Translations under genes and position numbers: made by a program | Source: Kineosporia sp. NBRC 101731 | Lineage (GTDB): Bacteria > Actinomycetota > Actinomycetes > Actinomycetales > Kineosporiaceae | Assembly: GCF_030269305.1 (NCBI RefSeq) | Contig: NZ_BSTC01000016.1 | Location: 62,001-126,000 of the forward strand | Direction of reading: 5' to 3' | DNA length: 64,000 bases | In this document: piece by piece, positions 1 through 64,000 of the stretch | Position numbering within the stretch: position 1 is the first letter of the stretch | How the letters are laid out: each line of letters begins with the position of its first letter | The notes under the pieces: generated by a model | The model's input: the letters and a program-made list of their open reading frames with translations, nothing else | What the model was told of the DNA's origin: nothing | Database searches by the model: none

Positions 1-966
1 GTCGGTGTGGGCCCGCGCACCCTGGGCCGGCAGTACGCCGACAACGTCGCGCTGGTCGCGGCCCGGCCGCTGCTGGCCCTCACCACCGTGCTGGCCCCGC
101 TGACCCGGCTGCTGGTGCTGATCGGCAACGCCGTGACTCCCGGAAGCGGTCTGCGCGACGGGCCGTTCGCCTCCGAGGCGGAGCTGCGGCAGTTCGTCGA
201 CATCGCCCAGGAGAGCCAGCTGATCGAGCTGGGCGAGCAGAAGATGATCCACTCGGTCATCGACCTGGGCGACACCCTGGCCCGTGAGGTGATGGTGCCC
301 CGCACCGACGTGGTGAGCGTCGAGCGCGACCGCAACCTGCACGACGCGATGTCGCTGTTCCTGCGTTCCGGGTTCTCCCGGGTGCCGGTGGTCGGCGGCG
401 GCCTGGACGACCCGGTGGGCGTGCTCTACCTGAAAGACGTGGCCCGCCGCATGCACGAGCAGCCGGAGGCCGGACTGGTCCAGCGGGTCGAGTCGATCAT
501 GCGGCGCCCGGTGTTCGTGCCCGACAGCAAGCCGGTCGACGCGTTGCTGCGCGAGATGCAGCACGCCGGTCACGCGGTGATCGTGGTGGACGAGTACGGC
601 GGCACCGCGGGCCTGGTGACGATCGAGGACATCCTCGAGGAGATCGTCGGTGAGATCGCCGACGAGTACGACCAGATCGAGGCCGAGGTGGAGAGCCTGC
701 CCGACGGCCGCCGCCGGGTCAGTTCCCGCATGCACCTGGACGAGCTCGGTGAGCTGTTCGGCACCGAGATCGAGGACGAGGAGGTCGACACCGTCGGTGG
801 CCTGCTGTCCAAGGGCCTCGGCCGGGTGCCGATCGCCGGGTCCACCACCTCGGTCCAGGGGCTGCTGCTCACCGCCGACACGTTCGAGGGCCGGCGGCAC
901 AGCCTGGCCACCGTTCTGGTCAGCCGCGACGAACAGTTCGACGTAGAGGGAAACGACGCACGATGA
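1..966 (+). CDS. CorC/HlyC-family CBS-domain membrane protein (5' end outside window)
   Basis: The reading frame is open from the first base, so the gene begins upstream of the window. What is visible is the end of a membrane DUF21/CNNM domain (hydrophobic stretch around residues 15-40), then a CBS-domain pair (about residues 95-225, with the typical REVMVPRTD and VVDEYGGTAGLVTIED segments), then a C-terminal CorC_HlyC domain. The family are membrane proteins linked to magnesium/cobalt efflux or, historically, called hemolysins; the CBS pair binds adenosine nucleotides. The stop overlaps the next start by four bases (ATGA), so the two are co-transcribed. In actinobacteria this gene usually sits just upstream of era, as here. 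Family assignment is secure; the transported ion is not shown by the sequence. Confidence 0.9.
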   Translation, partial: VGVGPRTLGRQYADNVALVAARPLLALTTVLAPLTRLLVLIGNAVTPGSGLRDGPFASEAELRQFVDIAQESQLIELGEQKMIHSVIDLGDTLAREVMVPRTDVVSVERDRNLHDAMSLFLRSGFSRVPVVGGGLDDPVGVLYLKDVARRMHEQPEAGLVQRVESIMRRPVFVPDSKPVDALLREMQHAGHAVIVVDEYGGTAGLVTIEDILEEIVGEIADEYDQIEAEVESLPDGRRRVSSRMHLDELGELFGTEIEDEEVDTVGGLLSKGLGRVPIAGSTTSVQGLLLTADTFEGRRHSLATVLVSRDEQFDVEGNDAR

Positions 967-1373
967 CCAAGACCAAGTTCCTCGTCATGCTCCCGAACCT
1001 GCTGCTCCTCATCGTCGTCCTGCTGATGGCCGTGCAGGGCGGGTGGTGGCTGCTCGCGCTGATCCTGGTGCCGCCGCTGCTGTTCGGGGTCTACGGCGTG
1101 CTCAACCCGGCGGCCACCGCGCCCGTGGCCGCCAAGTTCGGCGAGCCCGGCGAGTACCGCGTGGTGCTCCAGGTGCCCGGCCCGAACCCGGTCCGGGTGA
1201 TCCGCGAGGTGCGCCGCACCACCGGCCTGAGCCTGATCGCCGCGAAGGAGCTGGTCGAGGCGTCGCCGGTGATCGTCACGGAGAACCTCAGCGAGACGAG
1301 CGCGGGACTGGTCGCAGACCACCTGACGAAGGCCGGGGCACGTGCCCTGGCCGCACCCATCGGAGAGAAGTGA
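963..1373 (+). CDS. Small membrane protein with L7/L12 C-terminal-like domain
   Basis: A 136-residue protein. Residues about 7-45 form two hydrophobic membrane segments. The C-terminal half (about 65-130) resembles the C-terminal domain of ribosomal protein L7/L12, including the pattern of a helix after IREVRRTTGLSLIAAKELVE and a following LTKAGA helix. It is not L7/L12 itself: the N-terminal dimerisation region and hinge are replaced by membrane segments. It overlaps the preceding CBS gene by ATGA and the era start by GTGA, so the three are translationally coupled. Function is unknown; a role anchoring something at the membrane is conceivable but not shown. Confidence 0.8.
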   Translation: MTKTKFLVMLPNLLLLIVVLLMAVQGGWWLLALILVPPLLFGVYGVLNPAATAPVAAKFGEPGEYRVVLQVPGPNPVRVIREVRRTTGLSLIAAKELVEASPVIVTENLSETSAGLVADHLTKAGARALAAPIGEK

Positions 1374-2281
1374 CTGACACCAAGCACCGTTCCGGCTTCG
1401 CCTGCCTGGTCGGCCGGCCGAACGCCGGCAAGTCGACCCTGACGAACGCCCTGGTCGGCGAGAAGATCGCGATCACGTCGAGCCGGCCGCAGACCACCCG
1501 GCACACGATTCGCGGCATCGTGCACCGGCCCGACGCCCAGCTCGTGCTCGTCGACACCCCGGGGCTGCACAAGCCGCGCACGCTGCTCGGTGAGCGGCTG
1601 AACCACCTGGTGCGCGAGACGCTGCTCGAGGTCGACGTGGTCGGGTTCTGCCTGCCCGCCGACGAGAAGATCGGCCCCGGCGACAAGTTCATCGCGGCCG
1701 AGCTGAAGGAGCTGCGCCGCACCCCGGTCGTCGCGATCGTGACCAAGTCCGACCGGGTGAAGCCGGAGACCCTGGCCGCGCACCTGCTGGACGTGCAGAA
1801 CCTGATGGGCGAGGCCGACGACATCATCCCGGTCTCCGCGGTCAACGGGTTTCAGGTCGACGCCGTGTCCGACCTGCTGATGGGGCACCTGCCCGAGGGC
1901 CCGCGGATGTACCCGGACGACGAGCTCACCGACGAGCCCGAGAACGTGATGATCGCCGAGCTGGTGCGCGAGGCCGCGCTGGAGGGTGTGCGCGACGAAC
2001 TGCCGCACAGCCTCGCGGTGGTCGTGGACGAGGTGAGCGAGCGTGAGGGCCGTCCCGAGAGCGCGCCGCTGCTCGACGTGCACGTGCTGCTCTACGTGGA
2101 GCGCGACAGCCAGAAGGCCATCGTGATCGGCCGGGGTGGCAGCCGCCTGCGGGAGGTCGGCACGAACGCCCGCCGGGAGATCGAGGCCCTGCTGGGCACG
2201 CGCATCCACCTGGATCTGCGGGTCAAGGTCGCCAAGGACTGGCAGCGCGACCCGAAGCAGATGCAGCGACTCGGGTTCTAG
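1370..2281 (+). CDS. era: GTPase Era
   Basis: Era is an essential GTPase that binds 16S rRNA near its 3' end and helps 30S subunit maturation. The 303-residue product is full length. Seen: G1 loop GRPNAGKS at residues 15-22, G2-like SRPQTTRHTIRG, G3 DTPGLHK near 62, G4 TKSD near 126, and a C-terminal KH domain with VIGRGGSRLREVG. I chose the GTG at 1370, which overlaps the preceding stop (GTGA) and places the G1 loop at the usual distance from the N-terminus; the frame stays open upstream but that extension lies inside the previous gene. The MFS gene starts on the base after the stop. Confidence 0.97.
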   Translation: MTDTKHRSGFACLVGRPNAGKSTLTNALVGEKIAITSSRPQTTRHTIRGIVHRPDAQLVLVDTPGLHKPRTLLGERLNHLVRETLLEVDVVGFCLPADEKIGPGDKFIAAELKELRRTPVVAIVTKSDRVKPETLAAHLLDVQNLMGEADDIIPVSAVNGFQVDAVSDLLMGHLPEGPRMYPDDELTDEPENVMIAELVREAALEGVRDELPHSLAVVVDEVSEREGRPESAPLLDVHVLLYVERDSQKAIVIGRGGSRLREVGTNARREIEALLGTRIHLDLRVKVAKDWQRDPKQMQRLGF

Positions 2282-3556
2282 GTGGCAGCGGCACTTCTGG
2301 CTGATCTGACACCTCTGCGTCACAGCCGTCCTTACCGGCGGATGTGGCTCGGCACGTTCCTCAGCTCCATCGGTTCGCAGCTCACCACCGTCGCGGTCGG
2401 CCTCCAGGTCTTCGACCTGACCGGTTCCACCTTCAAGGTGGGGCTGGTCGGTCTGGCCGCCCTGGTACCGCTGATCGCGTTCGGTCTCTACGGCGGTTCG
2501 ATCGTGGACGCCCACGACCGGCGCCGCGTCATCATCACCAGTTCCAGCGGCCTGTTCTCGGTGGCCCTGTGCTTCGCGCTCCAGGCCTGGGCCGGGCTGG
2601 ACAACGTGTGGCTCCTGTACGCCCTGGTGGCGGTGCAGAGCGGCTTCTGGGCGGTGAACTCACCGGCCCGGATGGCGATCCTGCCGCGGTTGCTGCCGTC
2701 CGAGATGCTGCCGGCGGCGAACGCCCTGTCCAGTCTGGCCAACAGCGTCGGCATGACCGTGGGACCGCTGCTGGCCGGGTTCTGGGTGCACTGGTTCGGG
2801 TTCGGCGGCACCTACTTCAGTGAGGTGCTGCTGCTCGGCGTGGCCCTGACCACGCTGGTCGCGCTGCCGTCGATGCCGCCGCTGGGCGAGGTGCGCCGCT
2901 CCGGCCTGGCCTCGGTGCTGGAGGGCCTGAACTACCTGCGCACCCGGCCGAACGTGCGGATGACCTTCATCGTCGACCTGATCGCGATGATCTTCGCGAT
3001 GCCCCGCGTGCTGTTCCCGGCGCTGGGGGCGGTCGTGATCGGCGGGGGCGCGCAGACCGCCGGCATCCTGGCCGCCGGGATCGCCTGCGGCGCCGTGCTG
3101 GCCGGGGTGTTCTCCGGCCCGGTGAGCCGGGTCCGGCGTCAGGGGCTGGCGGTGCTGGCCGCGATCATCGGGTGGGGATCGAGCATCGTGCTGTTCGGCG
3201 TGGTGGTCGGGTTCGCCAGTCCTGCGCCGGACGCGGGCGCACACTGGCTGCTCTGGCCCGCCTTCGGGGCGCTGGTCCTGGCGGGCATGGCCGACTCGGT
3301 CAGTGCGGTGTTCCGCAGCACGATCCTGCAGACGGCCACGCCGGACCACATGAGGGGACGCCTGCAAGGGGTGTTCGTGGTGGTGGTCGCGGGTGGCCCG
3401 CGCCTGGGTGACCTGGTGGTCGGCTCGATGGCCGACCTCACCACCGAGAGTGTCGCGGCCATCGTCGGCGGTCTGGCCTGCATCGTGCTGGTGGTGCTGC
3501 TGGGAGTCAGCCAGCCGCGATTCGCTCGGTACGACGCTCGTCATCCGGAGCCGTGA
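2282..3556 (+). CDS. MFS transporter, EntS/MFS_3-type exporter
   Basis: A 424-residue major facilitator with about 12 hydrophobic segments. The loop GGSIVDAHDRRRVI after the second segment matches the conserved MFS cytoplasmic loop. The N-terminal LTPLRHSRPYRRMWLGTFLSSIGSQ pattern is typical of the MFS_3 group that includes enterobactin exporter EntS and macrolide exporters. The GTG start lies immediately after the era stop, so it is read through from era. Its 3' end overlaps the convergent VanZ-like gene by 50 bp (3507-3556). Substrate cannot be read from sequence and no biosynthetic cluster is adjacent. Confidence 0.88.
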   Translation: MAAALLADLTPLRHSRPYRRMWLGTFLSSIGSQLTTVAVGLQVFDLTGSTFKVGLVGLAALVPLIAFGLYGGSIVDAHDRRRVIITSSSGLFSVALCFALQAWAGLDNVWLLYALVAVQSGFWAVNSPARMAILPRLLPSEMLPAANALSSLANSVGMTVGPLLAGFWVHWFGFGGTYFSEVLLLGVALTTLVALPSMPPLGEVRRSGLASVLEGLNYLRTRPNVRMTFIVDLIAMIFAMPRVLFPALGAVVIGGGAQTAGILAAGIACGAVLAGVFSGPVSRVRRQGLAVLAAIIGWGSSIVLFGVVVGFASPAPDAGAHWLLWPAFGALVLAGMADSVSAVFRSTILQTATPDHMRGRLQGVFVVVVAGGPRLGDLVVGSMADLTTESVAAIVGGLACIVLVVLLGVSQPRFARYDARHPEP

Positions 3557-4106
3557 CGCGGTTCCCGCGGGAGTTCCACACCCACAGCACCACCACCCCC
3601 AGCGCCGCGCCCACCAGCCCGCCGAAGCCGTTGGTGATGACGTCGTCGATGTCGGTGGCACGGCTGTAGATGGGCAGCTGCAGGATCTCCACGCCGATCG
3701 AGACCACCGTGGCCAGGGCGGCGCACAGCAGCATCCAGCGGCGCACGGTCAGGTACAGGAAGAAGCCCAGGGGGATGAACATGGCCACGTTGCCGCCCAG
3801 GTAGATCAGGAGGTCGGCGGGGTCGTGGACGTACTGCCGCAGCGTGGCGAAGGGCTCCAGCTGCAGGTGGCCGGGGCTGGTGGCGCCCGCGCGGCGGGTC
3901 AGGGTGCTGATCGCGATCACCCCGAGCGAGCCGATCACCAGGCACAGCGCCCAGGGCGTGAGGTCGTGCCCGAAGAGGCGGGCCCGCCGCTGCCGCATGA
4001 GCACCGCGGCCACCAGGGCGATGCCGGCCACCACGATGTCGAGCATCAGCTGTGCGCCGAAGCTGCCGCCGAACCGCAGGGCGTTCGAGAACCAGTACCC
4101 GTCCAC
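3507..4106 (-). CDS. VanZ-like family membrane protein
   Basis: The protein has about five membrane segments. It carries the VanZ-family core FIPLGFFLYL, SIGVEILQLPI and ATDIDDVITNGFGGLVGA near the C-terminus. VanZ gives low-level teicoplanin resistance in enterococci; most actinobacterial homologues are of unknown role. The frame is open up to 4379, but that would run through the leuA leader and coding start on the other strand, so I placed the start at GTG 4106 (199 residues, the usual family size). GTG codons in frame a little upstream are equally possible, so the 5' end is uncertain. Confidence 0.75.
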   Translation of the reverse strand: MDGYWFSNALRFGGSFGAQLMLDIVVAGIALVAAVLMRQRRARLFGHDLTPWALCLVIGSLGVIAISTLTRRAGATSPGHLQLEPFATLRQYVHDPADLLIYLGGNVAMFIPLGFFLYLTVRRWMLLCAALATVVSIGVEILQLPIYSRATDIDDVITNGFGGLVGAALGVVVLWVWNSRGNRVTAPDDERRTERIAAG

Positions 4107-4213
4107 CTGAGCATGATGAACAGGTGGCACTGAGAAGTCGCTGAGGCGAACTCGGGGCACGGGCCCTGTACCGGATTGTTGCCCCCACAGAGTGTGGATG
4201 TACCCTGTCGCTC

Positions 4214-4261
4214 GTGCGTTCGGAGCTTCTTCTCCTTGGTCGCCGCGGCGGGACCTGCTAG
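4214..4261 (+). CDS. leuL: Leucine leader peptide upstream of leuA
   Basis: A 15-codon ORF starting GTG reads MRSELLLLGRRGGTC and stops with TAG. Four consecutive Leu codons (CTT CTT CTC CTT, 4226-4237) occupy the control position. It ends 89 bases before leuA in the same direction. Leader peptides of this kind control leuA by attenuation in actinobacteria: ribosomes stall on Leu codons when charged leucyl-tRNA is scarce and change the folding of the downstream leader RNA. The composition, position and adjacent alternative stems all fit; no experiment is implied. A weak promoter-like TTGTTG at 4176-4181 lies upstream. Confidence 0.82.
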   Translation: MRSELLLLGRRGGTC

Positions 4262-4325
4262 GCCGGTCCTCTCGTCGCGGTGTTTCTTCTGCCTGCCGGC
4301 CGACCGTCCTGAACGCCCAGAAGAA
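4251..4325 (+). promoter_or_regulatory. Candidate leuA attenuator: mutually exclusive RNA stems
   Basis: Two pairings compete for the same bases just after the leader Leu codons. GGACC (4251-4255) can pair with GGTCC (4264-4268). GGCCGG (4261-4266) can instead pair with CCGGCC further downstream (about 4296-4302). A third stem pairs TTCTTCTG (4284-4291) with CAGAAGAA (4318-4325), enclosing the CCGGCC arm, so a pseudoknot-like fold is possible. No run of T follows, so control may act on translation or on a Rho-dependent step rather than through an intrinsic terminator. Pairings were found by eye and not energy-scored. Confidence 0.6.
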
Positions 4326-4338
4326 CCAGACCACGTAG

Positions 4339-6084
<1,746 letters not shown>

Positions 6085-6087
6085 TTC

Positions 6088-6957
6088 ATGCCGGCGGTGT
6101 ACCGGGACGATGCGATCGTCCTGCGGGCCCAGAAGCTGGGCGAGGCCGATCGCATCGTCACCCTGCTCACCCGTGAGCACGGTCGGGTACGCGCCGTGGC
6201 CAAGGGCGTGCGCAAGACCATGTCCCGGTTCGGCGCCCGCCTGGAACCGTTCATGATGATCGACGTCCAGCTCTACGAGGGCCGGTCGCTCGACACCGTG
6301 AACCAGGTGGAGACGATCGGGGCGTACGGCCTGACCATCGCCGCCGACTACGCCCGGTACACCGCGGCCACCGCCATGCTGGAGACCGCCGAACGGCTCA
6401 CCGAGACCGAGCGCGAGCCCGCCCTGCAGCAGTTCCTCCTGCTCGCGGGCGGGCTCCGCACGCTCGCGGGCAAGGCGCACGAACCCGGCCTGGTGCTGGA
6501 CGCCTACCTGATCCGCTCGCTGTCGGTCGCGGGCTGGGCGCCGAGTTTCACCGACTGCGCGCGGTGCGGCCAGGCCGGTCCGCACCGGGCGTTCTCGCTG
6601 GCGATGGGTGGTTCGGTGTGCCCGTCGTGCCGTCCGCCCGGCGCGGCCGCCCCGCACCCGGAGACCCTGCGCCTGCTGTCGGCCCTGCTCACCGGCGACT
6701 GGCCGACCGCCGACGTGAGCGAGGCCCGCCGCCGCCGTGAGGCCAGCGGCCTGGTCGCCGCCTACCTGCAGTGGCACGTCGAGCGCCGGGTGCGATCCCT
6801 GCGCTGGGTGGAACGCGACGGCGACCGGCCGTCGATCAACGTGCCGGTGAATGTGCCGGTGAAGGTTCCGGTCAGGGTGGCCAAGATCGACGTGGCCGCG
6901 ATCGAGCGCGCCCAGGCAGCGGTGGCACCCACGCTGGACGACCCGGAGCCGTTCTAG
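6088..6957 (+). CDS. recO: DNA repair protein RecO
   Basis: RecO anneals single strands and loads RecA in the RecFOR gap-repair pathway. The N-terminal OB fold starts [29 protein letters not shown] four-cysteine zinc site is visible as CARCG near residue 153 and CPSC near 175. The product is 289 residues, longer than most RecO, because of a C-terminal tail with a V-P-V-x repeat ([13 protein letters not shown], nt 6841-6877) that looks like a short slippage expansion. It starts three bases after leuA. The assignment rests on sequence pattern and on the usual recO-uppS neighbourhood. Confidence 0.93.
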
Positions 6958-6971
6958 GGGCCTGTCCTGGA

Positions 6972-6997
6972 GCATTCGCCGTAAGGCCGACGAATGC
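6972..6997 (+). promoter_or_regulatory. Hairpin between recO and uppS
   Basis: GCATTCG (6972-6978) pairs perfectly with CGAATGC (6991-6997) around a 12-base loop, 15 bases after the recO stop. There is no T run, so it may be a weak terminator, an RNA-stabilising stem or a protein site. The rest of the 212-bp gap to uppS holds a -10-like TACGAT at 7125-7130 but no convincing -35 partner. Confidence 0.4.
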
Positions 6998-7169
6998 ATG
7001 AGCGGAGAGGTCTGCGTTGTCATCCCATGGATCGTGGGCCTGAAATCGTGAGCGGGTCAGGGACATGCCTCATCGCGTCGGCGTGCGTCCGTGGTCACCG
7101 CGCGAGGGCCGGCCCAGGGGGTACTACGATCTTCCCGCTCCCGAATCGTCCTTGCTTAAGGGGTTTTCC

Positions 7170-7994
7170 TTGGCGCTCCGCCGTCGCCAGGCCAGTCCGT
7201 CAGTGCCTGCCCGCACCACGCCGCCGATCGCGCCGCCGGCGCACCCCTCCGGCGCGAAACCACCCGCGATCCCGGCCGAGCTGGTGCCCGGTCACGTCGC
7301 CATCGTCATGGACGGCAACGGCCGCTGGGCCAACCAGCGCGGGCTGAGCCGCACCAAGGGCCACGAGATGGGTGAGGCCTCGCTGCTCGACGTGGTCGCC
7401 GGCGGCATCGAGATCGGCGTCAAACACATCTCCGCGTACGCCTTCTCCACCGAGAACTGGAAGCGGTCGCCGGACGAGGTGCGCTGGCTGATGGGCTTCA
7501 ACCGCGACGTGATCCGGCGCCGGCGCGACGAGATGCACGAGTGGGGTGTGCGGGTGCGCTGGGCGGGGCGCCGGCCGAAGCTCTGGGCCAGCGTGATCAA
7601 GGAGCTCGAGATCGCCGAGGAGCTCACCCGCGGCAACGACACGATCACCCTGACGATGTGCGTGAACTACGGTGGCCGGGCCGAGATCGCCGACGCCGCC
7701 CGCACGATCGCCCAGCTGGTGGCCCAGGGAAAACTCGATCCGGACCGGATCGACGAGCGCACGATCCAGAAGTACCTGGACGAGCCCGACCTGCCCGACG
7801 TGGACATGTTCCTGCGCTCGTCGGGGGAGCAGCGCACGTCCAACTTCATGCTCTGGCAGTCGGCCTACGCCGAGATGGTGTTCATGGACGTGCTGTGGCC
7901 CGACGTGGACCGGCGCACCCTGTGGGAGGCCGTGCAGATCTACGCCGAGCGCGACCGGCGGTACGGCGGGGCGGTCGACAAACCCACCGCCTGA
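7170..7994 (+). CDS. uppS: Isoprenyl transferase (undecaprenyl/polyprenyl diphosphate synthase)
   Basis: A cis-prenyltransferase making the polyprenyl diphosphate lipid carrier for cell-wall synthesis. Seen: the catalytic [13 protein letters not shown] motif, AFSTENWKR, and the C-terminal [29 protein letters not shown] signature. I chose TTG at 7170 because an AAGGGG ribosome site lies six bases upstream (7158-7163); an in-frame ATG at 7065 would add 35 residues that look non-conserved. The N-terminal 40 residues are proline-rich and probably disordered. A candidate Zur box begins 12 bases after the stop but belongs to the next gene. Actinobacteria often carry two such enzymes; whether this makes the long chain or a short Z,E-farnesyl-type product cannot be told here. 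Confidence 0.93.
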
Positions 7995-8005
7995 TCCGGA
8001 AATAA

Positions 8006-8020
8006 CGAGAACCGTTCTCA
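8006..8020 (+). promoter_or_regulatory. Candidate Zur box upstream of rpmG
   Basis: CGAGAACCGTTCTCA contains the perfect inverted repeat GAGAAC-C-GTTCTC. It closely resembles the actinobacterial Zur operator (TGA-rich arms around a single central base) and lies 54 bases before the rpmG start. A second, similar box precedes zur at 8736-8750. Confidence 0.68.
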
Positions 8021-8073
8021 AGTTACTCTCCATGCAACCCCGGAACGGCCGGGAGCGTGAAGGAGTGATCGAG

Positions 8074-8241
8074 ATGGCGAGCCGCACCGAACTGCGACCG
8101 ATCGTGAAGCTGCGTTCGACGGCCGGCACCGGGTACACGTACGTGACCCGCAAGAGCCGCCGCAACGACCCCGACCGGATGGTGCTGCGCAAGTTCGACC
8201 CGGTCGTGCGGGCCCACGTGGAGTTCCGCGAGGAGCGCTGA
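8074..8241 (+). CDS. rpmG: 50S ribosomal protein L33, cysteine-free (C-) form
   Basis: The 55-residue product reads as bacterial L33 ([32 protein letters not shown]). It has no cysteine, so it lacks the zinc ribbon of the C+ form. In actinobacteria the C- paralogue is usually repressed by Zur and replaces the zinc-binding L33 when zinc is scarce, freeing zinc. The adjacent zur gene and the Zur-like palindrome upstream support that role. The ATG at 8074 has AAGGAG eight bases upstream. It shares a perfect 20-bp stem terminator with the convergent zur gene. Confidence 0.93.
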
Positions 8242-8250
8242 CCCCTACGA

Positions 8251-8294
8251 GAATTGAGGACGCCCACCACAGTCGTGGTGGGCGTCCTCAATTC
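8251..8294. terminator. Bidirectional terminator between rpmG and zur
   Basis: A perfect 20-bp stem (8251-8270 with 8275-8294) closes a four-base loop AGTC. The arms start GAATTGAGGACG and end CGTCCTCAATTC. It serves both convergent genes: it begins ten bases after the rpmG stop, and the last codons and the TGA stop of zur lie within its right arm. Confidence 0.85.
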
Positions 8295-8692
8295 TGCGCT
8301 TGTTTGGCCTGGCAGTCCGCGCAGATGCCGGTGATCTCCACGACGTGGTCGACCTCGGCGAAGCCGTTGGCGGAGGCCACCTTCTGCGCCCACTTCTCGA
8401 TCGAGGGGCTCTCCACCTCGACGGTGCGCCGGCACGAGCGGCACAGCAGGTGGTGATGGTGGCCGCGGCTGCAACGGCGGTACATGGACTCGTTGTCGGC
8501 GGTCTTCACCACGTCGACCTCGCCGTCCTCGGCGAGCTGCTGGAGGGTGCGGTAGACGGTGGCGAGCCCGACGCCGTCGCTGGTGTCGCGCAGGATGGAG
8601 TGCAACTGCTGGGCGCTGACGAACTCGTTCACCTGGTCTAGCGCCGCCGAGACGGCCACCCGCTGTTTGGTCTCGCGCCGGTTGGTGCTCAT
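8288..8692 (-). CDS. zur: Fur-family zinc uptake regulator Zur
   Basis: A 134-residue Fur-family repressor. The winged helix includes LRDTSDGVGLATVYRTLQQL. The metal region has the histidine run RCSRGHHHHLLCRSC and a second pair CADC near the C-terminus, giving the two CxxC structural zinc sites. Zur with zinc represses zinc uptake genes and zinc-free ribosomal protein paralogues. Its neighbour is the cysteine-free L33, and a Zur-like box lies about 45 bases upstream of its start, pointing to autoregulation. Fur itself (iron) is the alternative reading, but the ribosomal context favours zinc. Confidence 0.88.
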   Translation of the reverse strand: MSTNRRETKQRVAVSAALDQVNEFVSAQQLHSILRDTSDGVGLATVYRTLQQLAEDGEVDVVKTADNESMYRRCSRGHHHHLLCRSCRRTVEVESPSIEKWAQKVASANGFAEVDHVVEITGICADCQAKQAQN

Positions 8693-8735
8693 GCCCGGCA
8701 GCTTTTCACGTGAGGCGTGCCTAAGGCGTCATACA

Positions 8736-8750
8736 TGGGACTCATTCTCA
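8736..8750. promoter_or_regulatory. Candidate Zur box upstream of zur
   Basis: Read on the zur strand the site is TGAGAATGAGTCCCA. It matches 13 of 15 positions of the ideal palindrome TGAGAATGATTCTCA. It lies 44-58 bases before the zur start codon, a usual operator position for an autoregulated gene. Confidence 0.6.
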
Positions 8751-8809
8751 AATATTGGCCCTGACCTCGTCAAAAGCTTTCGCCCTGGGCGCACCGGTAG
8801 GTTGGGTAC

Positions 8810-9142
8810 GTGTTCGTCGTCACCCGATACCGCGTTCCCACCCAGGAGACCGACGAGTTCTCCGGCCTCGCCCGGGAGGCCCTGACCGCGCTCACAGCGA
8901 GGCCGGGCTGCCTGGACGGACGGGTGGGCCGCTCGATCGACGAGCCGGACCTGTGGGTGCTCTCCACCCGCTGGGAGAACGTCGGCGCCTATCGCCGGGC
9001 ACTCTCGAACCCTGAGGTGAAGGTGCGCGCGGTGCCGCTGATGTACCGCTGCATCGACGAGCCGACCGCCTTCGAGGACCTCTCCACCTGGACCCCCGCC
9101 CAGGGCCGGCAGGAGCACGAGAGCGACCTGATCGTCGAGTAG
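8810..9142 (+). CDS. Antibiotic biosynthesis monooxygenase (ABM) domain protein
   Basis: A 110-residue ferredoxin-like ABM-fold protein. The start RYRVPTQETDEFSGLAREALTALTARPGCLDGRVGRS matches the fold's first strand and helix. LWVLSTRWENVGAYRRALSNPEVK is the typical second half. ABM proteins include small quinone-forming monooxygenases and haem-degrading enzymes; many, including those just upstream of glyS in actinobacteria, have no known substrate. It begins GTG and is divergent from zur. The 113-bp gap to glyS holds a -10-like TACGCT at 9188-9193 but no other clear signal. Confidence 0.8.
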   Translation: MFVVTRYRVPTQETDEFSGLAREALTALTARPGCLDGRVGRSIDEPDLWVLSTRWENVGAYRRALSNPEVKVRAVPLMYRCIDEPTAFEDLSTWTPAQGRQEHESDLIVE

Positions 9143-9255
9143 GCCCCGTGCGGGCGGGCGGCGTCGGAACCACGGGCCGGACCCGACTACGCTAAGCCGG
9201 GTCAGATTTTCAGGAGTCGCCCCGTCGACGCCCCGCCGGATGGAGTGAGCCGTTC

Positions 9256-10644
9256 GTGGCCGCCAAGCAGGAATCCCGCCTCGATGCCGTCGTCAGTCTC
9301 AGCAAGCGCCGGGGATTCGTCTTCCCCAGCGGTGAGATCTACGGCGGTACCCGCTCGGCCTGGGACTACGGCCCGCTCGGTGTCGAGCTGAAGGAGAACA
9401 TCAAGCGCCAGTGGTGGCGCACCATGGTCACCAGCCGCGACGACATCGTCGGCCTGGACTCCTCGGTCATCCTGCCCCGCGCGGTCTGGGAGGCCTCCGG
9501 CCACGTCGAGGTGTTCACCGACCCGCTGGTCGAATGCCAGTCGTGCCACCGGCGTTACCGGGCCGACCACCTCGAGGAGGAGTTCGAGGGGAAGAAGGGC
9601 CGCCCGGCCACGTCGCTCGAGGAGATCGTCTGCGTCAACTGCGGCACCCGCGGCGCGTGGACCGAGCCCAAGCAGTTCAGCGGCATGCTGAAGACCCACC
9701 TCGGCCCGGTCGAGGAAGAGGCCGGCATGCACTATCTGCGACCGGAGACCGCGCAGGGCATCTTCGTGAACTTCAAGAACGTCTACCAGGCCGCGCGCCG
9801 TAAGCCGCCGTTCGGCATCGGCCAGATCGGCAAGTCGTTCCGCAACGAGATCACGCCGGGCAACTTCATCTTCCGCACCCGTGAGTTCGAGCAGATGGAG
9901 ATGGAGTTCTTCGTCGAGCCGGGCACGGACGAGGAATGGCACCAGTACTGGATCGACACCCGGATGGCCTGGTACACCGACCTCGGCCTGAGCCCGGACA
10001 ACCTGCGCCTGTACGAGCACGCCAAGGAGAAGCTCTCCCACTACTCCAAGCGCACCGTCGACATCGAGTACCGGTTCGGTTTCCAGGGCTCGGAGTGGGG
10101 CGAGCTCGAGGGCGTCGCGAACCGTACCGACTACGACCTGAAGACCCACAGCGAGAAGTCCGGCAACGACCTGAGCTTCTTCGACCAGGCCAGCAACACC
10201 CGCTACCTGCCCTACGTGATCGAGCCGGCCGCCGGGCTGACCCGTTCGCTGATGGCCTTCCTGATCGAGTCCTACACCGAGGACGAGGCGCCGAACACCA
10301 AGGGCGGCGTGGACAAGCGCACGGTGCTCAAGCTTGACCACCGTCTGGCGCCGGTCAAGGCCGCGGTGCTGCCGCTGTCGCGTAACGCCGACCTGTCGCC
10401 GAAGGCCCGTGACCTGGCCGCCGAGCTGCGCCGCTCCTGGAACGTCGACTTCGACGATGCCCAGGCCATCGGCCGCCGCTACCGCCGCCAGGACGAGATC
10501 GGTACGCCGTACTGCATCACGGTCGACTTCGACACGCTCGAGGACGACGCGGTCACAATCCGGTCTCGGGACACCATGGAGCAGGAGCGCGTGCCGCTGA
10601 GCGGCGTCACCGCGTGGCTCGGCGCACGCCTCCCGGGCTGCTGA
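9256..10644 (+). CDS. glyS: Glycyl-tRNA synthetase (alpha2 type)
   Basis: A class II synthetase charging tRNA-Gly. The 462-residue protein is the homodimeric (eukaryotic/archaeal-like) form found in actinobacteria. Seen: [16 protein letters not shown] at the N-terminus, [46 protein letters not shown] (motif 2 region), [13 protein letters not shown], and a C-terminal anticodon-binding domain (about 365-460). A four-cysteine insert (CQSCH, CVNCG) around residues 95-135 may bind zinc. It starts GTG and is followed by a strong terminator. Confidence 0.97.
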
Positions 10645-10659
10645 TACTCCGTACCGTCG

Positions 10660-10696
10660 ATCGGCCGTCACGCAAAGTTGTTGCGTGACGGCCGAT
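10660..10696 (+). terminator. Terminator after glyS
   Basis: A perfect 16-bp stem (ATCGGCCGTCACGCAA, 10660-10675, with its complement at 10681-10696) closes a five-base loop and is followed by TCTGTTT. It lies 15 bases after the glyS stop. Confidence 0.85.
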
Positions 10697-10728
10697 TCTG
10701 TTTCCGGCGGCTTGTGTAACGTTCGCCC

Positions 10729-12861
10729 GTGCTCAATCCGCTGGACACCGTCGACTGGTCGTCGCTGACGCATGCCTTCGGCGAGGCGGACGACGTGCCC
10801 GGGCTGGTCGCGCAGTTGCTCGAGGACGAGTGGCAGGACGCCGCCGACGAGCTCACCTCGATGCTCGTGCCCGGCGACGAGGTGTTCCCCGCGACCGTGG
10901 TGGCCCTGCCCTTCCTCGTCGAGGTCGCCCTCGACCCGGAGGCCGCCGGGCGCTCCGGGGCTCTGCAACTGCTCGGGGCGTACGGGGAATCGCTGTCGCG
11001 AGGTGCTGGCCCCGACTTCCTGAGGGCGGAAGCGACTGCCGCGCTGCGGGAGACGGCGCAGGCGGTGCTGCCGCTGGCCGCCGACCCGAACCCGGAGGTG
11101 CGGGCCGCGGTCTACCAGGCCGGGGTGTGGTTGCCGGAGGCCGCCTGGTTCCTGCGGGAAAGGCTGGAGGGCGAGCAGGATTCGCTGGTCCCGCTGGTCG
11201 AGGCGCTGACCCGCCTGCGGGATTTCGACGCGGGCGACCTCGACCGCCTGCGGTCGATCGGACGGGATGACGCGGTGTTCGCCGCCGCCTGGGCGTCGCT
11301 GGCATCCGGTCATGAGATCCCCGGTGCAGCAGATGATTTGGTACGCCTGTGGCCCGCGTTCGACCGGGACGACCTTTTGGGACGACTCGTGCGGGCGGCC
11401 GGGGGCAGAGCGGTTCCGGTGCTGTCGGGGCTCGGTGGTGTCGCCGGGGTCACCGTCGGCGAACTGGCCTGGGCCTGGCACGATCTCGCGCTGGTCTCGC
11501 GTGCGGCCCTGGAGCCGGCGCGGGATTCGCTGCTGGCCCTGGCGGATCGGGCCGGCGCCGCGGACCTCGAAGACCTGCTCGGCGCCCTGATCTCCGTGTT
11601 GCCCCTGGCGGTGGATTCCCGACCCGTGGATTCCCCGCCGGCTGACTCCCGGCCGGCTGACGCTCGGGCCGATGGCTTCCGGAGTGCGGATGCCGTGGCT
11701 GGTAACTCCCGGGCGGCCGACTCCTTGGCCCGGCTGGTTCCCGAATCGCCGGAGGGCGAGGCCGCGCTCGCCGTGGCGCTGCTCGTGATGGGCGACGGGC
11801 GCTGGGCCTCCCACGCCCGGGCCGTGCTGGCCGCCCCGGAGCTGCCGTACTTCGGCATTGGCGGCGCGTCGGTCGATTTTGCCTCCGCACTGGCCGGTTT
11901 CGCCGACCACGACCGGGACGGTCCGGAACTGGTCGCGCTCGCCCGGGCCGCGATCACCGCCTGGCCCACCACCGCCGACTCGTGGACCGAACTGCTGGGC
12001 CGGGTACCGGCGTCCACTGCTCTGGTTGAGGTTCTTCTTCTCGCAGCCCCCTCGAAGGCCGCCGTACGGTTGCTGGCCCGCCTGGCCTTCGCGCAGCCGG
12101 CGGTGTTCGACGGGGCCACCCACAGCGCGATCCACGACCTGCCCGTGCCCGGGGGCGACACCGGGGCCTGGCTGCTCATCACGCAGGCCCTGCTCGACTC
12201 CGGTGACCCCGCGGCGTTCAGCCGGGCCTGGCGGATCAGCGAGTCCGGCCCGGGCGAGGACGAACTGCTGCGTATCTGGGCCACGCACACCTCACCCGGC
12301 GTCGATGTCGTCTGCCTCGACCTGATCACCCGCACCACCTGGGGCATGTACCGCAGTCGGGCGGTGCAGGTCGCGGCCCTGGAGATCCTGCTGGCGCCGG
12401 TGCTCACGGGCGCGCAGGACCTGCCGGAGCCGGCCTGGCCCGCCCTGCTCGGCCTGCTGGAGGTTGCCGGTGGCGCCCTGCCCGGGGCCGTTCGGCTGGG
12501 GAACCGGCTGGTGGCGGTCCGGCCCGAGCTGTGTCCGGAGTGGCTGGCGGCCCTGCACCGGCTACCGGATCCGGTAGCGGTGGAAGCCCTGCAGGCCCTG
12601 GGCGACATCGCCCCGGAGCGTGCGCTGGAACTGGCGGTCGCCGGTCTGCGCGAGGCCGCCGGCACCCGCCGGATCGCCGAGACCGTCCCTCCCGCGAGCC
12701 GGGTGATCCGCAATGCCCTGGCCGACCGCCCCGACCTGCGCCCCGGCGTCACCGCCGATCTGGCTCCGCTGGTGGCCGGTGACGAACGAACCCTCGTCCC
12801 CGGCGACATCCGCGCGGACACCCACCTGCAGTGCACTCTGGCCACCGCCCTCTCTCCGTGA
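10729..12861 (+). CDS. HEAT-repeat-like protein of unknown function (paralogue 1)
   Basis: A 710-residue alanine- and leucine-rich helical protein. No catalytic motif is apparent; the regular helical pairs suggest an alpha-solenoid (HEAT-like). The N-terminus (VDWSSLTHAFGEADDVPGLV, then VFPATVVALPFLVEVALD) matches the next gene closely, so the two are tandem paralogues. Residues about 295-334 carry a degenerate Asp-Ser-Arg-Pro repeat (nt 11611-11730), probably a disordered, slippage-grown loop. The TGA stop lies inside a copy of a dispersed 36-bp repeat. Similar proteins with the ATVxALPFLVE segment occur in actinomycetes without assigned function. Confidence 0.75.
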   Translation: MLNPLDTVDWSSLTHAFGEADDVPGLVAQLLEDEWQDAADELTSMLVPGDEVFPATVVALPFLVEVALDPEAAGRSGALQLLGAYGESLSRGAGPDFLRAEATAALRETAQAVLPLAADPNPEVRAAVYQAGVWLPEAAWFLRERLEGEQDSLVPLVEALTRLRDFDAGDLDRLRSIGRDDAVFAAAWASLASGHEIPGAADDLVRLWPAFDRDDLLGRLVRAAGGRAVPVLSGLGGVAGVTVGELAWAWHDLALVSRAALEPARDSLLALADRAGAADLEDLLGALISVLPLAVDSRPVDSPPADSRPADARADGFRSADAVAGNSRAADSLARLVPESPEGEAALAVALLVMGDGRWASHARAVLAAPELPYFGIGGASVDFASALAGFADHDRDGPELVALARAAITAWPTTADSWTELLGRVPASTALVEVLLLAAPSKAAVRLLARLAFAQPAVFDGATHSAIHDLPVPGGDTGAWLLITQALLDSGDPAAFSRAWRISESGPGEDELLRIWATHTSPGVDVVCLDLITRTTWGMYRSRAVQVAALEILLAPVLTGAQDLPEPAWPALLGLLEVAGGALPGAVRLGNRLVAVRPELCPEWLAALHRLPDPVAVEALQALGDIAPERALELAVAGLREAAGTRRIAETVPPASRVIRNALADRPDLRPGVTADLAPLVAGDERTLVPGDIRADTHLQCTLATALSP
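11611..11730 (+). repeat. Degenerate in-frame repeat encoding DSRP/DSPP units
   Basis: Within the first HEAT-like gene, short units resembling GTGGATTCCCGACCC and GCTGACTCCCGGCCG recur about six times with drift. They encode D-S-R-P or A-D-S-R type units. The second HEAT-like paralogue lacks this stretch, so it is a local expansion. Confidence 0.6.
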
Positions 12862-12893
12862 TCATGCAAAACCTCCCCGGAGTTCTAGAACTC
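12858..12893 (+). repeat. Dispersed 36-bp element, copy 1
   Basis: Begins GTGATCATGCAAAA and ends with the perfect palindrome GAGTTCTAGAACTC (12880-12893), with a C-rich spacer between. It is 35 of 36 bases identical to the copy at 31723-31758. The stop codon of the HEAT-like gene is within its first bases. Confidence 0.8.
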
Positions 12894-12925
12894 TGTCGGC
12901 TCCGGAAGTCCCCTCCCGCTTCTCC

Positions 12926-12961
12926 GTGATCATGCAAACCTTCCCCGAGAGCTCCAGGGAA
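12926..12961 (+). repeat. Dispersed 36-bp element, diverged copy 2
   Basis: Starts with the same GTGATCATGCAAA block and a TTCCCCG spacer. The 3' palindrome has diverged, leaving GAGCTC at 12949-12954. It lies 68 bp after copy 1. Confidence 0.65.
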
Positions 12962-12972
12962 GTGGGGTACTT

Positions 12973-12989
12973 CCCAGCCAAAAGCTGGG
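12973..12989 (+). terminator. Hairpin between repeat copies 2 and 3
   Basis: CCCAGC pairs with GCTGGG around CAAAA. An outer GTGGG (12963-12967) can pair with CCCAC (about 12992-12996), extending the stem. No T run follows, so it is at best a weak terminator for the first HEAT-like gene. Confidence 0.4.
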
Positions 12990-13005
12990 CGCCCACCCCC
13001 TCATC

Positions 13006-13041
13006 GTGATCATGAAAAGTGTCCCCGGCGTTCTAGGGCGT
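13006..13041 (+). repeat. Dispersed 36-bp element, diverged copy 3
   Basis: Starts GTGATCATGAAAAG, continues TGTCCCCGG and keeps the central TTCTAG of the palindrome, with changed flanks. It lies 80 bp after copy 2 and 37 bp before the second HEAT-like gene. Confidence 0.6.
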
Positions 13042-13077
13042 GCAGGTGGTATTGGCCGGTTCGCTACTGTTCGGGCC

Positions 13078-15273
13078 ATGATCCGAAGCCTGGAATCGGT
13101 CGACTGGCCGTCCCTCACGCACGCCTACGGTGGGGCGACGGACACGCCGGATCTGCTCGGGCAACTGCGCACGGTGGACTGGCCGGAGGCGGTCGAGGCG
13201 CTGTACGCGTCGATCCTGCACCAGGGCACCGTCTACCCGGCGACGGTCGCGGCGCTGCCGTTCCTCGTCGAGGTGGCGCTGGACCGCGAGGCTCCGGGGC
13301 GGCTGGGGGCGTTGCAGTTGCTGAGTGTCTACGGCGAGTCGGTCACCGGAAGCATGGCTCTGGCGTCCGCCGACCTGGCTGCCGCGGCGCGGGCCGGGCT
13401 GGAGGAGGTGGCGCAGGAGCTGCTGCCCCTGACCGGTGACCTGGATCCCGAGGTGCGGATCGCGGCCTACGAGTGTTCGTCGCACTGGACGATCGTTCGG
13501 GACGACCGCGATGTGGCCGTTGCGCTGCGGGAACGTCTTGCGGCAGAGAAGGATCCGCAGGCCCGGGTGGCGCTGATGGAACCCCTGGCCCGGCACGGGG
13601 CCCTGACCGCCGACGACCTTCAGATGCTTGTGGACGCGGGTCAGGACGACGTGGTCTTCGCGGCGGTCTGGTCGGCGGTGGGTCTGGGGCTCGATCTGCC
13701 CGGTGCCCTCGACCATCTCACCCGGTTGTGGCCCGCACAGGCGCAGGAGTACCCGGCCTCGGACGCGGCCGGCTCGCTGGAACTCATGGTGCAGGCCGCC
13801 GGCGCCCGGGCGGTGCCGGTGCTGCTGCGGCTCGCCGACGTCGACGAATCCGGTCTGAACGCCGAAGATCTCGCCTACTGCTGGTGCCAGGTGGCCGACC
13901 TGTCCCGGCCCGCCGGCCGGGCCGCCGTCGACGGGCTGCTGGCGCTGGCCCGCACACCACTGGAACCCTCCGCGGCAGCGGCCGTGGTGGCCGCGCTCGG
14001 ATATGTGCTGCCCGGAGACCCGGACCGCTCCGCCGAGGTCTGCGACGTGGTGGCCGAACTCGAGAGCGCGGGCGTTCCCGAACTCGAGGCTGCCTGCATG
14101 GTGATGCTTTTCGGGGTGCAGGACGAACGCTGGACACAGGCCGCCGCCCGGCTGACGCAGGCCCCCGAACCACCCGGCGTGCACTTCGGCGACACCACCC
14201 TGGCCCTGCCGGCGGCGCTGATCGGGTTCCGGTCCCGTCCGCGTCCGGTCGCATGGGCCCAGGACGACCTGCTCGACCTGATCCGCCGCGCCGTGGTCGC
14301 CTGGCCGGCCCGGGCCGGTCAGTGGGTCTCCGTCCTGGCCCAGCTGCCGCCCTCGCCGGAGGTGGTGGCCCAGCTGATCGCAGCGCTCGGGCAGGAACCC
14401 CGCCCGGGTGCCGAGGTGCTGGCCCACCTCGCGGTCCGGAGTCCGGACGACTTCGACCCGCAGGTGCGGGACCAGGCGCTGGAGGCGATCACGGCAGCGA
14501 TGCCGCGCACCGCCGAACGGGACGAGGACCGGGCCTGGCTGATGGCCGCCCACGCCGCCATCTCCGCTGATGCGCAGGCTTTCGAGCAGGCCTGGCAGCT
14601 GGGCGCCGCCGGGTTCGACGCCGACCGGATGCTCATCCTCTGGGCCGCGTACCCCTCACCCGCCCTGACCCAGGTGTGCCGGCACCTGGTCGCGGAGAAG
14701 GTGCGCCGCTCCTACCCCGGCCGCGCGGTGCAGGTCGCGGCCATCGAGATCCTGCTGCGCCCAGCCTTTTCCGGGGCGGAACCGGAGGGCGGCCTCGACC
14801 CCGTGTGGCGTGCCCTGCTGGCCCAGGTCGACGCCGCCGGCCCGCCGCTGGAGACGGCCGTGCCGCTGGGCAACCGGATCGTGGAGGCCCGTCCCGAACT
14901 ACGGGAGGAGTGGCTGTCCCTGCTGCGCAACATCGCCGAGCACGGCCGCGAGTCGTGGGCCGGCCGCGACCAGACCGCGCGCGCCCTGGCCCTCGACTCC
15001 CTGGCGGAACTCGGCGACCTGACCCCCGAACAGGCTGTGGACCAGGCCCTGGCCATCCGGATCGGAGAGTTCGGGGCCACCGGTACCGCACAGGTGGTGA
15101 ACTCGGTGGCCCGGATCCTCGCCCGCGTCCTGACGCAGCGCCCCGACCTGCGGGACCGGGCGGCGGCCGAGCTCGCCCCGCTCCTGGACGGCGACGATCG
15201 CATCCCCTCGGCCGGCGCGCCGGAGGCCGACGCCCACCTCGTCCGTACGCTCCGGGCCGCACTGAACGGGTGA
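13078..15273 (+). CDS. HEAT-repeat-like protein of unknown function (paralogue 2)
   Basis: A 731-residue helical protein, paralogous to the preceding gene along most of its length (VDWPSLTHAYGGATDTPDLL, YPATVAALPFLVEVALD, then similar C-terminal repeats such as YPGRAVQVAAIEILL against YRSRAVQVAALEILL). I used ATG 13078, which aligns with the paralogue's start; the frame is open to 13006 only through the repeat element. It contains no recognised enzymatic motif. It is followed seven bases later by a perfect 28-bp palindrome. Function unknown; a scaffold or binding role is likely from the fold type, nothing more. Confidence 0.75.
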   Translation: MIRSLESVDWPSLTHAYGGATDTPDLLGQLRTVDWPEAVEALYASILHQGTVYPATVAALPFLVEVALDREAPGRLGALQLLSVYGESVTGSMALASADLAAAARAGLEEVAQELLPLTGDLDPEVRIAAYECSSHWTIVRDDRDVAVALRERLAAEKDPQARVALMEPLARHGALTADDLQMLVDAGQDDVVFAAVWSAVGLGLDLPGALDHLTRLWPAQAQEYPASDAAGSLELMVQAAGARAVPVLLRLADVDESGLNAEDLAYCWCQVADLSRPAGRAAVDGLLALARTPLEPSAAAAVVAALGYVLPGDPDRSAEVCDVVAELESAGVPELEAACMVMLFGVQDERWTQAAARLTQAPEPPGVHFGDTTLALPAALIGFRSRPRPVAWAQDDLLDLIRRAVVAWPARAGQWVSVLAQLPPSPEVVAQLIAALGQEPRPGAEVLAHLAVRSPDDFDPQVRDQALEAITAAMPRTAERDEDRAWLMAAHAAISADAQAFEQAWQLGAAGFDADRMLILWAAYPSPALTQVCRHLVAEKVRRSYPGRAVQVAAIEILLRPAFSGAEPEGGLDPVWRALLAQVDAAGPPLETAVPLGNRIVEARPELREEWLSLLRNIAEHGRESWAGRDQTARALALDSLAELGDLTPEQAVDQALAIRIGEFGATGTAQVVNSVARILARVLTQRPDLRDRAAAELAPLLDGDDRIPSAGAPEADAHLVRTLRAALNG

Positions 15274-15279
15274 CGCCTG

Positions 15280-15307
15280 TCCGCCCATGACACGTGTCAT
15301 GGGCGGA
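15280..15307. terminator. Perfect 28-bp palindrome, likely terminator
   Basis: The half-site TCCGCCCATGACAC is followed directly by its exact complement, so the RNA would form a 12-bp stem with a four-base loop. It begins seven bases after the HEAT-like stop. There is no T tract. A protein-binding role is an alternative given the unbroken symmetry. Confidence 0.65.
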
Positions 15308-15359
15308 TCATGACGTGCGGCATCGGTGCGGGGTGTCGTCCGGCAGGAGCCTGGATGAC

Positions 15360-15677
15360 ATGAAAACGACAGTGATCCAGGAAACGCTTCCCGCTGTGCA
15401 GCTCTCCGGTCTGGTCAAGAGCTTCGGGGCGGTCACCGCCGTGAACGGGCTGGACCTCACCATCACGCCGGGGGAGGTCGTGGCGTTCCTCGGGCCCAAC
15501 GGGGCCGGAAAGACCTCTACCCTCGACATTCTGCTCGGCCTCAGCCGGGCGACGCAGGGCTCGGTGAAGGTGTTCGGGCTGGACCCGGTGCAGGCTGTCG
15601 CGCAGGGTCGGATCGCCGCCGTGATGCCGGCCGGAGATAGCACCGGTTTCGTGACGCGGGGGATGATACGTGTATGA
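15360..15677 (+). pseudogene. Truncated ABC transporter ATPase (N-terminal fragment)
   Basis: The 105-residue reading frame starts like a CcmA-type ABC ATPase (VQLSGLVKSFGAVTAVNGLDLTITPGEVVAFLGPNGAGKTSTLDILLGL) with an intact Walker A. At about residue 88, where the Q-loop should follow RIAAVM, homology stops; there is no Q-loop, LSGGQ signature, Walker B or switch His. The last 20 residues look random and the stop overlaps the next gene. I read it as a decayed remnant joined to the HAD gene's promoter region by a deletion. No matching permease gene is nearby. Confidence 0.75.
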
Positions 15678-16381
15678 CCGAGTTCGACGCAGTCCTGTTC
15701 GATGCCGGTGGAGTTCTGCTGCTGCCGAGCCCGGAGAGCACGGCGCCCCTGGTGGCTCCGTACGGAGGCTCGACCCGGACCGCGGATCTCGAGCGGGCGC
15801 ACTTCGCCGGGGCCCACGCCATGGACCACGCCCGGGCCGAGGGGGAGGACTCCGACTGGCAGGCCTATGCCCGGGCCTTCCTGAAGGCCACCGGAGCACA
15901 GGCCGACGGGCAGGAAGAGTCTGCGGTCGAGGCCTTCATCGATGGGTTCAATCACACCTTGTGGCAGCACCCGATGCCGTCAGCGGCACAGACGCTGCAG
16001 TCGCTGGCCGACCGGGGCGTGCCGATCGGGATCGTCTCCAACGCCGAGGGCCAGGTGGAGGGTGACCTGGCCCGGTTCGGCATCTGTGGTGTCGACACCC
16101 CCGGGGTCGCGAGGGTGGCCTGCGTGGTGGACTCGCACGTCGTCGGGGTCCGGAAACCCGACCCCGCAATCTTCCTGCACGCTCTTGATGCCCTGGGCGT
16201 GCCGGCGTCCCCGCGCATCGCCTACGTGGGTGACACCGTCTTCTTCGACGTGCGGTCCGCCACCGCGGCCGGTCTCACGCCGCTCCTGCACGACCCGTAC
16301 GGGATCCACGAGGCCGATCCTCACCCCAGTGGCCCGCACCGCGTGCTGTCCCGGCTCGGCGACCTGCTCGACCTGGTCTGA
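15674..16381 (+). CDS. HAD-superfamily hydrolase
   Basis: A 235-residue haloacid dehalogenase-like phosphatase. Seen: motif I FDAGGVLLLP with nucleophile Asp10, motif II GIVSNAEG, motif III VGVRKPDPAIF with the conserved Lys, and motif IV YVGDTVFFDVRSATAAG. The usual second Asp of motif I (DxD) is Gly12 here, as in several HAD subgroups that are not standard phosphomonoesterases, so the substrate class is open. It overlaps the broken ABC fragment by four bases and converges on an SRPBCC gene 18 bp away; a weak stem (CGCCC 16382-16386 with GGGCG 16394-16398) lies between them. Confidence 0.88.
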   Translation: MTEFDAVLFDAGGVLLLPSPESTAPLVAPYGGSTRTADLERAHFAGAHAMDHARAEGEDSDWQAYARAFLKATGAQADGQEESAVEAFIDGFNHTLWQHPMPSAAQTLQSLADRGVPIGIVSNAEGQVEGDLARFGICGVDTPGVARVACVVDSHVVGVRKPDPAIFLHALDALGVPASPRIAYVGDTVFFDVRSATAAGLTPLLHDPYGIHEADPHPSGPHRVLSRLGDLLDLV

Positions 16382-16399
16382 CGCCCAGACGACGGGCGC

Positions 16400-16831
16400 T
16401 CAGTTCTGCAGGTGGGGCTTCTGGGTGACCAGGCGCTCGACGTTGTGCAGGGTCTGGTCGAGGCCGGCGTTGATGGTGTCCGGGTCGTCGTGCTCGGTGT
16501 GCAGCGTGACGGCCAGCCGGGCACCGTCTCCTTCGGGCGTGACCTGCAGCTTTCCGCCGTAGTCATGGTCGTTCAGGGCCGGGGTGCCCCAGGAGATGGC
16601 GCGGTGGTCGGCGTCCACCGCGAACGAGGCGTTGGACTCCACCTTCTCCGGGTGGCCGCTCTGCGTGGCCTCGGCGGGCACCTCGGCGGTCACGTGCACC
16701 TCGTCGCCGGTGGCGGAATGGGCGTCGGTGAGACCGGCGAAGTAATGGGGCAGGTTCTCCACCCGGGACAGATAGTCGAACAAGTCGTCCGGGCTGGCGG
16801 CGATCGTGAGGGTGCGCTGGTACTCGGGCAT
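16400..16831 (-). CDS. SRPBCC-family (polyketide cyclase/START-like) protein
   Basis: A 143-residue protein with the helix-grip pattern of the SRPBCC fold: YQRTLTIAASPDDLFDYLSRVENLPHYFAGLTDA at the N-terminus, a central beta region, and a long C-terminal helix ending TLHNVERLV. Such proteins bind hydrophobic ligands or act as cyclases or aromatases. The DDLFDYLSRVENLPHYF form is widespread in actinobacteria as small stress or unknown proteins. It is divergent from dusB across 121 bp, which must hold both promoters. Confidence 0.82.
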   Translation of the reverse strand: MPEYQRTLTIAASPDDLFDYLSRVENLPHYFAGLTDAHSATGDEVHVTAEVPAEATQSGHPEKVESNASFAVDADHRAISWGTPALNDHDYGGKLQVTPEGDGARLAVTLHTEHDDPDTINAGLDQTLHNVERLVTQKPHLQN

Positions 16832-16952
16832 TTCGGTACCTCCCGGTGGAAACTGCGGGTGTATCCGGTCACGGTGCGTCCCCAGCCTGGTACAGCACCG
16901 GAAAGGTGCATCTCCAGAGGCCGGTCAGGCTCCGGTCCGAAGGTGGGAGACA

Positions 16953-18164
16953 ATGGGACACGTGACAGCTCTGCAGGTCGGACCCCACCGGATCGCCACC
17001 CCCGTCGTTCTCGCCCCGATGGCCGGGATCACGAACACGGCCTTCCGGCGGCTGTGTCGTGAGCAGATGGCGTCCGAGGGCGGTGAGGGGCTCTTCGTCA
17101 GCGAGATGGTCACGTCCCGCGCGCTGATCGAGCGCAACGACGAGTCGATGCGCCTGATCCAGCACGATCCCGACGAGAACCCGCGCAGCGTGCAGCTGTA
17201 CGGCGTCGACCCGGCGACGGTCGGGGCCTGTGTGTCGATGCTGCTGGACGAGAACCGCGCCGACCACATCGACCTGAACTTCGGCTGCCCGGTGCAGAAG
17301 GTGACGCGCAAGGGCGGGGGAGCGGCGCTGCCGTGGAAGGCGGGGCTGTTCGCGGCGATCGTCTCGGCCGCGGTGAAGGCGGCCACCCCGTTCGGCGTGC
17401 CGGTGACGGTGAAGATGCGCAAGGGCATCGACGCGGATCACCTGTCCTACCTCGACGCCGGGCGCATCGCCGAGGCCGAGGGCGTGGCCACGGTGGCGCT
17501 GCACGGGCGCACAGCGGCCGAGTACTACTCGGGCCAGGCCGACTGGTCGGCGATCGCGCAGCTGAAGCAGCACGTCACGAGCATTCCGGTGCTCGGCAAC
17601 GGTGACATCTGGTCGGCCGACGACGCGGTGCGCATGATGGCCGAGACCGGTGCCGACGGCGTGGTGGTGGGGCGGGGCTGCCTGGGCCGGCCGTGGCTGT
17701 TCGCCGACCTGGCCGCGGCGCTCGACGGCCGCGCGACCCGTCGCCAGCCCGGGCTGGACTACGTGCTGGCCACGATGCGCCGCCACATCCAGCTGCTCAC
17801 CGAGCACTACGACGGCTACGAGAAGCCGGTCAAGAAGACCGGCCGCGACGCCGAGAGTAACGCCGAGAACCGGGCCTGCCGTGACTTCCGCAAGCACATC
17901 GCCTGGTACTTCAAGGGTTACGTGGTGGGGCGGGAGACCCGGGCGGCCCTGGCGATGATCAGCTCGCTGGCCGAGTTCGACGACCTCGCCGGTCAGCTCG
18001 ACGGCAGCCAGCCCTACCCCGGTGAGCACGCCGAGGGGCCGCGCGGCCGGGCCGGTTCTCCGCGCCAGGTGTCGCTGCCCCACGGCTGGCTGGACAGCCG
18101 CGAGATCGACGGTGAGCTCGCCGATATTCTCCGGGAGGCCGAGCTCTCGGTCTCCGGCGGCTGA
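16953..18164 (+). CDS. dusB: tRNA-dihydrouridine synthase DusB-type
   Basis: Reduces uridines in the tRNA D-loop using FMN and NADPH. The 403-residue product shows the FMN-barrel start PMAGITNTAFRRLC, the active-site segment NFGCPVQKVTRKGGGAAL (general acid Cys112), VALHGRT, GNGDIWSADDA and the phosphate-binding GVVVGRGCLGRPW, then the helical tRNA-binding C-terminal domain. Start ATG 16953 has GGTGGGAG upstream; an in-frame extension to 16806 crosses the divergent promoter region and is unlikely. dgt follows one base after its stop and is surely co-transcribed. Confidence 0.95.
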   Translation: MGHVTALQVGPHRIATPVVLAPMAGITNTAFRRLCREQMASEGGEGLFVSEMVTSRALIERNDESMRLIQHDPDENPRSVQLYGVDPATVGACVSMLLDENRADHIDLNFGCPVQKVTRKGGGAALPWKAGLFAAIVSAAVKAATPFGVPVTVKMRKGIDADHLSYLDAGRIAEAEGVATVALHGRTAAEYYSGQADWSAIAQLKQHVTSIPVLGNGDIWSADDAVRMMAETGADGVVVGRGCLGRPWLFADLAAALDGRATRRQPGLDYVLATMRRHIQLLTEHYDGYEKPVKKTGRDAESNAENRACRDFRKHIAWYFKGYVVGRETRAALAMISSLAEFDDLAGQLDGSQPYPGEHAEGPRGRAGSPRQVSLPHGWLDSREIDGELADILREAELSVSGG

Positions 18165-18165
18165 G

Positions 18166-19410
18166 ATGTCGCCTCACGAGCCGGGGTACGAGCCCGCCGA
18201 CCAGGATCGCTGGTATCCCGAACCGCCGAAAGACCCGCGTCGCGGCGAGTTCTCCCGCGACCGCGCCCGGGTGGTGCACTCCTCGGCGCTGCGCCGGCTC
18301 TCGGCCAAGACTCAGGTGGTGGGGCCCGGTTCGGACGAGTTCGTGCGCAACCGGCTCACCCACAGCCTCGAGGTGGCCCAGGTGGGGCGCGAACTCGCCC
18401 TGGCCCTGGGTTGCGACCCGGACGTGGTGGACACCGCCTGCCTGGCGCACGACCTGGGGCATCCTCCCTTCGGGCACAACGGTGAGACGGCGCTCGACGA
18501 GATCAGCGCCGGCATCGGTGGGTTCGAGGGCAACGCGCAGACCCTGCGGCTGCTGACCCGGCTCGAGCCCAAGGTGATGGGCCCGCAGCGGGCCCACGGC
18601 CTGAACCTGACCCGCGCATCGCTCGACGCCGTCGCGAAATACCCCTGGCGCAGCGGTGAATCGCCGCAGGAGGGCTCGCGGAAGTTCGGTGCGTACGAGG
18701 ACGACCTGGACGTGTTCGCGTGGCTGCGTGAAGGCGCCCCGGATCGGCACCGGTGTATCGAGGCCCAGGTCATGGACCTCTCCGACGACGTGGCCTACAG
18801 CGTGCACGACGTCGAGGACGCCATCGTCTCGCTGCGGTTCGATCCCGCGCGGCTGAAGCACGGCGACGAGACCGGGCACATCATCGAGGTCGTGCGCAGC
18901 TGGTACCTACCGGACGTGGCGGACGACGTCATCGCCGAGGGTCTGGATCGTCTGCGCCGGCTGCCGGCCTGGGTGACCTCGTTCGCCGGTGACTACGCCT
19001 CGCTGGCCGCGCTGAAAGACATGACCTCGCAACTCATCGGCCGGTTCGTGCGCTCGGTGGAAGAAGCCACGCGGGCGGAGGCCGGCGGCAAGCCGCTGAC
19101 CCGTTACCACGCTGATCTGGTGGTCCCGGTGGAGACGGAGGTGGAGATCGCCGTGCTCAAGGGTCTCGCGGCCGTCTACGTGATGACCGTCGAGGACCGC
19201 CAGCCGCTCTACAGCCGTCAGCGCGAACTGCTGATGGAGCTCTCGCAGGTGCTCGAAGACCGGGCGCCGAAAGCCCTCGACCTGCAGTTCGCGGTGGACT
19301 GGAATGCGGCCCCGGACGATGCCGGCCGGCTGCGGGCCGTCATCGACCAGGTCGCGAGCCTCACCGACGCCCGCGCTGTGACCTGGCATCACGAATTGCT
19401 GCCCAACTGA
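18166..19410 (+). CDS. dgt: Deoxyguanosinetriphosphate triphosphohydrolase-like protein
   Basis: An HD-domain dNTP triphosphohydrolase (releases deoxynucleoside and tripolyphosphate). The 414-residue protein shows RVVHSSALRRLSAKTQV, the metal-site His in RNRLTHSLEVAQVGRELA, the HD pair in CLAHDLGHPPFGHNGE (about residue 95), and the later Asp in DLSDDVAYSVHDVEDA. The start ATG lies one base after dusB. Actinobacterial order dusB-dgt-dnaG is common, and this enzyme may balance dNTP pools for replication. The true preferred dNTP is not predictable here. Confidence 0.93.
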   Translation: MSPHEPGYEPADQDRWYPEPPKDPRRGEFSRDRARVVHSSALRRLSAKTQVVGPGSDEFVRNRLTHSLEVAQVGRELALALGCDPDVVDTACLAHDLGHPPFGHNGETALDEISAGIGGFEGNAQTLRLLTRLEPKVMGPQRAHGLNLTRASLDAVAKYPWRSGESPQEGSRKFGAYEDDLDVFAWLREGAPDRHRCIEAQVMDLSDDVAYSVHDVEDAIVSLRFDPARLKHGDETGHIIEVVRSWYLPDVADDVIAEGLDRLRRLPAWVTSFAGDYASLAALKDMTSQLIGRFVRSVEEATRAEAGGKPLTRYHADLVVPVETEVEIAVLKGLAAVYVMTVEDRQPLYSRQRELLMELSQVLEDRAPKALDLQFAVDWNAAPDDAGRLRAVIDQVASLTDARAVTWHHELLPN

Positions 19411-19515
19411 CACGCTGGGTGATTTGATCCGTTCTTGTGGTGGGCGAAGCACTCAATGTCATACCGCGCTGCCATTCTGCCGTCCTCGACACCAGGGCCG
19501 ACGGACAGGGCACGC

Positions 19516-19851
19516 GTGAGCACTGACTACTTCCAGAACCGTTCGAGCTACGAGGGCACGCGGCGTGGTCTGGAGGCGCCGCGTGATCGCGAGCGGGGCC
19601 GAACCGGCAGCCTTCCGCTGGGTAAGGGTGCACAGAGCCCGCAGCCGGCACCCGCCCACAGCATCACCTGGGGCACGACGGTCAAGATCACCCTGGCCAT
19701 CTACTTCGCGATCATGATGGTGCTCGTCACGCTGTCGATCGTGGGTTTCGTCGTGCTGCGCCTGGCCGTCGGATTCGCCGGTGACCAGCTGGAAGAGCTC
19801 AAGATCAACTGGCAGACCACCTCGTCCCCGGTGTCGACGGCCACGCCGTAG
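19516..19851 (+). CDS. Single-pass membrane protein upstream of dnaG
   Basis: A 111-residue protein with a polar N-terminal half (STDYFQNRSSYEGTRRGLEAPRDRERGR) and one membrane segment (about residues 55-82, TVKITLAIYFAIMMVLVTLSIVGFVVLRL). A short tail follows. I chose GTG 19516; an in-frame GTG at 19435 is also possible. It ends nine bases before dnaG and is likely in its operon. No known family is recognised. Confidence 0.65.
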   Translation: MSTDYFQNRSSYEGTRRGLEAPRDRERGRTGSLPLGKGAQSPQPAPAHSITWGTTVKITLAIYFAIMMVLVTLSIVGFVVLRLAVGFAGDQLEELKINWQTTSSPVSTATP

Positions 19852-19860
19852 AATCACTGG

Positions 19861-22227
19861 GTGAGGATCCGCCGCGAGGACGTCGAAACTGTCCGGGAGC
19901 GGTCCCGGATCGAAGAGATCATCGGCGAGCACGTCTCGCTGCGGCCCGCCGGGGTCGGGGCCCTCAAGGGCCTGTGCCCCTTCCACGACGAGAAGACGCC
20001 GTCCTTCAACGTGCGGCCGACCGTGGGTTTCTTCCACTGCTTCGGCTGCCAGAAGGGCGGCGACGTCATCTCCTTCGTGCAGGAGATCGACAGCCTGTCG
20101 TTCGCCGAGGCGGTCGAGCGGCTGGCCCAGCGTCTGGGCATGGAGCTGCGGTACGAGGACGACAACGGCAACGAGGGCAAGCGGCCCGGCCAGGAGGGCG
20201 TCAACCAGCGGCGGCGTCTGCTGGAGGCCAATCGCATGGCCGCGCAGTTCTTCGCCGAGCAGCTGGGCACCTCGCCCGACGCGTCCATCGGCCGGCAGTT
20301 CCTGGTCGATCGCGGCTTCGACCAGGCGGCGGCCGAGCTGTTCGGGGTCGGCTTCGCTCCGCGCGGTGGTGAGGTGCTCACCCGGCACCTCCAGGGCCGC
20401 GGGTTCACCGGTGACGAACTGGTGGCCGCCGGTCTGTCGGGGCAGGGGCGGCGCGGGCTGTACGACCGGTTCCGCGGCCGGCTGATCTGGCCGATCCGCG
20501 ACGTCACCGGTGACAACATCGGTTTCGGTGCGCGGCGGCTGTTCGACGACGACACGATCGAGGCCAAGTACCTCAACACCCCGGAGACCGCGCTCTACAA
20601 GAAGTCTCATGTGCTCTACGGCGTCGACCTGGCCAAGCGCGAGATCGCCAAGAACCACCAGGTGATCGTGGTCGAGGGTTACACCGACGTGATGGCCTGC
20701 CACCTGGCCGGCGAGCCCACGGCCGTGGCCACCTGCGGTACCGCGTTCGCCGCCGACCACATCCGCATCGTGCGGCGCCTGATCGGCGACGAGCGTAACT
20801 CCGGCGGCCGGGTGATCTTCACCTTCGACGGTGACGCCGCGGGGCAGAAGGCCGCGCTGAAGGCGTTCGAAGACGATCAGCGGTTCGTCTCGCAGACCTA
20901 CGTCGCGGTCGCCCCGAGCGGCATGGACCCGTGCGACCTGCGGTTGCAGCAGGGCAACGAGGCGGTGAAGGAGCTCATCGGCTCGCGTCGCCCGATGTTC
21001 GAGTTCAAGATCCAGTCGATCATGAACGAGGTCGACCTCACCACGGTCGAGGGCAGCGCGCGCGGGCTGCGCCTGGCCGCGCCGGTCGTCGCGGGCATCC
21101 GCGACGAGGTGATCCGCCGCGGGTACGCGGTCAAGCTCGCGAACATGCTGGGTATGGAAGACGAACCGGTCCGGCAGGCGATCGACCGGGCCCAGCGCGA
21201 CCAGAGGGCGGGCGGCGCTGCGGGTTCGGGTGCGGTCAATGGTGGACGTCCCGGTCAGGGTCGCGACTCCGGTGGCAGTGGGCGTCGGGGAGACGGGGCA
21301 CACGGGGCACACGGGGCGCGGCCCCCGCGTCGCGGCGACGGTCCTCCCGGGGGGGTGCGGCAGGCCGACGGTTCGTGGCTCATGCCCGACGGCACGTACA
21401 TCCTGCCCCCGCCCGAGCCCAAGCGGGAATGGAAGGGCAAGGGCGGCAAGGGCGGTGGCTGGGGTGAGGGCGATCGCCAGCGCTGGAACAACGGCGAGGG
21501 CAAGACCAGCTACGCCAACAACAACAGCTACGGCAACCAGGGCTTCGGGAACCAGGGCGGCTGGAACGATCATGAGCCACCGCCGGACGACGTGCCCCCG
21601 CCGCCCGAGGACGAGCCCCCGCACGACGCCTTCGACCCCGGGTCCGGGCCGTCGGGTCAGCAGGGTCAGCAGGGTCAGCAGGGTCAGCAGGGTCAGCAGG
21701 CGGCACCCCGTCCCTCCATGCGTCCCGTCATGAACCGCCCCCACCGGGCCGACCCGGTGGCGGCGATCGAGCGGCAGGCGCTGGAGTGCATGCTGCAGGT
21801 GCCCCGGCTGGTGCCCCCGCACGACGCGGACACCCTGAGCGGTGAGGCGTTCCAGACCCCGGCCTACCGCGCGGTCCACGACGCGATCCGGGCGGCGGGC
21901 GGCATGGCCGAGGCCACCGGCATGGCCGGCCCGGCCTGGGTGACGATGGTGCAGGACTACGCGCCCGACGTGGTGGTGCCGATGATCACCGAGCTCGCGG
22001 TGGCGCCGATGCCCGCCGACCGCGAGGAGGAGATGGCCAAGTACGCCGCCTCGATGGTGCTCAAGGTCGCGGAAACCGCTCTGCTGCACCGCATCGGCAA
22101 TCTGCGCAGCCGGGTGCAGATGATGGCCCCGGACGAGGACATGGCCGCCGCGTTCGCCGAACTGGTCGCCGCCGAGAACGAGCGGCGGGCCTTGCGCGAC
22201 CGCATCAACGGCAGCGGCGCGGAGTGA
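19861..22227 (+). CDS. dnaG: DNA primase DnaG with long low-complexity linker
   Basis: Makes RNA primers at the replication fork. The 788-residue protein has the N-terminal zinc-binding domain ([26 protein letters not shown]), the RNA polymerase domain, and the TOPRIM core ([25 protein letters not shown]). The C-terminal helicase-binding region starts near 630. Between them, residues about 449-625 are a Gly/Pro/Gln/Asn-rich stretch with [22 protein letters not shown] and five perfect GQQ units; most DnaG proteins have only a short hinge here, making this protein roughly 150 residues longer than usual. The frame is unbroken and both flanks are conserved, so it is a functional gene with an expanded linker. 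Start GTG. Confidence 0.95.
21655..21699 (+). repeat. Five perfect 9-bp repeats inside dnaG
   Basis: GGTCAGCAG is repeated five times without change and encodes GQQ five times. Perfect identity at DNA level implies recent slippage and probable length variation between strains. Multiples of nine keep the frame. Confidence 0.95.
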
Positions 22228-22246
22228 CACAGCTGAAGGGTTTTCG

Positions 22247-22801
22247 ATGCGACTGATTCCGCGCCGGCCGAAGCGAGCGGTCATGCCCGACGGCATGGAA
22301 CAGGCTCTCGGGCTGGACGAGCCCGGCACCGCCCGGCTGCTGGCCTGGTCGGTGCTGGTGGGTGGCGGCGCGGCGGCCGCCACCACCCGCGACCTGCGCA
22401 TCGTCACCCCACGCGGTGAACGGATGGTGCACACCTGGGACGCCGTCGACCGCGCGGTCTGGGACCAGGACTCCCGCATGCTGGTGATCTGGTGGGTGCA
22501 CTCGCGCAAGACCACGCCCCTGGAGATTCAGGACGACGTGGGCCGGCTGCCCGAGGTGGTGCGCGAGCGCGTGCAGTCGTCGGTCGTGCTGAGCGCGATC
22601 GTGCCCATGCGACGCGGGAAACCGGCCAAGGTCGCACTGCGCCGTGATCCGGACGGCCGGCTGCTGGCCCAGTCGCTGCTGCCACCCGGCCTGCGGGCCG
22701 ACGCCCCCGACGTGAAGCCGGTCATCGACCAGGCACTCGCCGACCTGTGGGCGGAGGCAGGCGAACAAGGACTGAACGCCGGGGCCCCGCCCGCGATCTG
22801 A
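22247..22801 (+). CDS. Hypothetical protein downstream of dnaG
   Basis: A 184-residue soluble protein. It starts 19 bases after dnaG, so it is likely co-transcribed. The sequence has a beta-rich core (ARLLAWSVLVGGGAAAATTRDLRIVTPRGERMVHTWDAVDRAVWDQDSRMLVIWW) followed by VQSSVVLSAIVPMRRGKPAKVALRRDPDGRLLAQSLLPPG. No signal peptide or membrane segment is evident. Proteins of this type sit beside dnaG in many actinobacteria without known role; no enzyme motif is seen. Confidence 0.7.
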   Translation: MRLIPRRPKRAVMPDGMEQALGLDEPGTARLLAWSVLVGGGAAAATTRDLRIVTPRGERMVHTWDAVDRAVWDQDSRMLVIWWVHSRKTTPLEIQDDVGRLPEVVRERVQSSVVLSAIVPMRRGKPAKVALRRDPDGRLLAQSLLPPGLRADAPDVKPVIDQALADLWAEAGEQGLNAGAPPAI

Positions 22802-22827
22802 ATGAGCGCCGGCGCCGGGGGACGGCG

Positions 22828-23472
22828 ATGATGGAGAGCATGGACGGCCAGACCGGTGAGCAGTGGTGGGACCTGGCCTACCAGCAGCGACAGGAAGAGC
22901 AACGGCAGGAGCGCGAGCAGCGGCTGGCCCGGCAGATGGCCGCGCAACTGGCCGAGCCGAAGCCGAAGCCGCCACCGGAACCCCCAGCCGAACCGGAGCC
23001 GGAACCCGATCCGCTCGCGGCCCAGGACCTCACCTTCCTGCTCGGCGCCGCCTACCAGTCGATCCAGGCCGAGTTCCGCACCGAGCTGGACACCGCGGGC
23101 TATGCCGACGTGCGTCCTCTGCACAGCCTGGTGTTCCAGGTGCTCCAGACCCGGGGCGGGTGCACCAGCGGTGATCTCGCCGACGACCTCGGCCTGACCC
23201 GGCAGGCCACCCTGCAGACGGTGAAAGACCTGGAGAAGCGCGGTTACCTGCGCCAGACCCCGCATCCGGACGGCGGTCGGCGCGTGCTCTACGTGCTCAC
23301 CGAGAAGGCTCAGCAGCACCTGCGCGCCGCCGGTTACGTGCTGGGACGCATCGAGGGCCGGCTCGTGGACAAGGTCGGCGCGCAGACCCTCGAAGGTCTG
23401 CGCACCCGCCTGGCCCAGCTGGTCCGCGCTCAGGTGGGCGACGACGTCCCACCCCTGCGCCCCCTCTGGTGA
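22828..23472 (+). CDS. MarR-family transcriptional regulator with charged N-terminal extension
   Basis: Residues about 85-210 form a MarR winged helix: LHSLVFQVLQTRGGCTSGDLADDLGLTRQATLQTVKDLEKRGYLRQTPHPDGGRRVLYVLTEKAQQHL. The first 75 residues are unusual for MarR: a Gln/Glu/Arg-rich coiled region (YQQRQEEQRQEREQRLARQ) and a Pro/Glu stretch. Start ATG 22828 follows GGGGGACG. Its target is not evident; the membrane protein 60 bp downstream is in the same direction and could be regulated or simply co-transcribed. Confidence 0.82.
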   Translation: MMESMDGQTGEQWWDLAYQQRQEEQRQEREQRLARQMAAQLAEPKPKPPPEPPAEPEPEPDPLAAQDLTFLLGAAYQSIQAEFRTELDTAGYADVRPLHSLVFQVLQTRGGCTSGDLADDLGLTRQATLQTVKDLEKRGYLRQTPHPDGGRRVLYVLTEKAQQHLRAAGYVLGRIEGRLVDKVGAQTLEGLRTRLAQLVRAQVGDDVPPLRPLW

Positions 23473-23531
23473 CGGCCTCCTCGGCGTCCCTGATCTGGCG
23501 CCTGGGATGACCGGCCGCCTATGGTCCTGCT

Positions 23532-24812
23532 GTGCTGAGAGCGATCCGTGATGCGTTCGTCGTGGTGGGGGCCGGGGCCAGACTGTGGCTGCGGCACTGG
23601 CCCGTGCTGCTGACCCTTGCCCTGTTCGCCCTCGCCGCCCGCGCCGGCGCGATCTGGGCGGCCGTGCGACTGTCCGACATCAACAACACCACAGGCATTC
23701 TCACTCTCGTACTGGCCCCGCTCGCGGCCGTCACCGGCATCGTGTTGATGCTCTACACGCTGCGGCACTCGCTGCCCGCCCTGCGCGACGCCGCGACCGT
23801 CGTCGCGCCGCAGGACGTGGTGCGCCACCGCGAGCGCCGGCTGCTCGACATGCTGGCCAGTGTGCTGGTGCCGTTCCTCGCGGTCTACGCCTCGTACGGT
23901 TACCTCAAGGAAGACATCGACCGGTTCATGAACACGGTGTTCGGCGAGGAGTTCGCGCAGAACGACTACTTCGCCGGGGCGAGTGGCCTGGGCAACGACG
24001 TCTCGCGCTTCGACATCGGCAACGGCTGGGTGACCGCCGCCGTCGTGGCGATCGCGATCGTGCTCAAGTTCGGTCTGGCCAAGCTCGAGGGCCGTCGCGC
24101 CTGGATAGGTTTCGCGTTCCTGGGGGCCTACGTCGAGGTGCTCTGGCTGGCTACGATCGCGGTGCGGATCACCACGTACAAGGACACGGCCTGGGCCTGG
24201 GCGCAGAGCCGGCGCGGGGTGGAGATGTTCGTCGACGGCTGGGAGGCTGCGCTCGACCGGCTCGGGCCCCTGGCCGGCCCGGTGGACACCGCCGGGGCCT
24301 GGACCCTCGACCTGATCGCCAGCGTCGACTCACTGGTGATCGTGCCCGTGGCCTGGCTCACGGTCGGTGCGGTGGTCTACGGCCACAAGCTGATCGAGCA
24401 GCCCGCCCCGCCGGAACCTCGCATCCTGCGCGTGGTTCCGGGCCCGGTGAAGCGCGCCGGGGCGGAGTTGTTCGGTGAGGTCGCGGAGCGGTTCACCGGT
24501 CTGCTCGGCGGCCTGCGCCAGCTCGCGGTCGCCGGTCTGGCCCCGATGCTGATCTTCGGCCTGGCCTTCCTGGCGAGCCAGCGGCTCGAGGACGGCCTCT
24601 ACGCCCTGGGCCGGCTGCTGCTCGGCCCGCAGGCGGCCTCACCCTGGCTCGCGTTCTCGCCGCACATCGAGATCCTCACCCGGGCGGTCGGGCTCAGCAT
24701 CACCATGTGCCTGCTGGCCGCGGCGGTCGAGCGGGTGCTGGCCAGCGGCGGCACAACAGTGGACGAGCCGGAGGGCTCCCAGCAGCCCGTCCCGGACGCT
24801 CAGGGCGTCTGA
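23532..24812 (+). CDS. Polytopic membrane protein, unknown function
   Basis: A 426-residue protein with about eight hydrophobic segments (for example LTLALFALAARAGAIWAAV, GILTLVLAPLAAVTGIVLML, LDMLASVLVPFLAVYASYGYL, WVTAAVVAIAIVLKFGL). Large loops between the segments, one rich in acidic residues (FGEEFAQNDYFAGASG), are probably external. No transporter signature is recognised. It follows the MarR gene by 59 bp and overlaps the convergent gene by 13 bp. The start is taken as the non-ATG codon at 23532 and could be slightly off. Confidence 0.7.
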   Translation: MLRAIRDAFVVVGAGARLWLRHWPVLLTLALFALAARAGAIWAAVRLSDINNTTGILTLVLAPLAAVTGIVLMLYTLRHSLPALRDAATVVAPQDVVRHRERRLLDMLASVLVPFLAVYASYGYLKEDIDRFMNTVFGEEFAQNDYFAGASGLGNDVSRFDIGNGWVTAAVVAIAIVLKFGLAKLEGRRAWIGFAFLGAYVEVLWLATIAVRITTYKDTAWAWAQSRRGVEMFVDGWEAALDRLGPLAGPVDTAGAWTLDLIASVDSLVIVPVAWLTVGAVVYGHKLIEQPAPPEPRILRVVPGPVKRAGAELFGEVAERFTGLLGGLRQLAVAGLAPMLIFGLAFLASQRLEDGLYALGRLLLGPQAASPWLAFSPHIEILTRAVGLSITMCLLAAAVERVLASGGTTVDEPEGSQQPVPDAQGV

Positions 24813-25522
24813 GAGGGCTTGGAGGACGAGGCGCGGAACGCGATGTACTCGGGAAGGTCCCACCACAGGTCGGCCTCGGTGAACGTCGCGGCGGCCGGGA
24901 CCACCCAGACCGGGGTCACCGTGTAGCTCGCGGGGCGCTGCTGCTCGTCCGGGCCGGGCATGGACAGCTCACCGAAGGTCGCGTTCGGCCCGGGGGCGTC
25001 GGCCGGCACGCACGGGGAGGTCGGCTGACCGTCGGCCACCAGGGTGGGCACGTAGGTGTAGCGATTGCCGTCGGCGTCGCGCAGGGCCATCGAGCAGCCG
25101 GTCAGCGGGGTCGCCGGATCGGCCTGGACCGACAGGGTCACGCGCACCGCGACCGCCCCCGCCGGCAGCACGTAACCCGTGGCTCCCGCGGCCTCTTCCG
25201 CGCTCAGCCGGTGCACCGAGTCGAGCCGGGCCCTCAGCGACATGACGTGCTCGCCGTCATCGAGCGTGTAGGGCTGCGAGTAACCGAGCCACTCGCCCTG
25301 CGCCGCCGGCACCGGTTCGTGCAGATCGGCGTCCCACCAGTACGGCTTCACCCGGTCCGAGCTGGCTGCCAGCGCACACACGGTCGCCAGCGGCAGCAGC
25401 CCGAGACCCCAGCGGTTACGGGACAGCCAGCCGGTCTCCCGGTTGGAGTGCCGCATCCCCCGGATCCTCCGCATCCCACGCATCCCCCGCATCCCCCGCA
25501 TCCCTGGGACCCCCCGGATCAT
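24800..25522 (-). CDS. Membrane-anchored or secreted protein with N-terminal MRG repeats
   Basis: Last gene of a three-gene operon. After a repetitive basic N-terminus (MRG units encoded by near-perfect CGCATCCCC-type repeats, nt 25455-25510) comes one hydrophobic segment (about residues 37-54, WGLGLLPLATVCALAA). A beta-rich, probably extracytoplasmic domain follows (DRVKPYWWDADLHEPVP, LSVQADPATPLTGCSMALRDADGNRYTYVPTL). The repetitive start may be partly untranslated: the ATG at 25522 lies four bases past the upstream gene's stop, but several in-frame ATGs follow within the repeats. Function unknown. Confidence 0.7.
   Translation of the reverse strand: MIRGVPGMRGMRGMRGMRRIRGMRHSNRETGWLSRNRWGLGLLPLATVCALAASSDRVKPYWWDADLHEPVPAAQGEWLGYSQPYTLDDGEHVMSLRARLDSVHRLSAEEAAGATGYVLPAGAVAVRVTLSVQADPATPLTGCSMALRDADGNRYTYVPTLVADGQPTSPCVPADAPGPNATFGELSMPGPDEQQRPASYTVTPVWVVPAAATFTEADLWWDLPEYIAFRASSSKPSQTP
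25455..25510 (-). repeat. Short tandem repeat encoding Met-Arg-Gly
   Basis: Units of 9 bp (CGCATCCCC and variants) recur about six times at the gene's 5' end, each carrying a potential ATG start codon on the minus strand. Copy-number changes would shift the effective start without breaking the frame. Confidence 0.75.
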
Positions 25523-25526
25523 GAGG

Positions 25527-27791
25527 TCACGACGAGCTGACCGGTCCGTCGCAGGGGGCGGTGGTCGTTGCCGGTTCGGAGCCGGGCGCGACCTCGGCGC
25601 TGTCGGTCACGACGATCGACCGGGTGTTCTTCGTCCAGGCCTCGACCTGGGCCCGGGTCACTCCCAGATCGATGTCGGTCATGTCGTCCTGGTCGAGATA
25701 CGTGCTGTTGAGCGCGATCTGCAGGCGGGCCCCGGGCACGGCGTCCTCCGGCATCTCGATCGCCACGGTGGCGTACCGGGCCAGGCCGACCTGGGCCGTG
25801 CCGGGCTCCCAGATGCCGCGGCCGTTGGTGGCCGGCCGGTAGACCCGGCCCTGGCTGTCCTCGATCGCCGCGTACTGCAGCGACGCCGTCTCGCCCCGGG
25901 CCACGATCTTCACCGGCACGGTGACGAAGACGCCGGGGGAACGGTAGTTGGCCTGGTCGTAACCGGCGGTGAGGCAGGAGGAACCGCTCACCGACGTGGC
26001 TGTGACCTCGGCGTACCGCAGCTCGACGGGCTTGCCCACCGAACCTCCGCGCTGGAACAGCGGCACGTAGTCGGGGTTGTCCTTGCCGGCCTCCATGACG
26101 AAACGTCCCACCGCGAGCGCCGCGATGATCAGCACCACGAGCAGCACGACCCGCCGCATCGGGGTGCGGGAACCCGAACCACCGCGCGGGTGCTGGGGGC
26201 CGCCGGGCTGCCAGGCCTTGTCGCGGTTGCCGGGGTAGGCCGGGTCGGGACCACCGAGCAGCCGGGGGCCGCCCTCGTCCCAGAACCGCTCGTCCCACTC
26301 CTTCTGGTCGCGGCTCTTCGGGGCCCTGCTCTGACCGTTCTGACCGTTCTGACCGTTCTGGCCGCCCGTCCCCGGGTCGTCCCAGGGCCGCACGGCCTTG
26401 TTCTGCGTCTCGAAGGACCCCCGGCCCCGCGACTCGTCGGGCTCTTCCGGACGGGCCCGCTGAACCGGTGCGCCCCAGCCCATCTCACCGGAGACGGGCG
26501 GGCCTTGACGGATCTCGCCCGAGGGCGGCTGGTACTCGTCCACCCCGGGGGTCGCGTACCCGTTGAGAGGCGGCGACGGCTGCACCTGCTGCCAGCCCGG
26601 GGCATCGTCGTCGGTGACGGGGGGCTGCGAGCCGGTCTGGTAGTCCTCGAAGGAGGCCCACTCGGGCTGCTGGAACCCGGCCGGCGCCGTCTGCGGGTAC
26701 TCCGGGTCCTGGTACGGCGTCGCGTACTCGATCCGGCCCATCCCGTCCGTCGCGGGACGCTGGTAATGGGCCTGCGGGTACTGGTTCTGGGCGGACTGGT
26801 TCTGGGCGTACTGACCCGGGTACTGCTGCTCCGGGTACGACGAGGGCTGCTGAGTCGGCTGGGACTCGGACCGCCAGGCCTCGGGCTGCTGGAACTCGGG
26901 CTGGGGCCCCGACTGGCCCGACTGGCCGGATTGCCAGGCGGCGGGCTGCTGAACCTCGGCCTGCGATCCCGACTGGCCGGACTGCCAGGCAGCAGGCTGT
27001 TGGACCTCAGGCTGTGACCCCGACGGCCCGGACGGCCCGGACTGCCAGGGGGCGGGCTGCTGGAACTCGGGCTGGGGCCCCGACTGGCCGGACTGGCCCG
27101 ACTGGCCCGACTGGCCGAACTGGCCCGGCTGGCCCGACTGCCAGGCAGCGGGCTGCTGGGGCTCGGACTGTCGGACCGCCAGCTGATCGAACTCGCGGGG
27201 CGGTTCGACCGGCCTGCGCGGTTCGACCGGCTGGAGCTGCTCGAACTGACGGGGGCGCTCGGGGGCACGCACCGTCGGCTCGAACTGCGGAGCCGGCGGA
27301 GCTGGCGGAACCGGAGGCTGCTGAACCGGTGCTTGCTGAACCGGGGCCTGCTGCACCGGAGCGGGAGGCTGCACCGCAGCGGGCTGCGCCGGGGCCTCGG
27401 TCCGGGACGTGTCCCACCGTGCGGCCTGCTGCTCGCTGGCGGCCTGCCGGGCACCGCTGAAGAACGCGCTGCCACCGGCGGTCGCCGGGTACGAGACCGG
27501 CGGCTGGTACTCCGTGGCGGTCTGCCGGGTGTCGGCGGCGAAGAGACTCGAGGAGTCCTCGCCGAACGAGGCCGCGGCACCGGCCCACCGCTGGTGGGCG
27601 TTGTCCTTCGGACGCTCGCCCTCCGGGGGCTCCCACCCGTCCGCGAGCGGGATCGGCCGGCCGGTGACATCGCGGTACACCGCCGAGGACTGATCCGGGG
27701 CGGGCGCGCGCGATTCTTCCGGCTCCGCGGATGACTGCGGTCCGGTCCTGCTGGTCAGGCCTTGCCTGGACCAGTTGTTCTGGGTGCTCAT
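25527..27791 (-). CDS. Large Q/P/G-rich single-pass membrane protein with extracytoplasmic domain
   Basis: A 754-residue protein in two parts. Residues 1 to about 540 are low complexity and surely disordered: Pro/Gln-rich tracts (VQQAPVQQAPVQQ), several copies of a unit like QQPAAWQSGQSG, GQSG runs (nt 27081-27145) and QNG runs (nt 26331-26365). One membrane segment follows (about 545-567, RRVVLLVVLIIAALAVG). The C-terminal 185 residues look like a beta-rich DUF4352-type domain (VPLFQRGGSVGKPVELRYAEVTATSVSGSSC). It overlaps the upstream gene by four bases. The layout suggests a cytoplasmic scaffold tail tethered to an external sensor domain; this is inference. Confidence 0.75.
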   Translation of the reverse strand: MSTQNNWSRQGLTSRTGPQSSAEPEESRAPAPDQSSAVYRDVTGRPIPLADGWEPPEGERPKDNAHQRWAGAAASFGEDSSSLFAADTRQTATEYQPPVSYPATAGGSAFFSGARQAASEQQAARWDTSRTEAPAQPAAVQPPAPVQQAPVQQAPVQQPPVPPAPPAPQFEPTVRAPERPRQFEQLQPVEPRRPVEPPREFDQLAVRQSEPQQPAAWQSGQPGQFGQSGQSGQSGQSGPQPEFQQPAPWQSGPSGPSGSQPEVQQPAAWQSGQSGSQAEVQQPAAWQSGQSGQSGPQPEFQQPEAWRSESQPTQQPSSYPEQQYPGQYAQNQSAQNQYPQAHYQRPATDGMGRIEYATPYQDPEYPQTAPAGFQQPEWASFEDYQTGSQPPVTDDDAPGWQQVQPSPPLNGYATPGVDEYQPPSGEIRQGPPVSGEMGWGAPVQRARPEEPDESRGRGSFETQNKAVRPWDDPGTGGQNGQNGQNGQSRAPKSRDQKEWDERFWDEGGPRLLGGPDPAYPGNRDKAWQPGGPQHPRGGSGSRTPMRRVVLLVVLIIAALAVGRFVMEAGKDNPDYVPLFQRGGSVGKPVELRYAEVTATSVSGSSCLTAGYDQANYRSPGVFVTVPVKIVARGETASLQYAAIEDSQGRVYRPATNGRGIWEPGTAQVGLARYATVAIEMPEDAVPGARLQIALNSTYLDQDDMTDIDLGVTRAQVEAWTKNTRSIVVTDSAEVAPGSEPATTTAPCDGPVSSS

Positions 27792-28597
27792 CCGGCGGCC
27801 CTCGTATCGGTCACCGTGAAGCTTCCGGCGTTCGTGGTGTCAGTCCCCGCGTCAGTCAAGGTTTCTGTTTCCGTATCAGTCGGTGGGTCGGTCGTGCCCG
27901 CCGAATCGTTGCCCGCGACTTTCGCGGGCTGCACCGCGAGTGCCGACTCGGCGATCACCGCCGGGTCGAGCCACATCTCGGTCTGGTCTAGGGAGTTCGC
28001 GCGCAGAGTGTGCCCGACGATCTGCACCGTCACCACATCGGTGGCCGGGGCCGAGCCGCGCTGCTCGTACAGGAACGCCGCCTCGTAGGTCAGACCCGGC
28101 TGCAGCGGGTTCAGGGTGCCGCTGTCGGCGTAGTGAAGCAGCTGGTCGGCGCCGTGCCGATCGGTGCGGTCGTCGTCGTCCGCCGTGGTCAGGTCGAACT
28201 CCGGTTCGCTGACCAGACCGTCAACGCCGTTCACGGTGACAGCCTCCTGCGCGTAGAAGGGAGCCAGGCTCTTGTCGCTGGTGTTCTCGATGTCCGCGAC
28301 GATCGCCAGCCAGCGACTCCCATTCTCCATGGTCGAGACCCCGGGAAGTTCGTCCGCCCACACCAGACGCTTGATCGTGATGTCGAAGGGGGCCGCCGTC
28401 ATCGTGGTGCCGACCTTGATCGCGGTCGCTTCGTCACTGCCGTCCGCCTCTTCCAGTCCGCCGAACGCCGCGGTCACGCCGAGGATCAGGACGGTGACAC
28501 CGACGCCGAAGTTTCGCAGGGGCTGCTCGAGCAGGCGCTCGGCGACCCCGCTGCGTGCGGCCGACGGTTCCTCGGGGGGAACGGATGGTAGTGACAT
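27788..28597 (-). CDS. Single-pass membrane protein with DUF4352-like external domain
   Basis: First gene of the three-gene operon. A short cytoplasmic N-terminus and a membrane segment (about residues 30-47, FGVGVTVLILGVTAAFGG) precede a beta-rich domain (FDITIKRLVWADELPGVSTMENGSRWLAIVADIENTSDKSLAPF) whose pattern is that of DUF4352/telomeric-repeat-factor-like immunoglobulin-type folds. A Thr/Asp-rich tail (TDTETETLTDAGTDTTN) ends the protein. Its TGA overlaps the next ATG. A related external domain occurs in the second gene, so the operon encodes at least two similar surface domains. Ligand and function are unknown. Confidence 0.75.
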   Translation of the reverse strand: MSLPSVPPEEPSAARSGVAERLLEQPLRNFGVGVTVLILGVTAAFGGLEEADGSDEATAIKVGTTMTAAPFDITIKRLVWADELPGVSTMENGSRWLAIVADIENTSDKSLAPFYAQEAVTVNGVDGLVSEPEFDLTTADDDDRTDRHGADQLLHYADSGTLNPLQPGLTYEAAFLYEQRGSAPATDVVTVQIVGHTLRANSLDQTEMWLDPAVIAESALAVQPAKVAGNDSAGTTDPPTDTETETLTDAGTDTTNAGSFTVTDTRAAG

Positions 28598-28675
28598 CGG
28601 GACGGATTCTAGGGATATACCCCCGGTGTGGTGGGTGTTTCTTCTGCTTATGACCGCCCGGAGTAGCCTGGTTAC

Positions 28676-30118
28676 TTACGGTAAGGCCAGGTGTGCCGGG
28701 AGTGGCGGCAGCGCCAGCTCGCGGATGCTCGAAGGGTTCAGCCCCAGTGTCTTGACGGCTTTCACCAGACTCTCACGGGACTGTCGCTCGTAGAGCGCCT
28801 CCCCCGAATGCACAGGCTTCCCCAAGGCCTGCGAGATCCAGGCGGCGTCGCGTACGGTACCGGCCTGTTCTGCGTCCATCGCACCCGCGCCCGTCAGATT
28901 CGAGCTGAAGATGCCTGCGGCAGAGCGGGGCAGGAAGTCCTCGTAGACGATCGGCGTCGCGATCAGTGCCCCCGATCGCACCAGTTCAAGGGCCGAAAGG
29001 GGCGACCCGTGAACGCTTGCGTCCACGGGGTGACCGGGAGCGAAGCGGAAGTACCCCAGATCCTGGGCGAGCAGGCCCTCCTCGCTCGCGGGCATCCCTG
29101 CCCGCCAGACGCTCTCGGTGACCTGAGCGCGTTCGCCGTGATGTTCGTCCCTCATTTTCTGGTGGATCTGCGTGTCGAAACTCTCGATCAGATCCCGCCC
29201 GGCGGGGGTCAGGGCGATCGCCCGCTGCTCCACCTCTCCGAAACGCACCCGTAGGGTGCCGGCTCGTACCGAACCGTCCTCGAAGCGCATCGGCCGGGCC
29301 TCGTCGAGTGCCCGGAACGAGGTCTGGCGCAACAGTACGTCCGGGCCTCCCCAGCGCGGCGGACCCTGGATCGACGGGATCATGGTGACGCCCAGGGCGG
29401 TCATCCGGCGGTAGAGCTCATCGATGTCGAGCACCCGCGGTGTGAGGTGATTGACATGGGTGGTGGTGACACCGCCGATGTCGGCGGCCACGCTCGAGAC
29501 CCGCTCCAGGCGGCGGTACCAGGCGTGATCGACCGGCTCGGGGGAGAGCTCGAAGGCGGAGGCGGCCAGTTTCAGGAACTGCTCGGCCTGCTCGGTGGGC
29601 AGCTCGCCCTCGGCGGCCAGGGTGTCGGCGAGTGGCATCAGCTCCGGCGGGAACAGCTGCCGCCGGGCCAGGAACGCGGTCAGCTCCTCCTGCAGGCCGG
29701 ATCCGAAGAATCGCGGGTCGTCGGGCACCAGCACTGACGTGAACACCCGGAACGGGTTGAACTCCAGCTCGTCCGGATCGATCGGGCGGAAGGCCGTGGA
29801 GACCACCGGCACCGGGTCGGGCGCGGCCTCGCGCAGGTCGTAGAAGCCGACGGGATGCATGCCCATCGCCGCGAAGATGCGCCCCACCTGGTGCAGCTCG
29901 TCCGGCGTACCGACCCGGATCGCCCCGTGCCGTTCGGCCGTGACCCGTTCCACACCGCCCAGCTGCAGCGCGCTCGATCCCCTTGCGGCAATCACATCGC
30001 GGTTGACCTGCTGCGACACCTCGACCAGCGTGGTGTAGAGCGGCACCTCCTCGCCGTAGATCCGGGCCAGCCGGATAGCGAAGGCGGCTCGTACCTGGGC
30101 CGAGGTCATCGTGCGCAT
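28676..30118 (-). CDS. hglS: 2-oxoadipate dioxygenase/decarboxylase (HglS, YdcJ family)
   Basis: The YdcJ/DUF1338 family contains HglS, an Fe(II) enzyme turning 2-oxoadipate into D-2-hydroxyglutarate in bacterial lysine catabolism. The 480-residue product fits the family: SAQVRAAFAIRLARIYGEEVPLYTTLVEV at the start, RHGAIRVG with a candidate metal His near 64, TTTHVNHLTPRVLD, and the C-terminal YEDFLPRSAAGIFSSNL. I chose ATG 30118, which has GGAGG six bases upstream, over the earlier TTG 30148. It lies 36 bp after an aminoadipate-semialdehyde dehydrogenase-like gene, the enzyme that would feed this branch, which strengthens the call. Confidence 0.88.
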   Translation of the reverse strand: MRTMTSAQVRAAFAIRLARIYGEEVPLYTTLVEVSQQVNRDVIAARGSSALQLGGVERVTAERHGAIRVGTPDELHQVGRIFAAMGMHPVGFYDLREAAPDPVPVVSTAFRPIDPDELEFNPFRVFTSVLVPDDPRFFGSGLQEELTAFLARRQLFPPELMPLADTLAAEGELPTEQAEQFLKLAASAFELSPEPVDHAWYRRLERVSSVAADIGGVTTTHVNHLTPRVLDIDELYRRMTALGVTMIPSIQGPPRWGGPDVLLRQTSFRALDEARPMRFEDGSVRAGTLRVRFGEVEQRAIALTPAGRDLIESFDTQIHQKMRDEHHGERAQVTESVWRAGMPASEEGLLAQDLGYFRFAPGHPVDASVHGSPLSALELVRSGALIATPIVYEDFLPRSAAGIFSSNLTGAGAMDAEQAGTVRDAAWISQALGKPVHSGEALYERQSRESLVKAVKTLGLNPSSIRELALPPLPAHLALP

Positions 30119-30154
30119 GCCGGTCCTCCATAGTTCAACCTTCAACAAAGGCTA

Positions 30155-31687
30155 TTAGACGCTGAAGTCCACCCCCTGCGCCAGCGGCAGTTCGCCCGAG
30201 TAGTTGACGGTGTTCGTGGCCCGGCGCATGTAGGCCCGCCAGGCGTCCGACCCCGACTCCCGCCCGCCACCGGTCTCCTTCTCGCCACCGAAGGCCCCAC
30301 CGATCTCCGCGCCCGACGTGCCGATGTTCACGTTGACGATGCCGCAGTCCGAGCCCTCGGCCGAGGTGAACAGCTCGGCCTCGGCCTGGTCGCGGGTGAA
30401 CACCGACGACGAGAGCCCCTGCGGCACGGCGTTGTTCATGGCGATCGCGTCGGCGAAGTCGTCGTAGGGCAGCAGGTAGAGGATGGGCGCGAAGGTCTCG
30501 GTGTACACGATCGGGGTCTGCTCCGGCAGGCGCACCAGCGCCGGGCGCCGGTAATGGGCCTCCGGGGCCTGGTTCTGAAGTTCCCGGGTGCCGCCGGCGA
30601 TCACCGTTCCGCCCTGGTCCCGCGCGGTCTGCAGGGCATTCGACATGGCAGAGCTGGAGGACGCGTCGATCAAGGGCCCGACCAGGATCCCGTCGGTCGT
30701 CGGGTCGCCGACGGGAAGCCGTTCGTAGACCGCCGTCAGCCGGTCCGCGAGCTCATCGATGATGCTGTGGTGGGCGATCACCCGGCGCATCGTGGTGCAG
30801 CGCTGCCCGGCGGTACCGGCGGCGGAGAAGACGATTCCGCGCACGGCCAGGTCGAGATCGGCCGAGGGGGTGATCACCGCGGCGTTGTTCCCGCCGAGCT
30901 CCAGCAGGCTGCGCCCGAACCGCTGGGCCACCCGCGGCCCCACGTCGCGACCCATCCTGGTCGAGCCGGTGGCGCTGACCAGGGCGATGTCGGGATGCCC
31001 GGCCAGCTGTTCGCCGAGCTCACCGTCGCCGAGCACCAGCTGGGCAATGTCGTGCGGGTAGCCCTGCTCCTCGAGCGCCGTGCGCAGCAGCGCCTGCGCG
31101 GCCAGCGCGGTGAACGGCGTTTTCTCGGAGGGTTTCCAGATCACCGTGTCGCCGCAGACCAGAGCCAGCGCGGTGTTCCACGACCAGACCGCCACCGGGA
31201 AGTTGAACGCGCTGATCACCCCGACCACGCCCAGGGGGTGCCAGGTCTCGCTCAGCCGGTGCCCGGGCCGCTCCGAGGTCATGGTGCGGCCGTACAGCTG
31301 CCGTGACAGGCCCACCGCGAAGTCGCAGACATCGATCATCTCCTGCACCTCGCCGAGCGCCTCCGAGGTGATCTTGCCCGCCTCCAGACTCACCAGCGTG
31401 GCCAGATCGCTCTTGGCCGCGGTCAGCAACTCGCCGAACCGCTTGACCACGGCACCCCGCGCCGGCGCCGGAACCCGCCGCCACCGAAGGAAAGCCGCCC
31501 GCGAACGGGCAACGGCGTCCTCAATTTTGGGGCTCCACTCCACCCCGCCCATCGGCAGCCCGTTGACCGGGGAGAACACCGGCCGCGACCCACTCAGCGC
31601 GCCAGGCTCCACCCCGCAGCGCTCGGCGGCGGTGCGGGCCCGCAGGGTCAGGGTCTCGGCCCCGGGAATGCGGTTGCTGGTCGTCAT
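30155..31687 (-). CDS. amaB: Aldehyde dehydrogenase, L-aminoadipate-semialdehyde type
   Basis: A 510-residue NAD(P)-dependent aldehyde dehydrogenase. Seen: GVISAFNFPVAVWSWNTALALVCGDTVIWKPSEKTP, the conserved Glu in LLELGGNNAAVI, and the catalytic Cys in GTAGQRCTTMRR. NVNIGTSGAEIGGAFGGEKETGGGRESGSDAWRAYMRRAT is typical of the ALDH7/AmaB group that oxidises 2-aminoadipate 6-semialdehyde to 2-aminoadipate. Neighbours fit: an FAD oxidase upstream that could make the semialdehyde from pipecolate and HglS downstream that could consume 2-oxoadipate. The symbol follows the Pseudomonas gene and is an inference from family and context. Confidence 0.85.
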   Translation of the reverse strand: MTTSNRIPGAETLTLRARTAAERCGVEPGALSGSRPVFSPVNGLPMGGVEWSPKIEDAVARSRAAFLRWRRVPAPARGAVVKRFGELLTAAKSDLATLVSLEAGKITSEALGEVQEMIDVCDFAVGLSRQLYGRTMTSERPGHRLSETWHPLGVVGVISAFNFPVAVWSWNTALALVCGDTVIWKPSEKTPFTALAAQALLRTALEEQGYPHDIAQLVLGDGELGEQLAGHPDIALVSATGSTRMGRDVGPRVAQRFGRSLLELGGNNAAVITPSADLDLAVRGIVFSAAGTAGQRCTTMRRVIAHHSIIDELADRLTAVYERLPVGDPTTDGILVGPLIDASSSSAMSNALQTARDQGGTVIAGGTRELQNQAPEAHYRRPALVRLPEQTPIVYTETFAPILYLLPYDDFADAIAMNNAVPQGLSSSVFTRDQAEAELFTSAEGSDCGIVNVNIGTSGAEIGGAFGGEKETGGGRESGSDAWRAYMRRATNTVNYSGELPLAQGVDFSV

Positions 31688-31722
31688 GTCGCCCCTTCGT
31701 CGTCGACGTACCTACTTCGTTC

Positions 31723-31758
31723 GTGATCATGCAAAATCTCCCCGGAGTTCTAGAACTC
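31723..31758 (+). repeat. Dispersed 36-bp element, copy 4
   Basis: GTGATCATGCAAAA, a C-rich spacer and the perfect palindrome GAGTTCTAGAACTC (31745-31758). It differs from copy 1 at a single base, about 19 kb away. It fills half of the 72-bp gap between the FAD oxidase and the aldehyde dehydrogenase, starting one base after the oxidase stop codon on the other strand. Confidence 0.85.
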
Positions 31759-31759
31759 C

Positions 31760-32941
31760 TCAGATCACGTTGTGCTCGGGGCGTAGTTGCTCATGGGTGA
31801 AACGCTCTGCCGACAGTCCGCTTACATCGATGGACGGAGTCACGCCGAGGTAGAGGTCGCGCATCACCTCACCCGCCGCCGGGCCCATCAGGAAGCCGTG
31901 CCCGGAGAAACCGGTGCAGTAGAGGAAGCGGGACAGGCCCGGGGCCTCACCGATCAGGGCGTTGTGGTCGGGCGTCATCTCGTAGAGCCCGGCCCAGCCC
32001 CGCCGGATGCCCACCGATCCCAGGCTGGGCACCCGCACGGCCATCGCCGAGGCCAGGTCGTCCAGCCAGTCCTGCGTCGGGCTCTGGTCGAAGCCCCAGG
32101 TGTCCTCCTTCTCCGTACCACCGAGCAGCAGCCCCGGCCCTTCCCGGTGGAAGTAGAACGACGTGCCGAAGTCGATGGTGAAGGGAAGGTCGGGCGGAAG
32201 GTCCGCAACCGGTGTGGTGACGGCGATCTGGCGGCGCAGCGGACGCACCGGAAGGTCCACACCCGCCCAGTCGGCGATGCGGCCCGACCAGGCCCCGGCG
32301 GCGCAGATCACGGTGTTCGTGCGGATGCGCCCGGCCGGGCTGAGTACGGCCTGGATCTCGCCGCCCTCGGTGAAGACCCCCGTGGCCGGGGTGCCGGTGA
32401 GGATCGTGACACCGAGTTTCCTGGCTGCGCCGGTGTATCCGGCCACGACCGACTCCGGCGTGCAGTGCCCGGCATCGGGGGAGAAGAGCGCACCCCGCAG
32501 ACCCTCCGGGCTGATCGGTGGAGACAGGCGCCGGGCCTCCTCGACATCGATCATCCGGCTGGGCACGCCGAGCGCGTTCTGCAGTTCCACCCCGGCCTCG
32601 AACGCGGCCAGGTCGGCGTCGTTGTCGAGAAGGAACAGGTAGCCACTGATGTCGAGGTCGATGTCCTGGCCGAAGTCCTGCCCGAACCGCCGGAGGGTCT
32701 CCAGTCCCCGCAACCCGAGCCGGATGTTCACCTCGTCCGAGAACAGGGCCCGCACCCCGCCGGCCGCCTTCCCGGTGGAGCCGCTGCCCAGCTGACCGCT
32801 CTCGAGCAGAACCACGTTCTCCACCCCGGCGGCCGCGAGATGGTAGGCCGTGCTCAGCCCCATCACCCCACCCCCGATCACGACCACGTCGGCCTGGGCG
32901 GGGGGAACGGGACGCGGCGCGCGTGACGACGTGGTGGCCAT
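31760..32941 (-). CDS. FAD-dependent amine/amino-acid oxidase (DAO family, AmaA-like)
   Basis: A 393-residue DAO-family flavoprotein. The Rossmann motif is VVVIGGGVMGLSTAYHLAAAGVENVVLLES. STGKAAGGVRALFSDEVNIRLG, VICAAGAWSGRIADWAGVDLPVRPLRRQI and the C-terminal CTGFSGHGFLMGPAAGEVM are typical of the sarcosine oxidase/proline dehydrogenase group. In Pseudomonas the related AmaA oxidises L-pipecolate, and its product is handled by AmaB; the gene here precedes an AmaB-like gene and HglS. Pipecolate oxidase is therefore my preferred reading, but sarcosine- or proline-type substrates cannot be excluded. Divergent from the GGDEF gene across 147 bp. Confidence 0.8.
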   Translation of the reverse strand: MATTSSRAPRPVPPAQADVVVIGGGVMGLSTAYHLAAAGVENVVLLESGQLGSGSTGKAAGGVRALFSDEVNIRLGLRGLETLRRFGQDFGQDIDLDISGYLFLLDNDADLAAFEAGVELQNALGVPSRMIDVEEARRLSPPISPEGLRGALFSPDAGHCTPESVVAGYTGAARKLGVTILTGTPATGVFTEGGEIQAVLSPAGRIRTNTVICAAGAWSGRIADWAGVDLPVRPLRRQIAVTTPVADLPPDLPFTIDFGTSFYFHREGPGLLLGGTEKEDTWGFDQSPTQDWLDDLASAMAVRVPSLGSVGIRRGWAGLYEMTPDHNALIGEAPGLSRFLYCTGFSGHGFLMGPAAGEVMRDLYLGVTPSIDVSGLSAERFTHEQLRPEHNVI

Positions 32942-33088
32942 GCGTCATGGTACGAAAGGCGTCAATGGGTACTTCACGCTGCGTGGCCCGGGCCTGATCC
33001 GACCGGGTGAGCTGCCCGCCGGCGCTCAGGACCGGCCTGCTGCACCCCGATTCCCCAGGGAACGACAACGACAGGACTCCAGGGGGAC

Positions 33089-35665
33089 GTGGTGCCGACG
33101 CTGGCCGTTCGTTCCCTGACGCTGATCGCGACCGCCCTGGTGGCCGCGGTGCTGGGCTGGGCCGGGCTCGACCCGCTGTACGACCCGGAGGCGGGCGAAC
33201 CGGTCTGGTGGCCCCTGTCCGGCTTCGGCGCGGTGCTGCTGGTCTTCGGCTCCCGCTCGCTGTGGCCCTGGATGGTGGGAGGTCTCGCGGCCGGTGCGAC
33301 GCCGGTCGTGCTGCTCTACGAGCTGAACACGGTCAATGTCGCCGGGCTGGTCGCGGGTCTGTGCGAGACCCTGATGATCGCCCTGCTGCTGCGCCGTGCC
33401 CGTCCCCGCAGCGCCCAGGACGAGTCGCTGATGGACACGGTGCGCGTGCTCGCCTGCGTGCTCGCCGGAAGTGCCGTCGCCTCGGTGGTGTTCGCCGTGA
33501 TCGGGTCGAGCGGCGACCGCACGATCATGAGCCTGTGGTCCGAGTTCGCCCGCAATCACCTGCTCGGCCTGATGGTCGTCTCACCCTGTCTGGCGGTGAG
33601 CGTCAGCCGCGAGGAACTGCTCGTGCTGCTGCGCAACCGGCGGGCGAATCTGGAATGGCTGGCCCAGATCGCGGTGACGGCGGCCGCCGCGGCTCTGGTC
33701 TTCCTCACCCATCAGCACCTGGTCGGCGCGACGATCCTGGTGCTCCCGCTGCTCTGGTGCTCGCTGCGCCTCGGGCCCTTGCGGACGATGGCAGCTCTGG
33801 TGCTGGTCGTCACGACGGCCGGGATCGGTACGGGTCACGGACCGGCGCAGATCGCGGCGCGGGAATCGGGGACGGAGGGGTTCATGGCCCTTCAGCTGTC
33901 GCTGGGGGTGCTGTGCCTGACCGCGATGGTGACCTCCATGGCCGCGCGTCTGCGGGAACGGACCATGCAGCTGGTGCACGAGCGCACGGGCGACCTGAAC
34001 AAGGCCGAGCAGATCGCGGGGATCGGCTCGGCCCGCTGGAACCCCATCACCGGCCGCACCACCTGGAGCGAGGGACTGCACCTGCTGCTCGGCACCGATC
34101 CGCAACAGGTGCGGCCGAGCCCCGAGGAGTACCTGACCCACATTCATCCCGACGACCTCGAGCGGGTCACCGTCGACGTCGGGGAACTGGCGCAACGGGG
34201 CGAGGCCACGACGCTGGAGTACCGGATCGTGCGGACCGACCGCGAGGTGCGCGACGTGGTGCTGCGCTCGCTGGCCGAACGCCGGCCCGGCGGCAACGTG
34301 AGTGACGTGTTCACCATCGTCCAGGACGTCACCCAGGCCCGGGCGGCCGACGCCGCGCTGAAACGGGTGCACGACGAACTGACCGCGGTGCTGAACGCGG
34401 TCACCGGCACGGCGATCATGGGGACGAGTGGCCCGCACGGCATCATCTCGTTCTTCAACGTCGGTGCGGAGAACCTGTTCGGCTACCGCGCGGACGAGGT
34501 GATCGGGACGATGGACGCCTGGGGAGTGCACGCCCCGGGAGACCTGGATCGCCGGGACGGAACCGGTGCCGATCAGCGGGAGCTGATCATGGAGGCGCTC
34601 GCGCGGGACGGTACCTACAGCGGGCAGCACACCTTCCTGCGCCAGGACGGATCCACTTTCCCCGGTCATCTCACCATCACCGTCCAGCGTCTGTCCGACG
34701 GCACGCCCAGGGGTTTCATCGGTGCGATCACCGACCTGACCTCGGTGCTGAACGCCCGGGAGAACCTGGCCGAGAGCGAGAACCGGTTCCGGCTGGCCTT
34801 CGACACCTCCCCGATGGGCATGGCGATCGTCTCGCTGTCGGCCGCCGATCCCGGTCGCTTCCTGCGGGTCAACGAGGCCCTGTGCGAATTCGCCGGGGTG
34901 AGCGCGGAGTACCTGCTCGCGTCCGGCATTGGCGACTTCCTGCGGGACGACGAGCACTGGGAGGAGTCGATGGCGAACCTGACCGACATGATGACCGGTC
35001 GTCGCGACACCCTGGTCGTCGAGCGCCGCCTGCGCCGCCCGGCCGGTGGCCATCACTGGGGCCGGCTCTCGGTGTCGGCCGTGCGCCCCGACGGTGACCG
35101 CGACGCGTACCTGATCGTGCTGGTCGAAGACATCACCGCCCGGATGGAACTCACCGAGCAGCTCCAGCACGAGGCCGCCCACGACTCCCTGACCGGCCTG
35201 CCGAACCGCCTGCACCTGCATCGTCAGCTGGACCGGGAACTGCGCGAGCGGCGCACGGGCTACGTGGCGATGCTCTACCTGGACCTGGACGGGTTCAAGG
35301 CGGTGAACGATTCCCAGGGCCACGGGGCCGGTGACGAACTGCTGATGCAGGTGGCCGATCGGATCGCGGCCTCGGTGCGTTCGAGCGACGTGGTGGCGCG
35401 GCTGGGTGGTGACGAGTTCGCCGTGCTCTGCGCGGGCGTGCCCGACATCGAGACCGCCATGCGCATCGGCCGCAGCGTGCTCGCCGCCATCTCCCGCGAG
35501 TTCGACCTCAGCGAGACCCGGGCCCGCGTCGGCGCGAGTATCGGGGTGGCCGTCGCCGTCGACGGGGACACCGGCCCCGAACTGCTGCATGCCGCCGACC
35601 AGGCGATGTACGAGGCCAAGCGGGCCGGTAAGGGAACGGTGCTGTTCAACGAGCGGGCCCGGTGA
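33089..35665 (+). CDS. Diguanylate cyclase with MASE1-like sensor and PAS domains
   Basis: An 858-residue signalling protein. Residues 1 to about 290 hold about eight membrane segments of MASE1 type (WWPLSGFGAVLLVFGSRSLWPWMVGG; GATILVLPLLWCSLRLGPLRTMAALVLVV). Three PAS-like modules follow (about 305-425, 425-555, 565-690). The C-terminal GGDEF domain (about 695-855) has an intact RLGGDEFAVLC active site and an RSSD inhibitory I-site five residues before it, so it is predicted to make c-di-GMP and be feedback-inhibited. No EAL domain is present. The 5' end (GTG 33089) may be a few codons off. The C-terminal end overlaps nothing; an unrelated enzyme gene follows. Confidence 0.92.
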   Translation: MVPTLAVRSLTLIATALVAAVLGWAGLDPLYDPEAGEPVWWPLSGFGAVLLVFGSRSLWPWMVGGLAAGATPVVLLYELNTVNVAGLVAGLCETLMIALLLRRARPRSAQDESLMDTVRVLACVLAGSAVASVVFAVIGSSGDRTIMSLWSEFARNHLLGLMVVSPCLAVSVSREELLVLLRNRRANLEWLAQIAVTAAAAALVFLTHQHLVGATILVLPLLWCSLRLGPLRTMAALVLVVTTAGIGTGHGPAQIAARESGTEGFMALQLSLGVLCLTAMVTSMAARLRERTMQLVHERTGDLNKAEQIAGIGSARWNPITGRTTWSEGLHLLLGTDPQQVRPSPEEYLTHIHPDDLERVTVDVGELAQRGEATTLEYRIVRTDREVRDVVLRSLAERRPGGNVSDVFTIVQDVTQARAADAALKRVHDELTAVLNAVTGTAIMGTSGPHGIISFFNVGAENLFGYRADEVIGTMDAWGVHAPGDLDRRDGTGADQRELIMEALARDGTYSGQHTFLRQDGSTFPGHLTITVQRLSDGTPRGFIGAITDLTSVLNARENLAESENRFRLAFDTSPMGMAIVSLSAADPGRFLRVNEALCEFAGVSAEYLLASGIGDFLRDDEHWEESMANLTDMMTGRRDTLVVERRLRRPAGGHHWGRLSVSAVRPDGDRDAYLIVLVEDITARMELTEQLQHEAAHDSLTGLPNRLHLHRQLDRELRERRTGYVAMLYLDLDGFKAVNDSQGHGAGDELLMQVADRIAASVRSSDVVARLGGDEFAVLCAGVPDIETAMRIGRSVLAAISREFDLSETRARVGASIGVAVAVDGDTGPELLHAADQAMYEAKRAGKGTVLFNERAR

Positions 35666-35727
35666 TCGCTGTTGACCGGCCGGTTCGGCGTGTTCGGCGC
35701 GCGATGCCGGGGTGGAGGGGGCACGGT

Positions 35728-36489
35728 GTGCGCATGAAGGACTCACTTGCCGCCCGCGCCGAGACGCTGGGCACCCTGCACGCCCGTCGCCCCCTGGTAC
35801 TGCCCACCGTGTGGGACGTCTGGTCGGCCCGCACCGCGGTGGCCGCCGGCTTCGAGGCGCTCACCATCGGCAGCCATCCCCTGGCCGACTCCCGCGGCGC
35901 GGCCGACCAGGAGGGGCAGACCTTCGCCGAGGTCATCGACGCGGTCCGCCCGATCATCGCCGCCGTCGAGGTACCGGTCTCGGTCGACCTGGAGTCCGGC
36001 TACGGCCAGAGCCCCGAAGCTCTCATCGAGGGCCTGCTCGACGCCGGGGGAGTGGGCCTGAACGTCGAGGACACCGTGCATTCCGAGGGTGGGCGCGTGC
36101 GCACCACCCAGGAGCACGCCGACTACATCGCCGGCCTGCGCGCGGCCGCCGACAAGGCCGGCGTCAGCGTGTGGATCAACGGCCGCACCGACCTGTTCGC
36201 CCACGCCACCGACCACGCCGCGGTGGCCGACGAGGCGATCGTGCGCATGAAGGCGCTCGTCGAGGCCGGTGCCGACAGCGTCTACCCGGTGAAGATCCAG
36301 GACAACGACGAGCTGCTCACCGCTGTCGTGCAGGCCATTTCGGTGCCGGTCAACTCCACGGCCCACCCGGTCAAGCATGACCTGGCCCGCTTCGCCCGCC
36401 TGGGCGTCGGGCGCATCACCTACGGCCCGCTGCTGCAGTCGGCCCTGACCGACTCGATGACGGCCATGATCGGCCCCTGGCGAGGCTGA
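35728..36489 (+). CDS. Isocitrate lyase/phosphoenolpyruvate mutase family protein
   Basis: A 253-residue TIM-barrel enzyme. It shows LVLPTVWDVWSARTAVAAGFEALTIGSHPLADS, the metal-binding VPVSVDLESGYGQSPEAL, GVGLNVEDTVHSEGGRVRT and VWINGRTDLFA of the PEP mutase/isocitrate lyase superfamily. The conserved active-site Cys of lyases (KKCGH) is not seen, so the reaction is not isocitrate cleavage; C-C or P-C bond chemistry on a small oxoacid is typical of relatives. GTG 35728 has GGAGG nine bases upstream and was chosen over the ATG at 35734. A 15-bp stem terminator follows. Confidence 0.85.
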   Translation: MRMKDSLAARAETLGTLHARRPLVLPTVWDVWSARTAVAAGFEALTIGSHPLADSRGAADQEGQTFAEVIDAVRPIIAAVEVPVSVDLESGYGQSPEALIEGLLDAGGVGLNVEDTVHSEGGRVRTTQEHADYIAGLRAAADKAGVSVWINGRTDLFAHATDHAAVADEAIVRMKALVEAGADSVYPVKIQDNDELLTAVVQAISVPVNSTAHPVKHDLARFARLGVGRITYGPLLQSALTDSMTAMIGPWRG

Positions 36490-36497
36490 CGGTCACT

Positions 36498-36536
36498 GGG
36501 GAAGATCCGTGCGGGTAGAGCGCACGGATCTTCCCC
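36498..36536 (+). terminator. Terminator after the PEP mutase-family gene
   Basis: A perfect 15-bp stem (GGGGAAGATCCGTGC, 36498-36512, with its complement at 36522-36536) closes a nine-base loop, nine bases after the stop codon. A separate perfect 14-bp palindrome, TTTGGGGCCCCAAA, follows at 36546-36559. Confidence 0.8.
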
Positions 36537-36566
36537 GGTCCGGGTTTTGGGGCCCCAAACGACGAA

Positions 36567-36587
36567 AGGGACCCTGGATGGGTCCCT
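36567..36587 (-). terminator. Terminator after tRNA-Asn
   Basis: AGGGACCC and GGGTCCCT form a perfect 8-bp stem with a five-base loop. On the tRNA strand it is followed by TTTCG, 14 bases downstream of the tRNA 3' end. Confidence 0.75.
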
Positions 36588-36600
36588 CTTGTCAGTGAAG

Positions 36601-36673
36601 CTCCCCCCACTGGACTTGAACCAGTAACCCTGCGATTAACAGTCGCATGCTCTGCCAATTGAGCTAGGGGGGA
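36601..36673 (-). tRNA. tRNA-Asn (anticodon GTT)
   Basis: On the minus strand the 73-base sequence folds as a cloverleaf. The acceptor stem is TCCCCCC with GGGGGGA plus discriminator G; the D arm starts GCTCAATTGGCAGAGC. The anticodon arm GCGACTGTTAATCGC gives GTT, and the T arm is CTGGTTCAAGTCCAG. The 3' CCA is not encoded, as is common in actinobacteria. Confidence 0.95.
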
Positions 36674-36918
36674 TCGTTCTTGCCGGTGTTCCCTCCGGCG
36701 ATGAAAACTCTACCAAACCCCAGAGGGTGCTGCTGACCAATCCCCGGTGGGCGTGGCGGACCGAGGACTGGGACCTCGCTCACAAGACCGGCACAGGCGG
36801 TTCACAGCTTCACAGGGAACTGCCAGGAGGGGCCAAGGTGGGGCACAGGTGGCGGGTCGAGCTTCGGGATGATGGCGCCGCCCATGCCGGGAGCGGCCCG
36901 GATCGAGGGGATCGCATC

Positions 36919-37620
36919 ATGCGCGCACTACGTCTGACCGTCGCGGTGGCCGCGGGGGTCGTCGCGCTGGGGGCCGCGGGCTTCGCCGCGTATCCGGCCT
37001 TCGCCGATGACACGCCCGGCCCGGGTTCCAGCGTCGGCGCGGCGCCGGTTCCGGGACCGGACCGGATCAAGGACGCACTCAAGGGCCTGGTCGACGACGG
37101 CACCATCACCCAGGACCAGGCCGACAAGGTGGCGGAGAAACTCGCCGACTCCCAGGGGCCTCGCAGGGGTCAGGCCGGGCGTGGCTTCGGGGGTGGGCCC
37201 GGCGGTGGCTTCGGCGGTGGCTTCGGTGTGGCCCAGGACGAGCTGGCCAAGGCGCTGGGGTTGTCCACGGACGACCTGCGTAGCGCTCTGGCCGACGGCA
37301 CGTCGGTCAAGGAGCTGGCCCAGAAGCAGGGGAAGGACCTGGATGACGTGATCGATGCCCTGGTCACGGCGGCGACCGCGAAGATCGACCAGGCCGTCAC
37401 TGACGGGAAGCTGTCGCAGGACCGCGCCGACGAGCTGAAGCCGAAGCTGAAGGAACGCATCACCGCCCTGATCGAGAAGGGCGGTCCGCGCGGGCACGTC
37501 CGGGGTGGGCAGAGCCGGTCAGGGGACGATGAGCAGAGGGACGAGGGCACTCCGGCTCCCAGCGCCCCGGCTCCCAGTGCTCCGGCCCGGCCCCAGAACA
37601 GCGACACCTCGTTCCTGTAG
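36919..37620 (+). CDS. Secreted protein with two DUF2680-like helical segments
   Basis: A 233-residue product with a signal peptide (MRALRLTVAVAAGVVALGAAG, cleavage near AFA-DD). Two related helical segments follow, each of the form DGxITQDQADKVAEKL (about 45-75) and DGKLSQDRADELKPKL (about 150-180). Between them are a Gly-rich linker (GRGFGGGPGGGFGGGFG) and an LSTDDLRSALADGTSVKELAQKQGKD segment. The tail is Ala/Pro/Ser-rich. ATG 36919 has GAGGGG upstream; the frame extends to 36727 but that part looks non-coding. Similar exported proteins are common in actinobacteria with no proven role. Confidence 0.8.
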   Translation: MRALRLTVAVAAGVVALGAAGFAAYPAFADDTPGPGSSVGAAPVPGPDRIKDALKGLVDDGTITQDQADKVAEKLADSQGPRRGQAGRGFGGGPGGGFGGGFGVAQDELAKALGLSTDDLRSALADGTSVKELAQKQGKDLDDVIDALVTAATAKIDQAVTDGKLSQDRADELKPKLKERITALIEKGGPRGHVRGGQSRSGDDEQRDEGTPAPSAPAPSAPARPQNSDTSFL

Positions 37621-37674
37621 CGATACCCGCGGCCCCTCGGTGATCCCGCCGTCGTGACTGGCTCGGGATTGACG

Positions 37675-37824
37675 GTGCGCGCTGTGCTGAAGGTCGGGGT
37701 CGTCGGGCTCGGGACGATGGGGGCGCCGATGATCGCGGGCATCCAGGAGGAGCTGGTCGCCGCGGGCTTCGGCGACGAGGACGTGAGCAACCTGGCCCGG
37801 CACACCCGCTCCGAAGACGCCTGA
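37675..37824 (+). pseudogene. Remnant of an NAD-binding beta-hydroxyacid dehydrogenase
   Basis: A 49-codon frame (GTG to TGA) joins the two ends of a 3-hydroxyisobutyrate dehydrogenase/GarR-type enzyme. The start KVGVVGLGTMGAPMIAG is the Rossmann GxGxxG motif of that family. The end ELVAAGFGDEDVSNLARHTRS resembles its C-terminus, where such enzymes stop. About 240 residues between are missing, including the catalytic Lys. The simplest reading is an in-frame internal deletion that left a non-functional stub. A short functional peptide is possible but less likely. Confidence 0.65.
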
Positions 37825-37921
37825 ACCCTTCCCCACCCGTCTCCTCTTACACCCGACGAGCTTAATCGTTATCGGGATGTGACAATGGCTGCGCGGATGC
37901 GGGTTGGACGAGGAGTCGGCA

Positions 37922-38989
37922 ATGGCGGATTCACAGGCGCGGGCAACGGGGTCCGAAGCAGGATCTGAAGCGGACTCGGCGGCGTTGTGGGGGCCGCCGG
38001 GGCAGGACCCGGTCGATATCAACCCGGCCACCCCGCCGACCCGGCGGTCGCCGGATGCGCCGGCCACGACGTCCACCATCGTGCCGAACCGCACCGCCGA
38101 CCGGCCCGCACCCGTGCTCGAGAGCCTCGACGGGCAGGGGCAGGTGGCCGAGTTCGATCTCGGCGACCGGTCGGTGGTGGTGGCCGAGAGCAAGCAGATG
38201 GAGGACGCGCCGGACTGGACGACCGATCTCGACGGGCCCGACGGGTGGGTTGACGAGGGAGGCCGGGCGGCCCCGGCGTCGTCCGGTCGCCGAAGGCTCT
38301 TCCTCACCGCGGCGGCCGTGTTCGCGCTGGTGCTGGCCGGTCTGACCGGGTCGGCGCTGTTCGGGGACGACGAACCCCCGCTGCCGACCGGGGAGACCGT
38401 GGTGCTGGGACGGCATCTGACGGCTCCCGTGGCGTTGCACCTGCCCGAGGGCGCCACCGCCACGGCCGACGACAGCTACGTGGGGGTGCAGTTCGCCGGT
38501 GGTGGCTGGGTCCTGGTCACCGTGCCCGAGCAGGTGGTGCAGCCCGACGGCTCCCGGGCCGCGATGCCGGCCGATCCGGCAGCCTGGTTGCAGGCTCATC
38601 CGGACGTGTACGTCAGCGGCATCCGCCAGGTGCAGGTGGACGGGCGCAAGGCCACGCAGCTCGACTACCGGCGCTCGGCGATGGCCGAACCCCAGAGCCG
38701 CTACGCCCGCCTGCCGCTGTTCTGCGGCTGGCGGGGCGGTAGCAGCCTGGACGACACGAGCATCTACCGGGCGGGCCGGGGCCCCTCGAGCCAGGAGTGC
38801 ACGAAGATCACCGACGGAGCTCGCGTGCGTGCCACCTTCATCCCGATCGGGGGACGAACCGTGCTGGTCGAGGCGATCTGGAGGCCCTACGGCGTATGGG
38901 GCTGGCGGATGCCCGCCTCCCTGAGCGACTCCTACGACGACCTGCTCGACGGGCTCGCCCCCCGCGTCACAACACGCCCTAGTACCTAG
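37922..38989 (+). CDS. Membrane-anchored protein of unknown function
   Basis: A 355-residue protein: a polar, probably disordered cytoplasmic N-terminal part (about 1-120), one membrane segment (about 122-146, RRLFLTAAAVFALVLAGLTGSALFG) and an external domain of about 205 residues. The external part includes VVLGRHLTAPVALHLPEGATA, GVQFAGGGWVLVTVPEQVV and a late pair of cysteines (FCGW, QECTK) that could form a disulfide. ATG 37922 follows GAGGAG by seven bases. Its 3' end overlaps the convergent NRPS-like gene by four bases. No family recognised. Confidence 0.7.
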   Translation: MADSQARATGSEAGSEADSAALWGPPGQDPVDINPATPPTRRSPDAPATTSTIVPNRTADRPAPVLESLDGQGQVAEFDLGDRSVVVAESKQMEDAPDWTTDLDGPDGWVDEGGRAAPASSGRRRLFLTAAAVFALVLAGLTGSALFGDDEPPLPTGETVVLGRHLTAPVALHLPEGATATADDSYVGVQFAGGGWVLVTVPEQVVQPDGSRAAMPADPAAWLQAHPDVYVSGIRQVQVDGRKATQLDYRRSAMAEPQSRYARLPLFCGWRGGSSLDDTSIYRAGRGPSSQECTKITDGARVRATFIPIGGRTVLVEAIWRPYGVWGWRMPASLSDSYDDLLDGLAPRVTTRPST

Positions 38990-41628
38990 TACTGATTCGG
39001 CCAGGACTTGCTGCGGCGGAACAACCGGGGACGCGCCTGTTCCCGACGGCGGCGGGTGCCCGCCGGGGTGCGCTTCTGGGCCGGTTCCAGCGCTTCCCAG
39101 ATCACCTCGGACGTCTTGAGGGCGAACGGGTCCCGCAGGATCGACATGTGGTCGCCGGGCACGTGGGTGAGCCGCCAGGTGCCGGTCAGGTAGGGCGCCC
39201 AGGCGCGGCGGTCCTCCTTCTCCTCACTGTCGGCGGCCACGATCACGAGCGTCTCGCCGTCGAACGGCTTGCCCTTGTACATGCGGTGCAGGTAGTTGCT
39301 CTGCCGCCAGAACCGCCAGTACTGGTCGTCGCCGGGGGTGCCGCGCAGGCCCGTGGTGGCCACGCCGAGGGCCGTCTTCAGCCGCTGTACCGTCGAACCC
39401 TCGGAATTGGCGTGTGATTTCCGGTCCGGCGGGAACGAGTCCAGCACGATCAGCAGGCCGATCTCCTCGCCGGCGTCGCGCAGCTGGTGCGCGACCTCGG
39501 TCGCGACCACCCCGCCGAACGAGTGCCCACCGATGAAATAGGGCCCGTTGGGCTGAATCTGGCGCAGCATCTTGATGTGGCGGCGGGCCGAGGCCTCGAC
39601 CGTCCAGTCCGGGATGCCGCGCGCCTCCAGCCCGTAGGCCTGCAGCGCGTAGACCGGCTGGTCGTCGGGCAGGTGACGCACCAGCGGCACCAGCGTCACG
39701 CCGAGCCCGCCGCCCCCGGTCAGCAGAAACAGCGGAGGACGGGAACCCCTGGCCCGCAACGGAATCAGGGTCTGGTTGGCGGCATCGACCTTACGTGTGA
39801 CCCGCTCGGCGAACTCGCCCAGGGTAGGTGCCTGCACCAGCACGGTGGTCTGCGCCTCGCTGGTCGAGACCCCGAGCTCGGAGTGCATCCGGCTCATCAG
39901 GCTCTCGGCGGCCAGTGAGTCGCCCCCGAGCTCGAAGAAGTCGTCGTTCAGGCTGATCTCGGGTAGGGCGAGCACACTGCACCAGAGCGCGCGAACCACT
40001 TCCTGCCACTCGGACAGGTGCTCCTTGGTGGCACCGGCCCGCACCTGCGGAGCTTCGGGCAGCCCGGCCCGGTCGAGCTTGCCGCGGTCGGTACGGGGCA
40101 GGGCCTCGATGAACACGATGCTCTCGGGAACCATGTACGAGGGCAGCACCTCGGTCAGCCGCTGCCGCACCGAGGCCGCGCTCGGCCGCTCGGCCGTCGA
40201 CACGATGTACGAGACCAGGCGCTTGCCCCCGTTCTCGTCGCCCTTCCCGGCGCCGACAGTCAGGGATTCGGTGATGTCGTCCAGCGCCGAGAGCGCCGCG
40301 TCGATCTCGCCCGGTTCCACCAGGTAGCCGCGGATCTTCACACTGTGGTCGCGGCGGCCCAGCAGGCGCAGCGCACCGTTCTGGTCGACCGTGCCGACAT
40401 CGCTGCTGCGATAGGTGCGGGAGCCGTCGGTGCTGAGGGGGGTGGGGGTGAAGGCCGCGTCGGTGGCGGCCTGGTCGCCCAGGTAGCCCACGGCAAAGTT
40501 CCGCCCGGTCAGTGTCACGGTGCCGGAGCCCGTTACGGGCACCGGGGTTCCGTTCTCGTCGACCAGCGTCAGGTCGATGTCGGGCATGGGCTGCCCGACC
40601 GGCAGCAGACCCTCGATTGCCGGATGGGTGCTGTCCACCCGGTACTCGGTGAGCAGACCGGTCTCGGACGAGCCGTACCGGTTGCGGATCAGGCAGCCGG
40701 GCGGCAGCAGCGCGCGGGCGGCCTCGATGTCGGGCCCGTACGCGGCCTCACCGGCGATCGTGACGCTGGTGAGACGCCGCAGGAGCTGCGGGTTCGGCGA
40801 AATACCCACGAAATTGCGCAGAATGGCCGGGCTGGCCTGCACGATCGTGACGTTGTTCTGCTCGATCCAGGCCGGCAGGGAGCCGATGCCGCGACTGCGG
40901 ATGTCGTACATGGCCATCGTGGTGCCGACCAGGATGCCGGCGCAGGTGGCCATCAGCCCGGCGTGGAAGGCCATCGGCAGGGTGTGGGCCACCACGTCGT
41001 CGGCGCCGTAGCAGTGGGAGGCACTGGCATTGGCCCAGGCGTCGCGCACCAGCATGCGGTGGTCGTTGACGACGACCTTGGGACGCCCGGTGGAACCGGA
41101 GGTGAAGGCGTAGGCGGCCGCGTCGGTGGGTTGCGGGCCGGTGGCCCAGAGATCTTCGAGATCGGACTCAGTACCGCAGTTCTCGGCGGAACCGTCGACC
41201 ACTACCTGGCCCACGAGCTGCGCCGCGGCCTCCGCGTTGGCCTGATCGGTCAGGCACAGCTGCACGTCCACCCGCTCGACGAAGGCCTGTAGCCGGGCCG
41301 GGGGAGTGCGGGGGTCGAGCACCAGGATGGGGTGACCGGAGGTGACGATGCCCCACAGCGCGGCGACAGCGGCGGCGCCGTGCGAGTACAGCAGGGCGAC
41401 CGGTCGCTGCGCCGGCGAACCGGCCGCCGCGGCCCGCACCTGACGCCTCACCGCGGCGACGCGCAGGGCGAACTCGCCATAGGTCAGGCGCAGCTCGTCG
41501 TCGTGCACGGCGAGTGCACCGGGCTGAGAAGTAACTACGTGGTGTAGCCGAGCGACGCTGCCCGTCTCGACGTCCGCATACGCCAGCGGATCGACATGGC
41601 GCTCCGTCTGAACGGTTTGCGCGCTCAT
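38986..41628 (-). CDS. Single-module NRPS-like enzyme (A-PCP-TE)
   Basis: An 880-residue enzyme with three domains. The adenylation domain (about 25-525) shows A3 FTSGSTGRPK (175-184), A5 NRYGSSETG (about 316-324), A7/A8 TYRSSDVG and RDHSVKIRGYLVEPGEID, and A10 PRTDRGKLDR with the catalytic Lys. The carrier domain has the phosphopantetheine Ser571 in FFELGGDSLAAE. The type I thioesterase (about 630-850) has GHSFGG with Ser703 and a late PGDHMS His. There is no condensation domain. Such A-T-TE enzymes, best known from fungi and a few bacteria, dimerise aryl or indole oxo-acids into quinones or furanones; loading of a single amino or hydroxy acid is the other option. The gene stands alone; no tailoring genes are evident next to it. 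Confidence 0.9.
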   Translation of the reverse strand: MSAQTVQTERHVDPLAYADVETGSVARLHHVVTSQPGALAVHDDELRLTYGEFALRVAAVRRQVRAAAAGSPAQRPVALLYSHGAAAVAALWGIVTSGHPILVLDPRTPPARLQAFVERVDVQLCLTDQANAEAAAQLVGQVVVDGSAENCGTESDLEDLWATGPQPTDAAAYAFTSGSTGRPKVVVNDHRMLVRDAWANASASHCYGADDVVAHTLPMAFHAGLMATCAGILVGTTMAMYDIRSRGIGSLPAWIEQNNVTIVQASPAILRNFVGISPNPQLLRRLTSVTIAGEAAYGPDIEAARALLPPGCLIRNRYGSSETGLLTEYRVDSTHPAIEGLLPVGQPMPDIDLTLVDENGTPVPVTGSGTVTLTGRNFAVGYLGDQAATDAAFTPTPLSTDGSRTYRSSDVGTVDQNGALRLLGRRDHSVKIRGYLVEPGEIDAALSALDDITESLTVGAGKGDENGGKRLVSYIVSTAERPSAASVRQRLTEVLPSYMVPESIVFIEALPRTDRGKLDRAGLPEAPQVRAGATKEHLSEWQEVVRALWCSVLALPEISLNDDFFELGGDSLAAESLMSRMHSELGVSTSEAQTTVLVQAPTLGEFAERVTRKVDAANQTLIPLRARGSRPPLFLLTGGGGLGVTLVPLVRHLPDDQPVYALQAYGLEARGIPDWTVEASARRHIKMLRQIQPNGPYFIGGHSFGGVVATEVAHQLRDAGEEIGLLIVLDSFPPDRKSHANSEGSTVQRLKTALGVATTGLRGTPGDDQYWRFWRQSNYLHRMYKGKPFDGETLVIVAADSEEKEDRRAWAPYLTGTWRLTHVPGDHMSILRDPFALKTSEVIWEALEPAQKRTPAGTRRRREQARPRLFRRSKSWPNQY

Positions 41629-41891
41629 TCCTTGCCCCTCCCTAGGTCTGACGTAACGTCATATTTGCCCATCCTGACGTTGCGAGAGACTTCACGACCA
41701 ACGCCGACCAATATGCCAAGGAGACCGGGAATCGGTCGCGAGAGCAAGTGAAACCCGTAGGTAGACACAGGGTTGTAATGCACCGATTGGTGTCACTAGG
41801 GTAGTAATTGGCCGGGCACCATAATGGGTGATGCCTGAGAGAAATCGGAGAAGCGCCACACTCCCCGATGCCAGTTTCGTAGGGTGAGCGC

Positions 41892-42764
41892 ATGACCGAG
41901 ACCCCCAGCCCCTGGGCTACCCGCCGTCGTGCTCCGGTGCGCTCCACCCCCCAGGACCTCCATCTCTCGGCGATGACTCTGCGTTACTGCTCTTTCTCGG
42001 ACCGGGTTCTTGCCGCAGCGGCCGCGGGGTTCAGCGGGATCGGTCTGGGCGCGGTCGACTACCTGGACGCCCGGCGCTCGGAGTTCTCCGAGGAACAGCT
42101 CGCCGATTATGTGTCCCGGCACGGTCTGCGGGTGGTCGAGCTGGAATTCCTGGCCGACTGGTGGCGTGAGGCCGACGTGCGCGGCGTTCGACTCGAAGAA
42201 GATCTTCTTTTCTATCTGGCCGACCTGCTCGAGGTTCCCCAGATCAATGTCGGCCTCTTCGCCGAGGTGCCCTTCGACGTCCAGAAAATGCAGTTCCGCC
42301 GCCTGTGCACCCGGGCCGCCGACCACGGCGTCCGCATCGCCCTGGAGTTCATGCCCTACAGCAGCCTGCGCACCCTCGACGCGGCCCGCGAGCTCGTCTC
42401 CTGCGCCGACACCGACAACGCGGGGCTGATGCTCGACGCGTGGCACTGGCACCGCTCCGGGGGTACCCCCGACGAACTGCGGACCCTGAGCGCCTCTGAG
42501 GTGTTCGCCGTGCAGCTGTGTGACGCGTCCGCCGTCCCGAACCCCGACCTGCGTCACGAGGGCCGCCACGAGCGGCTCCTGCCCGGCGAGGGCGTGGTGG
42601 ACCTGACCGGCTTCCTCGGCGCGCTGACCGAGATCGGCGTCGACCTGCCCCTGGCCGTCGAGGTGCTGTCCGACCAGCTCGACGCCCGGCACCCGGTGGA
42701 GGTGGCCCGGCTGGCGGCGCAGTCGGTGGCGCCGCTGTTGTCGGAGCGCGCCGCGGTGGCTTAG
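41892..42764 (+). CDS. Sugar phosphate isomerase/epimerase-like TIM-barrel protein
   Basis: A 290-residue member of the xylose-isomerase-like/AP endonuclease 2 barrel superfamily. It shows FSGIGLGAVDYLDARRSEFSEEQLADYVSRHGLRVVELEFLADW, RIALEFMPYSSLRTLDAARELV, GLMLDAWHWHRSGG and LPGEGVVDLTGFLGALTEIGVDLPLAVEVLSD, where Glu, Asp, His and Glu metal ligands are expected. Typical relatives isomerise or epimerise sugars or inositols. It is divergent from the NRPS-like gene (263-bp gap with both promoters) and converges on the next gene with an 11-bp gap. Confidence 0.82.
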   Translation: MTETPSPWATRRRAPVRSTPQDLHLSAMTLRYCSFSDRVLAAAAAGFSGIGLGAVDYLDARRSEFSEEQLADYVSRHGLRVVELEFLADWWREADVRGVRLEEDLLFYLADLLEVPQINVGLFAEVPFDVQKMQFRRLCTRAADHGVRIALEFMPYSSLRTLDAARELVSCADTDNAGLMLDAWHWHRSGGTPDELRTLSASEVFAVQLCDASAVPNPDLRHEGRHERLLPGEGVVDLTGFLGALTEIGVDLPLAVEVLSDQLDARHPVEVARLAAQSVAPLLSERAAVA

Positions 42765-42775
42765 GAGGTGGTCGG

Positions 42776-43978
42776 CTACTGCTCGCCCACCCAGGCCTGC
42801 ACCTGCTCCGGGCTGGACCGGGGCGCGTCGATGAAATGGGGGACGAAGCGCGCCTGGGTGTCCGTGATCAGGCGCCCCGCGTCCGTCTCCCGGATCCCCA
42901 GCCCGGCCGCCCTGTCGCCGATCACCCACGTCCCCAGGACCGGAAGGCAATCCCCGATCCGTGGAACCTCCTGGTACTTCTGGTAGATCGCGGTCTGACC
43001 CTGCGTGTGCCGCTCCTCGACCCCGGCCGCGACCCGTCCGTTCCTGATCACCTTGACGCCCGCGCCCTCCCAGCCGTGCACGGGCTTCACCACGTAGTCG
43101 CGCCCCAGCTTCTCCGGCGACCAGTAGGCCGGCAGCAGGTTCGGGTGCCCCTCGTACAGCTCCCACATCGTCGCCAGCACGGCCTTGGACCCGGTGAGCA
43201 CCTTGTGCACGGGCTCCAGCCAGGTGGTGCTGCTCTCGAGAGCCCGCTGCCCGAAATCCTCCGCCAGCATCCACTCCCAGGGATACATGGCGAAACAGGT
43301 CTTCACCTCGTCGTTCTCAAGACCCATGAAGGTCGTCGAACCAGGTCTCAGACCGAGCTGATCGATCGGCAGCGTGATCGCCCGGCCACCCGCCTCCCGC
43401 ACCGTGTCGGCGACGTAGGCGATCGTGTTCCAGTCTTCCAGTGGCTCCGAGACTCCCGCCACCAGATGCACGAACTCGTTGTCCTTCAGATGCTGCTGCC
43501 AGGTGTGAACCAGGCGCTCGTGCAGCATGTTCCACTGATCACGATCGGGCTGAACGCTCTCCAGCCAGGTCCACTGCGTCACCGCGGTCTCGACCAGCGC
43601 CGCCGGGGTGTCGGCGTTGTACTCCAGCATCTTGGCCGGCCCCACGCCGTCCCAGATCAGATCGAAACGCCCGTAGAGCGACCAGTTCTCCTCCGCCGAC
43701 TTCCGCAGGTACGGCCAGGCGTACTCCGGAATGCCGAGCTTCTTCAGCGTTTCCGGGTCGTGACACATCACCCGGGTGGCGTGCATGGCCATCTGGTGCA
43801 GCTCGTTCGTGACCCGCTCGAGCTCGTCCACCTGGATCTCGGAGAACCGGTACGCCGCCCCCTCGAACCAGTACGGCAGCTCGTCCCCACCGTCGTTGCG
43901 CTCGCGGGCGTAGGCCAGGCCCTCTTCCTCGACGATGCGGTAGACGTCGGGGCGAGGCGTCTGCGGAAGCCGGATCAC
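42776..43978 (-). CDS. Glutathionylspermidine synthase-like ATP-grasp protein (YgiC family)
   Basis: A 400-residue protein of the GSP synthase C-terminal family. Seen: MLEYNADTPAALVETAVTQWTWL, the ATP-grasp segment RDYVVKPVHGWEGAGVKVI with candidate nucleotide Lys, GQTAIYQKYQEVP, and WVIGDRAAGLGIRETDAGRLITD. E. coli GSP synthetase joins glutathione and spermidine; stand-alone YgiC-type proteins of this size lack the amidase domain and have no proven substrate. Actinobacteria normally use mycothiol rather than glutathione, so the true substrate is open. It overlaps an upstream lipoprotein gene by ATGA, matching the ygiB-ygiC layout known in enterobacteria. Confidence 0.87.
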   Translation of the reverse strand: MIRLPQTPRPDVYRIVEEEGLAYARERNDGGDELPYWFEGAAYRFSEIQVDELERVTNELHQMAMHATRVMCHDPETLKKLGIPEYAWPYLRKSAEENWSLYGRFDLIWDGVGPAKMLEYNADTPAALVETAVTQWTWLESVQPDRDQWNMLHERLVHTWQQHLKDNEFVHLVAGVSEPLEDWNTIAYVADTVREAGGRAITLPIDQLGLRPGSTTFMGLENDEVKTCFAMYPWEWMLAEDFGQRALESSTTWLEPVHKVLTGSKAVLATMWELYEGHPNLLPAYWSPEKLGRDYVVKPVHGWEGAGVKVIRNGRVAAGVEERHTQGQTAIYQKYQEVPRIGDCLPVLGTWVIGDRAAGLGIRETDAGRLITDTQARFVPHFIDAPRSSPEQVQAWVGEQ

Positions 43979-44394
43979 CCGCCCACGCTCCCACCGTGGG
44001 CGCGGCTGGTCTTGCCGAAGCCGCCGCGCGAGAGAGCCGACTTGGTGCTCTGCTTCGTCACCGTGCCACCGGCCGTGTCGCCACCGCCGTAGACCGCCCC
44101 GTGGCCGCTCGGGATCGAGCCCACCGAGCCGGGGTAGCTCGACATCTTGCCGCCCACGGCCGGGAAGGACGTGCCGCGGGGGAAGAGACGCCAGAGGTAG
44201 ACGCCGCCACCGTGCGACGAGCTACCGCCGTTGTGGTCGCACTCGTCGTCGTCGACCCGGGTCTGTGTGGTCTGGTTCACGCACACACCCTGGTGGTCTT
44301 TCTGCGGCTGACTGCCGCATCCGGAGAGCACTGCCGCTGCGAACAGAGCCGTGCCGCTGGCTACCACCATGGTGCTGCGCCTTCGAGGGTTCAC
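43975..44394 (-). CDS. Lipoprotein co-transcribed with YgiC-like gene
   Basis: A 139-residue lipoprotein from GTG 44394: basic n-region (MNPRRRSTMV), hydrophobic core, and lipobox VLSGC with lipidation Cys26. The mature part is Gly/Ser/His-rich, with a CVNQTTQTRVDDDEC segment holding two cysteines and a tail rich in Gly. The frame is open upstream to 44634, but that extension has no signal-like start. It overlaps the YgiC-like gene by four bases. It plays the positional role of YgiB but shares little obvious sequence with it. Function unknown. Confidence 0.75.
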   Translation of the reverse strand: MNPRRRSTMVVASGTALFAAAVLSGCGSQPQKDHQGVCVNQTTQTRVDDDECDHNGGSSSHGGGVYLWRLFPRGTSFPAVGGKMSSYPGSVGSIPSGHGAVYGGGDTAGGTVTKQSTKSALSRGGFGKTSRAHGGSVGG

Positions 44395-44732
44395 CCGTAC
44401 CGATCGTTCCCGTCTGTCATGAGCTGGTGTCTGTGTCTGCGCTTCTGACGACACGGGGGCGGGGGTCTGTTGCACGAGTTCCCGCACGATCTTGTGCTGC
44501 CGGTCACGGTGGGCGTCACGGGAGGGTGGCATGTGCACGGGAACCACTCTGGCCCGTGCCGGGGCGTCCGCATGTCGGAATTCGTCGTAAGTGCCTGACC
44601 AGGGCAGACGTGCCTGCCGGCATCCGTTGTTCACCAGATGTCCGGGACCGGGACCGTCGGCCCCCGCGCTGCCGGTAATCTTGCCTCCGGCGCCCTCGGG
44701 TGCTTCCTGCCCACAGTGACGTGGCGCAGGGC
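44395..44732. other. Intergenic region before the CAT tRNA
   Basis: 338 bp without a supported gene. The minus-strand frame of the lipoprotein stays open through part of it (to 44634) but lacks a ribosome site or conserved look. A -10-like TAATCT lies at 44676-44681, about 50 bp before the tRNA. The promoters of the lipoprotein gene and of the tRNA should both be here. Nothing else was recognised. Confidence 0.5.
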
Positions 44733-44806
44733 GGGCCAGTAGCTCAATAGGTTAGAGCAGCGGACTCATAATCCGTAGGTCGCGGGTTCGAACCCCGCCT
44801 GGCCCA
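44733..44806 (+). tRNA. tRNA with CAT anticodon (Ile2 or elongator Met)
   Basis: A 74-base cloverleaf: acceptor GGGCCAG with CTGGCCC plus discriminator A, D arm GCTCAATAGGTTAGAGC, anticodon arm CGGACTCATAATCCG (CAT), and T arm GCGGGTTCGAACCCCGC. It lacks initiator features (three G-C pairs next to the anticodon loop). CAT is shared by elongator tRNA-Met and by the tRNA-Ile whose C34 is changed to lysidine by TilS; the GGGCC acceptor hints at the latter, but sequence alone does not settle it. The 3' CCA is not fully encoded. Confidence 0.9.
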
Positions 44807-44911
44807 CCTGCTTTGAGCTGCATTAACGTCGGTTTCAAGATCCTTACCGAGCCGATTTTGCAATCGCTCAGCACAGAACGGTGCCGGAGACCCGTAGCCC
44901 GGAACGACGAA

Positions 44912-44947
44912 GCACCAGGCCCGGACTCGGGGGTCCGTGACCTGGCG
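44912..44947 (-). terminator. Stem after the secreted-protein fragment
   Basis: GCACCAGG at 44912-44919 and CCTGGCGC at 44941-44948 pair apart from one mismatch, with an inner GGAC/GTCC pair between. It lies about 20 bases past the stop of the minus-strand gene. No T run. Likely terminator, moderate support. Confidence 0.45.
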
Positions 44948-44966
44948 CTCGTGGTGACCGAGGTCG

Positions 44967-45470
44967 TTACTTCACCTTGACGCGGGCAGTCGGGCTGGTG
45001 ACCCGGTCGGATGCCGCGTCACCGGCGAAGGACCACCGGAACGATGCCGCGGCCGTCACCTTGACGGACGTCTTCACCGTGCCCTTCGCATCGGCCTTGA
45101 CCTTTTTCACGTTGGTCCACTGACCGCCCTTGACCTGCTGCAGCGTCAGCGTCCGGGACGCGTACGGCTTGAACGACCAGGTGCTCCAGTCGGCGCGGGT
45201 GAGCGAACCGGTGATCGTGGTCGTCTTGCCCTTCTTGACCGCTGCGGGGGTGGCCTTCGCGGTCATCCGGGTTTCCCGGACGACCGTCAGGCTCCCGGCG
45301 CTGCCGCTGTCGACGAGGGCGGTCCCGTCGGCGGAGGAGGCCCACACCTCGGCCTGCCACTTGCCGGCCAGACCGTTGCTGCGCAGGTCGTACGGAAGAT
45401 CCCAGAGGTAGACGTCGGCTGAGCACTTGTTCGACGGCACAGATGTGCAGGTCACCTTTGATCTTGACAA
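44967..45470 (-). CDS. Ig-like secreted protein lacking a signal peptide (probable 5'-truncated remnant)
   Basis: The 167-residue frame encodes a beta-rich product: VYLWDLPYDLRSNGLAGKWQAEVWASSADGTALVDSGSAG, then a bacterial Ig-like stretch (TRMTAKATPAAVKKGKTTTITGSL, SRTLTLQQVKGGQWTNVKKVKADAKGTVKTSVKVTAAASFRWSFAGDAAS) ending with a Val-Lys tail. Related actinobacterial proteins are exported, but no signal peptide precedes this one, and it begins with a weak TTG start. I think the 5' part has been lost. Upstream sequence up to the permease has no convincing missing half in another frame. It could be listed as a pseudogene. Confidence 0.55.
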   Translation of the reverse strand: MSRSKVTCTSVPSNKCSADVYLWDLPYDLRSNGLAGKWQAEVWASSADGTALVDSGSAGSLTVVRETRMTAKATPAAVKKGKTTTITGSLTRADWSTWSFKPYASRTLTLQQVKGGQWTNVKKVKADAKGTVKTSVKVTAAASFRWSFAGDAASDRVTSPTARVKVK

Positions 45471-45650
45471 AATCTCTACACACTCGCTGTGGCGAAGTCC
45501 GCATTGTCCCGTGTTCCGCCGGTAACTTCGGCTGGGCTACGTACTGGACCAGCGATGGCAGCCCCCCGCAGCAGATAGGAACGGTTGGACGACGCTGTCG
45601 GGCCGGACACGTCGGGCGCCTCCTGTGAAGATGAGAGACACGGTGAGGGC

Positions 45651-47603
45651 ATGAGCACCCAGAGCCCCACGGCCCTGAGGCGCTGGCTTCTGGAGGGGCA
45701 GGCGCACCGGGCGGCCGAACTCCAGGACCCGCACGGCGAAACGACGGGGAGCAGCGCTTCGGGGGAGCGTGGTCACACCTGGTGGAAGGTGATGTGCCTG
45801 ACCGGGGTGGACTACTTCTCCACCCTGGGCTACCAACCCGGAATCGCGGCGCTGGCTGCGGGGGCGGTCGCTCCGGTCGCCACGATCGTCCTGGTGGCCC
45901 TGACCCTGTTCGGTGCGCTGCCCGTCTATCGCTGGGTCGCCCGGGAAAGCCCTCATGGCGAGGGATCGATCGCCATGCTGGAGCGGGTCCTGCCCTGGTG
46001 GGGCGGAAAGCTTTTCGTTCTGGTGCTGCTCGGATTCGCGGCCACCGACTTCCTGATCACCATGACCCTGTCCGCTGCCGACGCCTCGGCCCACGCGGTG
46101 GAGAATCCCTACGCCCCGCAGTGGCTGGATGGCCACCTGGTGCTGATCACGCTCGTTCTGCTGGGTGCGCTGGGGGCGGTGTTCCTGCGCGGATTCAAAG
46201 AAGCGATCGGTATCGCCGTCGTCCTGGTCAGCATCTACCTTGTCCTGAACGCCGTGGTGATCGCCGTTTCCGTCGCGGAGGTCATCGCCCATCCGCACGT
46301 CATCAGCGACTGGACCAGGCTCCTGCACCAGGAACATCCGAGCTGGCTGTCCGTGGCCGGGGTCGCCCTGCTCGTGTTTCCCAAGCTGGCCCTGGGCCTG
46401 TCCGGTTTCGAGACCGGGGTCGCGGTGATGCCGCAGATCAAGGGTGGGCCGGATGACACCGAGAAGAACCCGGCCGTGCGCATCCACGGTGCCCATCGGC
46501 TGCTGACCACCTCGGCGCTGGTCATGAGCGTCTTCCTGGTGTTGTCCAGCTTCGTCACCACCTTGCTCATCCCCCCGGCCGAGTTCGAGGACGGGGGAGT
46601 GGCCAACGGTCGCGCTCTGGCCTTCCTGGCTCACGAGTATCTGGGCAACATCTTCGGGACCGTCTACGACCTTTCCACGATCGCGATCCTCTGGTTCGCC
46701 GGAGCATCGGCGATGGCGGGGCTGCTGAACCTGGTGCCCCGTTACCTCCCCCGCTACGGCATGGCACCACGCTGGGCCAGCGCGATCAGGCCGTTGGTCC
46801 TGGTCTTCACCGCCGTCGCGTTCTTCGTCACCTGGTATTTCGATGCTGACGTCAACGCCCAGGGTGGTGCCTATGCCACCGGCGTCCTGGTGCTCATCAC
46901 CTCCGCGTCCATCGCGGTCACCTTCACCGCGCGCCGTCGTCGTCATCGGCCGGCCATGCTCTTCTTCGCCACGGTGTCAGCGATTTTCACCTACACCACG
47001 GTGACGAACGTGATCGAGCGTCCGGACGGTCTGCGGATCGGCGCGCTCTTCATCCTGGCCATCATCGTCGTCTCGGTCTTCTCCCGAGCCGGACGTGCCT
47101 TCCAGTTACGCGGCGCCGGAATCACGTTCGACGCTGCGGCCCGCAAATACATCGAGGCTGCCGCTAAATGCGGCACGCTGTACCTGGTCGCCAACGAACC
47201 GGACGCCCGGGACGCCACGGAGTACCGGGACAAGGCCCGTGAGATCCGGGCCGAGAACAACCTGCCCAAGTGGGCGCCGCTGGTCTTCGTCGAGGTCACG
47301 GTCACCGATGCCTCCGATTTCGAGACCGAACTGCGGGTGATCGGTGAAGAACGCTTCGGTCATCGCATCCTGACGGTCCGCAGCTCGGTGATCGCCAACA
47401 CCATTGCCGAAATCACCCTGGCCGTCCGCGATCGCACCGGGCTGGTGCCACACATCTACTTCACCTGGACCGAGGGCAACCCCGTCACCAACCTGCTGCG
47501 CTTCCTCTTCGTCGGTGATGGAGAAGTCGCTCCCGTCACCCGAGAGGTGTTGCGTGAAGCGGAGCCTGACGCGACGCGGCGGCCCCGGGTGCATGTGGGC
47601 TGA
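45651..47603 (+). CDS. APC-family permease
   Basis: A 650-residue amino acid-polyamine-organocation family transporter. About 12 membrane segments lie between residues 45 and 490; [20 protein letters not shown] near the start is the unwound first-helix region where substrates bind. The C-terminal 150 residues are cytoplasmic ([44 protein letters not shown]), an extension seen in a group of actinobacterial APC proteins. ATG 45651 follows GTGAGGG. A decayed copy of the last 30 codons lies about 500 bp downstream. Substrate is unknown. Confidence 0.88.
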
Positions 47604-47682
47604 ACCGGCGCACATGGGCTGAACCGTCGGTCTCGCACACTGATTCGTGACGCAGCTCCCGACGGCGATTCTGCTCAGCGCT

Positions 47683-47925
47683 TCACAACCGCACGATGAT
47701 TTTACCCTCGTTACCCGGAGCCAGCTCATAACTGGAGTAGAGCCTCCGCACCTGCGGCTGCTTCAAGAACGTGATCACCCGCTGCCGCAGCTTCCCGCTG
47801 CCCTTGCCGGGAATGATCTCCACCGCCGTCTGCCCGGTGGCGGCGGCCCGGACGATGAACGTCCGCAGCGCGGTGTCGATGTCCCGGTTGCTCCGGAAGA
47901 TCGGGTGCAGGTCCAGCGACAGCAT
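47683..47925 (-). CDS. Small Smr (MutS2 C-terminal) domain protein
   Basis: An 80-residue stand-alone Smr domain. Seen: the LDLHPIFRSNRDIDTALRTFIVRAAATGQTAVEIIPGKGSGKLRQRVITFLKQP pattern with LDLH and the GKGSG turn typical of Smr nucleases. Smr domains bind and nick nucleic acids, in MutS2 or as small proteins in RNA quality control. A perfect 22-bp palindrome lies 48 bp upstream, so it is probably under a dedicated regulator. The start has AAAGGCGG upstream. Confidence 0.85.
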   Translation of the reverse strand: MLSLDLHPIFRSNRDIDTALRTFIVRAAATGQTAVEIIPGKGSGKLRQRVITFLKQPQVRRLYSSYELAPGNEGKIIVRL

Positions 47926-47972
47926 GGTCCGCCTTTCGTGTCTGAGGTGGCCGGGGAGGTCCCCAGCGATGC

Positions 47973-47994
47973 GTACATCCGGTACCGGATGTAC
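47973..47994. promoter_or_regulatory. Perfect 22-bp palindrome upstream of the Smr gene
   Basis: The half-site GTACATCCGGT is followed directly by its exact complement, centred between 47983 and 47984. A TGTACA follows at about 47999-48004. The unbroken symmetry and position 48-70 bases before the Smr start fit an operator for a dimeric repressor rather than a terminator, as no gene ends here. Confidence 0.65.
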
Positions 47995-48048
47995 CAGGTG
48001 TACACATCGTGCGCCGGCCGTTCCGAATGTTGTATCTCATGGGGTCGG

Positions 48049-48145
48049 GTTCATCGGTGGCGGAGAAGCCGCTCCCGTCACCCGAGAGGTGTTGTGTGAG
48101 AATGAGCCTGACGTGACACGAAGGCCCCGGGACCAGGTGGGCCGA
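48049..48145 (+). pseudogene. Degenerate duplicate of the permease 3' end
   Basis: This stretch aligns base by base with 47509-47605, the last codons of the APC permease. Shared blocks include GCTCCCGTCACCCGAGAGGT followed by GTTG. Translated, it gives [23 protein letters not shown] against [23 protein letters not shown]. It has no start and cannot be a gene. It marks a past tandem duplication of the permease or a rearrangement that brought in the Smr gene between the copies. Confidence 0.85.
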
Positions 48146-48528
48146 GACGGCGGTCTCCGGCGGGGCGGGGCCCGGTGGCGACGGCGTGGTCATCCCGGTC
48201 GCAACCCGACACCGGTCCCGTTGCCGGCCGCTCCTGGCATACTCTGTGGATCGGGCCGCTCTGATGACGTATCGGGCGGGGCCGGGTAGTCCGGGCAGTT
48301 GTTGCGCCCCGTTGCCCTGAGCCACCAAAGCCGGAGGCCGGTTTCCGGGCGACCGCAAATTCCTCGCCAGAGAAGGTTTCTGAGGACAATGCGGAGTGGT
48401 CTGCGTCACGTCTTTCCAACATCAACTTCGTCTCTGGCGGGACGAGAACTCTGCTGCCGGTCGTCCTACCCGGCCACGTCGTCAGGGACCGACGCCTTCG
48501 GGGCCGGTCCGTACGTTCGAGGAGTCTC
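48146..48528. other. Long leader region upstream of the PYP operon
   Basis: About 380 bp with no supported gene. It is GC-rich with several possible stems, for example around GCCGGAGGCCGG (48328-48342). A -10-like site is not obvious. The segment CAAAGCC-GGA-GGCC (48325-48338) recalls part of the c-di-GMP-I riboswitch core, but the rest of that motif is missing. GAGGAG lies six bases before the first gene at 48529. This is where the operon promoter should be. Confidence 0.5.
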
Positions 48529-48957
48529 ATGACCACTGGACCAGTGACGGTCCCACCGACCGAGGAGCTCTCCACACAGGTCCGCCGGATTCTGTCGGCG
48601 GAGGAGTTCCGGACCGCGCTCGAGCGCGACCTTCTCGACGGTGTCGACCCAGAAATCGCAGCTCGGGTGTTCGCCAAGGCTGATGGACTTCGCCGGGACG
48701 TGCTCGGGCAGGTCGACAACATTCCCATGGAGGAAGAGCTCCAGTGGACGATCGCCCTGAGCTACATGGAGCTGAAGGCGCAGTGGCTCCAGCGTCAGGT
48801 GCGCGTCTGTTACGAGGAGATGATGACCGGTTCCTGCAGCAAGGAGGTGGCTCTGGAGGCCTCGGCGGCGTCCTACCTCATCAGTCTGATCGAGCCGCTC
48901 CTCGATGCCGAGCACCTGCGTCGGATCCGGGAACTCTTCGTCTCGCAGGTCGATTGA
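48529..48957 (+). CDS. Small helical protein, first gene of the PYP operon
   Basis: A 142-residue soluble protein predicted almost wholly helical: LSTQVRRILSAEEFRTALERDLL, IAARVFAKADGLRRDVLGQVDNI, EEELQWTIALSYMELKAQWLQRQVRVCYEEMM, ASAASYLISLIEPLLDAEHLRRIRELF. It has two cysteines (VCYEE, GSCSK) and no membrane segment or signal peptide. No family is recognised. It precedes, by 49 bp, another small protein gene and then pyp, all in the same direction with good ribosome sites, so it is likely co-transcribed. A role as partner or output of the photoreceptor is a guess from position. Confidence 0.7.
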   Translation: MTTGPVTVPPTEELSTQVRRILSAEEFRTALERDLLDGVDPEIAARVFAKADGLRRDVLGQVDNIPMEEELQWTIALSYMELKAQWLQRQVRVCYEEMMTGSCSKEVALEASAASYLISLIEPLLDAEHLRRIRELFVSQVD

Positions 48958-49006
48958 GTCGTTCCCGTGGTGCGGCCGGGCAGAGTGCCCTGAGAGGTGA
49001 AGAAGT

Positions 49007-49408
49007 ATGACCGTGAACAGCCCGCTAGATCTGGTTCCCGACCAGATGCCACCGTCGGAGTACGGCGGCAGGAGGGACCACGATGACAGCCTGGTGCAGC
49101 AGCTGACCGCTCTCTACCACGAGAAGCAGGAGCTCCACCATGCTTTGGGAGTCTCCAGCGCCAGCGAAGTGATCGATCTGTTCCACGCGGCACAGCGCCA
49201 GGACATGCTCAAGAGCCTGGGGGAGCAGCTCTTCTCCCTGTACGGGGAGCGCGAAGAGCTGGAGAAGGGCCTCGGGACTTCGGCATCGAACGAGATCGTC
49301 GATCTCGTCACCAGTTTGCGTGCCACCATCCGTTCCCTCGTCGACGATTCCCGTCGGCGTCTTGCCTATGAGACAACCGTCCTCGACAGCTACGAAAGGT
49401 ACCTGTGA
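49007..49408 (+). CDS. Small protein with duplicated LYxExxEL-LG motif, beside pyp
   Basis: A 133-residue protein. Two segments 42 residues apart repeat the same pattern: LVQQLTALYHEKQELHHALGVSSASEVIDL (29-58) and LGEQLFSLYGEREELEKGLGTSASNEIVDL (71-100). Each reads L-x-x-QL-x-x-LY-x-E-x-x-EL-x-x-x-LG-(TS)-x-SA-x-E-(IV)-(IV)-DL. Such units form coiled coils and occur in some bacterial signalling proteins, where they may act as linkers or dimerisation parts. A C-terminal helix follows. One base separates its stop from the pyp start, so the two are translationally coupled. Function unknown, but close linkage argues for a physical partner of PYP. Confidence 0.72.
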   Translation: MTVNSPLDLVPDQMPPSEYGGRRDHDDSLVQQLTALYHEKQELHHALGVSSASEVIDLFHAAQRQDMLKSLGEQLFSLYGEREELEKGLGTSASNEIVDLVTSLRATIRSLVDDSRRRLAYETTVLDSYERYL

Positions 49409-49409
49409 C

Positions 49410-49832
49410 ATGAGCGATCAGTTCATCGACACCATGTGGGCCACCGCCACCAAGGCCGCGGCCCAGGGCGGGGCCTTCGCCTCCCCGGGCGAACTGTCCG
49501 CCCTGACGACGATGTCCGCCTCACAGGCCGACACGCTGCCCTACGGTGCGGTCAGGGTCGACGACAAGGGCGCGATCAGCGTCTACAACCGGTACGAGAG
49601 CGAACTGGGGGGAATCGCGCCGGCCAACGCGATCGGTAAGAACTTCTTCACCGATATCGCCCCCTGCACCAACAACAAGGTCTTCCGTGGGTGTTTTCTC
49701 AAGGCGGTTGAACAGGGCAGTGCGGACTGCCTTTTCAACTACACGTTCACCTACAAGATGCGTCCCACCGAGGTGAAGGTGCACATGCACCGGGCCAACG
49801 GGGTCAACTGGATGCTCATCGCCAAGAAGTAG
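49410..49832 (+). CDS. pyp: Photoactive yellow protein (PYP)
   Basis: A blue-light photoreceptor of the PAS fold whose p-coumaroyl chromophore is bound as a thioester. The 140-residue product aligns with Halorhodospira PYP over its whole length (LPYGAVRVDDKGAISVYN; IGKNFFTDIAPCTNNKVF; LFNYTFTYKMRPTEVKVHM). Tyr59, Glu63 and Cys86 have the same spacing as the canonical Tyr42, Glu46 and Cys69, and Tyr111 and Met117 match Tyr94 and Met100. The canonical Arg52 position is Ile69, which may alter photocycle kinetics. It has a 17-residue N-terminal extension relative to the canonical protein. A p-coumarate:CoA ligase-like gene and an ammonia-lyase gene follow, the enzymes needed for the chromophore. 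Confidence 0.93.
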   Translation: MSDQFIDTMWATATKAAAQGGAFASPGELSALTTMSASQADTLPYGAVRVDDKGAISVYNRYESELGGIAPANAIGKNFFTDIAPCTNNKVFRGCFLKAVEQGSADCLFNYTFTYKMRPTEVKVHMHRANGVNWMLIAKK

Positions 49833-49924
49833 GTGCCACGGCGTCGATGGGGCCGTACCGGCTCATCGGCGCCGTCACCGTTTGCCCCGGGTTTGCCCCG
49901 GGGCGGCGAACCACGTGAGGGGAC

Positions 49925-51517
49925 ATGGACGAGACGGGCCTGCCGGTCGACGCCACCGGCGAGCGTGAATTGAGTGCCCGGCTGCGCCAGAGACTGCGGG
50001 GCTCCAGCGTCCCGGTCATTCTCGACGGCGAACGCACCCTGCCCGCAGCCAGTCTGTGGGTCAGTGCCCGGCGGTTGGTCGCCGGTCTACGCGCCGCCGG
50101 TCTGGAGCGCAACGACCGGGTACTGGTCTGCACGAACGACGACCTGGTGCTGGCCGCCGCCGTGGTTGCCGGGTTGACCGGCGGAATCACCATGGCTCTG
50201 CTGCGCCCGCCGCCCGGCGGGATCACGGCCGACCGGATGCGGGCCGGAGCCGAGGCCGTAGATGCCCGGCTGGTGGTGCATGCCTCCTCGGACCAGATCG
50301 AACCGTCCGGCCACGAGGGCATGCTCGCTCCCGCCTGGATGGTGTCCGCGAGTCTGGAGGGACTGGCCCCGGTCCCGAAGTTGCGGCGGGCGTGCCGACG
50401 GGCCGACCCCGACGGCCCGGGGATCGCCCTGCTGCTGCACACCTCCGGTTCCACCGGGCGTCCCCACTGGGTGGCGCTGACCCCCGGGAATCTGACCGCC
50501 GTCCTGAACTCCCACCTGACCGTCCTTTTCGGGGACGCCTGGGATCCCCAGGACCCGGGCGAGCGGCCGGCCGGAGTCATGGCCAGTGTGCTGCCGTGGC
50601 ACCATGCCTTCGGAGTCGTCCTGGATCTGCTCGTCGGTCTCACCGCGGCGCAGGTCGTGCTCCGGGACCGGGCCGCGGGCGCCGACCCCGAGCGTCTGGC
50701 AGCCCTGTTGCAGCAGGCGGGGGAGGGAGCCTGGCTGAACAGCGTCCCGCTGACCCTCCGCCGGTTCCTGCGGGCCGCGCCGAACGAGGCGCCAGCCCGG
50801 CTGGCGGCGCTGGGAGGAGGGTTGGTCGGCGGTGCTTCCGTCGACGCCTCTCTGGGACAGGAACTTTCACGCACCCGGTTACGGCCTGGATACGGGCTGA
50901 CCGAGGCCGGCCCCGGAGTGTGCCTGGGCGATCCGGGTGACTTCGCGGTCGGGGTGATCGGCCGCCCGGTCGGCTGTCACGTGGAGATCGTGGACGGGCG
51001 GCTGGCGGTGCGTGGCCCCAATGTCGGGCCCGGGGTGCTGGACGCCACGGGCCTCCTGGTGCGGCGACCGGAAGATCGGCTGATCACCGAAGACACGGTA
51101 CGTGATCATGGGCAACGCTTAGTGTTTACTGGCCGCGTGGACGACACCGTCAAGCTTCCCAACGGCTGCTGGGCCAATCTCACCGACATCGACAGCGAGG
51201 TCACGGCCGGGACCGGGGTGGATTGCGCCTCCCTGTCCCGGCCGGACTCGGGTCTGACCCTGGTGGTTGATACCGCCCCGGCCGCGGTGGAGGCATGGGT
51301 GGAACGCTCTCCCCGCCCCTGGACGGCGCACGTCCGGGCGGTGGCGGCCGTGCCCGCCGACCACTGGCCCCGATCACCCAAGGGCGAGATCCAGCGGCGC
51401 CACCTCGCCGAGCATCTGCTCGGGAACGACTCCCGCCCGGTCCTGGACGATCTGGACGATCCGTCCACGACACAGGGCGGTGAGGTCGCCCGGCCGGAGC
51501 CGAGCAGTTCACGGTGA
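49925..51517 (+). CDS. pcl: p-Coumarate:CoA ligase-like adenylating enzyme
   Basis: An ANL-superfamily ligase of 530 residues in the position of pCL, which makes p-coumaroyl-CoA for PYP. Seen: the phosphate-binding LLLHTSGSTGRP (173-180), LPWHHAFGVVLDLLVG, GYGLTEAGPGV, and LVFTGRVDDTVKLPNGCWANL. Two oddities: the residue after GRP is His, not Lys, and at the C-terminal A10 motif (SPKGEIQRR) Glu488 stands where the adenylation Lys is normally found, with a Lys two residues earlier. Activity is therefore likely but should be tested. ATG 49925 has GAGGGG upstream. Its TGA overlaps the ammonia-lyase start. Confidence 0.85.
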   Translation: MDETGLPVDATGERELSARLRQRLRGSSVPVILDGERTLPAASLWVSARRLVAGLRAAGLERNDRVLVCTNDDLVLAAAVVAGLTGGITMALLRPPPGGITADRMRAGAEAVDARLVVHASSDQIEPSGHEGMLAPAWMVSASLEGLAPVPKLRRACRRADPDGPGIALLLHTSGSTGRPHWVALTPGNLTAVLNSHLTVLFGDAWDPQDPGERPAGVMASVLPWHHAFGVVLDLLVGLTAAQVVLRDRAAGADPERLAALLQQAGEGAWLNSVPLTLRRFLRAAPNEAPARLAALGGGLVGGASVDASLGQELSRTRLRPGYGLTEAGPGVCLGDPGDFAVGVIGRPVGCHVEIVDGRLAVRGPNVGPGVLDATGLLVRRPEDRLITEDTVRDHGQRLVFTGRVDDTVKLPNGCWANLTDIDSEVTAGTGVDCASLSRPDSGLTLVVDTAPAAVEAWVERSPRPWTAHVRAVAAVPADHWPRSPKGEIQRRHLAEHLLGNDSRPVLDDLDDPSTTQGGEVARPEPSSSR

Positions 51518-53079
51518 CCGCCACGGTGATGCTTCCGCTGAACCTGACCGCCGAGCGACTTGAGTCCCTCGCCGGCACTGCCCGGGTCGAGGTGGACCTG
51601 TATCCGGAGGCGGAACAACGCATGACGGCGGCCCGCAACGGGTTGCTCGAGCTCCTGGCCGCCGGCACCCCCGTCTACGGCGCCACCACCGGATTCGGCC
51701 CGCATGTGCGATACCCGGCGGACGGTGACCCTTCGGCCCAGGGGGCTTCGCTGATCGCGCACCTGGCCTCCGGCACCGGTGATCCGGTCGAGCCGGAGCT
51801 GGTGCGGGCCACGATTCTGGTGCGCGCCAACTCGCTGGCCCGAGGGCATTCGGGGATGCGAGCAGAGACCCTCCGGGCCCTGCTGGGCCTGGTGCGTGCC
51901 GGAGTGGTCCCTACCGTCCCGAGGTTCGGCAGTGTGGGTGCCAGCGGGGACCTGATCCCGTTGGCACACATCGCCCGGGCGCTCACCGGCGAAGGGCGGG
52001 TCCTCGCCGACGGTCCCGGTTCACGCCCGGCCGCCGAGGCGCTCGCCGAGGCCGGCCTGTCCCGGGTCGGTCTGGACGCCCGGGAAGCCCTGGCCCTGGT
52101 GAACGGGACCAGCTACTCGACGGCGATGGCAGCGATGGCTCTGGCCCGCACCCGTCGGCTCCTGCATCGGGCGGTCGATCTGACCGGATGGTTGTACGCC
52201 AGTCTGGGTGCCCAGGAGCAGGCGCTGGATCCGAGGCTGCACGCGGTCCGCGGACAGTCGGCGCAGCAGCGGGCCGCCGCTGCCGTACGGGAAGCGGTCG
52301 CCGCCGCACTCCCCGGTGTGCCTTCTCCGGCCGGCACCAGTACTGGCGACGAGGAGAGCGGGGTCGGGGAAGGCGCCGGCCGGACGAGCCTGCCGGAGCG
52401 ACCGCTTCAGGAGGTTTACTCGTTGCGGTGTGCGCCACAGGTCCTGGGTCCGACGTTCGAACTGACCGGCCTGGCGGGGCGCATGATCGAGGACGAATTG
52501 GCCGGGGTCAGCGACAATCCGGTGCTGGTCGATGCCACCGCGGCTGGTCTCGGGTGGGAAGCGCTGCACGGCGGTAACTTCCACGCTGCTGCGACAGCGA
52601 CGGCGGCCGATCTGCTGACCGGGGCCCTGACCCAGGCAGCGGTGCTGGCCGAACGGCAGATCGACGTCCTGATGTGCCCGGCCACGTCGAGGGCCCCGCT
52701 GCTGCTGGCCAGCCGGCCGGGAGCGCAGGCCGGTCTGGCCGGTGCCCAGCTCACCGCTTCGGCCGTGCTGGCCGCCGCCCGCCACGCCTGCGGATGGGCG
52801 TCGACGATGAGTGTGCCGACGAACGCCGGTAACCAGGACATCGTGCCCATGGCACCGCTGGCGGCGCGGACATCACTCGAGCAGAGTGACCGCTTGGCCA
52901 GCATTCTGGCAGTCCTGGCCATCTCCCTGGTGCAGTTCCAGCATCTGCGGGCCCGAGGGCTGGCTCCGGGCCGGGCCGCCCTGCCCCCGGCCTGGATGCC
53001 GTGGGTGGAAGGGTTTGACCAGGATGTCGAAACCCACTCGATGATCGAGATCGTCCGGGAAGGGATCCTCGCTCCGTGA
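51514..53079 (+). CDS. tal: Tyrosine ammonia-lyase (aromatic amino acid ammonia-lyase)
   Basis: A 521-residue MIO enzyme. The catalytic Tyr55 is in VYGATTGFGP, and the MIO-forming Ala-Ser-Gly is at 143-145 in GSVGASGDLIPLAHI. The residue pair His83-Leu84 (in SLIAHLASGTG) occupies the specificity position: His-Leu favours tyrosine, whereas histidine lyases have Ser-His and phenylalanine lyases Phe-Leu. So the product from tyrosine should be p-coumarate, the PYP chromophore precursor. It overlaps pcl by four bases (GTGA). Its 3' end is convergent with the MCP gene across a shared palindromic terminator. Confidence 0.9.
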   Translation: MTATVMLPLNLTAERLESLAGTARVEVDLYPEAEQRMTAARNGLLELLAAGTPVYGATTGFGPHVRYPADGDPSAQGASLIAHLASGTGDPVEPELVRATILVRANSLARGHSGMRAETLRALLGLVRAGVVPTVPRFGSVGASGDLIPLAHIARALTGEGRVLADGPGSRPAAEALAEAGLSRVGLDAREALALVNGTSYSTAMAAMALARTRRLLHRAVDLTGWLYASLGAQEQALDPRLHAVRGQSAQQRAAAAVREAVAAALPGVPSPAGTSTGDEESGVGEGAGRTSLPERPLQEVYSLRCAPQVLGPTFELTGLAGRMIEDELAGVSDNPVLVDATAAGLGWEALHGGNFHAAATATAADLLTGALTQAAVLAERQIDVLMCPATSRAPLLLASRPGAQAGLAGAQLTASAVLAAARHACGWASTMSVPTNAGNQDIVPMAPLAARTSLEQSDRLASILAVLAISLVQFQHLRARGLAPGRAALPPAWMPWVEGFDQDVETHSMIEIVREGILAP

Positions 53080-53097
53080 ACGGGTGAAGCCGGATGC

Positions 53098-53117
53098 CGG
53101 GTGACCCGGGTCACCCG
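53098..53117. terminator. Bidirectional terminator between tal and the MCP gene
   Basis: CGGGTGACCC followed at once by its exact complement makes a perfect 20-bp palindrome. It lies 18 bases after the tal stop and overlaps the MCP stop codon on the other strand. No T run; likely termination in both directions. Confidence 0.6.
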
Positions 53118-54787
53118 GTCACCTGGAGGCTGTCCTGGTCGGACCGGTCCTCCCGGGGCGTCTCGATGGTGAACTGGGTGATCATCAGCTGCTGTAGTTC
53201 GCTGCCGAGGATTTCCAGGCTGCTGGCGGACGCCCGGGCCCGGGCCACCGCGCCCGCGGTGAGATCGGAGGTGGCTATGACGCAGTCGGACAGCATCCCG
53301 ATCATCGAGGAGGTTCCGACCGCTCCCTGGGCGGACATCGAGATGTCGGCGATGATCGACCTCTGACTGTCCACCGCCCCGGCCACCAGCCCCTGCTTGG
53401 AGTTGATCTGGGTGACGGTTTCCGTGATCTGCTCGATCGAGCCGGCCGCCGATGACACATCAGCCTGGATCGCCGCCACCCGGGTAGCGATGTCGCTGGT
53501 GGCGCTGCGGGTTTCCTCGGCCAGCGTCTTCACCTCGTTGGCGACGACGGCGAAGCCCTTGCCGAACTCGCCGGCCCGGGCGGCCTCGATGGTCGCGTTG
53601 AGGGCCAGCAGGTTGGTCTGCTGGGCCACCGAGTTGATCAGTTCGATCACGTTGCCGATCTCTTCGGACGAAGACCCCAGGCGCTGGATCTTCTCCTGGA
53701 CCACGGCGACACCACCGGTGGCCTCGGTCGCGGTCCGGGCGGCCTCGTCGGCGTTGCGGGAGATGTCGGCGATCGATCCGTTCATCTGCTCGGCCGCGGC
53801 GGCCACGGCCGCCACGATTCCGGCCACTTCGGAAGAGGCAGCCGTGACGGCCTGGGACTGGGCGGACGACTCGGCGGCCCCCTCCGCGACCTCGTCACTG
53901 ATCCGGCTCAGATGGGCCCCGTGCTCGGTGACCTGGCCGGCGGAGGCGTTGATCGTGCGCACGACGTCGTAGAGTTTGTCCAGGGCGCCGTCCAGATCGG
54001 CTCCCATCCGGCCAATTTCGTCCCGAGTGGTCATCTCGGTGCGATGGGTCAGGTCTCCCTGGGCGAGAGCGTGCGTCACGGTCTGGACCCGGCGGGCGGA
54101 ACGACGCACCATCCGGGCGACCAGCAGAGCCATGGTGAAGGCGGCGAGTTCGGTCACCAGCCAGAGGGCGATCACCTCCCAGCGATCGCGGCGGTGATCG
54201 GCCAGCAGCTGGTTCTGATCGGCGGCGGCCTGGCTGACCGTGGCGGCCCGGACGGTCGTGAGGCCGGTCAGCAGATTCTGCATCTGAGTCTCGCCCTCGC
54301 CGGTCAACAGCGAGAGAGCAGCTTCCGGGTCGGTGGTCAGCGCCGGCACCAGGGTGGAATCTCGCCAGGTGGTGTACGCGGTCCATAATTCGCTCAAAGT
54401 TGCTGAAGATGAGGAGCTTCCGTCAGAAGCAGCGTAGCTTGCGAGGGTTCGGGCAGCCGACTCGTCGAGCGAGCGGGCCTGGGCGATGGCCTGGGTCTGT
54501 GCGGCGCCGCTGGTTGCCTGGGCGAGAAGCAGGTCCGCCCGGGACTGAAGGACGTCGGCGCGCAGGTCGTCCACCGAGGTGAGGGGGACGATGTAACTGC
54601 GGCTGATCTGGGGAGCCGTGTCAGCCAGAAGCATGAGGGTCATCAGCACCGCGCCGCCACTGAAGATGGCGGCGACGACACGGACGCTGATGATTTTCTG
54701 GAACAGCGACAAGTTGGACAGGGGTTCCAGAAAACGCTGCGTCACTCCGAACCGGGGTGGCACCGTCTCTGCCTGAACGCTGACCAT
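53111..54787 (-). CDS. Methyl-accepting chemotaxis protein
   Basis: A 558-residue chemoreceptor. TM1 (about residues 28-50) and TM2 (about 208-230) flank a helical external domain of 150 residues, probably a four-helix bundle. A HAMP domain (about 230-285) and a long MA signalling coiled coil follow. The CheA/CheW-binding hairpin tip is seen in [47 protein letters not shown] 54787 has GGGAGA upstream; the frame extends to 55027 but that part is not convincing. The gene converges on the PYP-tal operon, and motility is expected in the organism. Confidence 0.9.
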
Positions 54788-55143
54788 CGAGGGTCTCCCA
54801 GAGTTGAAGTTCTTCACCACGACACCAGCGACCCAGGCGATGGTCGCTGCGATGCCCGGTGAAGGTACCCGGGCCATCCGTGGTGATCTTCGACCACCGT
54901 CCTGCGCAGTTGAGTCCGGACGATGGGCGAGCTTTCGGCCTTCGGGGGGTAGATCTCGCTCGACCCCGCAACCGCACTTTGCTGTCGGTCGACCGAGCCA
55001 CCGCGACTCGTCCGTGGCCCGGGTCACATTCTGATGGGCTCGCTGAGAAACCCCCGGGTAACGACCACTGTCGCTCCTCGTAACTATCGAGCGATAGCTA
55101 ATAGACCCACACCGTCCAGCCGTCCCGAGAAAGCACAGGCCCC
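54788..55143. other. Divergent intergenic region between MCP and binding-protein genes
   Basis: 356 bp without a supported gene. The MCP frame stays open to 55027 but lacks a good start beyond 54787. Contains the CTAT-N6-ATAG inverted repeat at 55084-55097 and should hold the promoters of the MCP gene and of the transport operon. No other structured signal was recognised. Confidence 0.5.
55084..55097. promoter_or_regulatory. CTAT-N6-ATAG inverted repeat upstream of the transport operon
   Basis: CTATCGAGCGATAG is a perfect 6-2-6 inverted repeat. The outer CTAT-N6-ATAG agrees with the core of the corynebacterial AmtR box, the target of a TetR-type nitrogen regulator. It lies 47-60 bases before the binding-protein gene of an operon with amidohydrolases. 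The TetR gene at 62975-63589 is a possible owner. TAAT-like sequence 3' of it may be the -10. Confidence 0.5.
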
Positions 55144-56721
55144 ATGCCTCATCGGATGCGCTTCACCGCTCTCACCGCAGGCCTCGCGGTCACTGCCCTG
55201 GCCCTGACCGCCTGCTCCGGAAGCACCCCGGGCACGACCAGCACCGGTAGCTCGGACACCACACTCAACCTCGCCTTCCTCGGCGCGATCTCCACGCCCG
55301 ACCCGGACTCGGCCTACGACGGCTACGAGCTCAACCTCGTGAACAGTGCCTACGAGGGCCTGCTCGACTACCAGCCCGGTCAGGCCGAACCGAAGCTCGT
55401 AGGCCGGCTCGCCACCGCATGGCAGGCCAACGACGACAACACCGAGTTCACCTTCACCCTGCGCGAGGGCGTCACCTTCCACGACGGCACCCCCTTCAAC
55501 GCCGACGCGGTCAAGGCCAGCTTCGACCGCCGCGTCGACGTCGACGCCGGCCCCGCCTACATGGTCAAGGGCGTGAAAGACGTCACGACCGACGGCGACT
55601 ACCAGGTCACCGTCACGCTGAAGAGCGCCAACTCGAGTTTCCTCGACCTGCTCGCCTCACCGTTCGGGCCGAAGATGATCAGCCCGACCGCGCTGAAGGA
55701 GCACCCGTGGAAGGGTGAGGACGACAATTGGTTCGCCACCAACGACGCGGGCACCGGGCCGTACACGTACACCGGTTTCGACCCGGGCGTCTCGTACGAC
55801 CTGAAGACCTACGCCCAGTACTGGGGTGACGAACCCGGTTACCAGGACGTCCACTTCGATGTCGTCTCGAACATGTCGACCGTGCAGCTCCAGCTCAAGA
55901 AGGGCGAGGTGGACGGGCTGATCGGGTACACCGACAGCTCCTCCTTCAGCTCGCTGAAGAAGGTCGAGAACCTCAAGACCTACGCCTTCCCGAGCATGCA
56001 GACACCCACGCTGTTCGTGAACCCGAAGAGCCCCGAACTCGGCGACGACACCACCCGCAAGCAGTTCGTCGGCGGCATCGACTTCCCCGAACTGGCGAAG
56101 CTGGCGCTCGGCGACACCGGAACCTCCACCACTCAGGTCTTCCCGCAGAACCTGCTGCCGGAGGCCGTGAACCAGCAGAAGATCAGTTACGACGAGGGTG
56201 CGCTCGCCGATCTGGCCGGTGGTGCTCTCCAGGACAGGACGATCTCGTGCGGGTACGCCGAGAGCAGCTCGTCCGGCCAGGCGCTGTGCGACAACCTGAC
56301 GGCGATGCTGAACCAGGCCGGGGTGAAGGCCGACAGCACGGGATACGCGGCCGGCACTTACTACTCGGGCCTGGCCAAGGGCGCCGACGCCCCTGACGTC
56401 ACGTTCTTCTCCGGCTTCCCCGACACCGCCAGCCCGGACGCCTGGGGCACCGTCTTCTACACACCCGACGGCGGACTCGATCTCTTCGGGGCAAGTGTTC
56501 CCGGCCTGGCCGACAAGCTGGCGCAGGCCGCGACGAAGGACGACGATGCCCTGTACGGCGACGCCGCGAGCATGGTCAGTGAGTCGGCCTACTGGTACTC
56601 GGTGGCGAACAGCCTGGGCACGGCCGTCTTCCAGAAAGACGTCACCGGCGTCGAGGAGTCCTGGAACCCGGTCATCACCGGTGTGCTGCAGCTGGCGCAC
56701 CTGAGCCCGTCGGGAGACTGA
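55144..56721 (+). CDS. ABC transporter substrate-binding lipoprotein (SBP family 5)
   Basis: A 525-residue family 5 solute-binding protein (dipeptide/nickel type). The signal ends with LALTAC, lipidation Cys24. Seen: [60 protein letters not shown], the family signature, and [13 protein letters not shown]. The pattern late in the protein ([27 protein letters not shown]) is family-typical. It is the first gene of an operon with a double ATPase, two permeases and two amidohydrolases; the substrate may be a small amide or ureido compound rather than a peptide. An ATG at 55156 is an alternative start. Confidence 0.92.
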
Positions 56722-56722
56722 C

Positions 56723-58378
56723 ATGACCGCCGCTTTGTCCGTCGCCAACCTCAGCGTCCACTACACCCGCACGACCGCGGTCGACGACGTCTCCTTCACC
56801 ATCGAGCCGGGGCAATGCCTCGGCCTGGTAGGGGAGTCCGGCTCCGGGAAGAGCACCATCGGGCTCGCGGTGCAGGGGCTTCTGACGGACCTGCGCGGCG
56901 TCACCACCCACGGCACGGTGACCGTCGCGGGCACCTCGCTCGACCCGTCGAAGGAGACGGGCTGGCGGGGCGTCCGCGGTCACCGGGTCACCACCGTCTT
57001 CCAGGACCCGATGTCGTCGCTCGACCCGACCATGACGATCGGGCGGCTGCTCGGCCTGGTCACCGGGAGCACGGCGGAGAGCACGCGGTGGCTGGAAGAG
57101 GTGGAGATCCGCGAACCAGCCACCGTGCTGCGCAGTTACCCGCATCAGCTCTCGGGCGGTATGCGTCAGCGCGTGATGATCGCCCTCGCCCTGGCCCGGC
57201 GTCCTTCCCTGCTGATTGCGGACGAGCCGACCACCGCTCTCGATGTCAGCGTCCAGGCACAGATTCTCAAGCTGCTGAGTCGGGAGCGCGAACAGCTCGG
57301 CTGCGCAGTCCTGTTCATCACGCACGATCTGGGCGTCGCCCGGGCCGTCGGTGACGAGGTGGCCGTGCTCCGGAACGGGAAGATCGTCGAGCACGGCAAC
57401 ACCGCCGACACACTGGAGAAGCCGCAGAACCCCTACACGCAGCGGCTGGTCGCCTCGCGGCTCACCCTGCATTCCGATCGGGGACGCCCGGTGGGGCTTC
57501 CCGAGGCCACGGTCGTCGCGTCGATGGCCGAGGCCCGCGGGATCCAGGACGCGGATCTGGAACGTCAGTGGGCCGAGGGCAGTTTGCGGTGGAGCGACTT
57601 CGGGGCCGAGGCCGAGGGTGGCCCGCGTTCGAGCGCACCGGCCCTCGAGCTGGCCAAGGTGAAGAAGTCCTTCTCCACCGGAGGCTTCGGCCGGCGTCAC
57701 CGCAAAGACGTGCTGCACGACGTGAACCTCCGGGTGGGGACGCGCGAGAGCGTCGCCCTGGTGGGGGAGAGCGGTTCGGGGAAGTCGACGATCCTGCGGA
57801 TCGCGGCCGGCCTCGAGCAGCCCGACACCGGGGACGTCGTGGTCGACCGGCGTCGTGGGGAGGGGGTTCAGGTCATCTTTCAGGACGCGGGTGCCTCCCT
57901 GACCCCGTGGCTCACCGTTCGCTCGCTACTGATGGAACGACTCGGGAATACCGTCACCGGAGCCGGTCTCGACCGGTCTCAGCGTGAGGCACACCTGCGG
58001 ACGGCGCTGGAACGCGTGGCTCTGCCGGCCTCGGTGCTCGACGCGAAACCGGCCGAACTCTCGGGTGGTCAGCGGCAGCGCGTCGCGATCGCCCGGGCCG
58101 TGGTGGTGCCCCCGTCGCTGCTGCTGTGTGACGAGCCGACCAGCGCGCTCGATGTCAGCGTGGCCTGCTCGGTACTCAACCTGCTCAACCTTCTGCGTCA
58201 TGACCTGGGACTGCCCATGCTCTTCGTCACCCACGACCTGGCGGCGGCCCGGGTGATCGCCGACCGCGTTGTCGTGATCAGTCAGGGCGCGATCGTCGAG
58301 AGCGTCCCCGCGGACGACCTCGGCGCCGCCATCACCAGCGAGTACGGTCGGAGGTTGCTGCATGCCGTCCTCCACTGA
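56723..58378 (+). CDS. ABC transporter, two fused ATP-binding domains
   Basis: A 551-residue protein with two complete ATPase units. Domain 1 has [43 protein letters not shown]. Domain 2 has the same Walker [35 protein letters not shown]. It is the fused equivalent of DppD plus DppF. It starts one base after the binding-protein stop and overlaps the next permease by 17 bp, indicating tight coupling. Imports the substrate of the adjacent binding protein. Confidence 0.93.
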
Positions 58379-59243
58379 GACCGACGCCTCCGGGACCGCG
58401 GCGAACACCTCGTCCTCGGCCGGTGCGCCGCGGGCCCGCCGGAAGACGACCCCGGAGACCGTGGCTCTGGCCGCCCTCGTGATCGTCGTCCTGCTGGCCC
58501 TTCTCGGCCCGCTGCTCTCGCCCTACGCGACCGACGTACCCTCCGGAACCCCCTATCTGGAGCCGTTCTCGGGCGGGCACTGGCTCGGTACCGACAACCT
58601 CGGCTTCGACGTGCTCACCCGGGTGCTGGCCGGGACGCGCATCAGTCTGTTCGCGGCGCTCGTCGTGACCGGGGGCAGTGCGCTGTTGGGCCTGCTCATC
58701 GGCGCCGTCGCCGGTTTTGTCGGTGGCTGGGTGGATAGTCTCCTCATGCGGATCACCGACCTGTTCCTGGCCTTCCCGGCCACGATCGTGGCGATGGCCA
58801 TCGTGGCGGCTCTCGGGCCCAGTCTGCGCAGCTCGATGATCGGCATCGCGATCGTCTGGTGGCCGCTGTACGCCCGCATCGCCCGTGGCGAGATCCGTCG
58901 TGCCGCAACCAGTCTGCACGTCGAGGCAGCGCGGATGAGTGGCACGCACGGCACCCGGCTGATGGTGCGGCACACGGTTCCCACCGTGCTGCCGACCGTG
59001 CTCGTCACCGCCAGCCTCGACATCGGCGGTGTCATCATGACGCTCGCGGCCCTGGCCTTCATCGGGCTGGGTTCACCGGCTCCCTCGCCGGAGCTGGGGC
59101 TGATGGCCGGCGCCGGCCTGCAGTACCTGCTCGACTCCTGGTGGATCCCGGTGTTCCCGGCGGTCGCGGTGGGCCTCCTGTCGTTGATCTTCAACTATCT
59201 CGGTGACGGGCTGCGGTCGGTTCTACGGGCGAGAGGGGCCTGA
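58362..59243 (+). CDS. ABC transporter permease, DppC type
   Basis: A 293-residue inner-membrane permease of the BPD family with about six segments. The N-terminal LGTDNLGFDVLTRVLAGTRISLFAALVV and the EAA loop EAARMSGTHGTRLMVRHTVPTVLPTVLV are the DppC pattern. The start overlaps the ATPase stop and has GGAGG upstream. Partners with the following DppB-type protein; in most such operons the DppB gene comes first, so the order is inverted here. Confidence 0.9.
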   Translation: MPSSTETDASGTAANTSSSAGAPRARRKTTPETVALAALVIVVLLALLGPLLSPYATDVPSGTPYLEPFSGGHWLGTDNLGFDVLTRVLAGTRISLFAALVVTGGSALLGLLIGAVAGFVGGWVDSLLMRITDLFLAFPATIVAMAIVAALGPSLRSSMIGIAIVWWPLYARIARGEIRRAATSLHVEAARMSGTHGTRLMVRHTVPTVLPTVLVTASLDIGGVIMTLAALAFIGLGSPAPSPELGLMAGAGLQYLLDSWWIPVFPAVAVGLLSLIFNYLGDGLRSVLRARGA

Positions 59244-59245
59244 TC

Positions 59246-60241
59246 ATGCTGCGTTTCACCGTGAGCCGGATCGGTTCGCTGGTGGTCGTGCTGTTCGCGC
59301 TGTCGGTCCTGATCTTCGTGGTCAGCCGGTTCGGCGGCGGAGACCCGGTGCACGCCTACGTCGGGGCCAACGCTTCACCCGACGCGATCGCGGCGGCCCG
59401 CGTCCGGCTCGGTCTCGACCAGCCCGTCGTGGTGCAGTACTGGGACTACCTGACCCGGCTGCTGCAGGGCGATCTCGGGCTCAGCCTGAGCACGAAACGT
59501 CCGGTGGCCGACGAGCTCGGCGGGCGTCTGCCGGCCACGCTCGAACTGGCCGTCGCCACGGTGCTCCTGTCGATCGTCATCGGTCTGGTGCTGGCCCGCG
59601 CCACTTCGCTGCGCGGACGGGCCGGGGGCGTCATCCGGTTCGTGCTCTTCAGCGCGGCCAGCGCTCCGGCGTTCCTCATCGCCACCGGTGGTCTGCTGCT
59701 GTTCTTCGGGCAGCTGGGCTGGCTGCCGGTCGCGGGCCGCACGTCGTACGGGGCGAGCAGCGGGCTGAGCGGCTTCTTCGTGCTCGACGGGCTGCTCACC
59801 GGCAACATCCCGTACGCCTTCGACGCGCTGAAACATCTGATCCTGCCGGCCACCGCGGCCAGTCTGGGGCCGGGCGTCGCCCTGGCCCGGGTGCTGGCCG
59901 ACGGTCTCGACACCAGCCTGCGCTCCGGTTATGCCCGCACCGCAAGGTCTCTGGGTGAGACCGAGTCACAGCTGCTGCGGCGGCACGGGCTGCGCAACGC
60001 GGCCGGCCCGGCCCTGAGCCTGCTCGGTGTGCAGATCGGGATGATGCTCTCCAGCCTGGTGGTGGTCGAGCAGATCTTCTCCTGGAACGGGCTGGGTCAG
60101 TACCTGGTCACGGCCATCAATGCCGCCGACACCAACTCCGTCGCCACGATCAGCCTGCTGCTGGGCGCGGTGTACGTCGTGGTCAACACGCTCGTCGACC
60201 TGGGGCTCGCGGTGCTCGATCCGCGTGTGCGCCTCAGCTGA
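59246..60241 (+). CDS. ABC transporter permease, DppB type
   Basis: A 331-residue permease with about six segments. FTVSRIGSLVVVLFALSVLIFVVSRFGGGDP and RLGLDQPVVVQYWDYLTRLLQGDLGLSLSTKRPV are the typical DppB start; ARTARSLGETESQLLRRHGLRNAAGPALSLLGVQIGMMLSSLVVVEQIFSWNGLGQYL covers the EAA loop and last segments. It starts two bases after the DppC-type gene. Confidence 0.91.
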   Translation: MLRFTVSRIGSLVVVLFALSVLIFVVSRFGGGDPVHAYVGANASPDAIAAARVRLGLDQPVVVQYWDYLTRLLQGDLGLSLSTKRPVADELGGRLPATLELAVATVLLSIVIGLVLARATSLRGRAGGVIRFVLFSAASAPAFLIATGGLLLFFGQLGWLPVAGRTSYGASSGLSGFFVLDGLLTGNIPYAFDALKHLILPATAASLGPGVALARVLADGLDTSLRSGYARTARSLGETESQLLRRHGLRNAAGPALSLLGVQIGMMLSSLVVVEQIFSWNGLGQYLVTAINAADTNSVATISLLLGAVYVVVNTLVDLGLAVLDPRVRLS

Positions 60242-60253
60242 GAAAGGAAACCC

Positions 60254-60916
60254 GTGTCAGACAATCCGCTTCAGGTGACCGACTGGACACCGTCCGACGA
60301 GCTGCGGCCCGTGGGCAACACCGTGCTCGTGGTGGTCGACATTCAGGGCGGTGGTCTCGAGAACCCCTACCCGGGCAACAACCCGGCGCTGACCTACATG
60401 CCGGGTCGTGAGGTGCGCAACCCGAAGGCCGTCGAGCTGGTCACCGCGTTCCGGGCCCGGCAGGTGCCGGTGATCTTCATCCAGGAGGTGCACAAGCCGA
60501 GCCTGATCGACATCGGGCGCGAGCTGGACGGTTCCGAGGGGCCGCACTGCATCGAGGGTGAGCAGCGCACGGAGTTGCACCCGGGCCTGGAGCCACGTCC
60601 GGAGGAGTACCTGATCCGCAAGCGCCGCTACTCGGCCTTCTTCGGCACCGAACTCGACCTGCTGCTGCGCGGGTACAAGGCCGAGACGGTGATTCTCATC
60701 GGTGGCATGACCGACGTCTGCATCCACTACACGGCGGTCGACGCGCACCAGCTCGACTACCACTTCCGCACGGTCAGCGACCTCGTCGTCGGCTCGGGCC
60801 AGGAACTGCACGACGCCGCGCTGCGCGCCATGAAGTACCTGCAGCGCGACTCGCTCGTGAGCAGCACCGCGGTCTACGACTGGCTGGAGACCGTCTCGAT
60901 CAAGGAGACCGCATGA
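60254..60916 (+). CDS. Isochorismatase-family amidohydrolase (paralogue 1)
   Basis: A 220-residue cysteine hydrolase. The catalytic triad is visible as Asp in VLVVVDIQGGGLE, Lys in LIRKRRYSAFFGTELD and Cys in GGMTDVCIHYTAVDAH. The family includes N-carbamoylsarcosine amidase, biuret hydrolase, nicotinamidase and ureidoacrylate hydrolase. Linked to an importer, it likely cleaves the imported amide or ureido compound, releasing nitrogen. GTG start with AAAGGA upstream. It overlaps the next, paralogous gene by ATGA. Confidence 0.87.
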   Translation: MSDNPLQVTDWTPSDELRPVGNTVLVVVDIQGGGLENPYPGNNPALTYMPGREVRNPKAVELVTAFRARQVPVIFIQEVHKPSLIDIGRELDGSEGPHCIEGEQRTELHPGLEPRPEEYLIRKRRYSAFFGTELDLLLRGYKAETVILIGGMTDVCIHYTAVDAHQLDYHFRTVSDLVVGSGQELHDAALRAMKYLQRDSLVSSTAVYDWLETVSIKETA

Positions 60917-61494
60917 ACATCAGTGGCAAGACCGCCCTCGTCGTCGTCGACTTCCAGGGCGGTGACCTCTCCGGTCCGCAGGCCGCCTACGGCCTTGGCC
61001 AGTTGGAGAAGGCCCAGGCGATGGTCGCCGAGTGCCGGGCCCAGGGCGTGCCTGTGGTCTGGATCCAGGAGGTGCACAAGCCCCACCTCACCGACATCGG
61101 CCGCGAGCTCGACGGTTCCGAGGGTCCGCACTGCATCGAGGGAAACCCCGGTACCGAGATCGCGACCGGCCTGGGGCCGGTGGGCGAGGAGTTCCACATC
61201 CGCAAGCGGCGCTACTCCGCCTTCTTCGCCACCGAGCTCGACATCGTGCTGAAGTCGTACGGCGTCGAAAACCTCATTCTCATCGGTGGCTTCACCGACA
61301 TTTGTATCCTGTACACCTCGGTCGACGCGCACCAGCGCGACTTCTTCATCCGGGTCGCCACCGACCTGACCTCCGGCTCGAGCATCCAGGCCCACGACGA
61401 CGCCCTGAAAATGATCAACTATCTGCAGCGTGATGCCCTGGTCACCTCCGACGAGGTCATGGGCTGGCTGGCAGAGCCGGCACCAGCGGTGTGA
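60913..61494 (+). CDS. Isochorismatase-family amidohydrolase (paralogue 2)
   Basis: A 193-residue paralogue of the preceding gene with the same triad: Asp in ALVVVDFQGGDLS, Lys in HIRKRRYSAFFATELD, Cys in GGFTDICILYTSVDAH. Long identical blocks (IQEVHKPxLxDIGRELDGSEGPHCIEG) show a recent tandem duplication. Paralogue 2 lacks the first 20 residues of paralogue 1. The two may form a heteromer or act on sequential intermediates. Followed by a 227-bp gap before an MFS gene. Confidence 0.87.
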   Translation: MNISGKTALVVVDFQGGDLSGPQAAYGLGQLEKAQAMVAECRAQGVPVVWIQEVHKPHLTDIGRELDGSEGPHCIEGNPGTEIATGLGPVGEEFHIRKRRYSAFFATELDIVLKSYGVENLILIGGFTDICILYTSVDAHQRDFFIRVATDLTSGSSIQAHDDALKMINYLQRDALVTSDEVMGWLAEPAPAV

Positions 61495-61721
61495 GGCGTG
61501 GGTGGGGTGGTGGTCCTGGTGGTCCCCGGGGCGGTGGGGGCACCTCCCGGACCTCAGATACCGGGGGATCACCTGATCACGAACCAGGGAGGGATCGGCA
61601 CACGGGCGAACGTTCATGGCGTCGGCACCGGGTGGGGCCGTTGGTGGTCCGGAACGGGGGTCTTTCGGACCTGGGATCGGCCTGCTCAGGGCAAGGGTAA
61701 TATCCCTGGGGTGAGAGCACA

Positions 61722-62939
61722 GTGAGCCGTCAACCGGTGAGACCGCCTGGCCTGTACGGGCTCCCGGTCTCGTTCTGGGCGCTCTGGGCGGTCACCCTGG
61801 TGCTGTCGGTCGGGCACTTCGTCGCCCCGCTGATGTCGGCCTGGCTCAGCCGCGACCGAGGTCTGGATGCGGCGACGATCGGGTTGGTCGTGGCCGCCTT
61901 CGGGGGTGGTGGCATCGTGGCCAGTCTGTGCGGTGGCTACCTGGCCGACCGGTTCGGTGGCGTACGGGTGGTGGTCGTCGGGCAGCTCGCGTCGGCGGGG
62001 TTGCTGGTGGCGCTCGCCCAGCCGGTCTCGATGGGGACACTGGCCGGGTTGTTGTTCGCTTACGGGGCCATGTCGCTGTTGCCGGGACCGGCGCTCAGTT
62101 CACTCATCGGCCGGCTGGTTCCTCCGGCTCTGCGGGAACGGGCCTACTCCCTGCGGATGTGGGCGATCAACTGTGGCTACGCGATCGGCCCGGCCTTTGC
62201 CGGCTGGCTGTCGACGTACTCGTTCGCGCTGGTCTTCTACCTGGAGGCCGTGCTGCTGCTGGTGGTGCTGCTCGTGATGGTGCCGTTGCTGCGCTCGACC
62301 ACGCCCCCCTCGGTGGCGATGCCGACCCTGCTCCATGCCATCGCGAAAGTTCGCCACGACGGTGTGCTCTGGGTGTTCACCGCGATCATGACGCTCTACC
62401 TGACCGTGTACCTGCAGGGCACGGCCACCCTGCCGATCGTCATGACCGACGACGGCTTCTCCGTACCGGCCTACAGCACCCTGCTCACGATCAACGGGGC
62501 GCTGCTGTGCCTGTTGCAGATCCCGATGATCCGGGTGGTGGAGCGTCTGCCGAAGACCCTGGTGATGAGTGGCGGGCTGGCCCTGACGGCCGTCGGTTAC
62601 CTGGTGCAGGTCTTCGCGACGCAGTGGTGGCACTGGGCCCTGGCGGTCGTGCTCTGGACCGTCGGAGAACTGGGCATCTTCCCGGTCGCCTCGACGGTGA
62701 TCGCCGACATCGCCCCTCACTCGCTGGAGGCCACGTACCAGGGCATCCACGGCCTCAGCTGGCCGGTGGGACGCGTGCTGGCAGCCGGACTCGGTGGGCT
62801 GGCGCTGGCCCGGTTCGGCGCGGCGAGTCTCTGGTGGGTCTGCGTCGTGGCCCTGTGTCTCACAGCGCTGGCGTTGCTGATGAGTCGCCGGGCCCGCGAG
62901 AAGCGCGAGACCGTCGGCAGGGCAGCAGCAATCGGTTAG
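61722..62939 (+). CDS. MFS transporter
   Basis: A 405-residue, 12-segment major facilitator of the drug:H+ antiporter type. GGYLADRFGGVRVVVVGQLAS matches the loop 2-3 signature, and the region LLPGPALSSLIGRLVPPALRERAYSLRMWAINCGYAIGPAFAGWL is the usual motif C stretch. Start GTG 61722. The 227-bp region upstream shows no clear terminator for the amidohydrolase operon and holds its own promoter presumably. It converges on the TetR gene 35 bp away. Confidence 0.85.
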   Translation: MSRQPVRPPGLYGLPVSFWALWAVTLVLSVGHFVAPLMSAWLSRDRGLDAATIGLVVAAFGGGGIVASLCGGYLADRFGGVRVVVVGQLASAGLLVALAQPVSMGTLAGLLFAYGAMSLLPGPALSSLIGRLVPPALRERAYSLRMWAINCGYAIGPAFAGWLSTYSFALVFYLEAVLLLVVLLVMVPLLRSTTPPSVAMPTLLHAIAKVRHDGVLWVFTAIMTLYLTVYLQGTATLPIVMTDDGFSVPAYSTLLTINGALLCLLQIPMIRVVERLPKTLVMSGGLALTAVGYLVQVFATQWWHWALAVVLWTVGELGIFPVASTVIADIAPHSLEATYQGIHGLSWPVGRVLAAGLGGLALARFGAASLWWVCVVALCLTALALLMSRRAREKRETVGRAAAIG

Positions 62940-62974
62940 CCATTCAGCTTGGTGCGGAGGTCGGGCCCCAAGAG

Positions 62975-63589
62975 CTACCGGACGATGGCCAGCGCGGCGT
63001 CGCGGACGGCGGGGGCCAGGCGGTCGGCGTCGAGGTCGGGGTCGTGCACCCGACGCAGGATGATGCCCTCGACCAGGCTGAAGACCACTTCGGTCAGGGT
63101 CTCGAGATCGGTTTCCGTGCGGCCGTTCTCGGTCAGTGCCTCGCCGACCAGGGTGCGGTAGACCAGGAACAGCTCGTGTGAGTGGGCCGCCATCCCGGCG
63201 GCCAGGCCCTCGCGGCGCACCTCCGGGAGGTAGCCGAGCAGGGCGACGTTCCAGGAGCCTTCGCAGAGCATGCGCACGTCGAACTCCACGAGGCGGCCCA
63301 GCCGGTCGCCGGCCGTCAGGGTCTCGTCGGCGTGCATGGCCTGGAAGCGCTCCACGGTGGGGCGGAACGTCTGAAGTTCCACCTCGATGAGGATGTCGGC
63401 CTTCACCGCGAAATGTGAGTACAACGAGGGCTGCTTGATGCCCACGCGGTCGGCGATGTCGCGCGTGGTGGTGGCGGCGTAGCCGCGGGTGCTGAAGAGC
63501 TCGGTCGCGGCCTCGACGATGCGCTGGCGGGCCGAACTGCGGGGGTGGCTCTCGGACCGCGCGGCCGGGGCGTCCACGGTCTCGGACAT
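62975..63589 (-). CDS. TetR-family transcriptional regulator
   Basis: A 204-residue repressor-type regulator. The helix-turn-helix is RQRIVEAATELFSTRGYAATTTRDIADRVGIKQPSLYSHFAVKADIL (about 20-65); the C-terminal ligand domain shows no family motif. It is a candidate to bind the CTAT-N6-ATAG site upstream of the ABC/amidohydrolase operon 8 kb away, or to regulate the adjacent MFS gene. Neither link is proved by the sequence. Confidence 0.86.
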   Translation of the reverse strand: MSETVDAPAARSESHPRSSARQRIVEAATELFSTRGYAATTTRDIADRVGIKQPSLYSHFAVKADILIEVELQTFRPTVERFQAMHADETLTAGDRLGRLVEFDVRMLCEGSWNVALLGYLPEVRREGLAAGMAAHSHELFLVYRTLVGEALTENGRTETDLETLTEVVFSLVEGIILRRVHDPDLDADRLAPAVRDAALAIVR

Positions 63590-63641
63590 TCACCCAGTCT
63601 GCCCTGTACGGAGTCCGAAATCCAGTGTCGGTGCTACGGAA

Positions 63642-64000
63642 TCAATCGCCCCAGCCGGCCGGTGCGGCGATGTTCTCGCCGAACACGGTGTTGTAGTACT
63701 CCCGGTGCTCCTCGCACAGGCCCTCGTCGGTGAAGCGCAGCACGAGGCATCCGGGAAATGTGACCAGGTCGCTCGGGGCTGCCGCGTTCCAGGCCGGATC
63801 GCGCAGGGTGGCCCACATTTCGACGAAGGTGCGCCGACCCTGGCTGATCGGGGTGCCGAACCGCAGATCGAGCTCGGAGAAGGTGCTGGTGGCGCGCTTC
63901 CAGTGGGCGGCGATCTCGTCGTGCCCCCGGTGCGGCGCCTTCGTGGGGGAGTAGTAGTACACGGCGCCGGGTGTGAACAGCTTCACGACATCCGCGGAAC
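63642..64000 (-). CDS. SnoaL-like/NTF2-fold protein (5' end outside window)
   Basis: The frame runs past the window end, so the N-terminus is missing. The visible part reads DVVKLFTPGAVYYYSPTKAPHRGHDEIAAHWKRATSTFSELDLRFGTPISQGRRTFVEMWATLRDPAWN, the cone-shaped NTF2/SnoaL fold seen in many small actinobacterial proteins and polyketide cyclases. Catalytic role cannot be judged from a fold alone. It is downstream of nothing recognised and 52 bp from the TetR gene. Confidence 0.75.
   Translation of the reverse strand, partial: SADVVKLFTPGAVYYYSPTKAPHRGHDEIAAHWKRATSTFSELDLRFGTPISQGRRTFVEMWATLRDPAWNAAAPSDLVTFPGCLVLRFTDEGLCEEHREYYNTVFGENIAAPAGWGD

Follow-up and report, generated by a model that had tools for sequence, protein, structure and literature searches.

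Kineosporia sp. NBRC 101731 carries five genes in the same direction at 48529–53079 of the window, the stretch of 64,000 nucleotides that was analysed here. As an earlier note on this DNA had described, all five open reading frames lie on the + strand, and family matches and residues bear out its reading of them as a photoactive yellow protein (PYP) cassette with genes for chromophore supply and two extra genes. The unit is bigger than these five genes, as a convergent chemoreceptor gene at 53111–55027 lies in the same stretch that is absent from the nearest relative. The features are as follows:

48529–48957, + strand: gene 1, 142 aa, all-helical; nameless family of PYP companions
49007–49408, + strand: gene 2, 133 aa, helical and coiled-coil-like; PYP companion
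49410–49832, + strand: pyp, photoactive yellow protein (TIGR02373, PYPs in the PDB, residue table)
49925–51517, + strand: pcl, AMP-binding enzyme, putative p-coumarate:CoA ligase (PF00501)
51514–53079, + strand: tal, aromatic amino acid lyase, putative tyrosine ammonia-lyase (PF00221)
53097–53118: perfect palindrome of 22 nt spanning the convergent ends of tal and mcp; possible shared terminator
53111–55027, − strand: mcp, transmembrane methyl-accepting chemotaxis protein (MCP), convergent to the cassette
48031–55024: stretch absent from the nearest relative, about 7.0 kb, edges approximate

The gaps between the cassette genes are, in order, 49, 1, 92 and −4 bases, so the five genes look like one transcription unit. 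Each of the first four starts is preceded by a purine-rich, ribosome-binding-like sequence. The palindrome contains no T run and was not flagged by the terminator scan.

The photoactive yellow protein and its chromophore enzymes

Translated from 49410, the PYP has Tyr59, Glu63 and Cys86 at the spacing (4 and 23) of the canonical Tyr42, Glu46 and Cys69, as had been noted earlier, and Gly where Thr50 stands canonically. The protein matched TIGR02373 (photo_yellow) with an E-value of 1.1e-35 and 122.4 bits, under the curated cut-off of 143.05. As this model recovers only 20% of the PYP homologues found by BLAST, according to PMC9664959, such a score alone does not exclude membership of the family. 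The match to Pfam PAS was weaker (E = 1.2e-7), which places the protein nearer to established PYPs than to PAS domains in general. Its top match in the PDB was a PYP (E = 5.3e-27), and all 33 PDB sequences found at E-values up to 0.001 are PYP, Ppr or PYP derivatives. By these comparisons the protein is a photoactive yellow protein, for which p-coumarate attachment and a photocycle are predicted.

The clade labels used here are those of PMC9664959; the PYP tree was made without its sequences, without Salinibacter and without a generic PAS outgroup. In this tree the window PYP sits on a long branch next to the 1otd (PDB) clade, a position with modest support (83/78). By path, its five closest neighbours are all PYPs of spirochaetes that have gene 2; they are at most 51% identical to the window PYP, and the branching is not strongly supported. 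Positions 47, 49, 52 and 97 (relative to 1otd) show the pattern that is common in gene 2-bearing spirochaete loci.

The ligase matched the AMP-binding family PF00501 (E = 7.5e-33) and contains the adenylate-forming motifs HTSGSTG at 172, YGLTEAG at 323 and PKGEIQ at 485. Its sole PDB match under 1e-10 was an ancestral luciferase; we infer a p-coumarate:CoA ligase, with the coumarate specificity taken from the genomic context. The lyase matched PF00221 (E = 1.8e-117) and has the MIO-forming Ala143-Ser144-Gly145. The tyrosine-type His-Leu pair reported in the earlier note is present as His83-Leu84, which aligns with the HL of PDB 2o6y; 2o78 has a His-to-Phe change at this site. We take 2o6y to be the Rhodobacter tyrosine enzyme; its database record reads putative histidine ammonia-lyase. 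The best NCBIfam matches of the window lyase were histidine ammonia-lyase models, under cut-off; the enzyme is predicted to be a tyrosine ammonia-lyase. Both enzymes grouped with those of spirochaete PYP loci: a 100/99 branch set the ligase together with 11 of them, and a 99/99 branch the lyase with six. The window group of ligases excluded those of two plasmid PYP loci and that of locus L051, which fell with plasmid ligases; the lyases of the gene 2 loci L049 and L050 fell with a plasmid lyase.

The occurrence of a PYP operon with two extra genes in an actinobacterium had been put forward as a new version of the system. The extra genes are real. The phylum is not the news, because actinobacterial PYPs are already in print: PMC9664959 places them in fewer than five genomes, one of which served as a query, and PMC12826048 lists Actinomycetes among the holders of PYP. 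We thus reject novelty at the level of the phylum; it rests on the two extra genes, which are themselves not peculiar to this organism but conserved PYP companions in spirochaetes. A search for the same five-gene order in other actinobacteria, as the earlier note had suggested, gave no second case in 396 genomes drawn from the phylum. Weak TIGR02373 signals in two order-level genomes were parts of frames of 586–1130 aa and are not PYPs.

Genes 1 and 2 as companions of PYP

Neither gene 1 nor gene 2 matched a Pfam or NCBIfam family above cut-off. That they are real genes follows from their relatives in spirochaetes, which are 14–36% identical to the window copies. Gene 1 matched its homologue beside the PYP of locus L002 with a pairwise E-value of 2e-9; the match of gene 2 to its counterpart there was weak (E = 0.025), and coiled coils can mislead. 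The predicted model of gene 1 is a six-helix fold (pLDDT 84.5). Gene 2 contains two copies of a repeat resembling LYxEKExLxxxLGxS and was modelled as long helices, with a pLDDT of only 61.5, a confidence too low to base a fold comparison on. When the 19 gene 2 members were compared with NCBIfam, six weak families were found (best E = 5.6e-4), with SpiroCoCo coiled-coil models in three members. Many copies of both genes share a C-terminal tail, which is absent from the window copies and was found at no convincing E-value in other open reading frames of the PYP loci. Iterated profiles that mixed the two genes via this tail were discarded, and the gene 1 profile was rebuilt with the tails cut.

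Comparisons with known structures gave no relatives. A Foldseek search of the gene 1 fold against the PDB returned 375 matches at E-values up to 10 and none at up to 0.001. The gene 1 profile matched 9hnh_A (E = 1.1e-6) in three weak, partly overlapping pieces on an internally repeated helical chain, which we do not read as kinship; the window gene 1 sequence alone gave nothing at E-values up to 1. Nor do we read kinship into the gene 2 profile matches, a helical bundle (designed, judging by the names) and Hsp104 coiled coils, all at E-values of 7.7e-4 or above.

The spirochaete set consisted of 344 genomes, 22 with and 322 without PYP. Profile hits to gene 1 came from 13 genomes and those to gene 2 from 16, in every case from the 22 PYP-positive ones; the 322 others gave no hit to either gene. 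With shared ancestry ignored, the hypergeometric probabilities of this co-occurrence are 4e-18 for gene 1 and 6e-23 for gene 2. Six PYP-positive genomes contain neither gene. As gene 1 was not found in three of the 16 gene 2 genomes (G495, G643 and G652), the two do not form an obligate pair. Gene 2 lies immediately upstream of PYP at 17 of the 24 spirochaete PYP copies. An eighteenth copy is closely followed by a fusion of genes 1 and 2. All five gene types are consecutive at 3/23 spirochaete PYP loci, where gene 1 lies between the ligase and lyase and not first. The association persists across different neighbourhoods, with an adjoining MCP in L045, L048, L049 and L051 and CMAS upstream of the module in L040, L041, L046 and L053. 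Searches of plasmids found no relatives of window genes 1 and 2, of gene 2 of L040 and L045 or of gene 1 of L049, and viral contigs contained no relative of window gene 2 or of PYP.

The probable island and its chemoreceptor

The nearest relative (G002) matches the window at 47682–47945, over 58 bases that end at 48030, and then from 55025 onwards, with 89 bases between its last two matching stretches. The sequence it lacks consists of the five cassette genes and the convergent mcp. Among the six genomes of the genus, only that of the window has a PYP; all six encode flagellin. The stretch was most likely gained as an island by this genome; it is possible that the relative lost it by deletion, with no insertion in the window genome.

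The mcp product matched MCPsignal (E = 5.2e-32) and HAMP (E = 3.6e-8), and weakly, below cut-off, a 4HB region (E = 2.1e-4). Hydrophobic stretches lie near residues 111–138 and 284–307, and translation probably begins near 54787, at Met81 of the open reading frame.

A candidate adaptor for PYP signalling

We propose that the 7-kb stretch is a module for sensing blue light that arrived by horizontal transfer. By homology to the characterised system of Halorhodospira halophila, the lyase would convert tyrosine to p-coumarate and the ligase would turn this into a CoA thioester, for loading onto Cys86 of the PYP. Blue light would then start the PYP photocycle. The helical bundle of gene 1 and the coiled-coil-like gene 2 product are probably dedicated partners of PYP, an adaptor that reads its state, as suggested by their co-occurrence, their adjacency and the one gene fusion. 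We consider it quite probable that a complete module was gained and that genes 1 and 2 act as such an adaptor. That the adaptor signals to the neighbouring chemoreceptor, and so to light-driven motility, has roughly an even chance. Our full proposal is tentative and falls somewhat short of that: two undescribed families would form a PYP adaptor, in a module that can be transferred between phyla together with its chromophore enzymes and a chemoreceptor and that drives PYP-dependent phototaxis in a motile actinobacterium.

The operon of H. halophila has three genes, in the order PYP, ligase, lyase (PMC12826048). The window shares this order and the chromophore residues and has in addition genes 1 and 2, without which that operon is described. 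The clade B PYPs of Leptospira and Salinibacter resemble the window in their spirochaete-type PYP, companion genes and nearby chemoreceptor, the last reported beside Leptospira PYPs in PMC9664959; its accessible text describes these chemoreceptors as lacking sensor domains, unlike the convergent window MCP with its 4HB-like region, and describes no equivalents of genes 1 and 2. It also draws an analogy with the CetA/CetB energy-taxis pair of Campylobacter jejuni, in which a chemoreceptor takes its signal from a separate PAS protein, as proposed here; that PAS protein binds flavin, not the PYP chromophore, and the passage on this pair mentions no companions of the gene 1 or gene 2 kind. The abstract of PMC12826048 names PYP signal transmission as an important knowledge gap. 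As genes 1 and 2 were never found without PYP in 344 spirochaete genomes, adjoin PYP in two phyla and are fused to each other once, they are direct, testable candidates for this missing link. The island further suggests that a light sensor can pass to a distant lineage as a complete module, along with the enzymes for its pigment.

The cassette could also be a genuine PYP system with an unrelated MCP as neighbour and with another output, for example in gene expression or in a response to photo-oxidative stress. The mcp gene is on the opposite strand, outside the operon, has its own weakly predicted 4HB region and is one of 20 MCP matches in this genome. Some gene 2-bearing spirochaete loci adjoin cyclopropane-synthase-type genes; L040 adjoins DUF1365, amine-oxidase and MerR genes as well, and L052 a guanylate cyclase. 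MCPs adjoin the module at only 4/17 gene 2-bearing spirochaete loci (at a further one, L060, gene 2 stands at the very start of the contig), and an MCP output is thus not general. Yet these four cases themselves link MCPs to the module, the window mcp lies inside the stretch that the nearest relative lacks, and in the rest of the genus, five genomes, the matches that score best are only 36–38% identical to it. We regard an unrelated neighbour as a substantial possibility, though one that the evidence does not favour.

Genes 1 and 2 might instead serve chromophore supply or loading, as a scaffold or chaperone for the lyase, ligase and apo-PYP, and not signalling. In L040, L043 and L047 gene 1 is flanked by the ligase and the lyase, which fits this, as does a gene 1 match in G576 (C21:2469–2861) directly after a lyase (2911–4197) on the same short contig, although the open reading frames listed for that contig carried no gene 1 label at this place. 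However, the order is gene 2, PYP, gene 1 in L048, L049, L050, L052 and L060, where the lyase or ligase is kilobases off or absent from the examined stretch. The four 1otd-type spirochaete PYP copies L054–L057 have a lyase as neighbour and neither gene 1 nor gene 2, so chromophore supply is presumably possible without them, and coiled-coil-like helices suit coupling more than catalysis. A supply role is therefore unlikely, and we retain the adaptor as the preferred reading. Finally, low identity and coiled-coil bias could suggest that the products of genes 1 and 2 are unremarkable helical proteins, matched by composition and beside PYP by chance, but this is very improbable, as such an artefact would match PYP-negative genomes too, and the gene 1 model is not a simple coiled coil and its Trp86, Ser115 and Glu122 are invariant in 11/11 alignment rows.

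A photoactive yellow protein gene set with two undescribed companions

The window carries five consecutive genes separated by intergenic gaps of 49, 1, 92 and -4 bases, and a convergent chemoreceptor gene.

48529-53079, + strand: gene 1 (142 aa), gene 2 (133 aa), pyp, pcl and tal
53111-55027, - strand: methyl-accepting chemotaxis protein (MCP)

The third gene, pyp, matched TIGR02373 (E=1.1e-35), and all 33 PDB sequences matched by its product at E<=0.001 were PYP, Ppr or derivatives. Tyr59, Glu63 and Cys86 have the canonical spacing, and the tabulated aromatic residues are conserved with the sole exception of Phe28, which is Tyr. Gly occupies position 50, which is Thr, Ser or Ala in the 30 other PYP rows tabulated; PMC12826048 links this position to the absorption maximum. 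Gene 4 encodes an adenylate-forming enzyme and gene 5 an aromatic lyase that has both the MIO triad and a His-Leu pair. PYP has already been reported from fewer than five actinobacterial genomes (PMC9664959) and is listed from Actinomycetes (PMC12826048). In the latter paper, just 5% of predicted pyp operons include TAL and 32% include pCL, which makes a complete pyp-ligase-lyase set uncommon.

The window's gene 1 and gene 2 proteins had no family match above cut-off in Pfam or NCBIfam. Pfam returned no match below 0.014 for four copies of gene 1, including one fused to gene 2, or for three further copies of gene 2. NCBIfam had no match at 0.01 for 11 members of the gene 1 family, and 19 gene 2 members yielded no confident family, the best values being 5.6e-4 (NCBIfam) and 2.6e-3 (Pfam). 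The predicted structure of gene 1 is a six-helix protein of good confidence, with no significant match among PDB folds, and that of gene 2 consists of long helices at low confidence. No description of proteins like these was found in the available portions of PMC9664959 or PMC12826048; 'coiled' is absent from both main texts, and 'hypothetical' occurs twice, in PMC9664959 only. We therefore use 'undescribed' to mean not found in the literature searched, which included the available portions of these two papers.

Genes 1 and 2 beside PYP in spirochaetes

A scan of genome contigs returned a sole relative, locus L002 of a Leptospiraceae MAG, where a 107-aa coiled-coil-like gene is followed by PYP and then by a 136-aa gene. 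The 136-aa gene matched window gene 1 (E=2e-9), and a search of the whole L002 genome with gene 1 gave a match at this locus only; the 107-aa gene matched gene 2 weakly in a pairwise comparison (E=0.025). PYP was then found (E<=1e-8) in 22 of 344 Spirochaetota genomes, an even draw from a larger group, at 24 places, and ORFs were compared across the neighbourhoods of all 24 copies (23 stretches). In these stretches, window gene 2 alone matched 16 ORFs adjoining PYP (E=1e-8 to 4e-3) and window gene 1 alone matched nine ORFs (E=3e-7 to 3e-3). By profile, gene 2 was present at 17 spirochaete loci that together hold 18 PYP copies, and it lies immediately upstream of PYP in 17 of the 24 copies. Gene 1 was found by profile in 11 of the fetched stretches, directly after PYP or after the ligase, one copy (L048) being truncated by the contig end.

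At L044 (7394-8131), directly downstream of PYP, the two genes are naturally fused, with gene 2 behind gene 1. Many spirochaete copies of both genes, those of the Leptospira-like loci excepted, have in common a C-terminal tail of ~25 residues, which no other ORF of the PYP loci carries at a convincing E-value; both window genes are without it. Joint action of the two proteins is suggested by the fusion, the common tail and the common phyletic pattern. The genome with the fusion (G637) holds two PYPs: the L044 copy has Glu46, and the L045 copy (6995-7420) has Gln at that position, in the row chemoreceptor, gene 2, PYP, gene 1. L053 (6575-8238) contains a tandem gene 2-PYP-gene 2-PYP, then the ligase and gene 1.

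Profiles of gene 1 (A1) and gene 2 (A2) were run at E<=1e-4 on 344 genomes of the phylum, the same as in the PYP search where listed. They matched 13 and 16 genomes, respectively, all within the 22 PYP-positive ones, and neither matched any of the 322 PYP-negative Spirochaetota genomes, although very divergent copies could be missed. Because PYP-adjacent copies went into the profiles, presence in the source genomes is mostly by construction, and absence from the 322 other genomes is the part of the test that was free to fail. The hypergeometric values for co-occurrence with PYP (4e-18 for gene 1, 6e-23 for gene 2) are too small because of shared ancestry. A1 took no row from four of the 13 gene 1 genomes (G487, G576, G607 and G664). 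Two gene 1 copies are truly apart from PYP, one on another contig (G487) and one at ~10 kb (G607). The G576 copy comes after a lyase on a 4.3-kb contig that may be a broken-off remainder of a PYP operon, and the two G664 matches, both at contig ends, are probably two pieces of a single gene 1.

Genes 1 and 2 do not form a strict unit with PYP, since three genomes with gene 2 have no A1 match at E<=1e-4 (G495, G643 and G652) and six PYP-positive genomes match neither profile. In the PYP tree these six are set apart: G543, G577, G650 and G699 group with PDB 1otd, which we take to be a Halorhodospira-type PYP, and G462 and G521 group with remote plasmid PYPs. The window PYP is nearest, by tree path and identity (51%), to rows having gene 2; its exact place is beside the 1otd clade, with weak support (83/78). 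Second, remote PYP-like genes adjoin GGDEF genes on two plasmids (L010, 11408-11782; L012, 11958-12326, annotated as a phosphonate transporter), which additionally carry a canonical PYP.

Comparison with relatives and the site of a probable island

The genome containing the window (8.26 Mb, 88 contigs; window G+C ~69%) was the only one of 58 searched with genes 1 and 2 and the only one with a full PYP, weak partial PAS matches occurring in two more. PYP was present in one of 396 genomes sampled from the window's phylum. In the nearest relative, G002, the adjoining transporter protein is 95% identical. The G002 sequence aligns with the window at the Smr gene and resumes at 55025, with 89 bases replacing window 48030-55025. 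The missing stretch comprises the five genes and the MCP, with no further gene assigned. In two other genomes, G001 and G003, the match likewise ends near 55045, and there is no MCP match within the fetched 20 kb. The best-scoring matches of the window MCP in the five other genomes of the genus are 36-38% identical, identity being higher only across short signalling-domain parts. As PYP is absent from all five relatives, insertion of the island in the window organism is the simplest explanation; that the stretch was instead lost in G002 is conceivable. Neither codon usage nor G+C sets the island strongly apart. The adjoining transporter genes have their best plasmid match in a Streptomyces record, which, with the flagellin genes and the 7.8-9.4-Mb genomes of the genus, is consistent with a motile actinobacterium.

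The island lies in a variable part of the genome, where collinearity with G002 is first lost at 44819, 11 bases past a tRNA gene.

44733-44808: tRNA-Met

G002 has ~10.9 kb of different sequence ahead of the Smr gene, and the window from 44819 to that gene also differs from G002. The region after the tRNA resembles a hot spot for integration. The Smr gene is flanked by the two copies of a 103-nt direct repeat, at 47508-47610 and 48050-48152 and 82% identical, one copy overlapping the 3' end of a 672-aa ORF and the other lying at the island's left edge.

Genomic surroundings and proposed output

Neighbours were typed by searching the window MCP against all ORFs and by running Pfam on selected neighbours. 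A chemoreceptor adjoins the module at four of the 17 gene 2 loci, on the same strand at L045, L048 and L049 and divergently at L051; the L060 stretch starts at gene 2 and is uninformative on this point. Chemoreceptors without sensor domains adjoin Leptospira PYPs, according to PMC9664959. At L040, L041, L046 and L053 the module lies downstream of a cyclopropane-synthase-type gene, with DUF1365 and amine oxidase genes also in L040 and L053, and other loci have other settings. The five window gene types are consecutive at L040, L043 and L047, in the order gene 2, PYP, ligase, gene 1, lyase. A 99/99 branch separates the window lyase and six lyases of gene 2 loci from those of L049 and L050, and a 100/99 branch separates the window ligase and eleven such ligases from that of L051; branches in these trees are long. 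The companions persist while the surroundings vary, which argues that genes 1 and 2 are part of the PYP core and are not tied to one output.

The mechanism we propose starts from the observed gene content, residues, co-occurrence, co-location and absence from relatives. By homology with characterised relatives, the lyase and ligase would produce p-coumaroyl-CoA for Cys86 of PYP, and blue light would trigger the photocycle. Genes 1 and 2 probably form an adaptor that reads PYP; the main rival is that they serve chromophore loading. The case for the adaptor rests on the absence of both genes from PYP-negative genomes. In the window organism, whose genus has flagellin genes, we see an even chance that the signal reaches flagellar motility by way of the MCP in this stretch, the main rival being that this MCP is unrelated to the PYP module.

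At L040 (1943-6636), genes for a MerR regulator, an amine oxidase, DUF1365 and CMAS stand upstream of gene 2-PYP-ligase-gene 1-lyase; this set may resemble operons that other bacteria control by light or photo-oxidation. Three related stretches from spirochaetes (L049, 8702-11569; L050, 2733-5607; L086, 905-4057) have gene 1 and the lyase separated by recurrent ORFs of 93-95, 475 and 368-370 aa in a constant order.
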